Shown here one piece after another: positions 1 to 43,622 of a stretch of 43,622 nucleotides of DNA (position 1 is its first letter; each line of letters starts with the position of its first letter). A program made the translations under genes and the position numbers. The notes beneath the pieces were generated by a model. It was given only the letters and a program-made list of their open reading frames with translations. It was not told the origin of the DNA and searched no databases. The stretch is taken from NCBI GenBank assembly GCA_013373175.1, contig JABXII010000001.1, forward strand, positions 1 to 43,622, in the 5' to 3' direction. This stretch comes from Campylobacteraceae bacterium (lineage in GTDB: Bacteria; Campylobacterota; Campylobacteria; Campylobacterales; Arcobacteraceae).

Positions 1-666
1 GTGCATTTCTGCCATGTTTGAACCCCAACATACAACTGTGTCAGTAAGTTCAATATCATCATAACAACCACTTGGTTCATCAATACCAAAAGTTTGATAG
101 AAACCAACAACAGCAGATGCCATACAGTGTCTTGCATTTGGATCAATTGCATTTGATCTAAAGCCACCTTTCATCATCTTTTGAGCTGCATACCCTTCCA
201 TAATAGTATATTGACCAGAAGCAAACACGCCAACTCCCTCTGGACCTTTCTCTTTTAAAGCTTTTTTGATATGAACTTCCATCTCATCAAAAGCTCTTTC
301 CCATGAAATAGGAGCAAATTTACCATTTTTGTCAAATTCACCCTTTGCATTCATTCTAAGTAAGGGTTGTTTTAATCTATCTGCCCCATACATAATTTTT
401 GCATTAAAATAACCTTTTATACAGTTAAGCCCTCTGTTAACTGGTGCTGCTGGATCACCTTTTACTGCAACAATTTTCCCATTTTTTGTTGCAAGCATAA
501 TTCCACAACCTGTACCACAGAATCTACACGCCGCTTTATCCCATCGCCAACCTTTTTCAGCATTTTGTGCTGATGCTTGAAGCTGCGAAGGAACATTCAT
601 ACCTACAGCAGTTGCTGCTGATGCTGCTGCGGAACTTTTTAAGAAATCTCTCCTTGAAAGTGCCAT
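1..666 (-). CDS. napA: Periplasmic nitrate reductase catalytic subunit NapA (N-terminal 222 residues, cut by window edge)
   Basis: Molybdenum enzyme that reduces nitrate to nitrite in the periplasm. The visible N-terminus has a Tat signal with SRRDFLK at residues 4-10 followed by an Ala-rich stretch. Next come the four cysteines of the N-terminal [4Fe-4S] site (C47, C50, C54, C82, in CRFCGTGCG and LNCIKGY), and [12 protein letters not shown], whose C181 is the expected Mo ligand. The ATG at 666 follows a strong GGAGGAGA ribosome site. The rest of the gene, and probably the other nap genes, lies beyond base 1. It is transcribed away from the Crp/Fnr gene at 1020, and a Crp/Fnr-type box lies in its promoter. 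The family call is certain from motifs. Confidence 0.97.
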
Positions 667-708
667 ACTCTCCTCCTTTGGATTTTGTTTTAATTTCTAA
701 ACAAAACA

Positions 709-750
709 ATTCTAGCACTAAGAAAACCATTGGTCATTGACTTGTGTCAA
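709..750 (-). promoter_or_regulatory. Predicted napA promoter with Crp/Fnr-type box
   Basis: A perfect dyad TTGAC-TTGT-GTCAA sits at 737-750. On the minus strand a TAGAAT hexamer lies at 714-709. The box centre is then 41.5 bp upstream of the start expected from that -10, the classical class II activator geometry. The -35 position is occupied by the box, as expected for an activator-dependent promoter. Which regulator binds is inference; the divergent gene at 1020 and the one at 6016 both have an E-x-x-S-R recognition helix. Confidence 0.65.
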
Positions 751-945
751 ATTTTTTTACAATTTTCTTAATAGTTATACTAAAGTTAGAAATTTATTTT
801 TTTTTAATATTTGTCACTTGCATATTTTTAAATTATTTAGTAAACTATTTATAGCTTTAAGCCCTGTTTATTGGTATTATAGAAATTATTTTCACAACAT
901 ATATAAAAGAGAGCCTCCTTTTTAAGGGATATTGGGAGTATTTTA

Positions 946-987
946 TTGATTAATGTCAATTCAATAGTGAAAAATTTTCTATATACT
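946..987 (+). promoter_or_regulatory. Predicted promoter of the Crp/Fnr gene with its own Crp/Fnr-type box
   Basis: TTGAT-TAAT-GTCAA lies at 946-959 and TATACT at 982-987. The spacing gives a box centred 41.5 bp before the predicted start at about 994, about 26 bp before the ATG at 1020. Together with the box at 737-750 this makes a divergent intergenic region of 353 bp with one box per direction. The middle of this region (about 751-945) holds only AT-rich DNA with no other convincing signal. Confidence 0.6.
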
Positions 988-1019
988 AATAATGTTTAAA
1001 ATAATTAGGTGTATTAAAT

Positions 1020-1682
1020 ATGATAAATTCGAAAGAAATTTTTAAAAACATTAATCTTTTTTCTCATTTAGATGATAATGAAATACAGAGTTTAATAGAG
1101 ATATCTTCTATCTCCAAATATGACAAAAACTCTATTTTATATTATGAGACAGAAGATATGGATAAACTTTTATTCCTAATTGAAGGACAAATAAAAGTTT
1201 ACAAAATAGATAAATATGATAATGAAATCTTTTTATATTATGTATATCCAAATAGTATGATATCAGAGCTATCTAACTTAAATCAAAACAAAATTCGATG
1301 TTTTTCAAATGCAGAGTTTGTGGATGATAGTTTAATATTATCTATTGATTATGAAAAATTTAAAAAAATGTTCTTATACGAAAATGAGTTTATTCTAAAA
1401 TTTATTGAAGAACTTATTTATAAAAATCAACAATTACAATGTATTGTAAATAGGGAGTTGGTTTTTGATGCAACATCGAAAGTTGCATTTATGTTAATTA
1501 ATGATTTAAAAATGTTTAATCAGTTAAAAAGGACAGAGGTTTCTCTTTTGTTACACATTCAACCAGAAACTCTATCAAGAGTATTAAAAAAACTTAGTAG
1601 AAGTGATATAATAACAATTGAAAAAGGGAAGATAATAATTAACAATGAAGAAGAGTTAAGAAGTATTTACTTAGGAATTTAA
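1020..1682 (+). CDS. Crp/Fnr-family transcription regulator, nap-linked
   Basis: Protein of 220 residues with an N-terminal cyclic-nucleotide-binding-type beta barrel (about residues 10-110), a long dimerisation helix, and a C-terminal winged helix (about 150-215). The recognition helix QPETLSRVLKKL carries the E-x-x-S-R pattern of FNR-type proteins that read TTGA half sites, matching the boxes on both sides of this intergenic region. It has only two cysteines and no N-terminal cysteine cluster, so it should not carry the FNR [4Fe-4S] cluster; a heme, NO or other signal is possible but unproven. The TAA stop directly abuts the ATG of the next gene at 1683, so the two are probably translationally coupled. 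A role in nap control is inferred from position and box. Confidence 0.9.
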   Translation: MINSKEIFKNINLFSHLDDNEIQSLIEISSISKYDKNSILYYETEDMDKLLFLIEGQIKVYKIDKYDNEIFLYYVYPNSMISELSNLNQNKIRCFSNAEFVDDSLILSIDYEKFKKMFLYENEFILKFIEELIYKNQQLQCIVNRELVFDATSKVAFMLINDLKMFNQLKRTEVSLLLHIQPETLSRVLKKLSRSDIITIEKGKIIINNEEELRSIYLGI

Positions 1683-2660
1683 ATGAATCAAGTCAGTGTA
1701 AGTCAAAAAATCAAGATTATCGGTGCACTATTAATTTTATCAATATTTACGGTTATAGTTGTAACTATATTTTTAAATCATAAAAATGTAAAAGATGCAA
1801 CAATAGTTAATATAGCGGGTAAGCAAAGAATGCTAACCCAAAGAATCTCTAAAAATGTCTATTTTTTATATCAAAATAAACAAGATAATTTTACTGAAAT
1901 TGATAATGCAATAGAAGAGTTTAATTATGGTCTAAACACCTTAATAAATGGTGATAAACTTTTAGGTATATCTCCTGCCCCAACGGAAGAGTTAAAAGAG
2001 CAAATGACAAAAGTTGTAATTTTGTGGACTAGCTTCGAAAAAAATGTAAAAGAGTTTAAAGAAGCACTTCTTAAAAATGATACACAAAAGTTAAATTCTA
2101 CTATAAAATTTATCAATAATAACAACAATAAATTACTAGAAGAAGTAGATGAAGTGGTTACTCTTTATACTAAATATATAGAAGAAAAAACTGCCTTTAT
2201 AAAAAGGTTTCAATATTTAGCCTTTACTTTACTACTTTTACTTGCAATTTATTCAATAATCCAATTAAGACAAATTGAATTAAATGCAAGGGAGTTTATA
2301 GAAAAGTCTAAAAAAATCTCTTCTGGGGATATTAGTGAACTAACACCAATAAATATCAATACAGAAAAGGAGTTTGTGGAAGTAGCTGATAATATGAATA
2401 ACTTTATTAGTAAAGTTTCTTCAGCAATGAACTATTCACAAACAGCGTTAGAACAATCTAAAAAAGCTTCTCAAAAATTAGAGAGTTTAACAGAAGAGTT
2501 TGATGATTTAATTAATGAGTTTGAAAATAAATCTGATGTTATAAAAGGTTTAGATAGAAGTGAAGATATTATGATTGAATCTACTGAGGATTTACTCAAA
2601 ACAACAAAAAGATTACAAGCTTTAAAAACCCAATTAGATAGTCTTGTTGAAAAGCTTTAG
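1683..2660 (+). CDS. Membrane sensor with NarX/PilJ-type nitrate-sensing domain, no output domain
   Basis: Protein of 325 residues. TM1 is about 11-31, a periplasmic four-helix-type domain spans about 32-177, TM2 about 178-196, then a HAMP-like region and a coiled coil to the end. The motif IVNIAGKQRMLTQRIS at 41-56 resembles the P-box of NarX/NarQ and PilJ N-terminal domains, which binds nitrate in NarX. No histidine kinase, GGDEF or methyl-accepting signalling tip is present; the cytoplasmic part ends in roughly 120 residues of heptad-like helix. It starts on the base after the upstream stop codon, so it may work with that Crp/Fnr protein or with a separate kinase. No terminator is seen before the convergent kinase gene, which ends 6 bp away. 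Confidence 0.85.
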   Translation: MNQVSVSQKIKIIGALLILSIFTVIVVTIFLNHKNVKDATIVNIAGKQRMLTQRISKNVYFLYQNKQDNFTEIDNAIEEFNYGLNTLINGDKLLGISPAPTEELKEQMTKVVILWTSFEKNVKEFKEALLKNDTQKLNSTIKFINNNNNKLLEEVDEVVTLYTKYIEEKTAFIKRFQYLAFTLLLLLAIYSIIQLRQIELNAREFIEKSKKISSGDISELTPININTEKEFVEVADNMNNFISKVSSAMNYSQTALEQSKKASQKLESLTEEFDDLINEFENKSDVIKGLDRSEDIMIESTEDLLKTTKRLQALKTQLDSLVEKL

Positions 2661-2666
2661 TTTTAA

Positions 2667-4721
2667 CTAAAGTTTTTCAAACTTAATAATAAACTTAGCG
2701 CCTTTATACTTTTGCTCTTCATACTCAAACTCTTCATTCATAACATCAATTTGGGCTTTATGATGATTTACTAATATATCATGGGATAAAGAAAGACCTA
2801 TCCCTGTTCCTACACTTTGATGCTTTGTTGTAAAATATGGTTCAAAAATTCTAGAAAGAATGTCTTTATTTATTCCACCTGCATTATCTTTAATCTCAAC
2901 TGTTACTCCACTTCTACTCTTTTTTGTAGAGATTAAAATTATTCTATGCATATCACTTTTTAATCTTTCTTTTATTGCATCACTTGCATTATTTATTATA
3001 TTTAGAAAAGATTGAACTAATTCATTTTTATAACCATATATTTTTAAATCTGCTTCAAAATTTGTTATTACATTTATATGGTTGTTTTTTAAACTTGCTT
3101 CATTTAAAGAGAGTGTTTTATTTAGAAGATAAACGATTGTTGTCTCTTCTTTTTGTTTATCATCTTTTATATAGGCTCTAAAATCATCTATTGTTTCTGA
3201 TAAATATTTTGATTGATTAATAATTGAGTCCATTGCTTTATTAAAGGTTTTATCATCTAATAAATCTAACTCTTTTTGAAGTTTAACACCACTTGCATTT
3301 GTTGTAATCACCGTTAAAGGTTGTCTCCACTGATGGGCAATGTTTCCTATCATTTCTCCCATAGAAACTAATTTTTCTTGGGACTGCATACTTTTGACTT
3401 TTGTTATATCCCTTACTGTTAGAATTAACCTTTTATTATCTGTCATCAAAGCTATATTCAGACTTGATAATAGTGTTTTACCACCTTTTACAATACATCT
3501 TTTTTCAAAGTTTTCTATATGTCCATACTCAAAAACTTCTTCTAAAGCTTTTTTTGTAGCTTCAATATCTTCTTCGAAGGTTAACTCTAGGCAACTTTTT
3601 CTAAGAAGTTCTTCTTTTTTATAACCTGTCATATTTAAATATGCATCATTGAAGTTTAAAAAGTTTGTCTCTAAATCTACTATTGCAATAGCATCATTTG
3701 AATTAGAAAATATTTTCTCAAACTCCTCTTTTTGTTGTTCTATTTTATTTTCTGCTTTCTTTTGAGAACTAATGTCAGTGTGAAAACCTAACATTCTAAT
3801 TGGATGATTATTTTCATCAAATATTGTTTTCCCACGAGATAAGACCCAAACCCAATGACCATTTTTATGTTTTATTCTATGAATATTTTCATAATACTCT
3901 GTTATGCCATTTAAATTATCTTGTACATCTTTTTCTACTTTTGAAAGATCTTCTTTATGAATTCTTGCTACTAAAGTTTCAAAACTATCTTCTAGCTCAT
4001 TCTCTTTGAATCCTAACATCTCTTTCCAGGTTTTTGAAAAAAACACTTCGTTTGTTTTTATATTCCAATCCCATAAACCATCTTTTGTGGTATCCATTGC
4101 CAATTCAAATCTTTCATTTGTTTCATGAAGTTTTTTATTAGTCTCTTGTAGTTTAATTGCTAAGTATTTTTTTTGTTTTAATAAATAGATTAAAATCACA
4201 ACCCAAACTATTAGTAAAGCTAAACAAGCTAAAAAAATATTTGTTATATTCTCTTTTGATTCCTCTATTTGAGCAGTTTGAACTTTTACTTGTTCCTCTA
4301 AACTTTTATTAAAATATTCAACAGCATATTTATCTTTATATTTATTAACTATTGAGAAAAGTAATTTTTGATTATTATAAATAATAGGAAAAGAATAAAC
4401 TTCTACTTTTTGTATTTTATTATTTGCAAGTTTATGTTTAAAGATAAAATAATTTCTATTTTCTTCTTTTGCTTTAAGCATTTCTTCTTGCACTTGTTCT
4501 TTTGAAAAAGCATTAATATCTTTTATATTTAAAGACTTTAATTTGGCAAGACTCATCCCATAAAACTCTGCTGCAAACTTATTTGCCTCAACAATTTTTC
4601 CATTCTTTGGATTTATTATAAGGATTGTCGTATTATTGTTTTTCAAAAAGGAGTCTATATTTACATGATTAGAAAAAAGCATGCTCAAAAGAAATAATAA
4701 AGATAATAATATTTTTTTCAC
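2667..4721 (-). CDS. PAS-domain sensor histidine kinase (orphan)
   Basis: Protein of 684 residues. A hydrophobic signal or anchor lies at 1-20, and a PAS-like domain at about 22-125 should be periplasmic. A TM helix at about 160-183 is followed by a PAS_3-type domain (about 205-325), a further PAS domain (about 335-440), a HisKA region with GNIAHQWRQPL (phospho-acceptor His) and a HATPase with NIINNASDAI, DNAGG and GTGIGLSL. No receiver or response-regulator gene is adjacent, so its partner is unknown. The start is GTG at 4721 (AAGG upstream); no in-frame ATG fits better. It ends 6 bp from the convergent nitrate-sensor-like gene. Family call firm, signal unknown. Confidence 0.92.
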   Translation of the reverse strand: MKKILLSLLFLLSMLFSNHVNIDSFLKNNNTTILIINPKNGKIVEANKFAAEFYGMSLAKLKSLNIKDINAFSKEQVQEEMLKAKEENRNYFIFKHKLANNKIQKVEVYSFPIIYNNQKLLFSIVNKYKDKYAVEYFNKSLEEQVKVQTAQIEESKENITNIFLACLALLIVWVVILIYLLKQKKYLAIKLQETNKKLHETNERFELAMDTTKDGLWDWNIKTNEVFFSKTWKEMLGFKENELEDSFETLVARIHKEDLSKVEKDVQDNLNGITEYYENIHRIKHKNGHWVWVLSRGKTIFDENNHPIRMLGFHTDISSQKKAENKIEQQKEEFEKIFSNSNDAIAIVDLETNFLNFNDAYLNMTGYKKEELLRKSCLELTFEEDIEATKKALEEVFEYGHIENFEKRCIVKGGKTLLSSLNIALMTDNKRLILTVRDITKVKSMQSQEKLVSMGEMIGNIAHQWRQPLTVITTNASGVKLQKELDLLDDKTFNKAMDSIINQSKYLSETIDDFRAYIKDDKQKEETTIVYLLNKTLSLNEASLKNNHINVITNFEADLKIYGYKNELVQSFLNIINNASDAIKERLKSDMHRIILISTKKSRSGVTVEIKDNAGGINKDILSRIFEPYFTTKHQSVGTGIGLSLSHDILVNHHKAQIDVMNEEFEYEEQKYKGAKFIIKFEKL

Positions 4722-4866
4722 AGGCCTTCACCTTTATTGAGTATTTATAAATTATAGTTAATAAAAACTAAAATTTTGTTTCTTTTTTTGATAAATAATA
4801 TCAAATATAAAAAAATTTGTAATATAAAAATATAATTTTAATACTTAGAATTACTTATTTTGTTAA

Positions 4867-4900
4867 TTGAGTATTAAAAAAACATTTGTATAATCCCTCC
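4867..4900 (+). promoter_or_regulatory. Sigma70-type promoter placing transcription start at the ATG (leaderless)
   Basis: TTGAGT (4867-4872), a 16-bp spacer and TATAAT (4889-4894) are followed by six bases and then the ATG at 4901. A start seven bases after the -10 falls on the A of the ATG. The six bases CCCTCC have no Shine-Dalgarno match, consistent with a leaderless message. Confidence 0.55.
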
Positions 4901-6019
4901 ATGAGATTTATTATATTTGCAACTATTTTTATAAGTGTTATGACTCTTCTTAGTATTTTTATATCAAGAAGATTTATTAGAAAGCTTCATTTTTCAAAAA
5001 GAATAAAAAATTATCTAAATATATTTTTAGTAATAAACCTATTAGGTATAGTAGCTTACCTGTTTGTAAGGTATAACCCAAGTGTTCCAAATTGGGTATA
5101 CTTTCTTTTATCTATACCAATTGGAATTATTTTTCTTCTATTTATTGCAACTATTTTTTATGAAATTTTTGCTCTTTTAATCAATAAAACAGTTAAAAAT
5201 GAAAGTAGAAGAGACTTCTTAAAGAAAGGCTTAGACGTTGGAGCAATTGCAATTGCCGCAGGAGTAAATGCAAAAGCAATGTACAATGCTAAACATATAG
5301 AACTAGAAAAAGTTGATATAAAAATAAAAGAGTTAAAACAAAAATATAAGATAATTCAACTAAGTGATATTCATATAGGTGGACTAGTTGATAAAAAATT
5401 TATTAATGAACTTGTACAAAGAGTTAATAAATTAAATGCAGATATTGTAGTTATTACAGGGGATTTAGTTGATACAAAAATGAAATATGCCAAGCCTACA
5501 CTTGATGAACTAAAAAGTTTAAAATCTAAATATGGTACCTATTTTATAGTTGGTAACCATGAGTACTTCCATGATGTTGCAACAATTATTAAATATGTAA
5601 ACTCTTTAGGAATAAAAACATTAGAAAATGAGAATGTATATGTTGGTGAAAAAAACAGAGGTTTTTATTTAGCAGGGGTATATGATGTCTTTGGAAATAG
5701 TATTAATGCATATATGCCTGATTTAGAAAAAGCTTTAAAAGGAACAGATGATTTCCCAAAAATATTATTAGCCCATCAGCCAAAATATATAAAAGAAGTT
5801 AATCAAAAAGTAGATTTAGTATTAAGTGGGCATACCCATGGAGGACAAATAGCACCTTTTAACCTTCTTGTGAAGCTTCAACAACCTTATGTAAAAGGTT
5901 TACATAAACATAATGAAGATACTCAAATATATGTAAACAAAGGTACTGGTTTTTGGGGTCCTCCTATGAGACTTGCTGCTAGTTCAGAAATTACTGAGAT
6001 AACTATTATTCCAGCTTAA
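4901..6019 (+). CDS. Membrane-anchored calcineurin-like metallophosphoesterase (YkuE/YaeI-like)
   Basis: Protein of 372 residues with three predicted membrane segments (about 3-22, 40-57, 67-92), then a Tat-like motif SRRDFLK at 102-108 with a following hydrophobic stretch, then the catalytic domain. Metal-site motifs are LSDIHIGG, TGDLVD, VGNHEYF, LAHQPK and SGHTHGGQ. The family hydrolyses phosphoesters with two metal ions; related proteins act on membrane-associated substrates, but the substrate here is unknown. I use ATG 4901 rather than an in-frame TTG at 4886, because the TTG lies inside the predicted promoter. Its stop overlaps the convergent Crp/Fnr stop by 4 bp. A shorter paralogue is at 19525. 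Confidence 0.88.
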   Translation: MRFIIFATIFISVMTLLSIFISRRFIRKLHFSKRIKNYLNIFLVINLLGIVAYLFVRYNPSVPNWVYFLLSIPIGIIFLLFIATIFYEIFALLINKTVKNESRRDFLKKGLDVGAIAIAAGVNAKAMYNAKHIELEKVDIKIKELKQKYKIIQLSDIHIGGLVDKKFINELVQRVNKLNADIVVITGDLVDTKMKYAKPTLDELKSLKSKYGTYFIVGNHEYFHDVATIIKYVNSLGIKTLENENVYVGEKNRGFYLAGVYDVFGNSINAYMPDLEKALKGTDDFPKILLAHQPKYIKEVNQKVDLVLSGHTHGGQIAPFNLLVKLQQPYVKGLHKHNEDTQIYVNKGTGFWGPPMRLAASSEITEITIIPA

Positions 6020-6651
6020 AAAAGAGCTTTTAAAGCTCTTTCATTTTTTATTTCAATTTTTCCTTTTTTATCTTCTAAGACTCCATCTTTTTTTAGTTTT
6101 GCTAGTTTTCTTGATAAAGTCTCTTGTCTTATATTTAGAAGTTCTGCAATTTTTATCTGTTTGATTGTATTTATTTCATCTTTATTATCATAAATAAATT
6201 TTGCAATTTTTGCATCTACATCTTCAATCATATTTGTACTAATAAATAGTTCTAAGGCTTTGATTTTTTTTGTTAATGATTTTATAAAAATCAATAAAAA
6301 TTCATTTTTTTGTAAGAAATACTCTTCAAACTTTTTATAATCAATAAATATGATTTTAGAATCCATTTCACTTCTACAATTTGCTGGATATGGTATTTTT
6401 TCATAATTTGCAAGTTCTGCTATAAAAGATGAGGCTTTTATATTATGAATAGTTACTTCATTGTCTTTAAAGTCATGTCTATAGATTTTAACACATCCGC
6501 TAATTAAAAGTAATAGATATTTTGATTCTTCACCTTTATAAAAAACTAACTCATCTTTTGAAAATTTCTTTTCAAAACTAATGCTTTCTAGTAATGTTAA
6601 ATCTTCTTCACTTAAACTATCAAATAGGTAAAACTCTTTTAGTTTGTTCAT
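6016..6651 (-). CDS. Crp/Fnr-family transcription regulator (likely nitrogen-oxide stress)
   Basis: Protein of 211 residues with a cNMP-binding-type barrel (about 10-110) and a winged helix near the C-terminus. The recognition helix RQETLSRKLAKL has the FNR-type E-x-x-S-R. It lacks the N-terminal Fe-S cysteine set; cysteines are few and scattered. I prefer ATG 6651 to the in-frame TTG at 6666, because the longer form would put half of a perfect Crp/Fnr box (6657-6670) into the coding region. The box lies 6 bp from this ATG, so it could repress its own gene while activating the divergent hemerythrin gene. The product resembles NssR- or DNR-like regulators in size and context; the identity of the signal is inference. 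Confidence 0.9.
   Translation of the reverse strand: MNKLKEFYLFDSLSEEDLTLLESISFEKKFSKDELVFYKGEESKYLLLLISGCVKIYRHDFKDNEVTIHNIKASSFIAELANYEKIPYPANCRSEMDSKIIFIDYKKFEEYFLQKNEFLLIFIKSLTKKIKALELFISTNMIEDVDAKIAKFIYDNKDEINTIKQIKIAELLNIRQETLSRKLAKLKKDGVLEDKKGKIEIKNERALKALF
6021..6041. terminator. Bidirectional terminator inside the 3' end of a coding region
   Basis: Perfect dyad with arms AAAGAGCTTT (6021-6030) and AAAGCTCTTT (6032-6041). Rightward it is followed by a short T run (6044-6049); leftward by TTTTTTAA, which contains the stop codon of the Crp/Fnr gene. It serves two convergent genes whose stop codons overlap, and is itself translated as the last codons of the leftward gene. Confidence 0.7.
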
Positions 6652-6656
6652 TTTTA

Positions 6657-6697
6657 TTGATTCCAATCAATGTTTTATTTCTTATTTTATGTAAATA
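6657..6697 (+). promoter_or_regulatory. Crp/Fnr-type box and promoter for the hemerythrin gene
   Basis: TTGAT-TCCA-ATCAA at 6657-6670 is the canonical FNR-type dyad. A TAAATA hexamer at 6692-6697 puts the predicted start near 6704, about 41 bp from the box centre. The same box touches the leader of the leftward regulator gene, suggesting autoregulation. Confidence 0.6.
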
Positions 6698-6725
6698 TTT
6701 TAAAAATAAATTTAAAGAGGTATTT

Positions 6726-7166
6726 ATGTTAATAAATAAAAATGATTTACCCCTAGTAGCTGAAGAGTTTATGAATGATGTTCATTATGAAGATGTTGAT
6801 ATTATAAATGATTTATATGAAAAGTTACTAAACTATATGGAAACAGAAACTAAAGAGAATAAAATTATTGTTATAGATGCTTTCCAAGAGTGGTATGACC
6901 ATACTGTTTCACACTTCAAAGGAGAAGAAGACAAAATGCTTGAGCTTAACTTTCCTCCTTATATGATGCATAAAAGTGAACACGAAAGATGTTTAGAACA
7001 AATGAGACAAGTGCTAGATTATTTTATAAAAAACAATGATAAAGAGTTTTTAAAAAGTTATTTAGAGACTGATTTACTTAATTGGCTAATAAACCACATT
7101 CAAACTATGGATACTGTTACAGCAATGTTTTTTAAAACTGGAATGAGTCCCTGTAGCGCACACTAA
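6726..7166 (+). CDS. Hemerythrin-like diiron protein
   Basis: Protein of 146 residues, close to the usual single-domain bacteriohemerythrin length. The diiron ligands are recognisable: H20, H59/H63 with E67 (HFKGEE), H82-x3-H86 (HKSEH), and H124-x4-D129 (HIQTMD). Such proteins bind O2 or NO or protect Fe-S clusters in microaerophiles. ATG 6726 follows AGAGG at 6715-6719; an upstream TTG extension starting at 6594 would run through the promoter and is rejected. It is followed after 5 bp by the YgbA-like gene, so the two are probably one transcript driven by the box at 6657. Role in NO or oxygen stress is inferred from context. Confidence 0.92.
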   Translation: MLINKNDLPLVAEEFMNDVHYEDVDIINDLYEKLLNYMETETKENKIIVIDAFQEWYDHTVSHFKGEEDKMLELNFPPYMMHKSEHERCLEQMRQVLDYFIKNNDKEFLKSYLETDLLNWLINHIQTMDTVTAMFFKTGMSPCSAH

Positions 7167-7171
7167 ATGTT

Positions 7172-7510
7172 ATGACTATTGAAAAGTTTGATTCGGAGAT
7201 AAAAACACTAAAAAAGTTTTTTGAATACTATTGTGAAAAAAAACATGATGATAGTAAACTATTTATAAAAAGTATTGTTTATAAAGAACATACTTTTGTA
7301 TATGAATTTAATATTTGTGAAGAGTGTATAAAAGATATTAACTATAGTATTAATAAACTAGAAAATTGTGTACATGAAGAAAAACCAAGATGTAGAAAGT
7401 GTCCAAACCCTTGTTATGAAAAAAATATGTGGAAGAAATTTGCAAAGATTATGAAATATAGTGGAATTCATTTTAAGTTAAACTCTATAAAAAGTTCTCT
7501 TTTCTCATGA
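7172..7510 (+). CDS. YgbA-like cysteine-rich protein (nitrous-oxide-stimulated promoter family)
   Basis: Protein of 112 residues resembling E. coli YgbA: a helical N-terminus, CEEC at about 50-53, an isolated Cys before KPRCRKCPNPCYE, and a C-terminal segment with a YSGIHF-like version of the family's SGP motif. The seven or so cysteines suggest metal or Fe-S binding. YgbA of enteric bacteria belongs to the NsrR (nitric oxide) regulon, so pairing with a hemerythrin and a Crp/Fnr gene makes an NO-response role likely. Biochemical function is unknown. Its last bases overlap the small ORF on the opposite strand. Confidence 0.85.
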   Translation: MTIEKFDSEIKTLKKFFEYYCEKKHDDSKLFIKSIVYKEHTFVYEFNICEECIKDINYSINKLENCVHEEKPRCRKCPNPCYEKNMWKKFAKIMKYSGIHFKLNSIKSSLFS

Positions 7511-7615
7511 TCTGTCTTTACTTCTTAAATAGCTAAATCCCTCAATAACTATTAAAGATATTATTACTGCAACAGTTAAGTTGAAAAACAAATCTAATGT
7601 AAAAAAATCAAACAT
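7505..7615 (-). CDS. Candidate small membrane protein, 36 residues
   Basis: ATG at 7615 preceded by TTAAGG (8-base spacing). The product starts MFDFFTLDLFF, has one hydrophobic helix containing NLTVAVIISLIVI, and a short charged tail ending RSKDRS, so N-out/C-in topology is likely. The stop overlaps the end of the convergent ygbA-like gene by 6 bp. A tandem repeat that could bind a response regulator lies 45-63 bp upstream. I do not recognise the family; codon pattern and membrane-protein shape support it, but chance is possible. Confidence 0.5.
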   Translation of the reverse strand: MFDFFTLDLFFNLTVAVIISLIVIEGFSYLRSKDRS

Positions 7616-7659
7616 AATAAATACCTTAATTGATTATTTTGTTAATTCTATCATAAGAG

Positions 7660-7678
7660 TGTCTCAAAACTGTCTCAA
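7660..7678. repeat. Tandem TGTCTCAA repeat, 11-bp period
   Basis: TGTCTCAA occurs at 7660-7667 and 7671-7678. An 11-bp period is typical of OmpR/PhoB-family binding sites. It lies in the 251-bp gap between the small ORF (start 7615) and the chemoreceptor (start 7867). The gap otherwise holds AT-rich DNA, an inverted AAGCTTT/AAAGCTT pair at 7772-7793, and a 14-bp dyad TTACT-TATT-AGTAA at 7816-7829. Confidence 0.4.
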
Positions 7679-7866
7679 TGAAAATATTTATTTATTATTT
7701 TAAGTTATTTAATAAAATTCTGCTTTATTTTATTCTTTTTATATTATTTTTTTATACAATTATCAAAAATTAAGCTTTTTATAAACAAAGCTTTTAAAAT
7801 TTTTAAGTAGAATTATTACTTATTAGTAACTTTATTATTATTCTTACTAATTGACTAGGAGCATGC

Positions 7867-10161
7867 ATGAAAAATCTAACAATAAAGAACAAACTACTTA
7901 TAATAGTAATCTCTACTATTATAACTGTTTCGGTTATATTAGCAATTGAAGCTATATATTCGATTAACCACATAAGTAAGCAAAATATTGAAAAATATAC
8001 AAAAGATGCTTACAAAAATAAAGAACTTAATTTAAAAAATTATGTTTCTCTAGCTATGAATACACTAAAAGATGAATATGATAATATGGCATCTGAAGGA
8101 ATTAGTGAAGAAGAGGCAAAACAAAATGCCCTTAAAGCTGTTGAAAAAATCAGATATGGAAAAGAAGGTTACTTTTGGATTAATGATATTGATTTAAATA
8201 TGTTAATGCACCCTGTTTCTAAATCATTAGTTGGGAAAAATGTATCAGATGTAAAAGACCCAAATGGTAAGTATTTCTTCAAAGATATAATGAAATTAGC
8301 TAAATCAAAAGGTTCAGGTTTAATTACTTATGTATGGAATAAACCAGGATTTGATAAACCACAACCTAAATATACTTATATTGAAGTATTTAAACCATGG
8401 GGTTGGGTTATTGCTACAGGAAGTTACCTTGATGATGTAGAAAAAAGTGTAGCGCAAATGGAAGCTTCTTCACAAAGTGATACTTCAGATGCAATTTTAT
8501 TTATTTTCATTGGAGTTTTAATTCTTACATTAGTTATCTCTACAATTGTTGTATTTATATCAAATAAAATGATTGTTAGTCCACTTTCAAAACTAACTGG
8601 AACAGTTAAAGCTCTTACAAAATTCTCAAGTGCTGACCAAAAAATCAATATTGATTCAAAGGATGAGATTGGTGATTTAGCTAGATACTTTAATGAATAT
8701 TTAGAATCAATTAGAAGAGTTACTGCACAAGACCAAAAGATTGTTGAAGAGAGTGAAAAAGCAATCGAAATGGTAAGAGCAGGTTTCTTCGCCTATAAAG
8801 TAGAAAGTGATACAGAAAATAGATCTACAAACGATTTAAAAAATACAATTAATATTTTAATTGATGAATTTAAAGATCACTTAGGTAAAGTAAACAATGC
8901 TTTAAATGAGTACTCTAAGGGTAATTTTGAATATGACTTTGAAGTTAAAAATGTAAGTGGTAACTTAGGTTCTGTTGTTAGAGGAACAAAGTCAATTGGG
9001 GATAATGTATCAGAAATTTTAGCAACTATTATGACAAGTGGTGAAAAACTTGCAAATAATATTGAAATTCTAACTTCTTCTGCTACATCTTTGTCTGATT
9101 CTGCAAATGCTCAAGCAGCTTCTTTAGAAGAGACTGCTGCTGCTGTTGAAGAGATTAATAGTAATATCCAAAATAGTACTCAAAATATGGATAAGATGAA
9201 AGAGCTTGATGATGTAGTTATGAATTCTGCTCAAAAAGGTCAACAACTAGCTCATCAAACTGCAACATCAATGGATGAGATTAATACAGAAGTTGAATCT
9301 ATTGCAGAAGCAATTACAGTTATTGACCAAATTGCTTTCCAAACAAATATTCTTTCACTAAATGCAGCTGTAGAAGCAGCAACTGCTGGTGAAGCAGGAA
9401 AAGGTTTTGCTGTTGTTGCAGGTGAAGTAAGAAACCTAGCAAGTAGGTCAGCAGAAGCTGCAAAAGAGATTAAAGACTTAGTTGAAAAAGCAACTTCAAA
9501 AGCTAACAATGGTAAGAATATTGCTGATACAATGATTAAAGGTTATGACGAACTTCAAGGTGCTATTGTTCAAACTAAAGAGATAATTGATAATGTAGCA
9601 AATGCTTCTAAAGAGCAAGGTTTAGGTATCTCTCAAATTAATGATGCAATTACAGTATTAGATAAAAATACTCAAGAAAATGCAAATGATGCAACAAGTA
9701 TTGCTTCTTTAGCAAGTGAAGTAAAACAGTTATCTAATAACTTAATCTCTGTTGCAAAAAATGCTAAATTTAAAGACTCTGCTAGAAAACAAATTGCAGA
9801 TACAAACTTAGTGCATGAATTAAATAACTTAAAATTACAACATATTTTATTCAAAGAAAACAACTTTGCAAGAATTACAGAGAATACAAAAATTACAGTG
9901 GCAGATGAAACTCAATGTAACCTAGGAAAATGGATTCTTGAAGCTGAAAGAAGTGCTAGGCCATTTACTAAAACTGCTAACTGGCAAGCACTTAAAGAAG
10001 CACACAAAAGAGTTCATGGTGGAGTTCAATGTTTCTTAGATAAAAACTTAGAACATGCTTCAAATGATACTTTAATTGAAATTGGAAATGATGTAGAAAA
10101 AGCAACAGCTGAAGTATTTAAAACACTTGATACTGTAAAAGTAGAAAACGCAAATTTATAA
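7867..10161 (+). CDS. Methyl-accepting chemotaxis protein with Cache sensor and C-terminal CZB domain
   Basis: Protein of 764 residues. TM1 is about 9-30; a periplasmic single Cache domain spans about 35-200 (YGKEGYFWINDIDLNML, then FKPWGWVIATGSYLDDV); TM2 is about 210-230. HAMP-like segments follow, then the methyl-accepting signalling domain with hairpin tip IDQIAFQTNILSLNAAVEAA and the conserved GEAGKGFAVVAGEVRNLA. The end (about 645-745) is a CZB zinc-binding domain with HELNNLKLQH, CNLGKWI and HKRVHGG. Cache domains of this kind often sense small organic acids; CZB can sense zinc-linked signals such as hypochlorite. No CheR-binding pentapeptide is seen at the C-terminus. A CheY-like gene follows after 13 bp. 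Confidence 0.95.
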   Translation: MKNLTIKNKLLIIVISTIITVSVILAIEAIYSINHISKQNIEKYTKDAYKNKELNLKNYVSLAMNTLKDEYDNMASEGISEEEAKQNALKAVEKIRYGKEGYFWINDIDLNMLMHPVSKSLVGKNVSDVKDPNGKYFFKDIMKLAKSKGSGLITYVWNKPGFDKPQPKYTYIEVFKPWGWVIATGSYLDDVEKSVAQMEASSQSDTSDAILFIFIGVLILTLVISTIVVFISNKMIVSPLSKLTGTVKALTKFSSADQKINIDSKDEIGDLARYFNEYLESIRRVTAQDQKIVEESEKAIEMVRAGFFAYKVESDTENRSTNDLKNTINILIDEFKDHLGKVNNALNEYSKGNFEYDFEVKNVSGNLGSVVRGTKSIGDNVSEILATIMTSGEKLANNIEILTSSATSLSDSANAQAASLEETAAAVEEINSNIQNSTQNMDKMKELDDVVMNSAQKGQQLAHQTATSMDEINTEVESIAEAITVIDQIAFQTNILSLNAAVEAATAGEAGKGFAVVAGEVRNLASRSAEAAKEIKDLVEKATSKANNGKNIADTMIKGYDELQGAIVQTKEIIDNVANASKEQGLGISQINDAITVLDKNTQENANDATSIASLASEVKQLSNNLISVAKNAKFKDSARKQIADTNLVHELNNLKLQHILFKENNFARITENTKITVADETQCNLGKWILEAERSARPFTKTANWQALKEAHKRVHGGVQCFLDKNLEHASNDTLIEIGNDVEKATAEVFKTLDTVKVENANL

Positions 10162-10174
10162 AATAAGGATTAAT

Positions 10175-10540
10175 ATGAAAAAAATTGCAATTATAGATGA
10201 TGAAACTTCAATCTTAGATATTTTAGAAAGGTTTCTTTCAAGAAAAAATCTTTTTGAGATTGATACTTTTGAAAACCCACTTAATGCACTTGATTCTGTT
10301 CAAAAGAATAATTATGACTTAATCCTTTGTGATATTATGATGCCACAAATGAATGGTATTGAGCTTGTGAAAAAAATTAGAGAGATAAAACCAGCTCAAA
10401 AAATAATCATGATTACTGCTTTCTCAACAGAAGATAAAATGATTGAGTGTGATGGAATTGGAGTAGATGACTATTTAACTAAGCCATTTATTTCAATGAG
10501 AGATGTTGAAAATAAAGTACTTGATGCAATAAATTTATAA
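10175..10540 (+). CDS. Single-domain response regulator (CheY-like)
   Basis: Receiver domain only, 121 residues. It has the acidic pocket IIDDE near the N-terminus, the phospho-acceptor Asp in LILCDIMMPQMNG, a Thr in MITAFS, and the invariant Lys in LTKPF. Located 13 bp after the chemoreceptor with its own AAGGA site, so it is probably co-transcribed and may carry or sink phosphate for that pathway. It has no DNA-binding or enzymatic output. Confidence 0.92.
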   Translation: MKKIAIIDDETSILDILERFLSRKNLFEIDTFENPLNALDSVQKNNYDLILCDIMMPQMNGIELVKKIREIKPAQKIIMITAFSTEDKMIECDGIGVDDYLTKPFISMRDVENKVLDAINL

Positions 10541-10563
10541 GAGGAAGAAGTTCTTCCTCTTAT
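10537..10563. terminator. Bidirectional terminator between the CheY-like gene and hsp20
   Basis: Near-perfect dyad with arms ATAAGAGGAAGAA and TTCTTCCTCTTAT around a central G. It overlaps the stop codons of both convergent genes (10538-10540 and 10560-10562). T-rich DNA follows rightward only weakly. Confidence 0.65.
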
Positions 10564-10976
10564 TTAATTTCAATTGATTTCTTACTATTTTGTTCCTCTT
10601 GTTTAGGGATAATTACCTCTAAAACCCCATTATCACTTCTAGCTTCAATATTTTCTATATCCACATTTTCTGGAAGAGTAAAGCTTCTTGTAAACTTACC
10701 AAAAGATGTTTCTACTTTATAATAATCTTCTTCTTTTATTTCATCTTTAGTTTTTCTTTCACCAGAGATAGTTAGTATATTTTTATTAATATCAACTTTT
10801 ATATCTTCTTTTTTTACCCCTGGTAAATCTACATCTATATGATAAGCACTTTCACCCTCTCTTGTATTAACAATAGGAACAAAGCCATGTACTGACTCAT
10901 TGTTACTTGGGTAGTTATAAAAACTTCTTTCTAAATCTTTAAATTGTTTAAATGGATCAAATTTTGTAAGTAGCAT
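10560..10976 (-). CDS. Small heat-shock protein (Hsp20/alpha-crystallin family)
   Basis: Protein of 138 residues, an ATP-independent chaperone that holds unfolding proteins. The alpha-crystallin domain spans about 40-130, with YHIDVDLPGVKKEDIKV, LTISGER, and the closing GVLEVIIPK motif; a short tail follows. ATG 10976 with AGGAG 6 bases upstream is chosen; a TTG 42 bases upstream would translate the leader hairpin. It is under a sigma70 promoter overlapped by a CIRCE operator, so HrcA repression with heat induction is expected. Confidence 0.95.
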   Translation of the reverse strand: MLLTKFDPFKQFKDLERSFYNYPSNNESVHGFVPIVNTREGESAYHIDVDLPGVKKEDIKVDINKNILTISGERKTKDEIKEEDYYKVETSFGKFTRSFTLPENVDIENIEARSDNGVLEVIIPKQEEQNSKKSIEIK

Positions 10977-10998
10977 TTTGACTCCTTTTATTAAAATT

Positions 10999-11019
10999 CT
11001 TGATAGTTTTCTTATCAAG
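10999..11019 (-). repeat. Leader hairpin upstream of hsp20
   Basis: Inverted repeat CTTGATA / TATCAAG with a 7-base loop, in the untranslated leader about 23-43 bases before the ATG and a few bases after the predicted transcription start. It does not cover the ribosome site directly, so an RNA-thermometer role is uncertain; it may stabilise the mRNA. Confidence 0.45.
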
Positions 11020-11027
11020 TTAATGAA

Positions 11028-11057
11028 ATTATATCAAATATTTTTAGCACTTGTCAA
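11028..11057 (-). promoter_or_regulatory. hsp20 sigma70 promoter
   Basis: On the minus strand, TTGACA (11057-11052), an 18-bp spacer and a perfect TATAAT (11033-11028). The -35 box lies inside the CIRCE element. Confidence 0.75.
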
Positions 11058-11070
11058 GAGTTAGTGCTAA
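11044..11070. promoter_or_regulatory. CIRCE operator (HrcA-binding site)
   Basis: Arms TTAGCACTT and TAGTGCTAA separated by 9 bases, a 27-bp element with one mismatch per arm to the consensus TTAGCACTC-N9-GAGTGCTAA. It overlaps the -35 of the hsp20 promoter, so HrcA binding should block initiation. Confidence 0.85.
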
Positions 11071-11075
11071 AAATA

Positions 11076-11102
11076 TTAGCAAATTATAATTTAAAGTGCT
11101 AA
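11076..11102. promoter_or_regulatory. Second, degenerate CIRCE-like element
   Basis: Arms TTAGCAAAT and AAGTGCTAA with 9 bases between, the same 27-bp architecture, 5 bp from the first element. The outer six bases of both arms are conserved; the inner ones are not. It overlaps the stop codon of the small ORF at 11099. Confidence 0.45.
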
Positions 11103-11194
11103 TTTGCTACTGCAATAAATGTTGTAAATATTGTTAATACATAGATAGTTACAACTATCACATAATCTTTTTTATTAGTATTAATATTGTTCAT
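11099..11194 (-). CDS. Candidate small membrane protein, 31 residues
   Basis: ATG at 11194 with AAAGGGAG six bases upstream, a strong ribosome site. The product starts MNNINTNKKDY, then has one hydrophobic helix rich in V, I, T and F (about residues 11-30), and ends AVAN. Its stop lies in the degenerate CIRCE element just upstream of the hsp20 promoter, on the same strand as hsp20. I do not recognise the family. A good ribosome site plus a polar N-terminus and one membrane helix make it more likely real than chance. Confidence 0.6.
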   Translation of the reverse strand: MNNINTNKKDYVIVVTIYVLTIFTTFIAVAN

Positions 11195-11208
11195 TTTTTC
11201 TCCCTTTC

Positions 11209-11231
11209 AATAGGAGAAAAAATCTCCTATT
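11209..11231. repeat. Inverted repeat upstream of the small ORF
   Basis: Arms AATAGGAGA and TCTCCTATT with a 5-base A/T loop. It lies 15-37 bases before the ATG at 11194. It could be a leader hairpin of the small gene or a terminator; no gene ends next to it on the plus strand. Confidence 0.4.
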
Positions 11232-11316
11232 AATTTATATTATTTTTATACGCTTGTTTCCTCATATCATCGGATGACATATATATTTTTCCTTTTTAGT
11301 ATTTTTAGACATAAAA

Positions 11317-11349
11317 AAAGGGGAAGAAGCAAAAAGCCTCTTCCCCTTT
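11317..11349 (-). terminator. Rho-independent terminator of typA
   Basis: GC-rich stem with arms AAAGGGGAAGAAGC and GCCTCTTCCCCTTT (one mismatch) followed on the minus strand by a T run, 21 bp after the typA stop. Confidence 0.85.
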
Positions 11350-11369
11350 GAAATAAAAGTTTTAAACTT

Positions 11370-13190
11370 CTATTCGTCTGCGTACTTAGCTTTCTTTGCT
11401 GCTCTTTTTCTAACTGTTGGGTCTAACTCTCTTTTTCTAACTCTAACGCTTAAAGGAGTTACTTCAACAAGCTCATCATCTTCGATCCACTCTAGTGCAT
11501 TTTCTAGTGACATCTGTCTTGGTGGAACTAATTTGATTGCATCATCTGCACCCGAAGACCTAACATTTGTTAATTGCTTACCTTTAATTGGGTTAACATC
11601 TAAGTCGTTAGATTTTGCATGTTCCCCGATTACCATTCCGTTATAAACTTTGTCTTGAGGTTTAATATACATTACACCTCTTTCTTGTAAGTTAAAGATT
11701 GAGTAACCTAAAGCTTCACCATTTTCCATAGAAACTAGTGCCCCATATTTTCTTGATTCAACTGTTCCTGAATGTGGTCTAAACTCTAAGAATGAGTGGT
11801 TCATAACACCCTCACCTTTTGTATCAGTTAAGAACTCAGTTCTAATACCGATAAGCCCACGTGCTGGAATTTCAAACTCTAATCTTGTAAATCCAGCACC
11901 CATTGGTACCATATTTGTCATATTAGCTTTTCTTTTTCCAAGTTTTTCAATAATTGTTCCAGAGTAATCATCAGGAGTATCAATTACTAAATGCTCAAAT
12001 GGCTCTAAAGTTACTCCATTTTCTTCTCTTGTAATAACTTCTGGTCTTCCAATAGAGAATTCAAATCCTTCTCTTCTCATATTTTCAGCTAAAATTGTAA
12101 TTTGAAGTTCACCTCTTCCGTTTACTTTAAATTTACCTTCACCAATTTGCTCATAATTCATAGCAATATTAGTATTCATTTCAGCTGCAAGTCTTTCATC
12201 AATTTTATTTGAAGTTACAAACTTACCTTCAGTACCTGCTAATGGAGAATCATTTACAGCAAAAGTAACTGAAAGTGTTGGCTCTTCAATGTGCATAGGA
12301 TCTAGTGGCATTGGATTTGCAGGGTCACAAAGAGAGTCACCTACATCAATAGTTTCAAATCCTGCAACAGCACAGATATCACCTGCTCCTGCTTTTGCTA
12401 CTTCAATTCTTTCTAAACCTTTAAAACCAATAAGTTTAGTTACTCTACCTTTAACTTTTTCCCCATCTGCTTTACATAAAAGAACTGTTTCACCTTGAGA
12501 GATACTTCCATTAAAGATTCTTGCAATACCAATTTTTCCAATGAAGTTATCATAATCAAGAGTAAATACTTGTAATTGTAAACCTTCTTCTTCACTTCCT
12601 TTTGGCTTTGGAACTTCAGTTAAAATAGTTTGAAATAATGGTTGTAAATCTTTCTTTTCGTCTTCTAATGCATGCATTGCGTAACCATCTCTAGCTGCTG
12701 CATAAATTACTGGGAATTCAAGTTGCTCTTCATCTGCACCCATTTGGTCAAATAGGTCAAATACTTCATCTACAACTCTATCAGGTTCACCAGCTGGTTT
12801 ATCAATTTTGTTTACAACAACAATTGGTCTATGTCCTAATTGAAGTGCTTTTTTAACAACAAATTTTGTTTGAGGCATTACACCTTCTTGTGCATCAACT
12901 AGTAATAAAACTGAATCAACCATTTTTAAAACCCTCTCAACTTCTCCACCAAAATCGGCGTGACCTGGAGTGTCAATAATGTTGATTCTTACACCTTCGT
13001 AATCGATAGCAGTATTTTTAGAAAGAATAGTAATTCCTCTTTCTTTTTCAATATCATTACTATCCATTACTCTTTCATCAACCTCTTGGTGAGCTGCAAA
13101 AGTACCTGACTGCTTAAGTAACTCATCAACTAGTGTTGTTTTACCGTGGTCAACGTGTGCAATTACGGCAATATTTCTAATATCTCTCAT
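11370..13190 (-). CDS. typA: Ribosome-associated translational GTPase TypA/BipA
   Basis: Protein of 606 residues, full family length. GTPase motifs are AHVDHGKTT (G1), the RGITI switch [13 protein letters not shown] (G3) and NKIDKP (G4). Then come the translation-factor beta barrel, EF-G-like domains III/V and the BipA-specific C-terminal domain. It binds the 70S ribosome and helps assembly and translation under stress and cold. ATG 13190 has a modest AGAGAG site. A single gene with its own terminator; the promoter -10 lies within a long dyad at 13222-13249. Confidence 0.98.
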
Positions 13191-13217
13191 TTACTCTCTT
13201 TATGATTAATTTTCGCG

Positions 13218-13249
13218 ATTATACTAAAAATTTGCTTAAATTTTTAGTA
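13218..13249 (-). promoter_or_regulatory. typA promoter region overlapped by a 12-bp inverted repeat
   Basis: On the minus strand TATAAT lies at 13223-13218. Next to it are the arms TACTAAAAATTT (13222-13233) and AAATTTTTAGTA (13238-13249), perfectly complementary around a 4-base centre. The dyad covers the spacer and -35 area, so it could be an operator; an AT-rich coincidence cannot be excluded. Confidence 0.45.
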
Positions 13250-13337
13250 ATTTGAGAAATTAGTTACAATTACATCACAAAGAGACACTTTTTATACTCT
13301 AAACTATTATACTATTTTGTAAAAAACAGGGACAAAA

Positions 13338-14255
13338 ATGAACTACCAAACTATTCTTGAAGAAATCAAAGAAGAAATCAAACCTTACCTAAACAAGGGA
13401 ACACTTGCTAATTATATACCTGCATTAGCAAATGTTTCAGGAGATGATTTTGCCATGAGTATTATTGAAATTGATGGAAATGAGCATCATATTGGTTCTT
13501 ATGAAAAACTTTTTTCAATGCAAAGTATTTCTAAAGTTTTCACTTTTACCTTAGCTTTAGATATTTATGGAAAAGATTTGTATAACAGAGTAGGACATGA
13601 ACCCTCTGGAAATCCCTTTAATTCACTTATTCAACTTGAATATGAGAAAGGAATTCCTAGAAATCCTTTTATAAATGCAGGAGCAATTGTTACAACAGAC
13701 TCTTTAGTTTCTAAATATAAAGATAATACATTTTCAACTATTTTAGAGTTTATTAAAAAGGTTTCAAATGATGAAACTATAGGCTTTGATAAAGAAATTT
13801 ATAAATCAGAACTTGAAAGTGGATATAGAAACCTTGCATTAATTAATATGATGAAAAGTTTTAATAATATAGAAAATGATACACAAAAGGTGATTGAAAC
13901 TTATTTTAAACAGTGTTCAATAATGATGAATACAAAACAACTTGCAAAATCTATGTTATATCTTGCTAATCATGGAGTTATTCCAAATAAAAACTTTGAA
14001 ATTATAACCCAAGCACAAGCAAAAAGAATAAATGCAGTAATGTTAACTTGTGGACACTATGATGCTTCTGGCGATTTTGCTTTTCATGTAGGACTTCCTG
14101 GAAAAAATGGCGTTGGTGGAGGAATTGTTGCTGTTGTTCCTCAAAAAATGGCAATATGTGTTTACTCTCCAAGACTAAATAAACATGGAAACTCATTAGT
14201 AGGAACAAAAGCCTTAGAACTATTTACAACAAAAACAAACCTTTCTATTTTCTAA
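13338..14255 (+). CDS. glsA: Glutaminase A
   Basis: Protein of 305 residues that hydrolyses glutamine to glutamate and ammonia. It is a serine-dependent beta-lactamase-fold enzyme. The catalytic Ser-x-x-Lys is S63-I-S-K66 in MQSISKVF; other family motifs are NPFINAGAI and GKNGVGGGI near the C-terminus. ATG 13338 follows CAGGGA. Divergent from typA with TATACT-like -10 sequences around 13310. It is probably a single gene ended by a weak AT-rich hairpin. Confidence 0.96.
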   Translation: MNYQTILEEIKEEIKPYLNKGTLANYIPALANVSGDDFAMSIIEIDGNEHHIGSYEKLFSMQSISKVFTFTLALDIYGKDLYNRVGHEPSGNPFNSLIQLEYEKGIPRNPFINAGAIVTTDSLVSKYKDNTFSTILEFIKKVSNDETIGFDKEIYKSELESGYRNLALINMMKSFNNIENDTQKVIETYFKQCSIMMNTKQLAKSMLYLANHGVIPNKNFEIITQAQAKRINAVMLTCGHYDASGDFAFHVGLPGKNGVGGGIVAVVPQKMAICVYSPRLNKHGNSLVGTKALELFTTKTNLSIF

Positions 14256-14259
14256 ATAA

Positions 14260-14281
14260 AATATGAATTTATTTTCATATT
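14260..14281 (+). terminator. Weak AT-rich hairpin after glsA
   Basis: Arms AATATGAA and TTCATATT with a 6-base loop, 5 bp after the glsA stop. No GC content in the stem beyond one pair per arm and no clear T run. Confidence 0.35.
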
Positions 14282-14306
14282 AAATTCATAGACCTTTCAT
14301 TAAGTA

Positions 14307-14322
14307 ACTGTAAATTTACAGT
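14307..14322. promoter_or_regulatory. Perfect 16-bp palindrome, candidate operator
   Basis: ACTGTAAATTTACAGT is self-complementary over its full length and ends 5 bp before the ATG of the first gene of the 14.3-20.2 kb unit. Position at the head of a seven-gene unit fits a repressor operator overlapping the start site. No regulator gene is adjacent, so the binding protein is unknown. Confidence 0.5.
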
Positions 14323-14327
14323 ACAAA

Positions 14328-15425
14328 ATGAAAGGATTATGTTTGTTATTACTTGCAATAAAAGCCATAAAAGCAAATAGGCTAAAGACATCTCTTATAA
14401 TATTAAGTTTGGCTTTATCAATTACTTCTATTTTCTTAATTACTTCTATTTCAAATGGAGTAATTTCTATGTACTCTTCAATGCTAAAAAGTGATGGAGA
14501 TATCATAGTTACTCAAAAAAATATCTCTGATACTTTTTTCTCAAATGTTGATATAAATTTAATAGAGAAAATCAAAACTTTAGATGAAGTTACAAAAGCC
14601 TCAGCTCTTATAGTAGGAGCTTCTATGGTAGAAGAACTTCCTATTGTTGCAGTTTATGGAGTTACAAAAAATAGATTCAAAAACTACAAATTGATACAAG
14701 GTACTTACCCAAAAAAAAATGAAGTTCTTTTAGGAAAATCAATTTATGAAAACCTAGATAGAAAAGATGAAATAAAACTTTCAAATAAAACTTTTAAAGT
14801 CTCTGGTGTTTTTGAAAGCTCTATTGGTTTTGAAAATGGAGGTGCAGTTTTAAATATAGAAGACGCTAGTAAAATCTTTAATAAAAGTGCTTCAATGATT
14901 ATGGTTAACTGTAAAATAGATACAGACATTGAAAAACTTGCACTGAAAATAGACCTTTTTGATAAAGATATTGAAGCAAAATCAACAAGCAATTTTGTTG
15001 ACAATTACAATCAATTTAAGATAATTAAAACCTCATCAAATGTGATTTCATTTATCTCTTTTTGTATGGGACTTTTAACTATTGCTTCAATTTTAAGTAT
15101 CACTATAAATCAAAGAAAAAGTGAATTTGGTATTAAAAGAGCTATAGGAATTTCTATGAAGAAAATCATTTTACAAATAGTTAATGAAGCTCTTATATTA
15201 GGAGTTGTTGGTTTTTTCATAGCTTTAATACTTTCAAACCTTGCACTATTTCTTATAAAAAACAACTCATTTTTACAAGGCTATGTAAATGGTGAGATTT
15301 CACTAGAGATAACTATTTTTATCTTCTTTACAACTCTTACAATCTCTATTTTAGGTTCTATTTTTCCTGCTTTAAATGCCTCAAAAACAGACCCAATTGT
15401 TTTAATCCAAGGAGATAAGATATGA
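14328..15425 (+). CDS. FtsX/MacB-type ABC transporter permease
   Basis: Protein of 365 residues: one N-terminal TM (about 15-38), a periplasmic MacB_PCD-like domain (about 40-225), and three C-terminal TM helices (about 235-355), with the RKSEFGIKRAIG coupling motif at the second block. Such permeases do not move a substrate through the membrane bilayer but transmit force to periplasmic partners or extract lipoproteins and small molecules. The start is uncertain: ATG 14328 has no ribosome site, whereas TTG 14343 is 6 bases after AAAGGA. The stop overlaps the ATPase start (ATGA). It is the first gene of a tightly packed unit. Confidence 0.9.
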   Translation: MKGLCLLLLAIKAIKANRLKTSLIILSLALSITSIFLITSISNGVISMYSSMLKSDGDIIVTQKNISDTFFSNVDINLIEKIKTLDEVTKASALIVGASMVEELPIVAVYGVTKNRFKNYKLIQGTYPKKNEVLLGKSIYENLDRKDEIKLSNKTFKVSGVFESSIGFENGGAVLNIEDASKIFNKSASMIMVNCKIDTDIEKLALKIDLFDKDIEAKSTSNFVDNYNQFKIIKTSSNVISFISFCMGLLTIASILSITINQRKSEFGIKRAIGISMKKIILQIVNEALILGVVGFFIALILSNLALFLIKNNSFLQGYVNGEISLEITIFIFFTTLTISILGSIFPALNASKTDPIVLIQGDKI

Positions 15426-16042
15426 TTACTTTAAAAAATGTATGTAAAAAATATGATAGAGACTTTGCATTAAAAAATATAAATCTAAATATCAAAAAAG
15501 GTTCTTTTGTAGCAATTACAGGAGAGAGTGGTAGCGGTAAAACAACTCTGCTTTCTATCTTATCAACTCTATTAAAACCAAACTCTGGAGAGATTGTTTT
15601 TGAAGATACTCCCTATAAAGAAATTAAAAATATTGATAAGTTTAGACAAGAAAATATTGGTTTTGTTTTTCAATTTCACTATTTAATAAACTATCTAAAC
15701 GTAAAAGAGAACATTCTTCTTGCAAATGAAAAAGCAAGCAAAGAAGAGATAGATAAACTACTTACTATCTTAGAAATACAAAAACTAAAAAACTATTATC
15801 CAAATGAAATTTCAGGTGGTCAAAGACAAAGAGTTGCTATTGCAAGGGCTTTAATAAATAGTCCTAAAGTGATTTTTGCCGATGAACCAACTGGAAATTT
15901 AGATTCAAAAAACTCTTTAAATGTATTTAATCTTTTTAAAACACTTGCAAAAAGTGGTGTAACAATAATTGTTGCAACCCACGATAAAGAACTAGCAAAG
16001 CTTGCTGATATAACACTGGAGGTAAAAGATGGACAGCTTTAA
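15422..16042 (+). CDS. ABC transporter ATPase (LolD/MacB type)
   Basis: Protein of 206 residues. Walker A GESGSGKTT is at about 35-43, the Q-loop FVFQFHYL, signature SGGQRQR, Walker B VIFADEPTGNLD, and H-loop ATHDKE. The length and NLD after Walker B match the LolD/MacB/FtsE group that pairs with FtsX-type permeases. It overlaps the permease by 4 bp and the next gene by 14 bp, so the three are translated in concert. Confidence 0.95.
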   Translation: MITLKNVCKKYDRDFALKNINLNIKKGSFVAITGESGSGKTTLLSILSTLLKPNSGEIVFEDTPYKEIKNIDKFRQENIGFVFQFHYLINYLNVKENILLANEKASKEEIDKLLTILEIQKLKNYYPNEISGGQRQRVAIARALINSPKVIFADEPTGNLDSKNSLNVFNLFKTLAKSGVTIIVATHDKELAKLADITLEVKDGQL

Positions 16043-17591
16043 TATTTTTATAGAAAAACAGTTTAGAGTCTCTTTACTATTTTTCTTTTTAGGACTATTC
16101 TTTGGTATTTTATACTCAATAAATCTACTTGGGGTATTTATTGATTCAACAACACTAAACCCAGTAAATATAAGAAGCTTACATATCTCACTTATGCTTT
16201 ATGGTTTTATTCCACTTATGCTTTCATACTTACCTTTTTTACTTATAAATAAAGAGATTGGTTCTTGTAAAGATGGGCTTTTTTATTTAAATTTATATAC
16301 TATTTTTTGGTATATCTTTTTAATATTTATGATTTCTTCACTTCTATTTGGAAATACAAGAGGTTTGGCTTTTTATGATTTTCCCTATGAACTAAATTTT
16401 ATTTTAAGCCTTTCTGGAGTTTTTTATATCATTGCTTTATATAAATTCATCAAGCAGTACGGAGTAAAACCTTTATGGGTTAAAGTTTCTTTATACATAG
16501 TAATGACTGCTCCTTTTGCACTACTAATTCTTATGAATCCTACAATTGGTCAAGTTGAAAAAACAGTTACTGGACCACATGGAGACAATACACTGGGAAT
16601 GAGCTTTGCTTTAATTCCTATTTATTTTTTAATCATCAAACTTCTAAGTGAAAATGTGTTTAAAGCTAGATGGAATATTCTTTGGATTACTCCTTTATTC
16701 TTTTATATTATCTCAGTTCTTTATAGAAGTTTTATAGGAGAGTTAACTTATAACCAAGAGTGGTTTTTTCAATATCTTACACTCCTTTATGTACCACTTT
16801 TATATAGATGGTATCAAGATGCTCAAATTGAAAGGTTTGCAAAACTAGCACTTCTTATTTCTATTGCTTCTTTTCTTTTTGTAGATATTGAAGGAAATAT
16901 TCTATTTATTCCAGAAATTAGATGGATATTTCACAGAAATGATTTAATTGTAGCTCATGCTCACGTTGCTATGGGAATTTCAGTTTTCTTTATGGTGATT
17001 TCAATGTTTGTTTCTCATATAAAAGAGTTACAAACATTAAAATTTTATAGCTTTTATCTTTTTGGTCTTATAGGGATTTTCACTGTTTTATCTCTAAGTG
17101 GATTTGTTCAAGCAGGAGTTTTAAATGCTTCTATTCATAATTTTTGGATTGCAAGAACTATCTTTGGTATTTTTACTTTTCTTTCAGTACTAGCTTTTTT
17201 AAATATAAAATATCAATTTACAAACTTACAAAAGTATAACCTTTTTGGCTTTTTAAGTGATGGTTTAGGCGGAGTGTTTTTAATCCTTCTTGCTAGCTTT
17301 ATCTATCCAAGTTTAAACTTTAGTTTTGAAGGAAAATATGAATATATAGTTTTTGCTTTTGTAAGTATGACAGGACTTATTCACTTCTTAGCTTTAAAGT
17401 ATAAAGAGTATGAATCAATTCTTACAAAACTAACTGTTTTTATTAGAGTTTTTATTAGTTCACTATTTTTCTCTCTTTATACAGCAGGAACATTAGAAAT
17501 TGTTGCATTATTTATATCAGCCTTTGATATTTCAATGGTGGTTTTTTATCTACTTTATTTTTATAAAAAGGAGCAGTTATGCAAAAATTAG
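16029..17591 (+). CDS. Divergent heme-copper oxidase subunit I-like membrane protein lacking helix VII di-histidine
   Basis: Protein of 520 residues with about 12-14 TM helices. Seen: R49-x2-H52 in NIRSLHISLMLYGF (helix II low-spin heme ligand pattern), GPH184GDNTLGM (placed like the helix VI CuB ligand of cbb3 enzymes), and H310-A-H312 in VAHAHVAMG (helix X pair for high- and low-spin hemes, with NorB-like flanks). Not seen: the helix VII HH; the matching stretch reads LYRSFIGELTYNQEW. CcoN and NorB families require that pair for CuB or FeB. So it probably binds heme but may not be a normal O2 or NO reductase. Strong GGAGG site inside the ATPase end; overlaps the next gene by 13 bp. Subunits II/III or cytochrome c partners are absent nearby. 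Confidence 0.75.
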   Translation: MDSFNIFIEKQFRVSLLFFFLGLFFGILYSINLLGVFIDSTTLNPVNIRSLHISLMLYGFIPLMLSYLPFLLINKEIGSCKDGLFYLNLYTIFWYIFLIFMISSLLFGNTRGLAFYDFPYELNFILSLSGVFYIIALYKFIKQYGVKPLWVKVSLYIVMTAPFALLILMNPTIGQVEKTVTGPHGDNTLGMSFALIPIYFLIIKLLSENVFKARWNILWITPLFFYIISVLYRSFIGELTYNQEWFFQYLTLLYVPLLYRWYQDAQIERFAKLALLISIASFLFVDIEGNILFIPEIRWIFHRNDLIVAHAHVAMGISVFFMVISMFVSHIKELQTLKFYSFYLFGLIGIFTVLSLSGFVQAGVLNASIHNFWIARTIFGIFTFLSVLAFLNIKYQFTNLQKYNLFGFLSDGLGGVFLILLASFIYPSLNFSFEGKYEYIVFAFVSMTGLIHFLALKYKEYESILTKLTVFIRVFISSLFFSLYTAGTLEIVALFISAFDISMVVFYLLYFYKKEQLCKN

Positions 17592-18553
17592 CCCTAGTAT
17601 TTTTTATTGCTTTTGAGTTATGTTATTACTTACTTATTGCACAAACAGGTATTGTTGAGCATTTAGCCTCAAATATCTTTGTTATAGCACCACTTCCTAT
17701 TGGAGGTGTTATTGGTTCAATATTAAGTTTTTATATAAAGACTTCAAATAAAAACAAGATATTTTCATTTTTGCTTATTCAATTAGCAGTTAGTTTTTTT
17801 TATCCAAATTTAAATGCCCTACTTTTATTTATACTTGGAATAAGTGTTGGAGCTTTAGCACCGTTATTAATAAATGAACTAAAAAAAGCCTCAAATATAC
17901 AATTAGGTTTTGCCCTTTGTATTTCATATGCTTTAGGAACTTTTCTTTTCACATATGAAGCTTCAAAAAGAGGTTCTATTGCAATAATCTTTACTATAAT
18001 TGCCCTACTTTCATCACTATTTTTAAATCAAAAAGAGAATAAAGATTTAACAAGCAATAACTATTCATACTCACTATTTGTGATGGTTCTTTGGATTTTC
18101 CTTGATTCAACTTTGTTTGAAACTCTTTCAAGGGATTTAAGCACTTCTATTTGGAGAGATGGTTTTACTTTAGAAATAATTGTTTTTCACCTAATTGGAG
18201 TTGTTAGTGCTTTTTATATAAAGATAGAGAAAACACAAAAAGAGCTTTTAATTTTAACTCTTTTTGCCCTTTCATACCTACTTTATTTCTTACATGAAGC
18301 ATTTATCTTATCACTTGTTTATCCTTTTGTAATCTCATTTTACAATGTAGTAATACTTCAAACAATTGTAAAAAAAGAGTTAAAAGTGCTTGGTATTTAT
18401 ATGGTATTTATAGGTTGGGCTGCATCTGGTGCTGGATTATTTGTGGCTTTAGAAAATTTAACTTACTTTGTTCCAGTTATATTCTTAGTATGCATAATCA
18501 AAATCTTAGCTACACAACAATCACAAAAAAAGGAGTTACCATGGTTAAATTAG
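17579..18553 (+). CDS. Multi-pass membrane protein, possibly MFS-like
   Basis: Protein of 324 residues with about ten hydrophobic helices separated by short loops and few conserved polar motifs; GGVIGSILSFY and GISVGALAPLL resemble MFS-type glycine patterns. I cannot name the substrate. It overlaps the heme-copper-oxidase-like gene by 13 bp with an AAGGAG site inside that gene, and its own end overlaps the next gene by 13 bp, so it belongs firmly to this unit. It could be a transporter or a non-heme partner subunit of the upstream protein. Confidence 0.7.
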   Translation: MQKLALVFFIAFELCYYLLIAQTGIVEHLASNIFVIAPLPIGGVIGSILSFYIKTSNKNKIFSFLLIQLAVSFFYPNLNALLLFILGISVGALAPLLINELKKASNIQLGFALCISYALGTFLFTYEASKRGSIAIIFTIIALLSSLFLNQKENKDLTSNNYSYSLFVMVLWIFLDSTLFETLSRDLSTSIWRDGFTLEIIVFHLIGVVSAFYIKIEKTQKELLILTLFALSYLLYFLHEAFILSLVYPFVISFYNVVILQTIVKKELKVLGIYMVFIGWAASGAGLFVALENLTYFVPVIFLVCIIKILATQQSQKKELPWLN

Positions 18554-19074
18554 TATTTATATTCTTATTTACTGGGATTTTAAGTTTTGTAAATGCCCAA
18601 GACTTAAAATTTGTAGATGGAAAAATCAAAGCACACACAGAGGTCTTTGGGGATAGTAGTATTAACCCATATACTAAAGATATCTATTCTCATTTGTATA
18701 TTGATAATAGTATTGATTCACTAAAAGGAACTATCTTTTTAACAACTTTTTCACTACATAGTGACAATGAAAAAAGAGACTTGCATATGTATGAAACTTT
18801 ACACTCTAAAGAGTTTCCTCATATCTCTTATAGAATAGATTCTATAAAAAAAATTGATGATGTGTTTTTAATAAAAGGATTTCTTTTCTTAAATGGTTTA
18901 GAAAAAGAAGTTAGTACAATAGCAAAAATAGAAGATAAAAATAACCATTTAGTTTTAGATGGAAACTTCTGTATTAAATTAACATCATTCAATCTTGAAC
19001 CACCAACAATGTTTTTTCTAACAGTTAGAGATCAAATAGATATCTCTTATCACTTAGATTATATAAAAGGATAG
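18541..19074 (+). CDS. YceI-like periplasmic lipid-binding protein
   Basis: Protein of 177 residues with a signal peptide (MVKLVFIFLFTGILSFVNAQ, cleavage near 20) and a YceI-like lipocalin domain: KIKAHTEVFG, then LYIDNSIDSLKGTIFL, the RDLHMYETLHSKEFPHISY block and a closing GLEKEVSTIAKI region. YceI proteins bind polyisoprenoids or similar lipids in the periplasm. ATG 18541 with AAGGAG is inside the preceding gene. Next to a quinol-oxidase-like fold, a quinone- or isoprenoid-binding role is tempting but unproven. One Cys is present in the mature part. Confidence 0.82.
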   Translation: MVKLVFIFLFTGILSFVNAQDLKFVDGKIKAHTEVFGDSSINPYTKDIYSHLYIDNSIDSLKGTIFLTTFSLHSDNEKRDLHMYETLHSKEFPHISYRIDSIKKIDDVFLIKGFLFLNGLEKEVSTIAKIEDKNNHLVLDGNFCIKLTSFNLEPPTMFFLTVRDQIDISYHLDYIKG

Positions 19075-19078
19075 ATTG

Positions 19079-19528
19079 ATGAAAAAAATTATTCTACTTC
19101 TTACTTTTGTAATTTGTGCTTTTTCACATGAATTACTTGTAAATGAAAAAATATCTAACTTCTCTTTAGCTAACCAGTTTGATGAAAAGAAAACAATTGA
19201 TGAAAATATAACTACAATAATTGTCTCTTTTGAAAAAGGAACAGGAAAAGAAGTAAATGAGTTTTTAGCTCAAAAAGACTCTAACTTTCTAAAAGAGCAC
19301 AATGCTATTTTTATAGCAAATATCTCAGGTATGCCTATGTTTATTACAAAAATGTTCGCTTTACCTAAGATGAAAAACTATAAACATGAAATTCTTTTAA
19401 TCTATGATGAAAAAGATGATAGATTTAAAGCAAAAGATGGAATGTCAACTCTTTATCGCCTGAAAAATGGTGTAATAAAAAGTATTGAATTTATTTCAAA
19501 AGATGATTTAGAAAAAGTTTTTCTATGA
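19079..19528 (+). CDS. Exported thioredoxin-fold-like protein of unknown function
   Basis: Protein of 149 residues with a signal peptide (about 1-17, ending AFSHE). A region NFSLANQFDEKKTI looks like the start of AhpC/TSA-type redoxin domains, followed by a strand TTIIVSFEK where CxxC would be expected, but no active-site cysteines exist. A short FALPKM segment lies near residue 92. So it has the likely fold but not the redox centre. ATG 19079 preferred over the TTG just before it (AGGA upstream). It overlaps the next gene by 4 bp. Confidence 0.65.
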   Translation: MKKIILLLTFVICAFSHELLVNEKISNFSLANQFDEKKTIDENITTIIVSFEKGTGKEVNEFLAQKDSNFLKEHNAIFIANISGMPMFITKMFALPKMKNYKHEILLIYDEKDDRFKAKDGMSTLYRLKNGVIKSIEFISKDDLEKVFL

Positions 19529-20238
19529 AACCAACAAAGTTAGAAATAAAAAATCTTAACGTAAAAGCTAAGAATTTGCAGGGTTTGCAAATTCTTCACT
19601 TAAGTGACTTGCATATAAACAAAACAACAAAAATAGAAGATATTAAAAAATTAGTAAGCTTTTGCAATGACATAGAATATGACTTTTTAGCCCTTACAGG
19701 AGATATTATTGATTGTAAAGCAGACAAAATAATACCTCAACTTGAAGCTTTAAATCTTTTGAAAAAGGTATTTTATATAAGTGGTAACCATGATATATTT
19801 TATGGAATAAAGAGATTAAAAACTCTTTTAACAAACTTTACTTTTCTAGATAATAAAACCATTTTTATAAAATACCAAAATAAAGAGATTGCCCTTGCTG
19901 GAATAAGTGACAGATTCTCAAAGTTTTTTAAAATACAAAGAGAAGAAAAAAAAGTCTTTGAATTTTTAAAAAACAATGAAGACTCAATCTTACTTGCCCA
20001 TCAACCAAAAGATTACTCTTTAGCAGTAAATTCAAATACTAAACTTTTCTTATGTGGACATACACATGGAGGTCAAATTTTCCCTTTTCATTATTTTGTA
20101 AAACTTTTCCAACCTTTTTTAGCAGGAATTTTTTATAAAAAAAACACTTGTATTTATGTAAATAAAGGGCTAGGAACTTGGGGTATTGATTTTAGATATA
20201 AAGCAGATAGTGAAATAACTCTTTTAAAGTTATGTTAA
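19525..20238 (+). CDS. Calcineurin-like metallophosphoesterase (YkuE-like)
   Basis: Protein of 237 residues with no signal or membrane anchor. Motifs are HLSDLHI, LTGDIIDC, SGNHDIF, LAHQPK, CGHTHGGQIFPF and YVNKGLGTWG, covering all metal ligands. It resembles the catalytic half of the membrane-anchored protein at 4901 but lacks its N-terminal 140 residues. It is the last gene of the overlapping unit (4-bp overlap with the thioredoxin-fold gene). Substrate unknown. A 109-bp gap without terminator hairpin separates it from eptA. Confidence 0.88.
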   Translation: MKPTKLEIKNLNVKAKNLQGLQILHLSDLHINKTTKIEDIKKLVSFCNDIEYDFLALTGDIIDCKADKIIPQLEALNLLKKVFYISGNHDIFYGIKRLKTLLTNFTFLDNKTIFIKYQNKEIALAGISDRFSKFFKIQREEKKVFEFLKNNEDSILLAHQPKDYSLAVNSNTKLFLCGHTHGGQIFPFHYFVKLFQPFLAGIFYKKNTCIYVNKGLGTWGIDFRYKADSEITLLKLC

Positions 20239-20347
20239 TAGAAATATGAACAAAAATTCATAAAGTGTTAAATCTTTATTAACTCATAATTTCTTATTCA
20301 TTAATGCTTATTCTATAAAATTTTTTTTAATTTAACAAAGGAACTCA

Positions 20348-21958
20348 ATGAAAAAAATCTCGCAATACAAGCTTATAATTTATATATCTTTACTATTTAC
20401 AGTTTTCTACAATTTCTCATTTTTTAGAAATTTTTCTTTAGCATATAGTTTTACTGGCATTAACATACTTTATACAATAAGTATATTTTTCACTCTGTTT
20501 TTATTTATAAGTTTTGTATTATCTTTACTTAGTTCAAGATATTATATAAAACCCTTTTTAATTATTCTACTAATGGTTTCATCTTTTACCGCTTATTTTA
20601 TGGATACTTATAATGTGATTATAGATAAAGAAATGATTAGAAATGCATTGGAAACAAATCTAAATGAAAGCCTTGATTTATTTAGTTTCCAGTTAGTTTT
20701 ATATGTGATATTTTTAGGAATAATTCCAAGTTTTTTAGTTTATAAAACAAATATTGATTATGGTTCATTTAAGAAAGAGAGTTTTAGAAAAATAAAAACT
20801 CTACTATTAATTTTACTTCTTATTGTTATTACACTTTTTAGTACAAGTAAATTTTACACCTCTTTTTTTAGAGAACATAAAACACTTAAATATTATGCAA
20901 ATCCTACATACTGGATGTTTGCCATAGTAAATTATACAAAGAAGACATATTTTACTGGAAAAATTATTGTTAAAAAAACTGGGGATGATGCACTTATTGA
21001 TGAAACACCTGAACATAAAAAAGAGCTAATTGTAATGGTAGTAGGGGAAGCAACTAGAGCAGATAGATTCTCTTTAAATGGATATAAAAGAGATACAAAC
21101 CCACTTTTAGAAAAAGAAGAAGTATATAACTTCTCAAATATGTCATCATGTGGAACTTCTACTGCATACTCTGTTCCTTGTATGTTTTCTAAATTTACAA
21201 GAGATAACTATAGTCATAGTAAAGCCGTATCAAATGAAAATTTACTTGATGTTTTAAAACATACAAAAGATGTAAATATACTATGGAGAGATAATAACTC
21301 TTCTTCTAAAGGTGTTGCAGTAAGAGTAAAGTATGAGGATTATAAATCTAAAGATTTAAATACTATTTGTGAAAATGGCGAATGTAGAGATGAAGGAATG
21401 TTAGTAGGTTTAGATAAATTTATAAAAGATAGTAAAAGTGAAGATATCTTTATTATCTTACATCAAATGGGAAATCATGGACCTGCATATTATAAAAGAT
21501 ATCCAAAAAGATTTGAAAAGTTTAAACCTATTTGTAAAACAAACCAATTAGAAAAGTGTACAAAAGAAGAAATTTCAAATGCCTATGATAATGCAATATT
21601 GCATACTGATTACTTCTTATCACAAGTAATAGATTTTCTAAAACCATATTCAAATAAATATGATACTGCTATGTTTTATATGAGTGACCATGGAGAAAGT
21701 CTTGGGGAAAATGGAATATACCTTCATGGAATGCCTTATTTTATGGCTCCAAAAGAGCAAACTCATGTAGCATCACTTATGTGGTTTGGAGATAGTATGA
21801 AAAGACAATTGGATTTAAATAAATTAAATAGTATAAAAAATAATGATTTTTCTCAAGATAACTTATTTCACACTATTCTTGGATTATTTGAAGTGCAAAC
21901 AGATGCTTACAATAAAAGCCTTGATATATTATCAACTATTAGAAAAGAGCAAAAATGA
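20348..21958 (+). CDS. eptA: Lipid A phosphoethanolamine transferase (EptA family)
   Basis: Protein of 536 residues. Five TM helices occupy about 1-175, then a periplasmic alkaline-phosphatase-fold domain. Motifs are GEATRADRFSLNGY (metal Glu), CGTSTAYSVPCMFS (catalytic Thr in CGTST and disulfide Cys), two further Cys pairs (ICENGEC, ICKTNQLEKC), and MSDHGESLGENG with later YLHGMPY. It moves phosphoethanolamine from PE to lipid A, lowering surface charge; it shares these motifs with MCR enzymes, as the whole family does. Good AAAGGA site. It overlaps dgkA by 4 bp. A TATAAA -10 lies upstream; control by the two-component system at 23373 is a guess. Confidence 0.93.
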   Translation: MKKISQYKLIIYISLLFTVFYNFSFFRNFSLAYSFTGINILYTISIFFTLFLFISFVLSLLSSRYYIKPFLIILLMVSSFTAYFMDTYNVIIDKEMIRNALETNLNESLDLFSFQLVLYVIFLGIIPSFLVYKTNIDYGSFKKESFRKIKTLLLILLLIVITLFSTSKFYTSFFREHKTLKYYANPTYWMFAIVNYTKKTYFTGKIIVKKTGDDALIDETPEHKKELIVMVVGEATRADRFSLNGYKRDTNPLLEKEEVYNFSNMSSCGTSTAYSVPCMFSKFTRDNYSHSKAVSNENLLDVLKHTKDVNILWRDNNSSSKGVAVRVKYEDYKSKDLNTICENGECRDEGMLVGLDKFIKDSKSEDIFIILHQMGNHGPAYYKRYPKRFEKFKPICKTNQLEKCTKEEISNAYDNAILHTDYFLSQVIDFLKPYSNKYDTAMFYMSDHGESLGENGIYLHGMPYFMAPKEQTHVASLMWFGDSMKRQLDLNKLNSIKNNDFSQDNLFHTILGLFEVQTDAYNKSLDILSTIRKEQK

Positions 21959-22308
21959 GAAATCAACCAAAATATAATTTTATAAAAAATACTTCATATG
22001 CAATTAATGGATTAAAAGATTTAATAAAAAGTGAAAGTTCATTTAAAATTGAACTTCTCTTTGCAATTATTCTTTTGCCCACTATATTTTTTGTTGATGA
22101 ATCAATAACAAATAAACTACTTCTATTTATCACTTTTAGTGGTGTTTTACTAGCTGAAATAATAAATAGCGCCATTGAAAGAACTGTTGATTTAGTAACT
22201 TTGGAATTCCATCACATGGCAAAAAGAGCAAAAGATGTTGGAAGTGCCATTGTTTTTATAAGCATCGCTATTTGTACAATAACTTGGTTAGTCATTTTAT
22301 TAAATTAA
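21955..22308 (+). CDS. dgkA: Diacylglycerol kinase
   Basis: Small integral membrane kinase of 117 residues with three TM helices and the active-site motif EIINSAIERTVDLV. It phosphorylates diacylglycerol to phosphatidic acid. The 4-bp overlap with eptA makes sense: transfer of phosphoethanolamine from PE leaves diacylglycerol, which this enzyme recycles. The gene ends 5 bp from a convergent transporter, with no hairpin seen. Confidence 0.95.
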   Translation: MRNQPKYNFIKNTSYAINGLKDLIKSESSFKIELLFAIILLPTIFFVDESITNKLLLFITFSGVLLAEIINSAIERTVDLVTLEFHHMAKRAKDVGSAIVFISIAICTITWLVILLN

Positions 22309-22313
22309 TATGA

Positions 22314-23282
22314 TTATTTGCCAAATTTAACTAAAAGGATTAAACCAAATATTGTCAAAAATATTCCAAATAGACTAGTCACACTTGGAGCTAAGGCTGA
22401 TAAGAAAATCATCTCTGCAATCAATGCAAAAAAAACTTCCCCTGATTGAGAAGCATCTACAATCACAAGTTTTGAGGAACTAGTAGCAATACTTCTGGCA
22501 TACAAAAATAAAGAAGTTGCAATAACCCCTGATAGTAAAGAAACCATTGCTACACTTATAAACTGACCACTTGAAGGAAGGGTAGGTTCTGTTATAAAAA
22601 AAAGAACCACCCAAAAAGGGAAAGAACCTAAAGTTAGTAAAAATACTTTTGCAAAGGCATTGTTTAAAATAGTATTTGAAGAGTTATTCTCTTTTCTTCT
22701 TTTTTTTTCTTCCCAGATTAACTGATTTCCTAAAGGATAAGAAAAAGCGGCAATAATAACAGGTATAAAACCTAAAAGAAGTAAATCAAGGCTATCCATA
22801 CTAAAATGCCCTAGATTTACAATTGTTACTCCAATAAAAACTATAATAGTAAAAACCCAAGTTAGTTTAGATACTCTTTTTCCAAAGAAAAAAAGAACTA
22901 TTAGTGAAGCTATAATTGTTAATTGCCAAGTTGTAGCAACTACCCAACCAGGAGAAAAATCAGAAGCATAACAAATCATTGAATAAAAAAATCCAAAACC
23001 TATGGTTCCACTTATAGTATAAAACCAAAATCTGTTTATATAATCTTTTAAAATCTTTTTAAAATAATCAAAGTCCTTAAAAAATATAAAACCTAAGGCT
23101 AAAAATAAAACAGTGTAAAAAAATCTTAATGATGCAGTCCAATACCAATGACCACCTTCTAATGATATTGCTCTATTAATAACAAAGGTTGCACTAAAAA
23201 ATAGTGCTGCAAGTAACCCAATAACTAAAAGATATAAAGGACTTTTTTCATAACTATTCATTGTTTTTATAAATCTATTCAA
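22314..23282 (-). CDS. DMT-superfamily multidrug-efflux-like transporter (EmrE type)
   Basis: Protein of 322 residues with about ten TM helices, two EamA-like halves. GHWYWTASLRFFYTV near the start and ASQSGEVFFALIAEM near the end fit the PF13536-type multidrug resistance efflux group rather than classical EamA. The long middle loop EEKKRRKENN is cytoplasmic. Substrate unknown. It is divergent from the response regulator at 23373 and shares that 90-bp promoter region. Confidence 0.85.
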   Translation of the reverse strand: MNRFIKTMNSYEKSPLYLLVIGLLAALFFSATFVINRAISLEGGHWYWTASLRFFYTVLFLALGFIFFKDFDYFKKILKDYINRFWFYTISGTIGFGFFYSMICYASDFSPGWVVATTWQLTIIASLIVLFFFGKRVSKLTWVFTIIVFIGVTIVNLGHFSMDSLDLLLLGFIPVIIAAFSYPLGNQLIWEEKKRRKENNSSNTILNNAFAKVFLLTLGSFPFWVVLFFITEPTLPSSGQFISVAMVSLLSGVIATSLFLYARSIATSSSKLVIVDASQSGEVFFALIAEMIFLSALAPSVTSLFGIFLTIFGLILLVKFGK

Positions 23283-23334
23283 ATATTTTCCTAATAAAAA
23301 ATTCTATCTGTTTATTTTTAATCTAAAATAATCG

Positions 23335-23366
23335 TTCATTTTATATTCATATTATTGTAATATAAT
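23335..23366 (+). promoter_or_regulatory. Promoter of the two-component operon with tandem TTCAT repeat
   Basis: TTCAT at 23335-23339 and again at 23346-23350 (11-bp period) precede a perfect TATAAT at 23361-23366. Only six bases separate that -10 from the ATG at 23373, so the message is predicted to be leaderless. The 11-bp direct repeat fits an OmpR-type regulator and suggests autoregulation. Confidence 0.55.
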
Positions 23367-23372
23367 TTTGTT

Positions 23373-24041
23373 ATGAAAATTTTAATTATTGAAGATGATG
23401 AAAAAATTATTAACTTTTTAAAAAAAGGTCTTGAAGAAGAATCTTATAGTGTAGATTACTCATTAAATGGAGATGAGGGTATTTACTTAGCAAGTGTAAA
23501 TAGCTATGATTTAATACTTCTAGATATAATGCTTCCTATAAAAGATGGTATAGAAGTATGCAAAACCCTAAGAAACAATTCTATATACACTCCTATTATA
23601 ATGCTTACTGCAAAAGATTCTATAGAAGACAAAATCAAAGGCTTAGATATTGGAGCAAATGATTATTTAGCTAAACCTTTTTCATTTAGTGAACTACTAG
23701 CTAGAATAAGAGTGCAACTAAGACCTACTAATCAAAATCAAACAACTCTAAAATTAGCTGATTTAGAATTAGATTTATTAACTAAAACAGCAAAAAGAGG
23801 TGAAGATACTATAAATCTTACAGCAAAAGAGTTTGCCCTATTAGAGTTTTTAATAAAAAATAAAAACAAAGTTCTATCAGAAAGTGTTATTAGTTCTTCT
23901 TTAAGTAATATGGATGACATGAACATGAGTAATGTTGTAAATGTATATATTTATAGACTAAGAAATAAAATTGATAAGCCATATGAAAAGAAACTTATCA
24001 AAACAATTAGAGGTTTAGGGTTTAAAATAAGTGATGACTAA
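23373..24041 (+). CDS. OmpR/PhoB-family response regulator
   Basis: Protein of 222 residues. Receiver domain 1-120 with acidic pair EDD, phospho-acceptor in YDLILLDIMLP, Thr in MLTAKD and Lys in LAKPF; winged-helix DNA-binding domain about 125-220 with VVNVYIYRLRNKID and TIRGLGFKI. No ribosome site; the promoter geometry implies a leaderless mRNA. Overlaps the kinase gene. Targets unknown; eptA two genes away and its own promoter are candidates. Confidence 0.95.
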   Translation: MKILIIEDDEKIINFLKKGLEEESYSVDYSLNGDEGIYLASVNSYDLILLDIMLPIKDGIEVCKTLRNNSIYTPIIMLTAKDSIEDKIKGLDIGANDYLAKPFSFSELLARIRVQLRPTNQNQTTLKLADLELDLLTKTAKRGEDTINLTAKEFALLEFLIKNKNKVLSESVISSSLSNMDDMNMSNVVNVYIYRLRNKIDKPYEKKLIKTIRGLGFKISDD

Positions 24042-25404
24042 TCTATCAATTAAAAGAAAACTTCTTATTTATAATATCTTTATTCAAGTATTAATTTTAA
24101 TGCTTTTTTCATTTTCAATTTATAAAACTTTGGAAGTATCCTCAAAGGATAAATTAGAAGCCACATTAAAAGTGATTTTACTTGATATTACAGATGATAT
24201 TATAGAGCATAAAGAAGAGCTTAATACAAGAGAGTTTGATGAAGAAAAAGAGTATAAGTTTGAACCTTTATATATAAGACTTTTAAAAAAAGAAGATAGT
24301 TATAAAGAGATAAAAAATACAAACTTTCCAAGTGATATTAAAATAAAAAACAAAGACTTAAACGCTCTTACTTTAAATCAAATAAAATTCGAATATAAAG
24401 AGCACTATATAATTAGTAGATTAAAAATCCAAATGGATAAAAACTATTATATTCTTGAAGTTGCAACAAACTTCTCTGCTGTAAACTCTACACTAGAAAA
24501 CCTAGTTTATATTTTGCTATTTATAGTTCCTATTATTTTAATTTTATCTATTATTGGAGGATACTTCTTAATATATAAATCTTTTTTACCTATTGAAAAA
24601 CTACTTCAAAATTTAAAAAGTATTAATGCAAGTGATTTATCAAAAAGATTAGAATCAAAAAATAAAAATGATGAAATAGATTTATTGTCTCAAGAGATAA
24701 ACAATCTTTTACAAAGACTGCAAATATCATTTGAGAAGATTTCTCAGTTTAGTTCAGATGCTTCCCATGAATTAAAAACACCCCTTACAATTATTAGAGG
24801 AGAAATAGAAATAGCTTTAAGAAAAGATAGAGAATCAAGTGAATATAAAGATACTTTATCAAACTGCTTAGATGAACTTATTACTATACAACAAACAATT
24901 GATGATTTACTATTTTTAGCTAAAAATGAACATGAAGTTTTAGAGAAAAAAGAAGAAGAGATATATTTAGATGAAGTTTCTCTTGAAGCCTATAAAGAGA
25001 TGCAAGCTTTTGCTAAATTAAAAAATATCAACCTTGAATGTCAAATAAAAGAACCTCTACAAATAAAGGGTCATCACAAGCTATTAAAGATAGCCTTAAA
25101 AAATATCTTAAAAAATGCCATTACTTTTAGCCATGAAAACTCTATAGTAACTATTTCAATCTATAAAGATAATGATAAACAAATCATTTGCATAGAAGAT
25201 AAGGGAATTGGTATTTCAAAAAAAGATCAAGAAAAAATCTTTGATAAATTTTATAGAACAGATAAAAGTAGAAATAAAGAGTCTGGTGGAACTGGGCTTG
25301 GAATGTCAATTGTTGAAAAGATTATAAAGATTCATAAAGGAGAGATAAAACTTCAAAGTGAAGAGAATCTTGGAACTAAAGTATATTTTATATTTAGAGG
25401 TTAA
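24034..25404 (+). CDS. Sensor histidine kinase
   Basis: Protein of 456 residues: TM1 about 10-30, a periplasmic domain of about 130 residues, TM2 about 162-188, HAMP to about 240, HisKA with DASHELKTPLTIIRGE, and HATPase with KNILKNAITFS, EDKGIGIS and GGTGLGMSI. Classical partner of the overlapping response regulator. Start taken as ATG 24034; a GTG three bases earlier is possible. Ligand unknown. The next gene starts 3 bp after the stop. Confidence 0.95.
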   Translation: MTNLSIKRKLLIYNIFIQVLILMLFSFSIYKTLEVSSKDKLEATLKVILLDITDDIIEHKEELNTREFDEEKEYKFEPLYIRLLKKEDSYKEIKNTNFPSDIKIKNKDLNALTLNQIKFEYKEHYIISRLKIQMDKNYYILEVATNFSAVNSTLENLVYILLFIVPIILILSIIGGYFLIYKSFLPIEKLLQNLKSINASDLSKRLESKNKNDEIDLLSQEINNLLQRLQISFEKISQFSSDASHELKTPLTIIRGEIEIALRKDRESSEYKDTLSNCLDELITIQQTIDDLLFLAKNEHEVLEKKEEEIYLDEVSLEAYKEMQAFAKLKNINLECQIKEPLQIKGHHKLLKIALKNILKNAITFSHENSIVTISIYKDNDKQIICIEDKGIGISKKDQEKIFDKFYRTDKSRNKESGGTGLGMSIVEKIIKIHKGEIKLQSEENLGTKVYFIFRG

Positions 25405-25407
25405 AAA

Positions 25408-26988
25408 ATGGACATTAGAAAAGTAGTAAAAATAAGTTTTATATTGATTGTTTTATCTATAATCGCTATATTTTCAATAAATAGCATAGTTCTTGTAAAA
25501 TTAAATGAAAACCAAAGTTCTCAAAAACAAATCTCAAATCTTGTTCTTACACAAGAAAATATGAATCTTCTTGTAGAAGATATTATTAATTCAAAAAGTA
25601 TTGAACAACTAAAAGAAATCAAAAAAGAGTTTCATAAAAATGAAATGGCCTTTGAAAAAATTCTTTCTGAAATTTTAATAGAAGATAAAGACGATACTTT
25701 AGACTTATTTATTCAAGATATTCATAAACACCCTGTTATCTCAAAACATTTACAACTGCTTTCTAAATCAGAAAAAAACATTGAAGAGAAGTTTGACATA
25801 ATTTTTAATCTACAAAAAAGAAAAATAGAATTAGATGAACTTTTTAAAATAAATTATCCAAATGAAAGCAAAAGTAGAAAAAGTATAGAAAAACAAATTT
25901 TAAAAACTAAAAATGTTGAGCTTATTCAACAATTTTCAGACATAAAATACTATAGCAAAGAAGTTCTTTTTCAACACAAAAATAGTAAATACTTAAATAT
26001 TTGGTTAGAGAAAGCAAAACTATTAAGCCAAAACTATAATAATGAAAAATTAGAAAAGTACATAAAAGTTTTTAATAAAGTTGCAAACTATGTTTTACAG
26101 CTAGAAGAAGTAAAAAGCAAAGAGATTGAAACACAATCAAAAATTGACAATATAATTAAGAATAATAAAAAATTAAACACAACTATAGAACAAGAGATTG
26201 AAACTCTTTCAACAAATTTTATCAAATCTGCTTATTCTTTGATTATTACATTACTTGTTATTACTATTATTTTTATAATCTACTTAGCTTTTAAAGTAAA
26301 TAGAAATGTTGCTCTTAGTTTTAATGAAGTTGAGGAAAAAGTAGAAGACGGATTAAAAACTATTAAAAAATTAAACCATGAGATAGAGAATACTCAAAAA
26401 GAAGTTGTTTTTACTATGGGTGCAATTGGAGAAAGTAGAAGTAAAGAAACAGGGAACCATGTAAAAAGAGTAGCTGAGTACTCTAAACTATTAGCTTTAT
26501 ATTATGGTCTTTCTAAAGAAGAAGCAGAACTTTTAAAACAAGCAAGTCCTATGCATGATATAGGAAAAGTTGCCATTCCTGATTCTATTTTAAACAAACC
26601 TGGAAGGTTTGATGACAAAGAGCGTGAAGTTATGAATACCCATGCAAAACTTGGTTATGAAATGCTAAAACACTCAAACAGAGCTCTTTTAAAAGCTGCT
26701 GCTATTGTCTCTTTAGAACACCATGAAAAATGGGATGGAACAGGTTATCCAAAAGGATTAAAAGGTGAAGAGATTCATATTTATGGAAGAATCACTGCTA
26801 TTGCTGATGTCTTTGATGCCTTAGGAAGTGATAGATGTTATAAAAAAGCTTGGGAAGATGAAAAGATATTCAAACTTTTCAAAGAAGAAAAAGCAAAACA
26901 TTTTGACCCTAAATTAGTTGATATCTTTTTTGAAAACCTAAATGAATTTTTAGAGATTAGAAATAAATTTAAAGATACGGAAGAATAA
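25408..26988 (+). CDS. Membrane HD-GYP-domain protein (cyclic-di-GMP phosphodiesterase)
   Basis: Protein of 526 residues. TM1 about 8-30, a helical periplasmic sensor of about 240 residues, TM2 about 272-292, a short coiled coil and an HD-GYP domain (about 335-520): MHDIGKV holds the HD pair and EHHEKWDGTGYPKGLKGEEI the HHxxxDGxGYP region, followed by IADVFDALGSDRCYK. These enzymes break down c-di-GMP. It sits directly behind the two-component genes and before cytochrome b561, all one transcript by spacing (3 bp and 1 bp gaps). Confidence 0.94.
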   Translation: MDIRKVVKISFILIVLSIIAIFSINSIVLVKLNENQSSQKQISNLVLTQENMNLLVEDIINSKSIEQLKEIKKEFHKNEMAFEKILSEILIEDKDDTLDLFIQDIHKHPVISKHLQLLSKSEKNIEEKFDIIFNLQKRKIELDELFKINYPNESKSRKSIEKQILKTKNVELIQQFSDIKYYSKEVLFQHKNSKYLNIWLEKAKLLSQNYNNEKLEKYIKVFNKVANYVLQLEEVKSKEIETQSKIDNIIKNNKKLNTTIEQEIETLSTNFIKSAYSLIITLLVITIIFIIYLAFKVNRNVALSFNEVEEKVEDGLKTIKKLNHEIENTQKEVVFTMGAIGESRSKETGNHVKRVAEYSKLLALYYGLSKEEAELLKQASPMHDIGKVAIPDSILNKPGRFDDKEREVMNTHAKLGYEMLKHSNRALLKAAAIVSLEHHEKWDGTGYPKGLKGEEIHIYGRITAIADVFDALGSDRCYKKAWEDEKIFKLFKEEKAKHFDPKLVDIFFENLNEFLEIRNKFKDTEE

Positions 26989-26989
26989 A

Positions 26990-27652
26990 ATGAAATCATA
27001 TATTTGGACACTCCCTACTAGAGTTTTTCACTGGCTATTTGCCTCTTTTATGTTAATTGTTTTTTTAACTGATGATGATAAACTTTTAAAATACCATGCA
27101 ATTGTAGGTTATTCAATTTTAATTCTTATATTTTTTAGGCTTTTTTGGGGATACTTTGGACCAAAATACTCTAAATTTAAAGACTTCAATGCAAACAAAA
27201 AAAGTATCAAAGAGTTTATGAAAAATCTATTTAGCAAAAATCAAAACTACGTAGGACATAACCCTTTAGCTTCACTTGTTATGCTTGGAATGTTTATTTT
27301 CTCATTACTAGCTATCTTTACAGGCATCGTTACTTATGGAGTTGAAGAACATAAAGGTATTTTGTCTTTTTTAAATAGCTCATTTTTCAAAAGCTTTGAT
27401 GATATCCACGAATTTTTTGCAAATTTTATTATCTTTTTAGTTGTACTTCATTTAGCTGGTATTTTTATTGATAAAGTTTTACATGCAAAACATGAAACAC
27501 TAAACTCAATTTTCACAGGATATAAAAAATTTGATACAAAAGAAGATATAAAATTAAATATTTTTCAAAAAATAATAGCCTTAGTATTTTTTATAGCTTT
27601 TACCTTATTTACTCTTTACAATCTCTTCTTCAATAGTATTTTAATAAATTAA
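26990..27652 (+). CDS. Cytochrome b561 family protein
   Basis: Protein of 220 residues with about five TM helices. Heme-ligand candidates are H14 in TRVFHWLFA, a His in LLKYHAIVGY, and two in DDIHEFFAN and VVLHLAGIF; the pattern fits di-heme cytochrome b561 or hydrogenase cytochrome-b-type proteins. It should carry electrons across the inner membrane between quinones and a periplasmic partner. Its position after an HD-GYP gene is unusual. A hairpin follows. Confidence 0.9.
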   Translation: MKSYIWTLPTRVFHWLFASFMLIVFLTDDDKLLKYHAIVGYSILILIFFRLFWGYFGPKYSKFKDFNANKKSIKEFMKNLFSKNQNYVGHNPLASLVMLGMFIFSLLAIFTGIVTYGVEEHKGILSFLNSSFFKSFDDIHEFFANFIIFLVVLHLAGIFIDKVLHAKHETLNSIFTGYKKFDTKEDIKLNIFQKIIALVFFIAFTLFTLYNLFFNSILIN

Positions 27653-27680
27653 AATGGTAAATTTTTTTTTACCATTTTAA
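27649..27680. terminator. Hairpin after the cytochrome b561 gene
   Basis: Arms TTAAAATGGTAAA and TTTACCATTTTAA around a T-rich loop; overlaps the stop codon region. The downstream T run is short, so termination efficiency is unclear. The following gap to 27839 holds a GTTTGT/ACAAAC small dyad near 27720 and the next gene's leader. Confidence 0.55.
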
Positions 27681-27839
27681 TTTATACTAAAGTTACTTTT
27701 GCTAATATTACATTTCAGGTTTGTGGAACAAACTGACATCTTGATCTCATTCTTTCAAGTTCTGTCTTACTTATATGGTTGAAAACTATTTCGTTAAACC
27801 ATACTTTTTTAAACTATTTTATCATTGTTAGGAGAATGC

Positions 27840-29036
27840 ATGAACTTTTGGCAAAACTTCAAAAGGGATTTTTTAATCAAATTTTGGGCTCCAATTCCTG
27901 CTGTTATTGCACTAGGAATTTTATCGGCTTATTATTTTGGACTTACAGGAACTTACTGGGCTGTTACAGGTGAGTTTACTAGATGGGGCGGACATGTTTT
28001 AGAAGCCTTTGGTGTAGATTTATCTACTTGGGGATATTACAAAATTATGAATATGGATGGTAATATTTTCACAAGAATAGATGGAGTTATGATTATTGGT
28101 ATGTTTGCAGGTTGTATTGCAGCAGCATTTTGGGGAAACAACGTAAAACTTAGAATGCCAGCAAGTAAAATTAGAATCTTTCAAGCTCTAATTGGTGGTA
28201 TTATTGCAGGATTTGGTGCAAGACTTGGTATGGGTTGTAACCTTGCAAGTTTCTTTACTGGTATTCCTCAATTTACTTTTCATGCTTGGATGTTTACTAT
28301 TGCTATGATTGTAGGTGTTTATTTAGGTGCAAAGTTCTCTTTATTACCTTTCTTTCAATCTAAAATCAAACTTCAAAAAGTCTCTTGTACTAAAACACTA
28401 GAAAAAGATGAGTCTAAAGTAAAAAGTCTATTTACACTTGGTTCTTTTGCTTTTATTGCAATCATTATTTGGGCTTTATACTTGATTTTTATTCAAGGAA
28501 GTACTAAACTTGGTATGGCTATGTTATTTGGTAGTGCCTTTGGTCTTGCAATTGCAAAAGCACAAATTTGTTTCACTTCTGCATTTAGAGATATTTTTAC
28601 TACAGGAAGAAGTGAATTAGCAAAAGCAATTGTTATTGGTATGGCAGTTTCTACTATTGGTGTATTTTCTTATATTACTTTAGGACAACCTCCTAAAATA
28701 ATGTGGGCTGGACCAAATGCTATTATTGGTGGTATTTTATTTGGTTTTGGTATTGTATTAGCTGGTGGTTGTGAATGTGGTTGGATGTATAGAGCAGTTG
28801 AAGGTCAAGTTCATTTCTGGGTTGTTGGTATTGGAAATGTTATTGGTGCAACTTTACTTGCATTTGTATGGGATGACTTATCTTTAAGTTTAGCTACAAG
28901 TTGGCCAAAAATCAACTTACTTGAAGTATTTGGAAACTATGGTGGTCTATTCTTAAACTATGGATTACTAATTTTACTTTTTGCACTAATTTTAATGTTA
29001 GAAAAAAGATATTTAAATAAATCAAAAAATAGATAA
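27840..29036 (+). CDS. YeeE/YedE-family transporter (FdhT/TsuA-like)
   Basis: Protein of 398 residues with about ten TM helices and the family cysteine motifs MGCNLASFFTG, KAQICFTSAFRD and GGCECGWMYRAVEGQ. Members import thiosulfate (TsuA) or, in C. jejuni, support selenium-dependent formate dehydrogenase (FdhT). Pairing with a SirA/TusA protein is typical of both. The CPYP type of the partner and phylum favour the FdhT-like role, but thiosulfate uptake cannot be excluded. ATG 27840 has AGGAG upstream; an in-frame TTG 15 bases earlier is less likely. Confidence 0.88.
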   Translation: MNFWQNFKRDFLIKFWAPIPAVIALGILSAYYFGLTGTYWAVTGEFTRWGGHVLEAFGVDLSTWGYYKIMNMDGNIFTRIDGVMIIGMFAGCIAAAFWGNNVKLRMPASKIRIFQALIGGIIAGFGARLGMGCNLASFFTGIPQFTFHAWMFTIAMIVGVYLGAKFSLLPFFQSKIKLQKVSCTKTLEKDESKVKSLFTLGSFAFIAIIIWALYLIFIQGSTKLGMAMLFGSAFGLAIAKAQICFTSAFRDIFTTGRSELAKAIVIGMAVSTIGVFSYITLGQPPKIMWAGPNAIIGGILFGFGIVLAGGCECGWMYRAVEGQVHFWVVGIGNVIGATLLAFVWDDLSLSLATSWPKINLLEVFGNYGGLFLNYGLLILLFALILMLEKRYLNKSKNR

Positions 29037-29045
29037 GGATTTAAA

Positions 29046-29285
29046 ATGAATGTTGAAGAAATTATTCCTGATTATAGACTTGATATGCAAGGAGAACCTT
29101 GCCCATATCCAGCAGTAAATGCTTTAGAAACTATGAAAGAGCTAAAAGAAGGAGAAATACTTGAGATAATCAGTGATTGTCCTCAAAGTATTAATAATAT
29201 TCCTGCAGATGCAAAAAACCATGGATATAAAGTATTAAATGTAGATAGTAGTGGTCCTACTATTCGATACATAATTCAAAAATAA
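29046..29285 (+). CDS. SirA/TusA-family sulfurtransferase-like protein (FdhU/TsuB-like)
   Basis: Protein of 79 residues with the DMQGEPCPYPAVNALE motif holding the single active-site Cys at the start of the first helix, and a second Cys in IISDCPQSINNIP as in YedF/FdhU-type proteins. It carries sulfur or selenium as a persulfide-like adduct. Located 9 bp after the YedE gene with AAGGA, so co-transcribed. Confidence 0.93.
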   Translation: MNVEEIIPDYRLDMQGEPCPYPAVNALETMKELKEGEILEIISDCPQSINNIPADAKNHGYKVLNVDSSGPTIRYIIQK

Positions 29286-29358
29286 ATAATCAAGTTACTG
29301 ATTTAAACTATTTTAAAAGAGCACATTGAGTATAATACCTCTTAAAAAAAGAAGAAGT

Positions 29359-29964
29359 ATGACTCCTTTAGAAATTGCTGATATAATTGGTATTATCTCA
29401 TTTGCTCTGAGTGGTTTTTTAATCGCTGTTCACTATAAACTTGATATCTTAGGTGTATTTATCTCTGCGTTTTTAACTGCCCTTGGTGGAGGAATGATAA
29501 GAGATGTAATTGCTAACAAAACACCATATGTTTTAAGTGATAATCTTCCAATTATCTTAGTTAGTTCAACTTTATTTTTATCATTTATTTTTAAACTACA
29601 TAAAACTACTGACCTTGAAGGTAAAACTTGGTTTATTATCTCTGATGCAATAGGATTAGTATCCTTTGCTATTACTGGAGCATTAATTGGTATAAAAGCA
29701 GATTTCAATTTCTTAGGTGTATTAATGCTTGCATTTTTAACAGCTGTTGGAGGTGGTACTATTAGAGATATTTTAATAAACAAAGTTCCATCTATTTTAG
29801 TTTCTGAGTTTTATGGAACTGTAGCAATTATTGTTGGACTTATAACTTATTTTTTACACCTAGGTGGTATTTCATCTATTGTTACTTTAACAATCACTTT
29901 TATTTTTGGTGTAACATTAAGACTATTAGCCTTTTATAAAACATGGAGCTTACCTAAACTATAA
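29359..29964 (+). CDS. TRIC/UPF0126-family membrane channel (YicG/YadS-like)
   Basis: Protein of 201 residues with seven TM helices in two repeats, each with the family GGG-x-x-RD motif: LGGGMIRDVIANK and VGGGTIRDILINK. TRIC homologues conduct K+ or similar cations; YicG-type proteins have been linked to glycine transport. I choose ATG 29359 over a TTG at 29326, because TATAAT (29331-29336) inside that extension would place transcription start at about 29343. It overlaps the convergent GGDEF gene by 6 bp. Confidence 0.88.
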   Translation: MTPLEIADIIGIISFALSGFLIAVHYKLDILGVFISAFLTALGGGMIRDVIANKTPYVLSDNLPIILVSSTLFLSFIFKLHKTTDLEGKTWFIISDAIGLVSFAITGALIGIKADFNFLGVLMLAFLTAVGGGTIRDILINKVPSILVSEFYGTVAIIVGLITYFLHLGGISSIVTLTITFIFGVTLRLLAFYKTWSLPKL

Positions 29965-30876
29965 AGAGTTTACAACCTCATTTCTTCCATGTTTTTTTGC
30001 AATATAAAGTAAGTCATCTGCTCTTTTTAGTGTAGTTTCTATGGATTCATTACCCTCTTTATTTAAAGTGGCAACCCCAAAACTAGCAGTTACATCAATT
30101 CTATTATTATCTACTTCAACTGCTGTATTTTCAATTTTTATTCTCATCTTTTCTGCAATTGCTGTAGCTTCATCTAGTTTTGCATTTATAAGTAAAATAA
30201 TAAACTCTTCTCCACCAAATCTGGCTACTATATCACTTTTTCGAATACTATTTCTAAATATACTTGCAACTTCAATTAATACTTCATCACCAACGTTATG
30301 TCCATAATTATCATTAATCTTTTTGAATCTATCAATATCAACTGCAATGATACTTATATTTTGCTCATTTCTTTTTGCTAATTCTAAAGCTTTTTCAGAA
30401 TATTCATTAAAATATCTTCTATTATAAACTTTTGTTAAATAATCTTTATTTGTTAGATCAGTTAATTCTCTATTTGCAATTTCTAGTTTTAAATTAATTT
30501 CACGTAAAGCTGTTTTATCATAGATATATAAACACACAATCTTTTTTTCTAAATCATAAGGAACAATAGTTACATCTTGTTGCATGAAATCATAATAAGA
30601 ATTAATAGAGTTAATTCTTATTTTTATTAAGTATTTATGTGGGTCTACATTGAAGTATGAAGGGTTTTTTGTTATTAATGCTGCTTTTACTTTTCTTTTT
30701 AGTTTTTTTTCATCGATGTATGAAAATTCTTCACAAATATTTTTATTTTCAATATCAGCATTTAAAATATTTGTTCTTATTTCTAACCATCTATTCCAAG
30801 CTAAGATATTTAGATTTTCATCTAAAATTATAATCCCATTGTCAATTGTATTAAATACAGTATCATTAAACTTCAT
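29959..30876 (-). CDS. PAS-GGDEF diguanylate cyclase
   Basis: Protein of 305 residues. A PAS-like domain lies at about 1-125 and a GGDEF domain at about 145-305 with the intact active site RFGGEEF. RKSD five residues before it fits the inhibitory I-site RxxD, so it should be an active, product-inhibited c-di-GMP synthase. No membrane segment is seen. It is the last gene after cheY-like and cheC-like genes (1 bp after the cheC-like stop), linking chemosensory signalling with c-di-GMP. Confidence 0.94.
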   Translation of the reverse strand: MKFNDTVFNTIDNGIIILDENLNILAWNRWLEIRTNILNADIENKNICEEFSYIDEKKLKRKVKAALITKNPSYFNVDPHKYLIKIRINSINSYYDFMQQDVTIVPYDLEKKIVCLYIYDKTALREINLKLEIANRELTDLTNKDYLTKVYNRRYFNEYSEKALELAKRNEQNISIIAVDIDRFKKINDNYGHNVGDEVLIEVASIFRNSIRKSDIVARFGGEEFIILLINAKLDEATAIAEKMRIKIENTAVEVDNNRIDVTASFGVATLNKEGNESIETTLKRADDLLYIAKKHGRNEVVNSL

Positions 30877-30877
30877 C

Positions 30878-31498
30878 TTAAAACTCTTCTAATATTTTGC
30901 TTAAAGCCTCTTTTAGAAAAATTGTAGCTTCATCTTTTGAAAGAATTAACAACTCTCCACTAATATTTTGTTCTTTAAAGATTATATCTGTTGAGATGAT
31001 AATAATATGGTCATACTCATTTATATAACTTCTATAAAAAGATTCAGAGTTTTTTGCTATTTCTACTTGAGGTGGAGAAAAAGAGATACTTGTTTCTATA
31101 AGACCTGCTAATTTACTTAAAGTAGTAGAGGTAATAATATTTGAAATTTCTAAAATCACATCTTTTAACTCATTATCATCTTTTATCTCTTCTTCATCTA
31201 AATCAAACTCTAAAGCTAAGTTTTCAGTGGATTTTCTATCAATTACAAACATAGTTTCACCACAAAAAGAACCACTAATAAGTTGATTCGTAATGAAATA
31301 CTCTTTTTGAACATGTAATTTTTCTTGTAGATAATTTTTAAACTCTTTTGTTGTAACTGTTTTAATACTTGGGATAGATAAAGTTGCTTCTTTATTAATA
31401 ATATCAGCAATAGCTGCTGTTGCTGAACCATATGAAATATTCATTAACTCTTGTAAACAATCTTTTTCTTCTTCATTAAATTGTGCGTAATTAGGCAT
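30878..31498 (-). CDS. CheC-family CheY-P phosphatase
   Basis: Protein of 206 residues with both CheC active sites matching D-x3-E-x2-N-x22-P: DCLQELMN followed by a Pro 23 residues after the Asn, and DVILEISN with the same spacing. CheC removes phosphate from CheY-P. Overlap of 8 bp with the CheY-like gene upstream indicates that this receiver is its substrate. Because both sites are intact it is predicted active; dedicated partners such as CheD are not nearby. Confidence 0.9.
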   Translation of the reverse strand: MPNYAQFNEEEKDCLQELMNISYGSATAAIADIINKEATLSIPSIKTVTTKEFKNYLQEKLHVQKEYFITNQLISGSFCGETMFVIDRKSTENLALEFDLDEEEIKDDNELKDVILEISNIITSTTLSKLAGLIETSISFSPPQVEIAKNSESFYRSYINEYDHIIIISTDIIFKEQNISGELLILSKDEATIFLKEALSKILEEF

Positions 31499-31862
31499 TT
31501 ATTAATCCTAGTTTTTTTAACATTGATTCTAAGTTGTTTTCGTTGATTGGTTTTTTGATAAAACCTTTTGCTCCATTTTGTTTTGACTTATCCATTGATG
31601 CTTCTTGGATATCAGCACTTACTATAATAATATTAGCACTAGAATCATGCTTAATAATATTTTGAGTTGCTTCAAAACCATCCATTACTGGCATTGTTAA
31701 ATCCATCAAACATAAGTTTGGTTGATGCTCTTTATAAAGCTCAACTGCTTCTTGTCCATTTGCTGCTTGAATTATTTCATCTTCTTCTTTAATCAAATTT
31801 CTTAAAGACTTTATTGTCATTTTTCTTGCCATCTTAGAATCATCTACGACCAAATATTTCAT
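31491..31862 (-). CDS. CheY-like response regulator
   Basis: Single receiver domain of 123 residues: VVDDSKMARK, phospho-acceptor in LCLMDLTMPVMDG, switch Ser in IIVSADIQE and Lys in FIKKPI. The DSKMARK start is usual for CheY-like partners of CheC. GGAG precedes ATG 31862; a TATAAT-like -10 lies about 40 bp upstream in the 52-bp gap to purN. First gene of the cheY-cheC-GGDEF operon. Confidence 0.93.
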   Translation of the reverse strand: MKYLVVDDSKMARKMTIKSLRNLIKEEDEIIQAANGQEAVELYKEHQPNLCLMDLTMPVMDGFEATQNIIKHDSSANIIIVSADIQEASMDKSKQNGAKGFIKKPINENNLESMLKKLGLINA

Positions 31863-31914
31863 ATTTTCTCCAAAAAATAAAAAGATATACTACTTTACAA
31901 ATATTATATTCATA

Positions 31915-32490
31915 TTACTTTATAATAGTTTTAAGTGAGTTAATAATTGTAATAGTTTCTAGTTTTTTTATCTCATTTTCTAAACTTTCCACTGTTTCAT
32001 TCTCATCCAGAATATATTCATTTTGCAAGATAAACTCACCCTCATCGTAATTTTCATTTACAAAATGTACAGTACAACCAGACTTCTTTTCACCTGCTTC
32101 AATTACTGCTTTATGCACGTTTGTACCATACATTCCTTTACCACCGAACTTTGGTAAAAGTGCTGGGTGAGAATTTATAATTCTGTTTTCAAATGTTTTA
32201 ACTAGATTTTCTTCAATTTTTTTCATATATCCTGATAAAAATATATAATCAACTTTAAACTCTGTCATCATATCTGTTATTATTTTATCTAAATTATCTT
32301 CAGGATACTTTTTACTGTTTATAATAAAATTTGGTATATTTTTTCTTTGAGCTTTTTGTAAAACTTGGGCAGTTGAATTATTTGATATTACAAGAACAAC
32401 TTGTGCATCTAATTCATTGTTTTCACAAGCTTTTTGAATGGTATCAAAACCACTACCATTGTGAGAGGATAAAATTCCTATTCTTTTCAT
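31915..32490 (-). CDS. purN: Phosphoribosylglycinamide formyltransferase
   Basis: Protein of 191 residues catalysing the third step of IMP synthesis, formyl transfer from 10-formyl-THF to GAR. Seen: SSHNGSGFD phosphate loop (family SGxGSN-like), the catalytic Asn-x-His in INSHPALLP, the GCTVHFV strand, and the later conserved Asp in NYDEGEFI. Alone in its pathway here. Followed by the cheY operon after 52 bp. Confidence 0.93.
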   Translation of the reverse strand: MKRIGILSSHNGSGFDTIQKACENNELDAQVVLVISNNSTAQVLQKAQRKNIPNFIINSKKYPEDNLDKIITDMMTEFKVDYIFLSGYMKKIEENLVKTFENRIINSHPALLPKFGGKGMYGTNVHKAVIEAGEKKSGCTVHFVNENYDEGEFILQNEYILDENETVESLENEIKKLETITIINSLKTIIK

Positions 32491-32523
32491 TAAATTTCCT
32501 AAAATTTTCTATTATAATTATAA

Positions 32524-33402
32524 CTAAGCTTTTCTTTTATTAATTAAAAACACTCCAAGAAAGATTAATCCTGTTGCAAAAAAATCTATTAATTTTAATT
32601 CTTCTCCAACAATAAAATAACCAATAATTAAAGCCACAATTGGCGGGATATAAGTAATTGAAGAGGCTAATAATGCTCCAAACTTTTCAATTGAAAAATA
32701 ATACATTATAAAAGCAATTCCTGTTCCAAAAATTCCTAATCCAAATACCATTCCAAGTGAAGTATGTGTATCTTGCCAAATATTATTTATACCATCAAAA
32801 TCAACTAAAAATATCATAATTATTAGAGCAAAACTAAGTTGATAAGTTGTCAATGCCGTTGAATTTATTTTCAACGGCATCAAAAATTTTTTTGCATAGA
32901 TAAAAGAAGCCCCAACACTTAAAGAACCAAGTATAATTGAAACAATTCCTTCAAGATTTAAATTTTGTAAATCTTCACTAAAAATACCACTTATTAAAAT
33001 AACTCCAAAGAAACCTAAGATTAATCCTAATAAAGCATTTTTAGTTATTTTCTCTTCTTTTAAAAAAAATGCTGCTAATAAAAAAGAAAAGATAGGAATT
33101 GAAGCACTTAAAGCTCCTGCAACACCTGAAAGAAGTAAATATGAACCTTTAACAAATCCATAATAATAAACCACAGCTGCTAATAATGACATCACAAAAA
33201 AATGAATTGAATATCTTAAGTGTTCAAATTTTAAAGCTTTTTTATATATTGCAAATGCTAACACAGGTATTAGTCCAAATAAAATTCTATAAAAAGTTAC
33301 TTGCATTGGGTCTAAATAAACAGCGGCCATTTTCATATAAATGAAATTGCTTCCCCAAATTGTTCCTAAGAATAAAATGAAAAAGATTGAATAATTTTTC
33401 AT
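32524..33402 (-). CDS. EamA-family (DMT superfamily) transporter
   Basis: Protein of 292 residues with ten TM helices in two EamA repeats (LGTIWGSNFIYMKMAA and LGSLSVGASFIYAKKF starts). A drug/metabolite exporter of unknown substrate. Begins 3 bp after the ruvC stop, so probably transcribed with ruvC; purN begins 33 bp after its end. Confidence 0.9.
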   Translation of the reverse strand: MKNYSIFFILFLGTIWGSNFIYMKMAAVYLDPMQVTFYRILFGLIPVLAFAIYKKALKFEHLRYSIHFFVMSLLAAVVYYYGFVKGSYLLLSGVAGALSASIPIFSFLLAAFFLKEEKITKNALLGLILGFFGVILISGIFSEDLQNLNLEGIVSIILGSLSVGASFIYAKKFLMPLKINSTALTTYQLSFALIIMIFLVDFDGINNIWQDTHTSLGMVFGLGIFGTGIAFIMYYFSIEKFGALLASSITYIPPIVALIIGYFIVGEELKLIDFFATGLIFLGVFLINKRKA

Positions 33403-33405
33403 AAT

Positions 33406-33882
33406 TTATTTTAATCTTTGTGAATGAGTTAATGCAATTGCAATTGCATCTGTAATATCAAGTGGTTTAATCTCTTTTTTTATTCCAAGTAATCTTTTTA
33501 CCATAAAAGCAACTTGCTCTTTTTGTGCTTTTCCATTACCGGTTACTGCTTGTTTTACTTGTAAAGGTGTATATTCTGCAAAATGTCCAAACTCTTGTAA
33601 AACTTTTAAAGAAATTGCTCCTCTAAACTGAGCTAATTTAATAACTGTTTTTGGGTTAAAAGCATAAAACATATCTTCTATTGCAACTTCATTTAAATCG
33701 TACTTTCTAAAAATCATTTCAAGACCTTCACACATCTCAACAATCTGTTCTTGTAGTATTTTTGTTTTGATTTTTATAAGTCCTGCTTCAATAAGTTTTA
33801 TATCTCTTCCATTTTTTTCAATAATTGCGTATCCACAATTTCTTGTTCCCGGATCTATTCCTAATATTTTCAAGTTTTTCAC
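33406..33882 (-). CDS. ruvC: Holliday-junction resolvase RuvC
   Basis: Protein of 158 residues. Catalytic acids are visible: [13 protein letters not shown] (first Asp), VAIEDMF (Glu), and the C-terminal [12 protein letters not shown] pair. It cuts Holliday junctions in recombinational repair. The start is GTG 33882 with TAGGA upstream; there is no in-frame ATG. It diverges from dnaA, and the start codon lies inside a DnaA-box-like sequence at the edge of oriC. Confidence 0.96.
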
Positions 33883-34006
33883 ATTTCCTATAGTTTTAAG
33901 TATTCACATGGCGAATCGCCTTTATATTGGTACATTATATATAAATATTCACTTAAAGAAACCTGATTTTTCACTTATTATTCAATTTTATTTCACCTGT
34001 GAAAAA
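33875..34006. other. Upstream part of probable bipartite oriC (DnaA-box cluster)
   Basis: Between ruvC and dnaA there are repeated TTTTCACA or TATTCACA-type sequences: 33875-33883, 33901-33908, 33946-33953, 33968-33975 and 33990-33997 on plus, and 33998-34005 on minus (TGTGAAAA). Between them the DNA is AT-rich (TATATATAAATATT). The ruvC-dnaA arrangement is where H. pylori has its upstream oriC part. The exact box consensus in this organism is not known to me. Confidence 0.7.
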
Positions 34007-34064
34007 CTTTTAATCTAATTTTAGTTATAATCTAAACAATTTATATATAAAGAGCGTTTTTTTA

Positions 34065-35372
34065 ATGACAAGCAAAGAGTTTTTATCGATAATTGAACAA
34101 GAAGCTAATCCTACTGATTTTAAAAAGTATTTAAAACAGCTTACTTACAAAAAAATTTCTTCAGATGACAAGATTGCTGTATTTGAAGTATCTAATAAAT
34201 ATATTGCTTCATGGATTAAAAGCAAATATAGTTCAATTATTCAGCACTGTTTCGAAAAATACGATGGAACAAAACCTGATATTGAAATAAAAATTGCAGG
34301 TGAAAAAAAGAGTAAAAAAGAGATTATCTCTGAAAAAGCTAAAAATGAAACTGCAGAAAGTACTATTCTAAATCCTTCGTACACATTCGATTCTTTCGTA
34401 GTTGGAAGCTCAAACCAGATGGCATATAATGCCTCTTTAGCAGTTTCTGAAAAACCAGGAATTCAATATAATCCACTATTTATTTATGGTGGAACAGGAC
34501 TTGGGAAAACTCACCTTTTACAAGCAATCGGTAATGATGCAATTGAAAAAGGTAAAACTGTTATTTATGTAACTATTGAACAGTTTATGAATGATTTCAC
34601 TTTCTCAATTAAAAATAAAAATATGGAACATTTTAGAGGTAAATACCGAAAATGCGATGTTTTATTAATTGATGATATTCAATTCTTATCTGGAAAAGAA
34701 CAAACTCAAGAAGAGTTTTTCCATACATTTAATGAATTACATAATGCAAAAAAACAAATCGTTATGACTTCTGATAGACTACCTTCACAAATTGCAGGAT
34801 TAGTTGACAGATTAAAATCAAGATTTGAATGGGGATTAACAGCAGATATCCAAATTCCAGGGCTTGAAACAAAAATTGCAATTATAGAAAAGAAAAGCGA
34901 ACTTAATGGGATTGCCTTAAGTAGGGAAATCATTAACTATATTGCAACAAATCTTGATAACTCAATTAGAGAAATAGAAGGTGTTCTTATTAGAATCAAT
35001 GCCAGTGCTTCTTTACTTAATCAAGAGATTAATTTAGAACTTGCACAAAGTCTATTAAAAGAGCAAATACAAGAAAAAAAGGATAATATCAAATTACCAG
35101 ATATTATTTCACTTGTTGCAAATGAATTAAATATCAAACCAAGTGATATTAAATCTAAGAAAAGAACAGCAACAGTTGCAAATGCAAGAAGAGTAGTAAT
35201 CTACCTAGCAAGGGAGCTTACACATAATTCTATGCCTGATATTGCTAAGTTTTTAGGAATGAAAGATCACAGTTCAATTTCAAAAAATATTCAAAAAACG
35301 AATGAATTAATTGAAACAGATGAAAACTTTAAATTAATCATTCAAAATTTAAAAAATAAGATAATAAATTAA
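34065..35372 (+). CDS. dnaA: Chromosomal replication initiator DnaA
   Basis: Protein of 435 residues. Domain I 1-80, a short linker II, AAA+ domain III with Walker A GGTGLGKT (142-149), Walker B LLIDDIQFL and sensor/arginine region GLVDRLKSRFEWG, and domain IV with the helix-turn-helix ending GMKDHSSISKNI that reads DnaA boxes. It opens the origin and can repress its own gene; DnaA-box-like sequences lie on both sides. The ATG at 34065 follows AAAGAG at modest spacing. First gene of the plus-strand dnaA-dnaN-gyrB group. Confidence 0.99.
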   Translation: MTSKEFLSIIEQEANPTDFKKYLKQLTYKKISSDDKIAVFEVSNKYIASWIKSKYSSIIQHCFEKYDGTKPDIEIKIAGEKKSKKEIISEKAKNETAESTILNPSYTFDSFVVGSSNQMAYNASLAVSEKPGIQYNPLFIYGGTGLGKTHLLQAIGNDAIEKGKTVIYVTIEQFMNDFTFSIKNKNMEHFRGKYRKCDVLLIDDIQFLSGKEQTQEEFFHTFNELHNAKKQIVMTSDRLPSQIAGLVDRLKSRFEWGLTADIQIPGLETKIAIIEKKSELNGIALSREIINYIATNLDNSIREIEGVLIRINASASLLNQEINLELAQSLLKEQIQEKKDNIKLPDIISLVANELNIKPSDIKSKKRTATVANARRVVIYLARELTHNSMPDIAKFLGMKDHSSISKNIQKTNELIETDENFKLIIQNLKNKIIN

Positions 35373-35400
35373 GGAGTAGAAAAAAAGTTTTAGAGCTAAG

Positions 35401-35520
35401 TGTGAAAAGGTGTGAACTATTATCAAAATGTATTCACTGTATGAAACACCCTGTTTATAGAGTCAGGGTTAATGTTTTCATCTTTTCACACTGTCTACTA
35501 CTTCCACTACTTAATATAAA
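35401..35520. other. Downstream part of oriC with DnaA boxes, DnaA-trio-like track and unwinding region
   Basis: DnaA-box-like sequences: TGTGAAAA 35401-35408 and TGTGAACT 35411-35418 (minus), TATTCACT 35431-35438 and TTTTCACA 35483-35490 (plus). Four bases after the last comes 35495-35512, whose complement read 3' to 5' is GAT GAT GAA GGT GAT GAA, a run of DnaA-trio-type triplets with one imperfect unit. Then follows an A/T-only stretch (35511-35524). This order (box, trios, AT-rich element) is the basal unwinding layout known from B. subtilis. The rest of the 165-bp dnaA-dnaN gap holds the dnaN leader. Confidence 0.7.
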
Positions 35521-35537
35521 TAAATAGGAGCTAATAA

Positions 35538-36608
35538 ATGAAGTTCATAATTACAAAAAGTGTATTTGAGAATGTAATCTCATCAATGCAACCATTTTTA
35601 GAAAAAAAAGATGCAAGTTCAATTACTTCACATATCTATTTAGAAGTAAATGAAACTAAACTAATACTAAAAGCTACAGACTATGAAATAGGACTAGAGT
35701 CTCAAATTGATTCAATAACTGAATCAATATATGGTAAAGCTACAGTTAATGGATCTAATTTACTAGGAATTATTAAAAGATTAAAAGATGCAGATATCAT
35801 AATTGAAACTGCTGATAATAATCTAATTATAAAACAAAATAAATCAACATTTAAACTTCCTATGTATGATGCTGATGAGTACCCAAATCTAATATTAAAT
35901 GAAAATCTAAAAGATTTAAATATTTCTACTATTAATTTTATTAACTCTATTAGAAAAATTACTCCATCAATAGATAACAATAATCCTAAGTTTGAATTAA
36001 ATGGTGCATTAATAGATATTAAAAATTCAAGAATTAATTTTGTATCTACTGACACTAGAAGATTAGCTATCTCTTATTTAGAAAATATTTCAAATGGTGA
36101 AGGTCAAATAATTATTCCAAAAAAAGCTATAATAGAAATTCAAAAACTATTTTTAGATGATGCGAAAATTTCATTTGATGAAAACAATTTAGTAGTAACT
36201 TCAAATAATATGAAATTCTTTACTAAACTTATAAATGGAAAATTCCCAGATTATGAAAGAATTATTCCACAAAGTTTAAAACATAATTTATCTATTCCTA
36301 AAAATGTTTTAGTAGAATCGATTAAATTAGTTACATCATTATTTTCAAATATCAAAGTTACATTTAAACCAAACTCAATTGTATTTGAATCTTTAGATGA
36401 AGATACAGAGTCAAAAACTCAAATCGATATTGAATTAAATATTGACCAAGAGTTCTACCTTGCAGTAAATGCAAAATATTTACTTGACTATTTAAGTCAA
36501 ACAAACAACGAAAATGTAAAGATTGGATTTAACGAGTCGAATTTACCATTTTATTTAGAAGACGAAAAATTCTATACAATAGTAATGCCAATCGTTTTAG
36601 AAAAATAA
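35538..36608 (+). CDS. dnaN: DNA polymerase III sliding clamp (beta subunit)
   Basis: Protein of 356 residues, three clamp domains, typical length for this phylum. Features include DYEIGLESQI in domain I, FVSTDTRRLA in the middle domain and a C-terminal FYTIVMPIVL as in the clamp's VMPMRL end. AGGAG precedes ATG 35538. It lies right after the putative unwinding region, so opening at oriC would overlap its promoter and leader. Confidence 0.98.
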   Translation: MKFIITKSVFENVISSMQPFLEKKDASSITSHIYLEVNETKLILKATDYEIGLESQIDSITESIYGKATVNGSNLLGIIKRLKDADIIIETADNNLIIKQNKSTFKLPMYDADEYPNLILNENLKDLNISTINFINSIRKITPSIDNNNPKFELNGALIDIKNSRINFVSTDTRRLAISYLENISNGEGQIIIPKKAIIEIQKLFLDDAKISFDENNLVVTSNNMKFFTKLINGKFPDYERIIPQSLKHNLSIPKNVLVESIKLVTSLFSNIKVTFKPNSIVFESLDEDTESKTQIDIELNIDQEFYLAVNAKYLLDYLSQTNNENVKIGFNESNLPFYLEDEKFYTIVMPIVLEK

Positions 36609-36613
36609 TTTAA

Positions 36614-38949
<2,336 letters not shown>

Positions 38950-38950
<1 letters not shown>

Positions 38951-38973
38951 AAAGAGGGTTTTCTCCCTCTTTT
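38950..38973 (+). terminator. Rho-independent terminator of gyrB
   Basis: Arms AAAAGAGGG and CCCTCTTTT with a 6-base loop, starting at the last base of the gyrB stop codon and followed by T-rich sequence. Confidence 0.85.
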
Positions 38974-39010
38974 ATTTCCCCAGTTTTATATTTTTTTATT
39001 TGGAGTTTTA

Positions 39011-39544
39011 ATGAGAAAAAAGAGCTTTTTATCTTACGAAGCTAAACTTATCATTGCTATTGTAGCTATTTTATTACTTATATTTTTACCTATTCCTTTA
39101 TTCGATAATTTTATTGAAATAAAAAATAGTTTAGTTTTATATTATAAAGAAAACTTAGCTCATTTCCCAATTTGGCTTCAATTATTACCTTTTGTTTTAC
39201 CTATTATTGTAATTGTTTTAATAAAACTTATTAAAAAAAATAGATCAAAATATGTGGAAGACAACTTTTATAATATCAAATGGACTTGGACTTGGCATAA
39301 AGATGATATTGCAAATTTAGAGTGCTTTTGTCCTACTTGCGGAGAAAGTTTATATTATGATGATACAACTTCAAAGTTTACTTTACAAGTTAGTAAAATA
39401 GACTTTATTTGTGATAAGTGCCAGAAAGTAATGGGTTCTATTGCAAATGAAAATAATAAACTAAACTCTTCTCAACTTGTTAAAAAAGAGATACAAAGAT
39501 TAATATATAGAAAACTAGCAGAAGATAAAAATCTTACAAAATGA
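39011..39544 (+). CDS. Small membrane protein with C-terminal zinc ribbon, unknown function
   Basis: Protein of 177 residues. Two TM helices at about 12-32 and 54-77 are followed by a cytoplasmic region with a four-cysteine zinc-ribbon pattern: FCPTCGESLYY and FICDKCQKVMG about 30 residues apart. The charged helical tail ends KLAEDK. I do not recognise a named family. TGGAG lies 6 bases before ATG 39011. It stands alone between gyrB and the DUF3010 gene (62-bp gap without hairpin). Confidence 0.8.
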   Translation: MRKKSFLSYEAKLIIAIVAILLLIFLPIPLFDNFIEIKNSLVLYYKENLAHFPIWLQLLPFVLPIIVIVLIKLIKKNRSKYVEDNFYNIKWTWTWHKDDIANLECFCPTCGESLYYDDTTSKFTLQVSKIDFICDKCQKVMGSIANENNKLNSSQLVKKEIQRLIYRKLAEDKNLTK

Positions 39545-39606
39545 AATAAAATCAATACTTAATAAAAAAAAACTCTATACTTACATAAATTTAAAAAAGG
39601 CATTAC

Positions 39607-40002
39607 ATGAAAATTTGTGGTATAGAGTTAAAAGCTAATAATATTATCCTATCAGTTATTGAAAATAAACAGTTCCAAGATATAAAAACAAAAAAACTAA
39701 CACTTGAAGATGATGAAAAACAAGAAGATATAAGAAAATTTTGTAATGAGTTTTTACTTTTTTTAGAACAAGAAAATATAGAAAAAATAGTTATTAAGAA
39801 AAGAGCAAAAAAAGGTAACTTTGCAGGTGGTGCAGTTACCTTTAAATTAGAAGGTTTAATTCAACTAAATCCTCTTTGTGAAGTTGAATTAATATCGGCT
39901 CAGTCTATCTCAGCATTTGAAAAGAAAAATGAAATAGAATATCCAAGTTCTTTAAAAAAATATCAAGAACAAGCTTTTTTATGTGCTTTATACGCAAGTT
40001 AA
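39607..40002 (+). CDS. DUF3010-family protein
   Basis: Protein of 131 residues with the family start MKICGIELKANNIILSVIE, the KKRAKKGNFAGGAVTFKLEG centre and ELISAQSISAF near the end. The fold looks like an RNase H-type strand-helix arrangement, but the function is not known. AAAGG precedes ATG 39607. Its stop overlaps the convergent ZIP transporter stop by 4 bp with no terminator in between. Confidence 0.85.
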   Translation: MKICGIELKANNIILSVIENKQFQDIKTKKLTLEDDEKQEDIRKFCNEFLLFLEQENIEKIVIKKRAKKGNFAGGAVTFKLEGLIQLNPLCEVELISAQSISAFEKKNEIEYPSSLKKYQEQAFLCALYAS

Positions 40003-40838
40003 ACTAATTTGAAAAGTAATAAACTACTTGCCATAATAAACATTCCAAAAACTAAACCAGCAATTGTTGTATGGGCATTTCCATATACTCTAGCTGCTGG
40101 TAATAATTCATCAAATGAAATATAAATCATTATTCCTGCAACAACTGCAAAGGTAATCCCTAAAGTTGCATCACCCATAATAGGTAAAAGTAAAAAATAT
40201 CCTAAAACTGCACCAATTGGTTCAGCAAGCCCTGAAAGAGTTGCATACCAAAAAGCTTTTTTTCTTTCTCCTGTGGCATGATAAATAGGTAAACTAACTG
40301 CCATACCTTCTGGAATATTGTGTATTGCAATAGCTAAGGCAATAGTTACACCAAGTGTTAAACTATCAAGGGCTGAGATGAAAGTTGCAAAACCTTCTGG
40401 AAAATTGTGAATTCCAATAGCCAAGGCTGTAAAAAGTCCTGTTCTTTTTAAAGAGTTTGTATTGCTTACTTTACTATCAGTTTTTAATTCTTTTAATTCT
40501 TGATTAGATTTTGGTTCATGGGGATTTACATCATCAGGGATTAGTCTATCAATTATTGCAATTAAACCAATACCTAAAAAAAAGAAAATAAGTGTTAGAA
40601 GTTCTGCGTATGTAGCATTTGAAAGAACTTGAGTAAATGAATCTTGAGCTTTCTTTAATATTTCCATAAATGAAACATAAATCATAACACCAGCAGAAAA
40701 ACCCATACCAAGAGATAAAATAGTATAGTTCTTTTCCTTTGAAAAAAATGCAAGAAGTGCACCTATACTAGTAGATAGTCCTGCAAATAGTGTTAATGAA
40801 AACGCTATTAAATAATCTGAAAACTCAAGATTTTCCAT
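39999..40838 (-). CDS. ZIP-family metal transporter (ZupT-like)
   Basis: Protein of 279 residues with eight TM helices. The metal-site helices read HNFPEGFATF and HNIPEGMAVS, and a charged, His-poor loop PDDVNPHEPKSN lies between. ZupT imports Zn2+ and other divalent ions (Fe, Mn). It begins 2 bp after the dehydrogenase gene ends, so it is the last gene of a leftward group (LysE, dehydrogenase, ZIP). Confidence 0.93.
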   Translation of the reverse strand: MENLEFSDYLIAFSLTLFAGLSTSIGALLAFFSKEKNYTILSLGMGFSAGVMIYVSFMEILKKAQDSFTQVLSNATYAELLTLIFFFLGIGLIAIIDRLIPDDVNPHEPKSNQELKELKTDSKVSNTNSLKRTGLFTALAIGIHNFPEGFATFISALDSLTLGVTIALAIAIHNIPEGMAVSLPIYHATGERKKAFWYATLSGLAEPIGAVLGYFLLLPIMGDATLGITFAVVAGIMIYISFDELLPAARVYGNAHTTIAGLVFGMFIMASSLLLFKLV

Positions 40839-40840
40839 CT

Positions 40841-41692
40841 TTAATCTTTAAAGAGTTGTACTATAGAACAAAAATCCTCTTCACCTTTTCCATCTTTTTT
40901 CATTTTTCCAAATAACTCTTTTGGAATTGCAGCTGAATATAAAGGTTGATTCATACTATAAGCTAAATCCTGTAATGTATGTAGGTCTTTATATATTGCA
41001 TTATTTGAAAAGTGAGGAGAATAATCTTCTTCTAATAGTTTTTGAGTTTTAGCTTTAAGTACTAGGGATTGTCCACCACCTACTCCTAAAATTTCTAATA
41101 ACTTATCTCTTGATATGTCACAAGCGTCTCCTAAAGCAGTACATTCTGCAATCGTAGCCATAAATGACCCTAGACATAGATTATTGATTAGTTTCATCTT
41201 AGAAGCCTTCCCTGGCTCTTTTAAATAGAATATTTCTTTACCAATTTTCTCTAATAATGCTTTGCATGATTCAAAAGTCTCTTTTTTACCTGATATAACT
41301 ATTGTTACTTGTCCTTGTAAAGCAGGGGCAACGCTACCAAAAATAGGCGACTCTAAATATTCTCCACCTTTTTCATCAATTACTTTATGAAAGTTTAGTA
41401 CTTGTTCAAAATGATTTGTTGTTAAATCAATTATAGTTTTACCTTCTAAATCAGCCTCTAAAAGTCCATCTTGCATATTTAATATATTTTCTACTGCATG
41501 GGATTCAAAAAGACATAAAATAACAATATCGCATTTTTCAATTAAATCTTTTGGTGATTTTGCTATTTTATATCCTAATTTTTCTACTTTTTCACGGGTT
41601 CTATTATAAACGATAATCTCTTCATTCATATCTGTTAATCTTTTAGAAACAGCAGTTCCTAGGTTTCCTAATCCTATAAATCCTATAGCCAT
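40841..41692 (-). CDS. NAD(P)-dependent beta-hydroxyacid dehydrogenase (HIBADH/GLYR family)
   Basis: Protein of 283 residues. Rossmann motif GFIGLGNLGTAVSKRL near the N-terminus, substrate loop ESPIFGSVAPALQGQ, catalytic Lys in MKLINNLCLG, and the NAD_binding_11 C-terminal domain. Members reduce or oxidise 3-hydroxyacids, including succinic semialdehyde and glyoxylate; the exact substrate is not clear. AGGAG precedes ATG 41692. 38 bp after the LysE gene and 2 bp before the ZIP gene. Confidence 0.9.
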   Translation of the reverse strand: MAIGFIGLGNLGTAVSKRLTDMNEEIIVYNRTREKVEKLGYKIAKSPKDLIEKCDIVILCLFESHAVENILNMQDGLLEADLEGKTIIDLTTNHFEQVLNFHKVIDEKGGEYLESPIFGSVAPALQGQVTIVISGKKETFESCKALLEKIGKEIFYLKEPGKASKMKLINNLCLGSFMATIAECTALGDACDISRDKLLEILGVGGGQSLVLKAKTQKLLEEDYSPHFSNNAIYKDLHTLQDLAYSMNQPLYSAAIPKELFGKMKKDGKGEEDFCSIVQLFKD

Positions 41693-41730
41693 AAAAAACT
41701 CCTCTTTTTTAATGATTATAATAAAAAAAA

Positions 41731-42360
41731 TTAAAAACTATCTATAATTATGAAGCTAGCTATAAATAAAAGAATTACTCCACATATTTTTTCTATAATA
41801 TTTGAGTATTTTTCAAGAAAAACTTTACTTTTTTTACTTGTTACTAAATAAACTATAAAGATATCCCAAAATAGTACAGCTAAAAACATCCAAAGGGCAT
41901 AAAATCTTTGTACAAATAAGGGAGTATCAGTATTTATAGAAATAGAGAACATTGTAAAATAAAAAATAGAATTTTTAGGATTTAAAATAGCAGATAGAAA
42001 CCCCATTGAAAAGTATTTGATTATATTTTTTTGTTTTTTACTTTGCTTTTCTTCTTTTTCAAAAAGTTCTCTTTTTTTTGTTTTTAAAAGCATAAAAGCG
42101 ATATAGATTAAATACAAAGAACCTAGTAGTTTGATAAATAAAAATATATTTTCATTCTCTTTTATTAAAGAAATACCTAAAAGTGCAAGAAGTATATAAA
42201 CTAAGTTTGCAAAAGCTATTCCAAATGAAGTTAAAACTCCTGATAGTTTTCCATATTTTGATGAGTTTGAAAGAATTATAAAAAAATCAACTCCTGGACT
42301 TAATAAAGCCACAAAGTGTGCTAAAGCTAAAGTTATAAAACCGCTTATATAAGCTTCCAT
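41731..42360 (-). CDS. LysE/RhtB-family amino-acid exporter
   Basis: Protein of 209 residues with six TM helices. The N-terminal SPGVDFFIILSNSSKYGKLSG is the family's conserved region, and GFLSAILNPKNSIFYF the central one. Exports amino acids or their analogues. It lies 60 bp after the AraC-type gene on the same strand, which may regulate it. Confidence 0.92.
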   Translation of the reverse strand: MEAYISGFITLALAHFVALLSPGVDFFIILSNSSKYGKLSGVLTSFGIAFANLVYILLALLGISLIKENENIFLFIKLLGSLYLIYIAFMLLKTKKRELFEKEEKQSKKQKNIIKYFSMGFLSAILNPKNSIFYFTMFSISINTDTPLFVQRFYALWMFLAVLFWDIFIVYLVTSKKSKVFLEKYSNIIEKICGVILLFIASFIIIDSF

Positions 42361-42420
42361 TTACTTCCTTTTTCAGCAATTATAAAAAAAAGTAAAAAAT
42401 GTGTCTTGTATAAAATTGAG

Positions 42421-43233
42421 TTAGATAAAGTTTTTTCTATATTGGTTTGGAGTTGTTGCAACTATATTTAAAAAGTTTCTATGAAAATGACTTTGGTCTG
42501 CAAAACCACATTCTAAAGCAGTATCTACTAAAGTTTCACCTTTTTTAAGAAGCTCTTTTGAATAGTTTATTTTTATATTCACAAGATATTTATGGGGAGT
42601 CATATTTATGTTTGCTTTAAATAATCTTATTATATAAAAAGGGTTTAGATTAAATTTTGTAGCTAACTCTTCTAATGAGATATTTTCTTTAAAATGTTTT
42701 TTTAAATATTTACATATTTTTTCAAAATTCTCATCATTTATATTCTCTTTTTGATAAGGAATATTTTCTTCAAAAAGTTTACTACAAAACTCAATTAATT
42801 CATTCTCTTTTTCTTGAACTGTGGCCTTTGAAAAAAGTAATTCACAAAGTTTTTGAAACTCTTTATAAAAAACTTCACTACTTATCAAAGGGTTTGGATA
42901 GTCTTGAAAAGAAGTAATTTGATTTGAAATAGTTTTTTGAATCTCATAGCACCAGGTTTTATCTAAATACAACATATAAAACTCGTGATTATCTTTTGAC
43001 AATGCATTGCAAGAATGAATTTCATCTGGATTTATTACTGCAACAAGATTTTTTCTAAAATTATACTTCTTATTTCTGTTTTTATAGATACTTTCACCTT
43101 TGATATTAATACCTATTGAAAAACTATCATGAATATGCTCTTTATAATGGTTACCTGTATTAGAGTGCCTTAATTCTAAAAAAGGAAGCTTTTTATCAAT
43201 AAAAATATTTGTGAATTTATCTGTTTTTTCTAT
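42421..43233 (-). CDS. AraC-family regulator with cupin sensor domain; start codon apparently ATA
   Basis: The frame is open from 43248 down to the stop at 42421. The C-terminal AraC domain has two helix-turn-helices (SLEELATKFNLNPFYIIRLF, DTALECGFADQSHFHRNF). The N-terminal cupin domain reads LELRHSNTGNHYKEHIHDSF and VAVINPDEIHSCNAL. No ATG, GTG or TTG lies in frame upstream of TTG 43002, which would cut off the cupin. AAAAGG followed by seven bases precedes an ATA at 43233-43231 giving EKTDKF, so a former ATG changed by one transition, or a true AUA start, is likely. From there the product is 270 residues, the usual family length. It is upstream of a LysE exporter that it may control. Confidence 0.75.
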   Translation of the reverse strand: MEKTDKFTNIFIDKKLPFLELRHSNTGNHYKEHIHDSFSIGINIKGESIYKNRNKKYNFRKNLVAVINPDEIHSCNALSKDNHEFYMLYLDKTWCYEIQKTISNQITSFQDYPNPLISSEVFYKEFQKLCELLFSKATVQEKENELIEFCSKLFEENIPYQKENINDENFEKICKYLKKHFKENISLEELATKFNLNPFYIIRLFKANINMTPHKYLVNIKINYSKELLKKGETLVDTALECGFADQSHFHRNFLNIVATTPNQYRKNFI

Positions 43234-43282
43234 CTCTTTGCCTTTTATTTATTTGCTTATTTATATCTAAAAAATATTTAGA

Positions 43283-43301
43283 ATAAAATAGTCTATTTTA
43301 T
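43283..43301. repeat. AT-rich 19-bp dyad in the AraC-HEAT gap
   Basis: Arms ATAAAATAG and CTATTTTAT around a central T. The surrounding gap (43234-43487) also has two copies of TTATATCTAAAAAA and is otherwise plain AT-rich DNA; I see no gene in it. Confidence 0.3.
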
Positions 43302-43487
43302 AAAAAAATAGTTTTAAGCAATTAGATAATAATTTATATCTAAAAAAATTGTAAAATTTGTCTTAAAATAGCATTAAAGTAGCATTTTATGGCTATTTGA
43401 ACTACTCTAGATAATATTAATTTTTATTTTTTAGTCTTTTTTAAAATTACCTTATTATAATTTTTAAAATTACTATAAAGGGTTCCT

Positions 43488-43622
43488 ATGAGTTTATTAC
43501 AAAGAGCATTGGAAGAGCAATTAGAATTAGCAAATAGTACTACAAATGAAGACTTATTATGGGAATTACATAAATCTCCATATATGAATGTAAGAAGAGC
43601 AGTTGCAAGAAATAGTCACATA
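43488..43622 (+). CDS. Repeat protein (HEAT or variant leucine-rich type), N-terminal 45 residues, cut by window edge
   Basis: ATG 43488 with AAAGGG nine bases upstream (5'-AAAGGGTTCCTATG). The visible part reads MSLLQRALEEQLELA, then NEDLLWELHKSPYMNVRRAVARNSH. The LW-x-L-x(8-9)-VRRAVARN pattern is that of short helical repeats seen in variant leucine-rich repeat and HEAT proteins. The gene continues past the window, so function cannot be judged. Confidence 0.7.
   Translation, partial: MSLLQRALEEQLELANSTTNEDLLWELHKSPYMNVRRAVARNSHI

Follow-up and report, generated by a model that had tools for sequence, protein, structure and literature searches.

A conserved gene module of Campylobacterota around a predicted heme-copper-oxidase-fold protein without conserved second-metal-site histidines

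The window studied here is a stretch of 43,622 nucleotides from a Campylobacteraceae bacterium (contig JABXII010000001.1), in which seven consecutive genes, all on the + strand, occupy positions 14328-20238. The first two encode an FtsX/MacB-type ABC permease of 365 amino acids (14328..15425; Pfam MacB_PCD and FtsX) and a LolD/MacB-type ABC ATPase of 206 amino acids (15422..16042; ABC_tran, 125 bits). They are followed by a 520-aa protein (16029..17591), to which predicted structure and profiles assign a heme-copper oxidase fold with no conserved second-metal-site histidine, and by a compact 324-aa membrane protein outside any Pfam family (17579..18553), predicted from its AF2 model, Foldseek and VIA to have the MFS fold. 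The remaining products are a 177-aa YceI-family lipocalin with a signal-like N-terminus (18541..19074; Pfam YceI), an exported-looking protein of approximately 150 amino acids without conserved cysteine in its alignment (19079..19528) and a calcineurin-like metallophosphoesterase (19525..20238; Metallophos, 50.9 bits). The seven ORFs and all the junctions described in an earlier note on this DNA proved real: a 4-bp overlap, overlaps of 14, 13 and 13 bp, a 4-bp gap and a last 4-bp overlap. The YceI ORF was taken to start at the ATG at 18541 (the ORF list has an earlier TTG) and the 150-aa ORF at the ATG at 19079 (with a TTG alternative at 19076). On the same strand, glsA ends 72 bp 5' of the unit and eptA starts 109 bp 3' of it. 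Promoter and terminator sites in the scan were not above those in shuffled sequences (51 vs. a mean of 56.2; 1 vs. a mean of 2.1). Between the window and the nearest relative, L048, all seven genes have dN/dS values of 0.06-0.19; with L049 the values are 0.14-0.37, except for the phosphoesterase (0.60), whose best match in L049 is only 37% identical.

The genes had been suggested to form one joint unit, and a neighbourhood search with the 520-aa protein bears this out, as the homologues are not scattered and their neighbours are conserved. Of 102 relatives of this protein, 80 were analysed (L048-L127), all of them Campylobacterota records or MAGs grouping with these. Linkage was counted over 50 homologous loci with adequate flanks, drawn from the window and L048-L127 only; the set L028-L047, which has some genomes in common with L048-L127, was kept out of these counts. 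The FtsX permease, the ATPase and the MFS-like gene lie beside the 520-aa gene in 50/50 loci (the ATPase in 48 by the ORF caller and in L074 and L106 by tblastn), and the YceI gene is present in 49 (48 by the ORF caller, L106 by tblastn). The core is thus intact in 49/50 loci, the exception, L088, missing YceI only. The 150-aa protein is found in 36 loci (35 by the ORF caller, L104 by tblastn) and the phosphoesterase in 30, counted by the ORF caller alone without a tblastn recheck of the misses. Over the window and the 80 relatives, with start codons picked by script, the FtsX/ATPase junction is exactly -4 in 60/67 pairs, and overlaps join the ATPase and 520-aa genes in 72/74 pairs, the 520-aa and MFS genes in 64/68 and the MFS and YceI genes in 54/69. 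Since the same junction types recur among the window and its relatives, the overlaps are more than chance. In addition, the MFS-like and 520-aa families have an identical presence pattern, both occurring in the same 17 of 149 genomes.

The unit is therefore a module whose tightly overlapping genes are conserved in Campylobacterota, and it belongs to the free-living relatives of Campylobacter. Its core consists of a MacB/LolD-type ABC transporter, a protein of predicted heme-copper oxidase fold, a compact MFS protein and a YceI lipocalin. The seven-gene membership proposed earlier holds for this core but less well for the phosphoesterase; both it and the 150-aa protein are frequent, not constant, members. 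That they come and go would suit the view that unrelated envelope genes of a compact genome lie together merely by chance, yet this reading is extremely improbable given the completeness of the core, also after rearrangement, and the shared genome pattern of the two membrane protein families. On a quick tree without bootstrap, the 150-aa gene changes in place or in presence ten times and the MFS gene shifts its position once, and the core linkage survives rearrangement. No relatives were found on plasmids. As the earlier note had stated, no named system of such composition emerged: the seven-gene unit is not described in the available parts of the papers found by a literature search, including PMC9113575, PMC13209400 and PMC6094997, and the same material yielded no account of a family of oxidases lacking the second metal site.

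Two members at the 3' end deserve a short description. A thioredoxin fold had been assigned to the 150-aa protein, but support for this identity was not found: there is no conserved Cys or CxxC across 33 aligned sequences, no thioredoxin-type or otherwise convincing Pfam match in the 33 members of the family and no match in a PDB profile search. An hhalign comparison with an AhpC/redoxin set covered 15 columns at E 0.056, with unrelated controls at E 0.088-0.18. For the phosphoesterase the best NCBIfam model is YaeI (91.4 bits, below the cut-off of 188), and the metal-binding motifs GD, GNHD and GHTHGG are invariant in 14 aligned sequences. Among the 50 loci, 30 have only the phosphoesterase, 14 only a 304-aa Lactamase_B_2 protein, none both and six neither; a replacement of one by the other was set aside, being not distinct from descent (independent-pairs test p 1, with too few pairs for a decision).

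The ABC transporter resembles the LolCDE/LolDF and MacB systems. Its permease has the MacB_PCD (66.4 bits, cut-off 27) and FtsX (62.4 bits, cut-off 25.5) domains, and the nearest solved relatives are the 5xu1 permease, MacB and LolC; the ATPase is closest to LolD (2pcj, E 9.4e-48). However, the permease scores 54.4 bits against the curated NCBIfam LolC/E cut-off of 362.45, and the ATPase 198.8 bits against the LolD cut-off of 307.75. Elsewhere in the genome (C3) there is a better Lol-like permease, with 271.3 bits as opposed to 44.5 here, both below the curated cut-off, so general lipoprotein release is probably not the task of the transporter in the unit. MacB-type ABC units that work with a membrane redox protein and small periplasmic proteins include the P19/Fet iron system of Campylobacter and the HrtBA heme exporter. 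Like these, the unit unites an FtsX/MacB-type ABC transporter with further proteins that are either membrane-bound or small and periplasmic, and its MacB_PCD and FtsX permease adjoins a partner with a heme protein fold, which could suggest an analogous unit for metal or heme trafficking. We regard this as unlikely, for neither an FTR1 nor a P19 domain occurs among the proteins scanned. A CxxC protein was not seen in the unit. HrtBA-like heme export was discarded as a candidate, as HrtB is absent from the 13 PDB sequences matching the permease up to E 1 (its presence in the library is unconfirmed). The MFS-like protein is modeled with pLDDT 92.6, and its predicted MFS fold is indicated by VIA (Z 24.7 over 302 aligned residues) and by a Foldseek match to NorA (E 7.8e-5); none of 43 family members had a listed match to any Pfam MFS model at E<=0.1.

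The heme-copper-oxidase-like identity given to the 520-aa protein in the earlier note is borne out by a clear predicted fold, but the single protein stays under the Pfam cut-off (COX1, 21.7 bits against 34.8). Its AF2 model has pLDDT 88.1 and pTM 0.87, the best Foldseek matches are cbb3 CcoN (E 3.5e-6, TM-scores 0.54-0.57), and VIA aligns it to cNOR 4xyd with Z 27.5 over 359 residues. At the sequence level the single protein found no relative in the PDB up to E 10, and the family profile found CcoN alone (E 1.7e-4). A profile-profile match to CcoN gave E 0.0011 at a probability of only 20%, one of the 22 CcoN rows being faulty. COX1 was matched by 21/22 homologues at E<=1 (best 5.6e-12). On the model, then, the protein has the heme-copper oxidase fold. 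It shares with CcoN and cNOR NorB the oxidase core across residues 1-393, the three heme-ligand histidines and, ahead of and within TM10, the stretch EG...H...D....H.H. It differs from them in four additional predicted helices (399-517), in having no conserved second-metal-site histidine in its family and in its surroundings, where the scanned genes include neither CcoO/CcoP nor NorC. In a quick superfamily tree, used solely to show that the family is separate, it stands as a distinct branch (SH-aLRT 92; the tree carries long-branch warnings, and one of its 58 rows is faulty).

The ligand positions were read from several alignments. Alignment A1 comprises the window and 21 of 25 other loci, and A2 (54 rows) the window together with 53 of the 80 relatives. 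Excluded from A2 were 27 relatives, namely L054, L056, L058, L059, L061, L062, L076, L078, L083, L090, L091, L097-L100, L103, L104, L108-L110, L113, L114, L116, L117, L123, L125 and L127. L083 has a stop codon in its match, the matches of L090, L091 and L099 were feared to run past a stop, and the others were hand-picked without a fixed rule as close relatives, as partial or for shortening the list; L088 was trimmed to end ahead of its stop. The faulty row mentioned above is L136, read on the wrong strand, which is one of 22 rows in the CcoN profile, one of 45 in the comparison set and one of 58 in the tree; comparison counts of 44 exclude it. Resampling gave 56 alignments, 16 with CcoN only, 24 mixed and 16 with NOR only.

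The histidines expected at both heme sites are all there. His52 (codon 16182..16184, + strand), at the TM2 position of a low-spin heme ligand, is His in 54/54 family members; wherever a resampled alignment contained the marker motif, this residue fell on the TM2 ligand column. His310-Ala-His312 (16956..16964, +), at the TM10 positions of the high-spin and low-spin heme ligands, has both histidines in 54/54 members, and these lie on the ligand columns in all 56 alignments. The second metal site is different. In the TM6 column of the copper-ligand His stands Asp186 of the motif His184-Gly-Asp186 (16578..16586, +), and both His184 and Asp186 are invariant (54/54). This placement is found in 16/16 CcoN-only and 20/24 mixed alignments, the column being gapped in 15/16 NOR-only alignments, and model pLDDT is below 50 at residues 176-181, just before Asp186. 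Arg233 (16725..16727, +; Arg in 54/54) lies in or near the TM7 His-His ligand columns. It falls on the second of these in 15/24 mixed alignments but in only 1/16 CcoN-only ones, where Tyr232 is usual (11/16); the TM7 register is uncertain by one or two residues, and the NOR-only alignments are mostly gapped there. Position 232 is variable, with His in 12/54. No conserved TM7 His pair (the FeB histidines) occurs in the family alignment. Among the comparison proteins, the three heme-ligand histidines and the TM7 His-His are present in 44/44 and the TM6 His in 40/44. As aligned, the family keeps the histidines of both heme sites, and none of the three second-metal histidines is conserved.

Because the three second-metal-site histidines are not conserved, the 520-aa protein is unlikely to be a usual O2 or NO reductase. 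An active reductase with a non-canonical second metal site, built from Asp186, His184 and other residues and supplied or protected by the other genes, would fit the nearest folds, cbb3 oxidase and cNOR, and the invariance of these two residues. In gNOR-type NO reductases an Asp replaces one His, and in L170-L173, four further proteins from the same order, the aligned TM6 column has Leu while HH is kept in TM7. Nevertheless such activity seems improbable, as the family has no conserved His near TM7. Furthermore, the observation of the earlier note that standard respiratory partners are missing is supported for cytochrome c and subunit II: no c-type cytochrome, oxidase subunit II or heme-c subunit CcoO/CcoP was found in the seven unit proteins or in the eight flanking ones scanned (glsA upstream; eptA, dgkA, an EmrE-type transporter, a two-component pair, an HD protein and cytochrome b561 downstream). 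Separate COX1-family proteins above the cut-off are also encoded in the genome of the window (one, at C36) and in 29/31 genomes of relatives.

A high-spin heme whose ligand is kept while the second-metal ligands are lost could also serve a gas or redox sensor, in which a five-co-ordinate heme would bind NO, CO or O2 and gate the ABC and MFS transporters or the downstream two-component system. Immediately after the phosphoesterase, loci such as L028-L032, L036 and L048 carry a gene pair of the same sizes as the response regulator and kinase of the window. By size and strand, the only criteria used, however, such a pair directly follows the unit neither in the displayed Sulfuricurvum and Sulfurovum loci nor in most Sulfurimonas loci. 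The 520-aa protein has no signalling domain in a Pfam scan either, and we consider a sensor doubtful at best. The two-component pair was not retained as a member of the unit; it comes after the unit chiefly in loci of the Arcobacteraceae type and may act for eptA or the nearby cytochrome genes.

The YceI protein (40.2 bits, cut-off 23.7; E 7.6e-4 to E. coli YceI 1y0g) is one of four encoded in the genome. It invites comparison with the lipid peroxyl radical system of the cytochrome b561 LcoA and the lipocalin BcnA (PMC9113575). According to that report, many bacteria have lcoA and bcnA in linkage or as a fusion, mutants have raised lipid peroxidation, a homologue binds ubiquinone-8 and the aldehyde reductase PsrA is a component of the system; the quinone role of LcoA is its authors' own proposal (PMC9113575). 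In both cases a YceI lipocalin is encoded with a membrane protein predicted, in the unit, to hold two b hemes. The unit differs in its additional ABC and MFS genes and in the oxidase fold of its membrane partner; this fold is distinct from that of LcoA, which weakens the analogy. There is no cytochrome b561 in the unit, the one in the window being located at 26990-27652, approximately 6.8 kb downstream. YceI proteins need not bind quinone, and this point and the four YceI genes of the genome count against a quinone reading.

By this analogy we infer a quinone, heme or lipid role for the module, as the earlier note had suggested. The best explanation, held tentatively and with more doubt than confidence, is a quinol-linked di-heme b carrier serving the YceI lipocalin, with the ABC and MFS proteins moving a lipid, quinone or amphiphile. 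The 520-aa protein would carry electrons, acting as LcoA is proposed to act for BcnA, rather than work as a terminal oxidase or NO reductase of the usual kind. It may reduce or oxidize an isoprenoid quinone, lipid radical or hydroperoxide that YceI holds on the periplasmic side. The ABC transporter would meanwhile lift lipid or quinone out of the membrane, and the MFS protein would move a related small amphiphile. The net effect could be protection of the envelope or its quinone supply.

A more speculative and quite improbable version is that the oxidase fold has turned into a membrane-embedded, quinol-driven peroxidase, reducing hydroperoxides of lipids or quinones that the ABC transporter and YceI deliver. 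The copper-emptied distal site over the high-spin heme would then hold the invariant Asp and possibly the invariant Arg. In DyP-type heme peroxidases an Asp and Arg pair does the acid-base catalysis. If true, the module would be a machine dedicated to the repair of membrane-lipid peroxides, with a heme-copper oxidase as its basis.

What defines heme-copper oxidases is a binuclear site of heme and metal. A family that is conserved with both heme sites and without the known metal ligands, and whose genes regularly lie with those for an FtsX-type ABC transporter, a compact MFS protein and a YceI lipocalin, would show that the oxidase fold has been recruited beyond the usual O2 and NO reduction. 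For YceI proteins and orphan MacB/LolD-type transporters, whose function is unsettled, the module also offers an operon-level entry.

Seven genes on the plus strand of the window (14328 to 20238) encode an ABC permease, an ATPase, a 520-aa heme-copper-oxidase-fold protein, an MFS-like 324-aa protein, a YceI-like lipocalin, a 150-aa protein and a metallophosphoesterase. ORF analysis agreed with the unbroken run and the overlaps described in the earlier note, the junctions being, in order, a 4-bp overlap, overlaps of 14, 13 and 13 bp, a 4-bp gap and a 4-bp overlap. On the same strand, glsA ends 72 bp before the unit and eptA starts 109 bp after it. All seven genes have dN/dS between 0.06 and 0.19 when compared with Malaciobacter halophilus (L048), the closest relative identified, whose 520-aa protein is 95% identical. 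A second relative's locus (L049) gives values from 0.14 to 0.37 except for the phosphoesterase, which reaches 0.60; the best match to the latter in L049 is only 37% identical and may be a different gene. Downstream (window 20348-25404), a two-component pair (23373-25404) is separated from the phosphoesterase gene by eptA, dgkA and, on the opposite strand, an EmrE-type transporter (22314-23282). In M. halophilus, two genes similar in size to this pair come directly after the phosphoesterase, so the three intervening genes appear to have been inserted or moved in the window. An HD_5 protein and a cytochrome b561 come after the pair (25408-27652); in 12 loci a member of the b561 family lies no more than 10 kb from the unit, and several of these loci encode small cytochrome-c-like proteins (CxxCH) as well.

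Linkage was assessed in the 50 of 81 loci (the window and 80 relatives) in which the flanks of the 520-aa gene exceed 4 kb upstream and 4.5 kb downstream. The FtsX permease and the MFS-like protein are present in all 50. ORF calling found the ATPase in 48 loci and tblastn supplied the remaining two; YceI was called in 48, and tblastn added one. The 150-aa protein was called in 35 loci, with one more by tblastn, and the phosphoesterase in 30 by ORF calling alone. With start codons picked by script close to the model-predicted start, the permease/ATPase junction is exactly -4 in 60/67 pairs, and overlaps join ATPase to 520-aa gene (72/74), 520-aa to MFS-like gene (64/68) and MFS-like gene to YceI (54/69). 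YceI and the 150-aa gene overlap in only 3/22 pairs and are at most 20 nt apart in all 22. Gene order is variable: MFS-YceI precedes the permease in some loci, and the 150-aa gene is first, after the 520-aa gene, last or missing, its junction with the permease in the alternative order being -4 in 24/26. A quick tree of 54 rows requires ten changes in position or presence for the 150-aa gene and one in position for MFS-YceI. The core of the unit cannot reasonably be ascribed to chance clustering. Two further genes occur near the unit, the locus counts for each including some duplicates of one genome. A 304-aa Lactamase_B_2 protein (L085, 12977-13891, minus strand, and 28 more loci) is found mostly in Sulfuricurvum- and Sulfurovum-type loci and accompanies the phosphoesterase in none of the 50 full loci, a pattern confounded with descent. 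A 374-aa protein with no Pfam match is encoded upstream in the same orientation (L125, 6654-7778, and 18 more loci), mainly in Sulfuricurvum loci.

Of 149 genomes sampled within the order, 17 gave a match to the 520-aa protein; in a sample of 249 across the phylum there were 24 such genomes, every one of them a member of that order. The MFS-like family matches exactly the same 17 genomes, being split in two in G020 and running over one stop in G114. A pattern scan of an 84,980-species collection found 102 relatives. The 80 of these that were retrieved carry Campylobacterota titles with two exceptions, a 'Proteobacteria' and a 'bacterium' MAG, and the tree places these two next to Sulfurospirillum and Arcobacter rows. 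As two short patterns would miss distant relatives, other phyla may also hold the protein. The genera include Malaciobacter, Arcobacter, Poseidonibacter, Sulfurospirillum, Sulfurimonas, Sulfuricurvum, Sulfurovum and Nitratifractor. The copy of Sulfurospirillum arcachonense (L068) is Arcobacter-like, with 69% identity to the window against 53-54% in other Sulfurospirillum, a pattern that points to horizontal transfer of the unit.

The single 520-aa sequence scores under the COX1 cut-off; among 22 homologues, all but one reach COX1 with E<=1, the best with 5.6e-12. Searched against the PDB up to E 1, the 54-member family profile has a sole match, Rhodobacter capsulatus CcoN (E 1.7e-4), and hhalign against same-order CcoN proteins, a set with one faulty row in 22, gave E 0.0011 at a probability of just 20%. 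The AF2 model (pLDDT 88.1, pTM 0.87) matches both CcoN and NorB, with Foldseek E values starting at 3.5e-6 and, in the best seven VIA rows, Z scores of 25.1-27.5 across 357-369 residues. The oxidase core comprises residues 1-393, followed by four predicted helices up to 517.

When 54 family members were aligned together with 44 valid same-order heme-copper oxidase proteins, the His of TM2 and the two of TM10 were invariant in both sets. The TM6 His column of the second metal site holds Asp in 54/54 family members, versus His in 40 and Leu in four comparison proteins; the TM7 His-His pair of all 44 is replaced by a variable residue (His in 12/54) and an invariant Arg. His310 and His312 fell on the heme columns in all 56 resampled alignments with differing settings. 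Asp186 was on the TM6 column in 16/16 CcoN-only and 20/24 mixed runs, that column being gapped in 15/16 NOR-only runs. The TM7 register shifts: Arg233 took the second His column in 15/24 mixed and 1/16 CcoN-only runs, Tyr232 being usual in the latter. No register of the family alignment yields a conserved His pair near TM7. Judged from these ligand columns, the protein retains its heme sites and has lost the second metal site in its known form. A non-canonical O2 or NO reductase, in which Asp186, His184 and other residues would bind another metal, with the CcoN/NorB-like fold on its side and the changed metal ligands to be weighed against it, seems unlikely to us, and a gas sensor using the kept heme sites is similarly doubtful. 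The boldest reading, for which we see little likelihood, is an oxidase-derived peroxidase in which Asp186 and possibly Arg233 would form the distal acid-base pair, as Asp and Arg do in DyP peroxidases. Four same-order oxidase-family proteins (L170-L173), possibly a gNOR-like group, keep the TM7 His-His and have Leu in the aligned TM6 column (WWGLDLVADG).

Among the partners, MacB_PCD and FtsX domains mark the first protein, and LolD is the closest relative of the second, an ABC ATPase. Neither reaches curated Lol scores; a better Lol-like permease elsewhere in the genome is likewise sub-threshold. LolD/MacB-class transporters such as LolCDE lift hydrophobic substrates out of membranes. Metal or heme traffic, which would also employ a transporter beside a heme protein, seems about as unlikely as the reductase and the gas sensor. 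For the 324-aa protein, Pfam gave nothing convincing and the PDB no sequence match; its earlier MFS-like assignment was right, because the predicted structure (pLDDT 92.6) is a compact MFS fold (VIA Z 24.7, 302 residues). The thioredoxin fold proposed for the exported-looking 150-aa protein is unproven: its alignment lacks a conserved cysteine, and Pfam, PDB profile search and AhpC/redoxin profile comparison detected no relative of known fold. The phosphoesterase is calcineurin-like, nearest to YaeI and LpxG and under both cut-offs. The lipocalin matches the YceI domain above cut-off. The genome has four YceI-family genes (C21, C18, C5 and C24), and two of them fit the Pfam model far better (161 and 156 bits) than the unit's copy does (40 bits).

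Full-text searches of a library with few of the subscription journals turned up neither the unit nor any heme-copper oxidase family that lacks the second metal site. The parts of the unit are known families or folds; the gene combination and the 520-aa oxidase branch appear to be undescribed. The direct results concern anatomy, fold, ligand loss and linkage, and the nearest documented functional parallel, by analogy, is LcoA-BcnA. This cytochrome b561 and YceI lipocalin are linked or fused in many bacteria, their mutants have increased lipid peroxidation, and quinone carried by BcnA is proposed to be re-reduced by LcoA (PMC9113575). Both systems place YceI beside a membrane protein that should hold two b hemes; the unit, however, has a protein of another fold in place of cytochrome b561 and an additional LolD/MacB-class ABC transporter. 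Based on this parallel and on the class of transporter, we tentatively favour a possible role of the unit in the handling of quinones or lipid radicals at the periplasmic face, where the 520-aa protein, with its presumed two b hemes, would act beside YceI as is proposed for the cytochrome in LcoA-BcnA.
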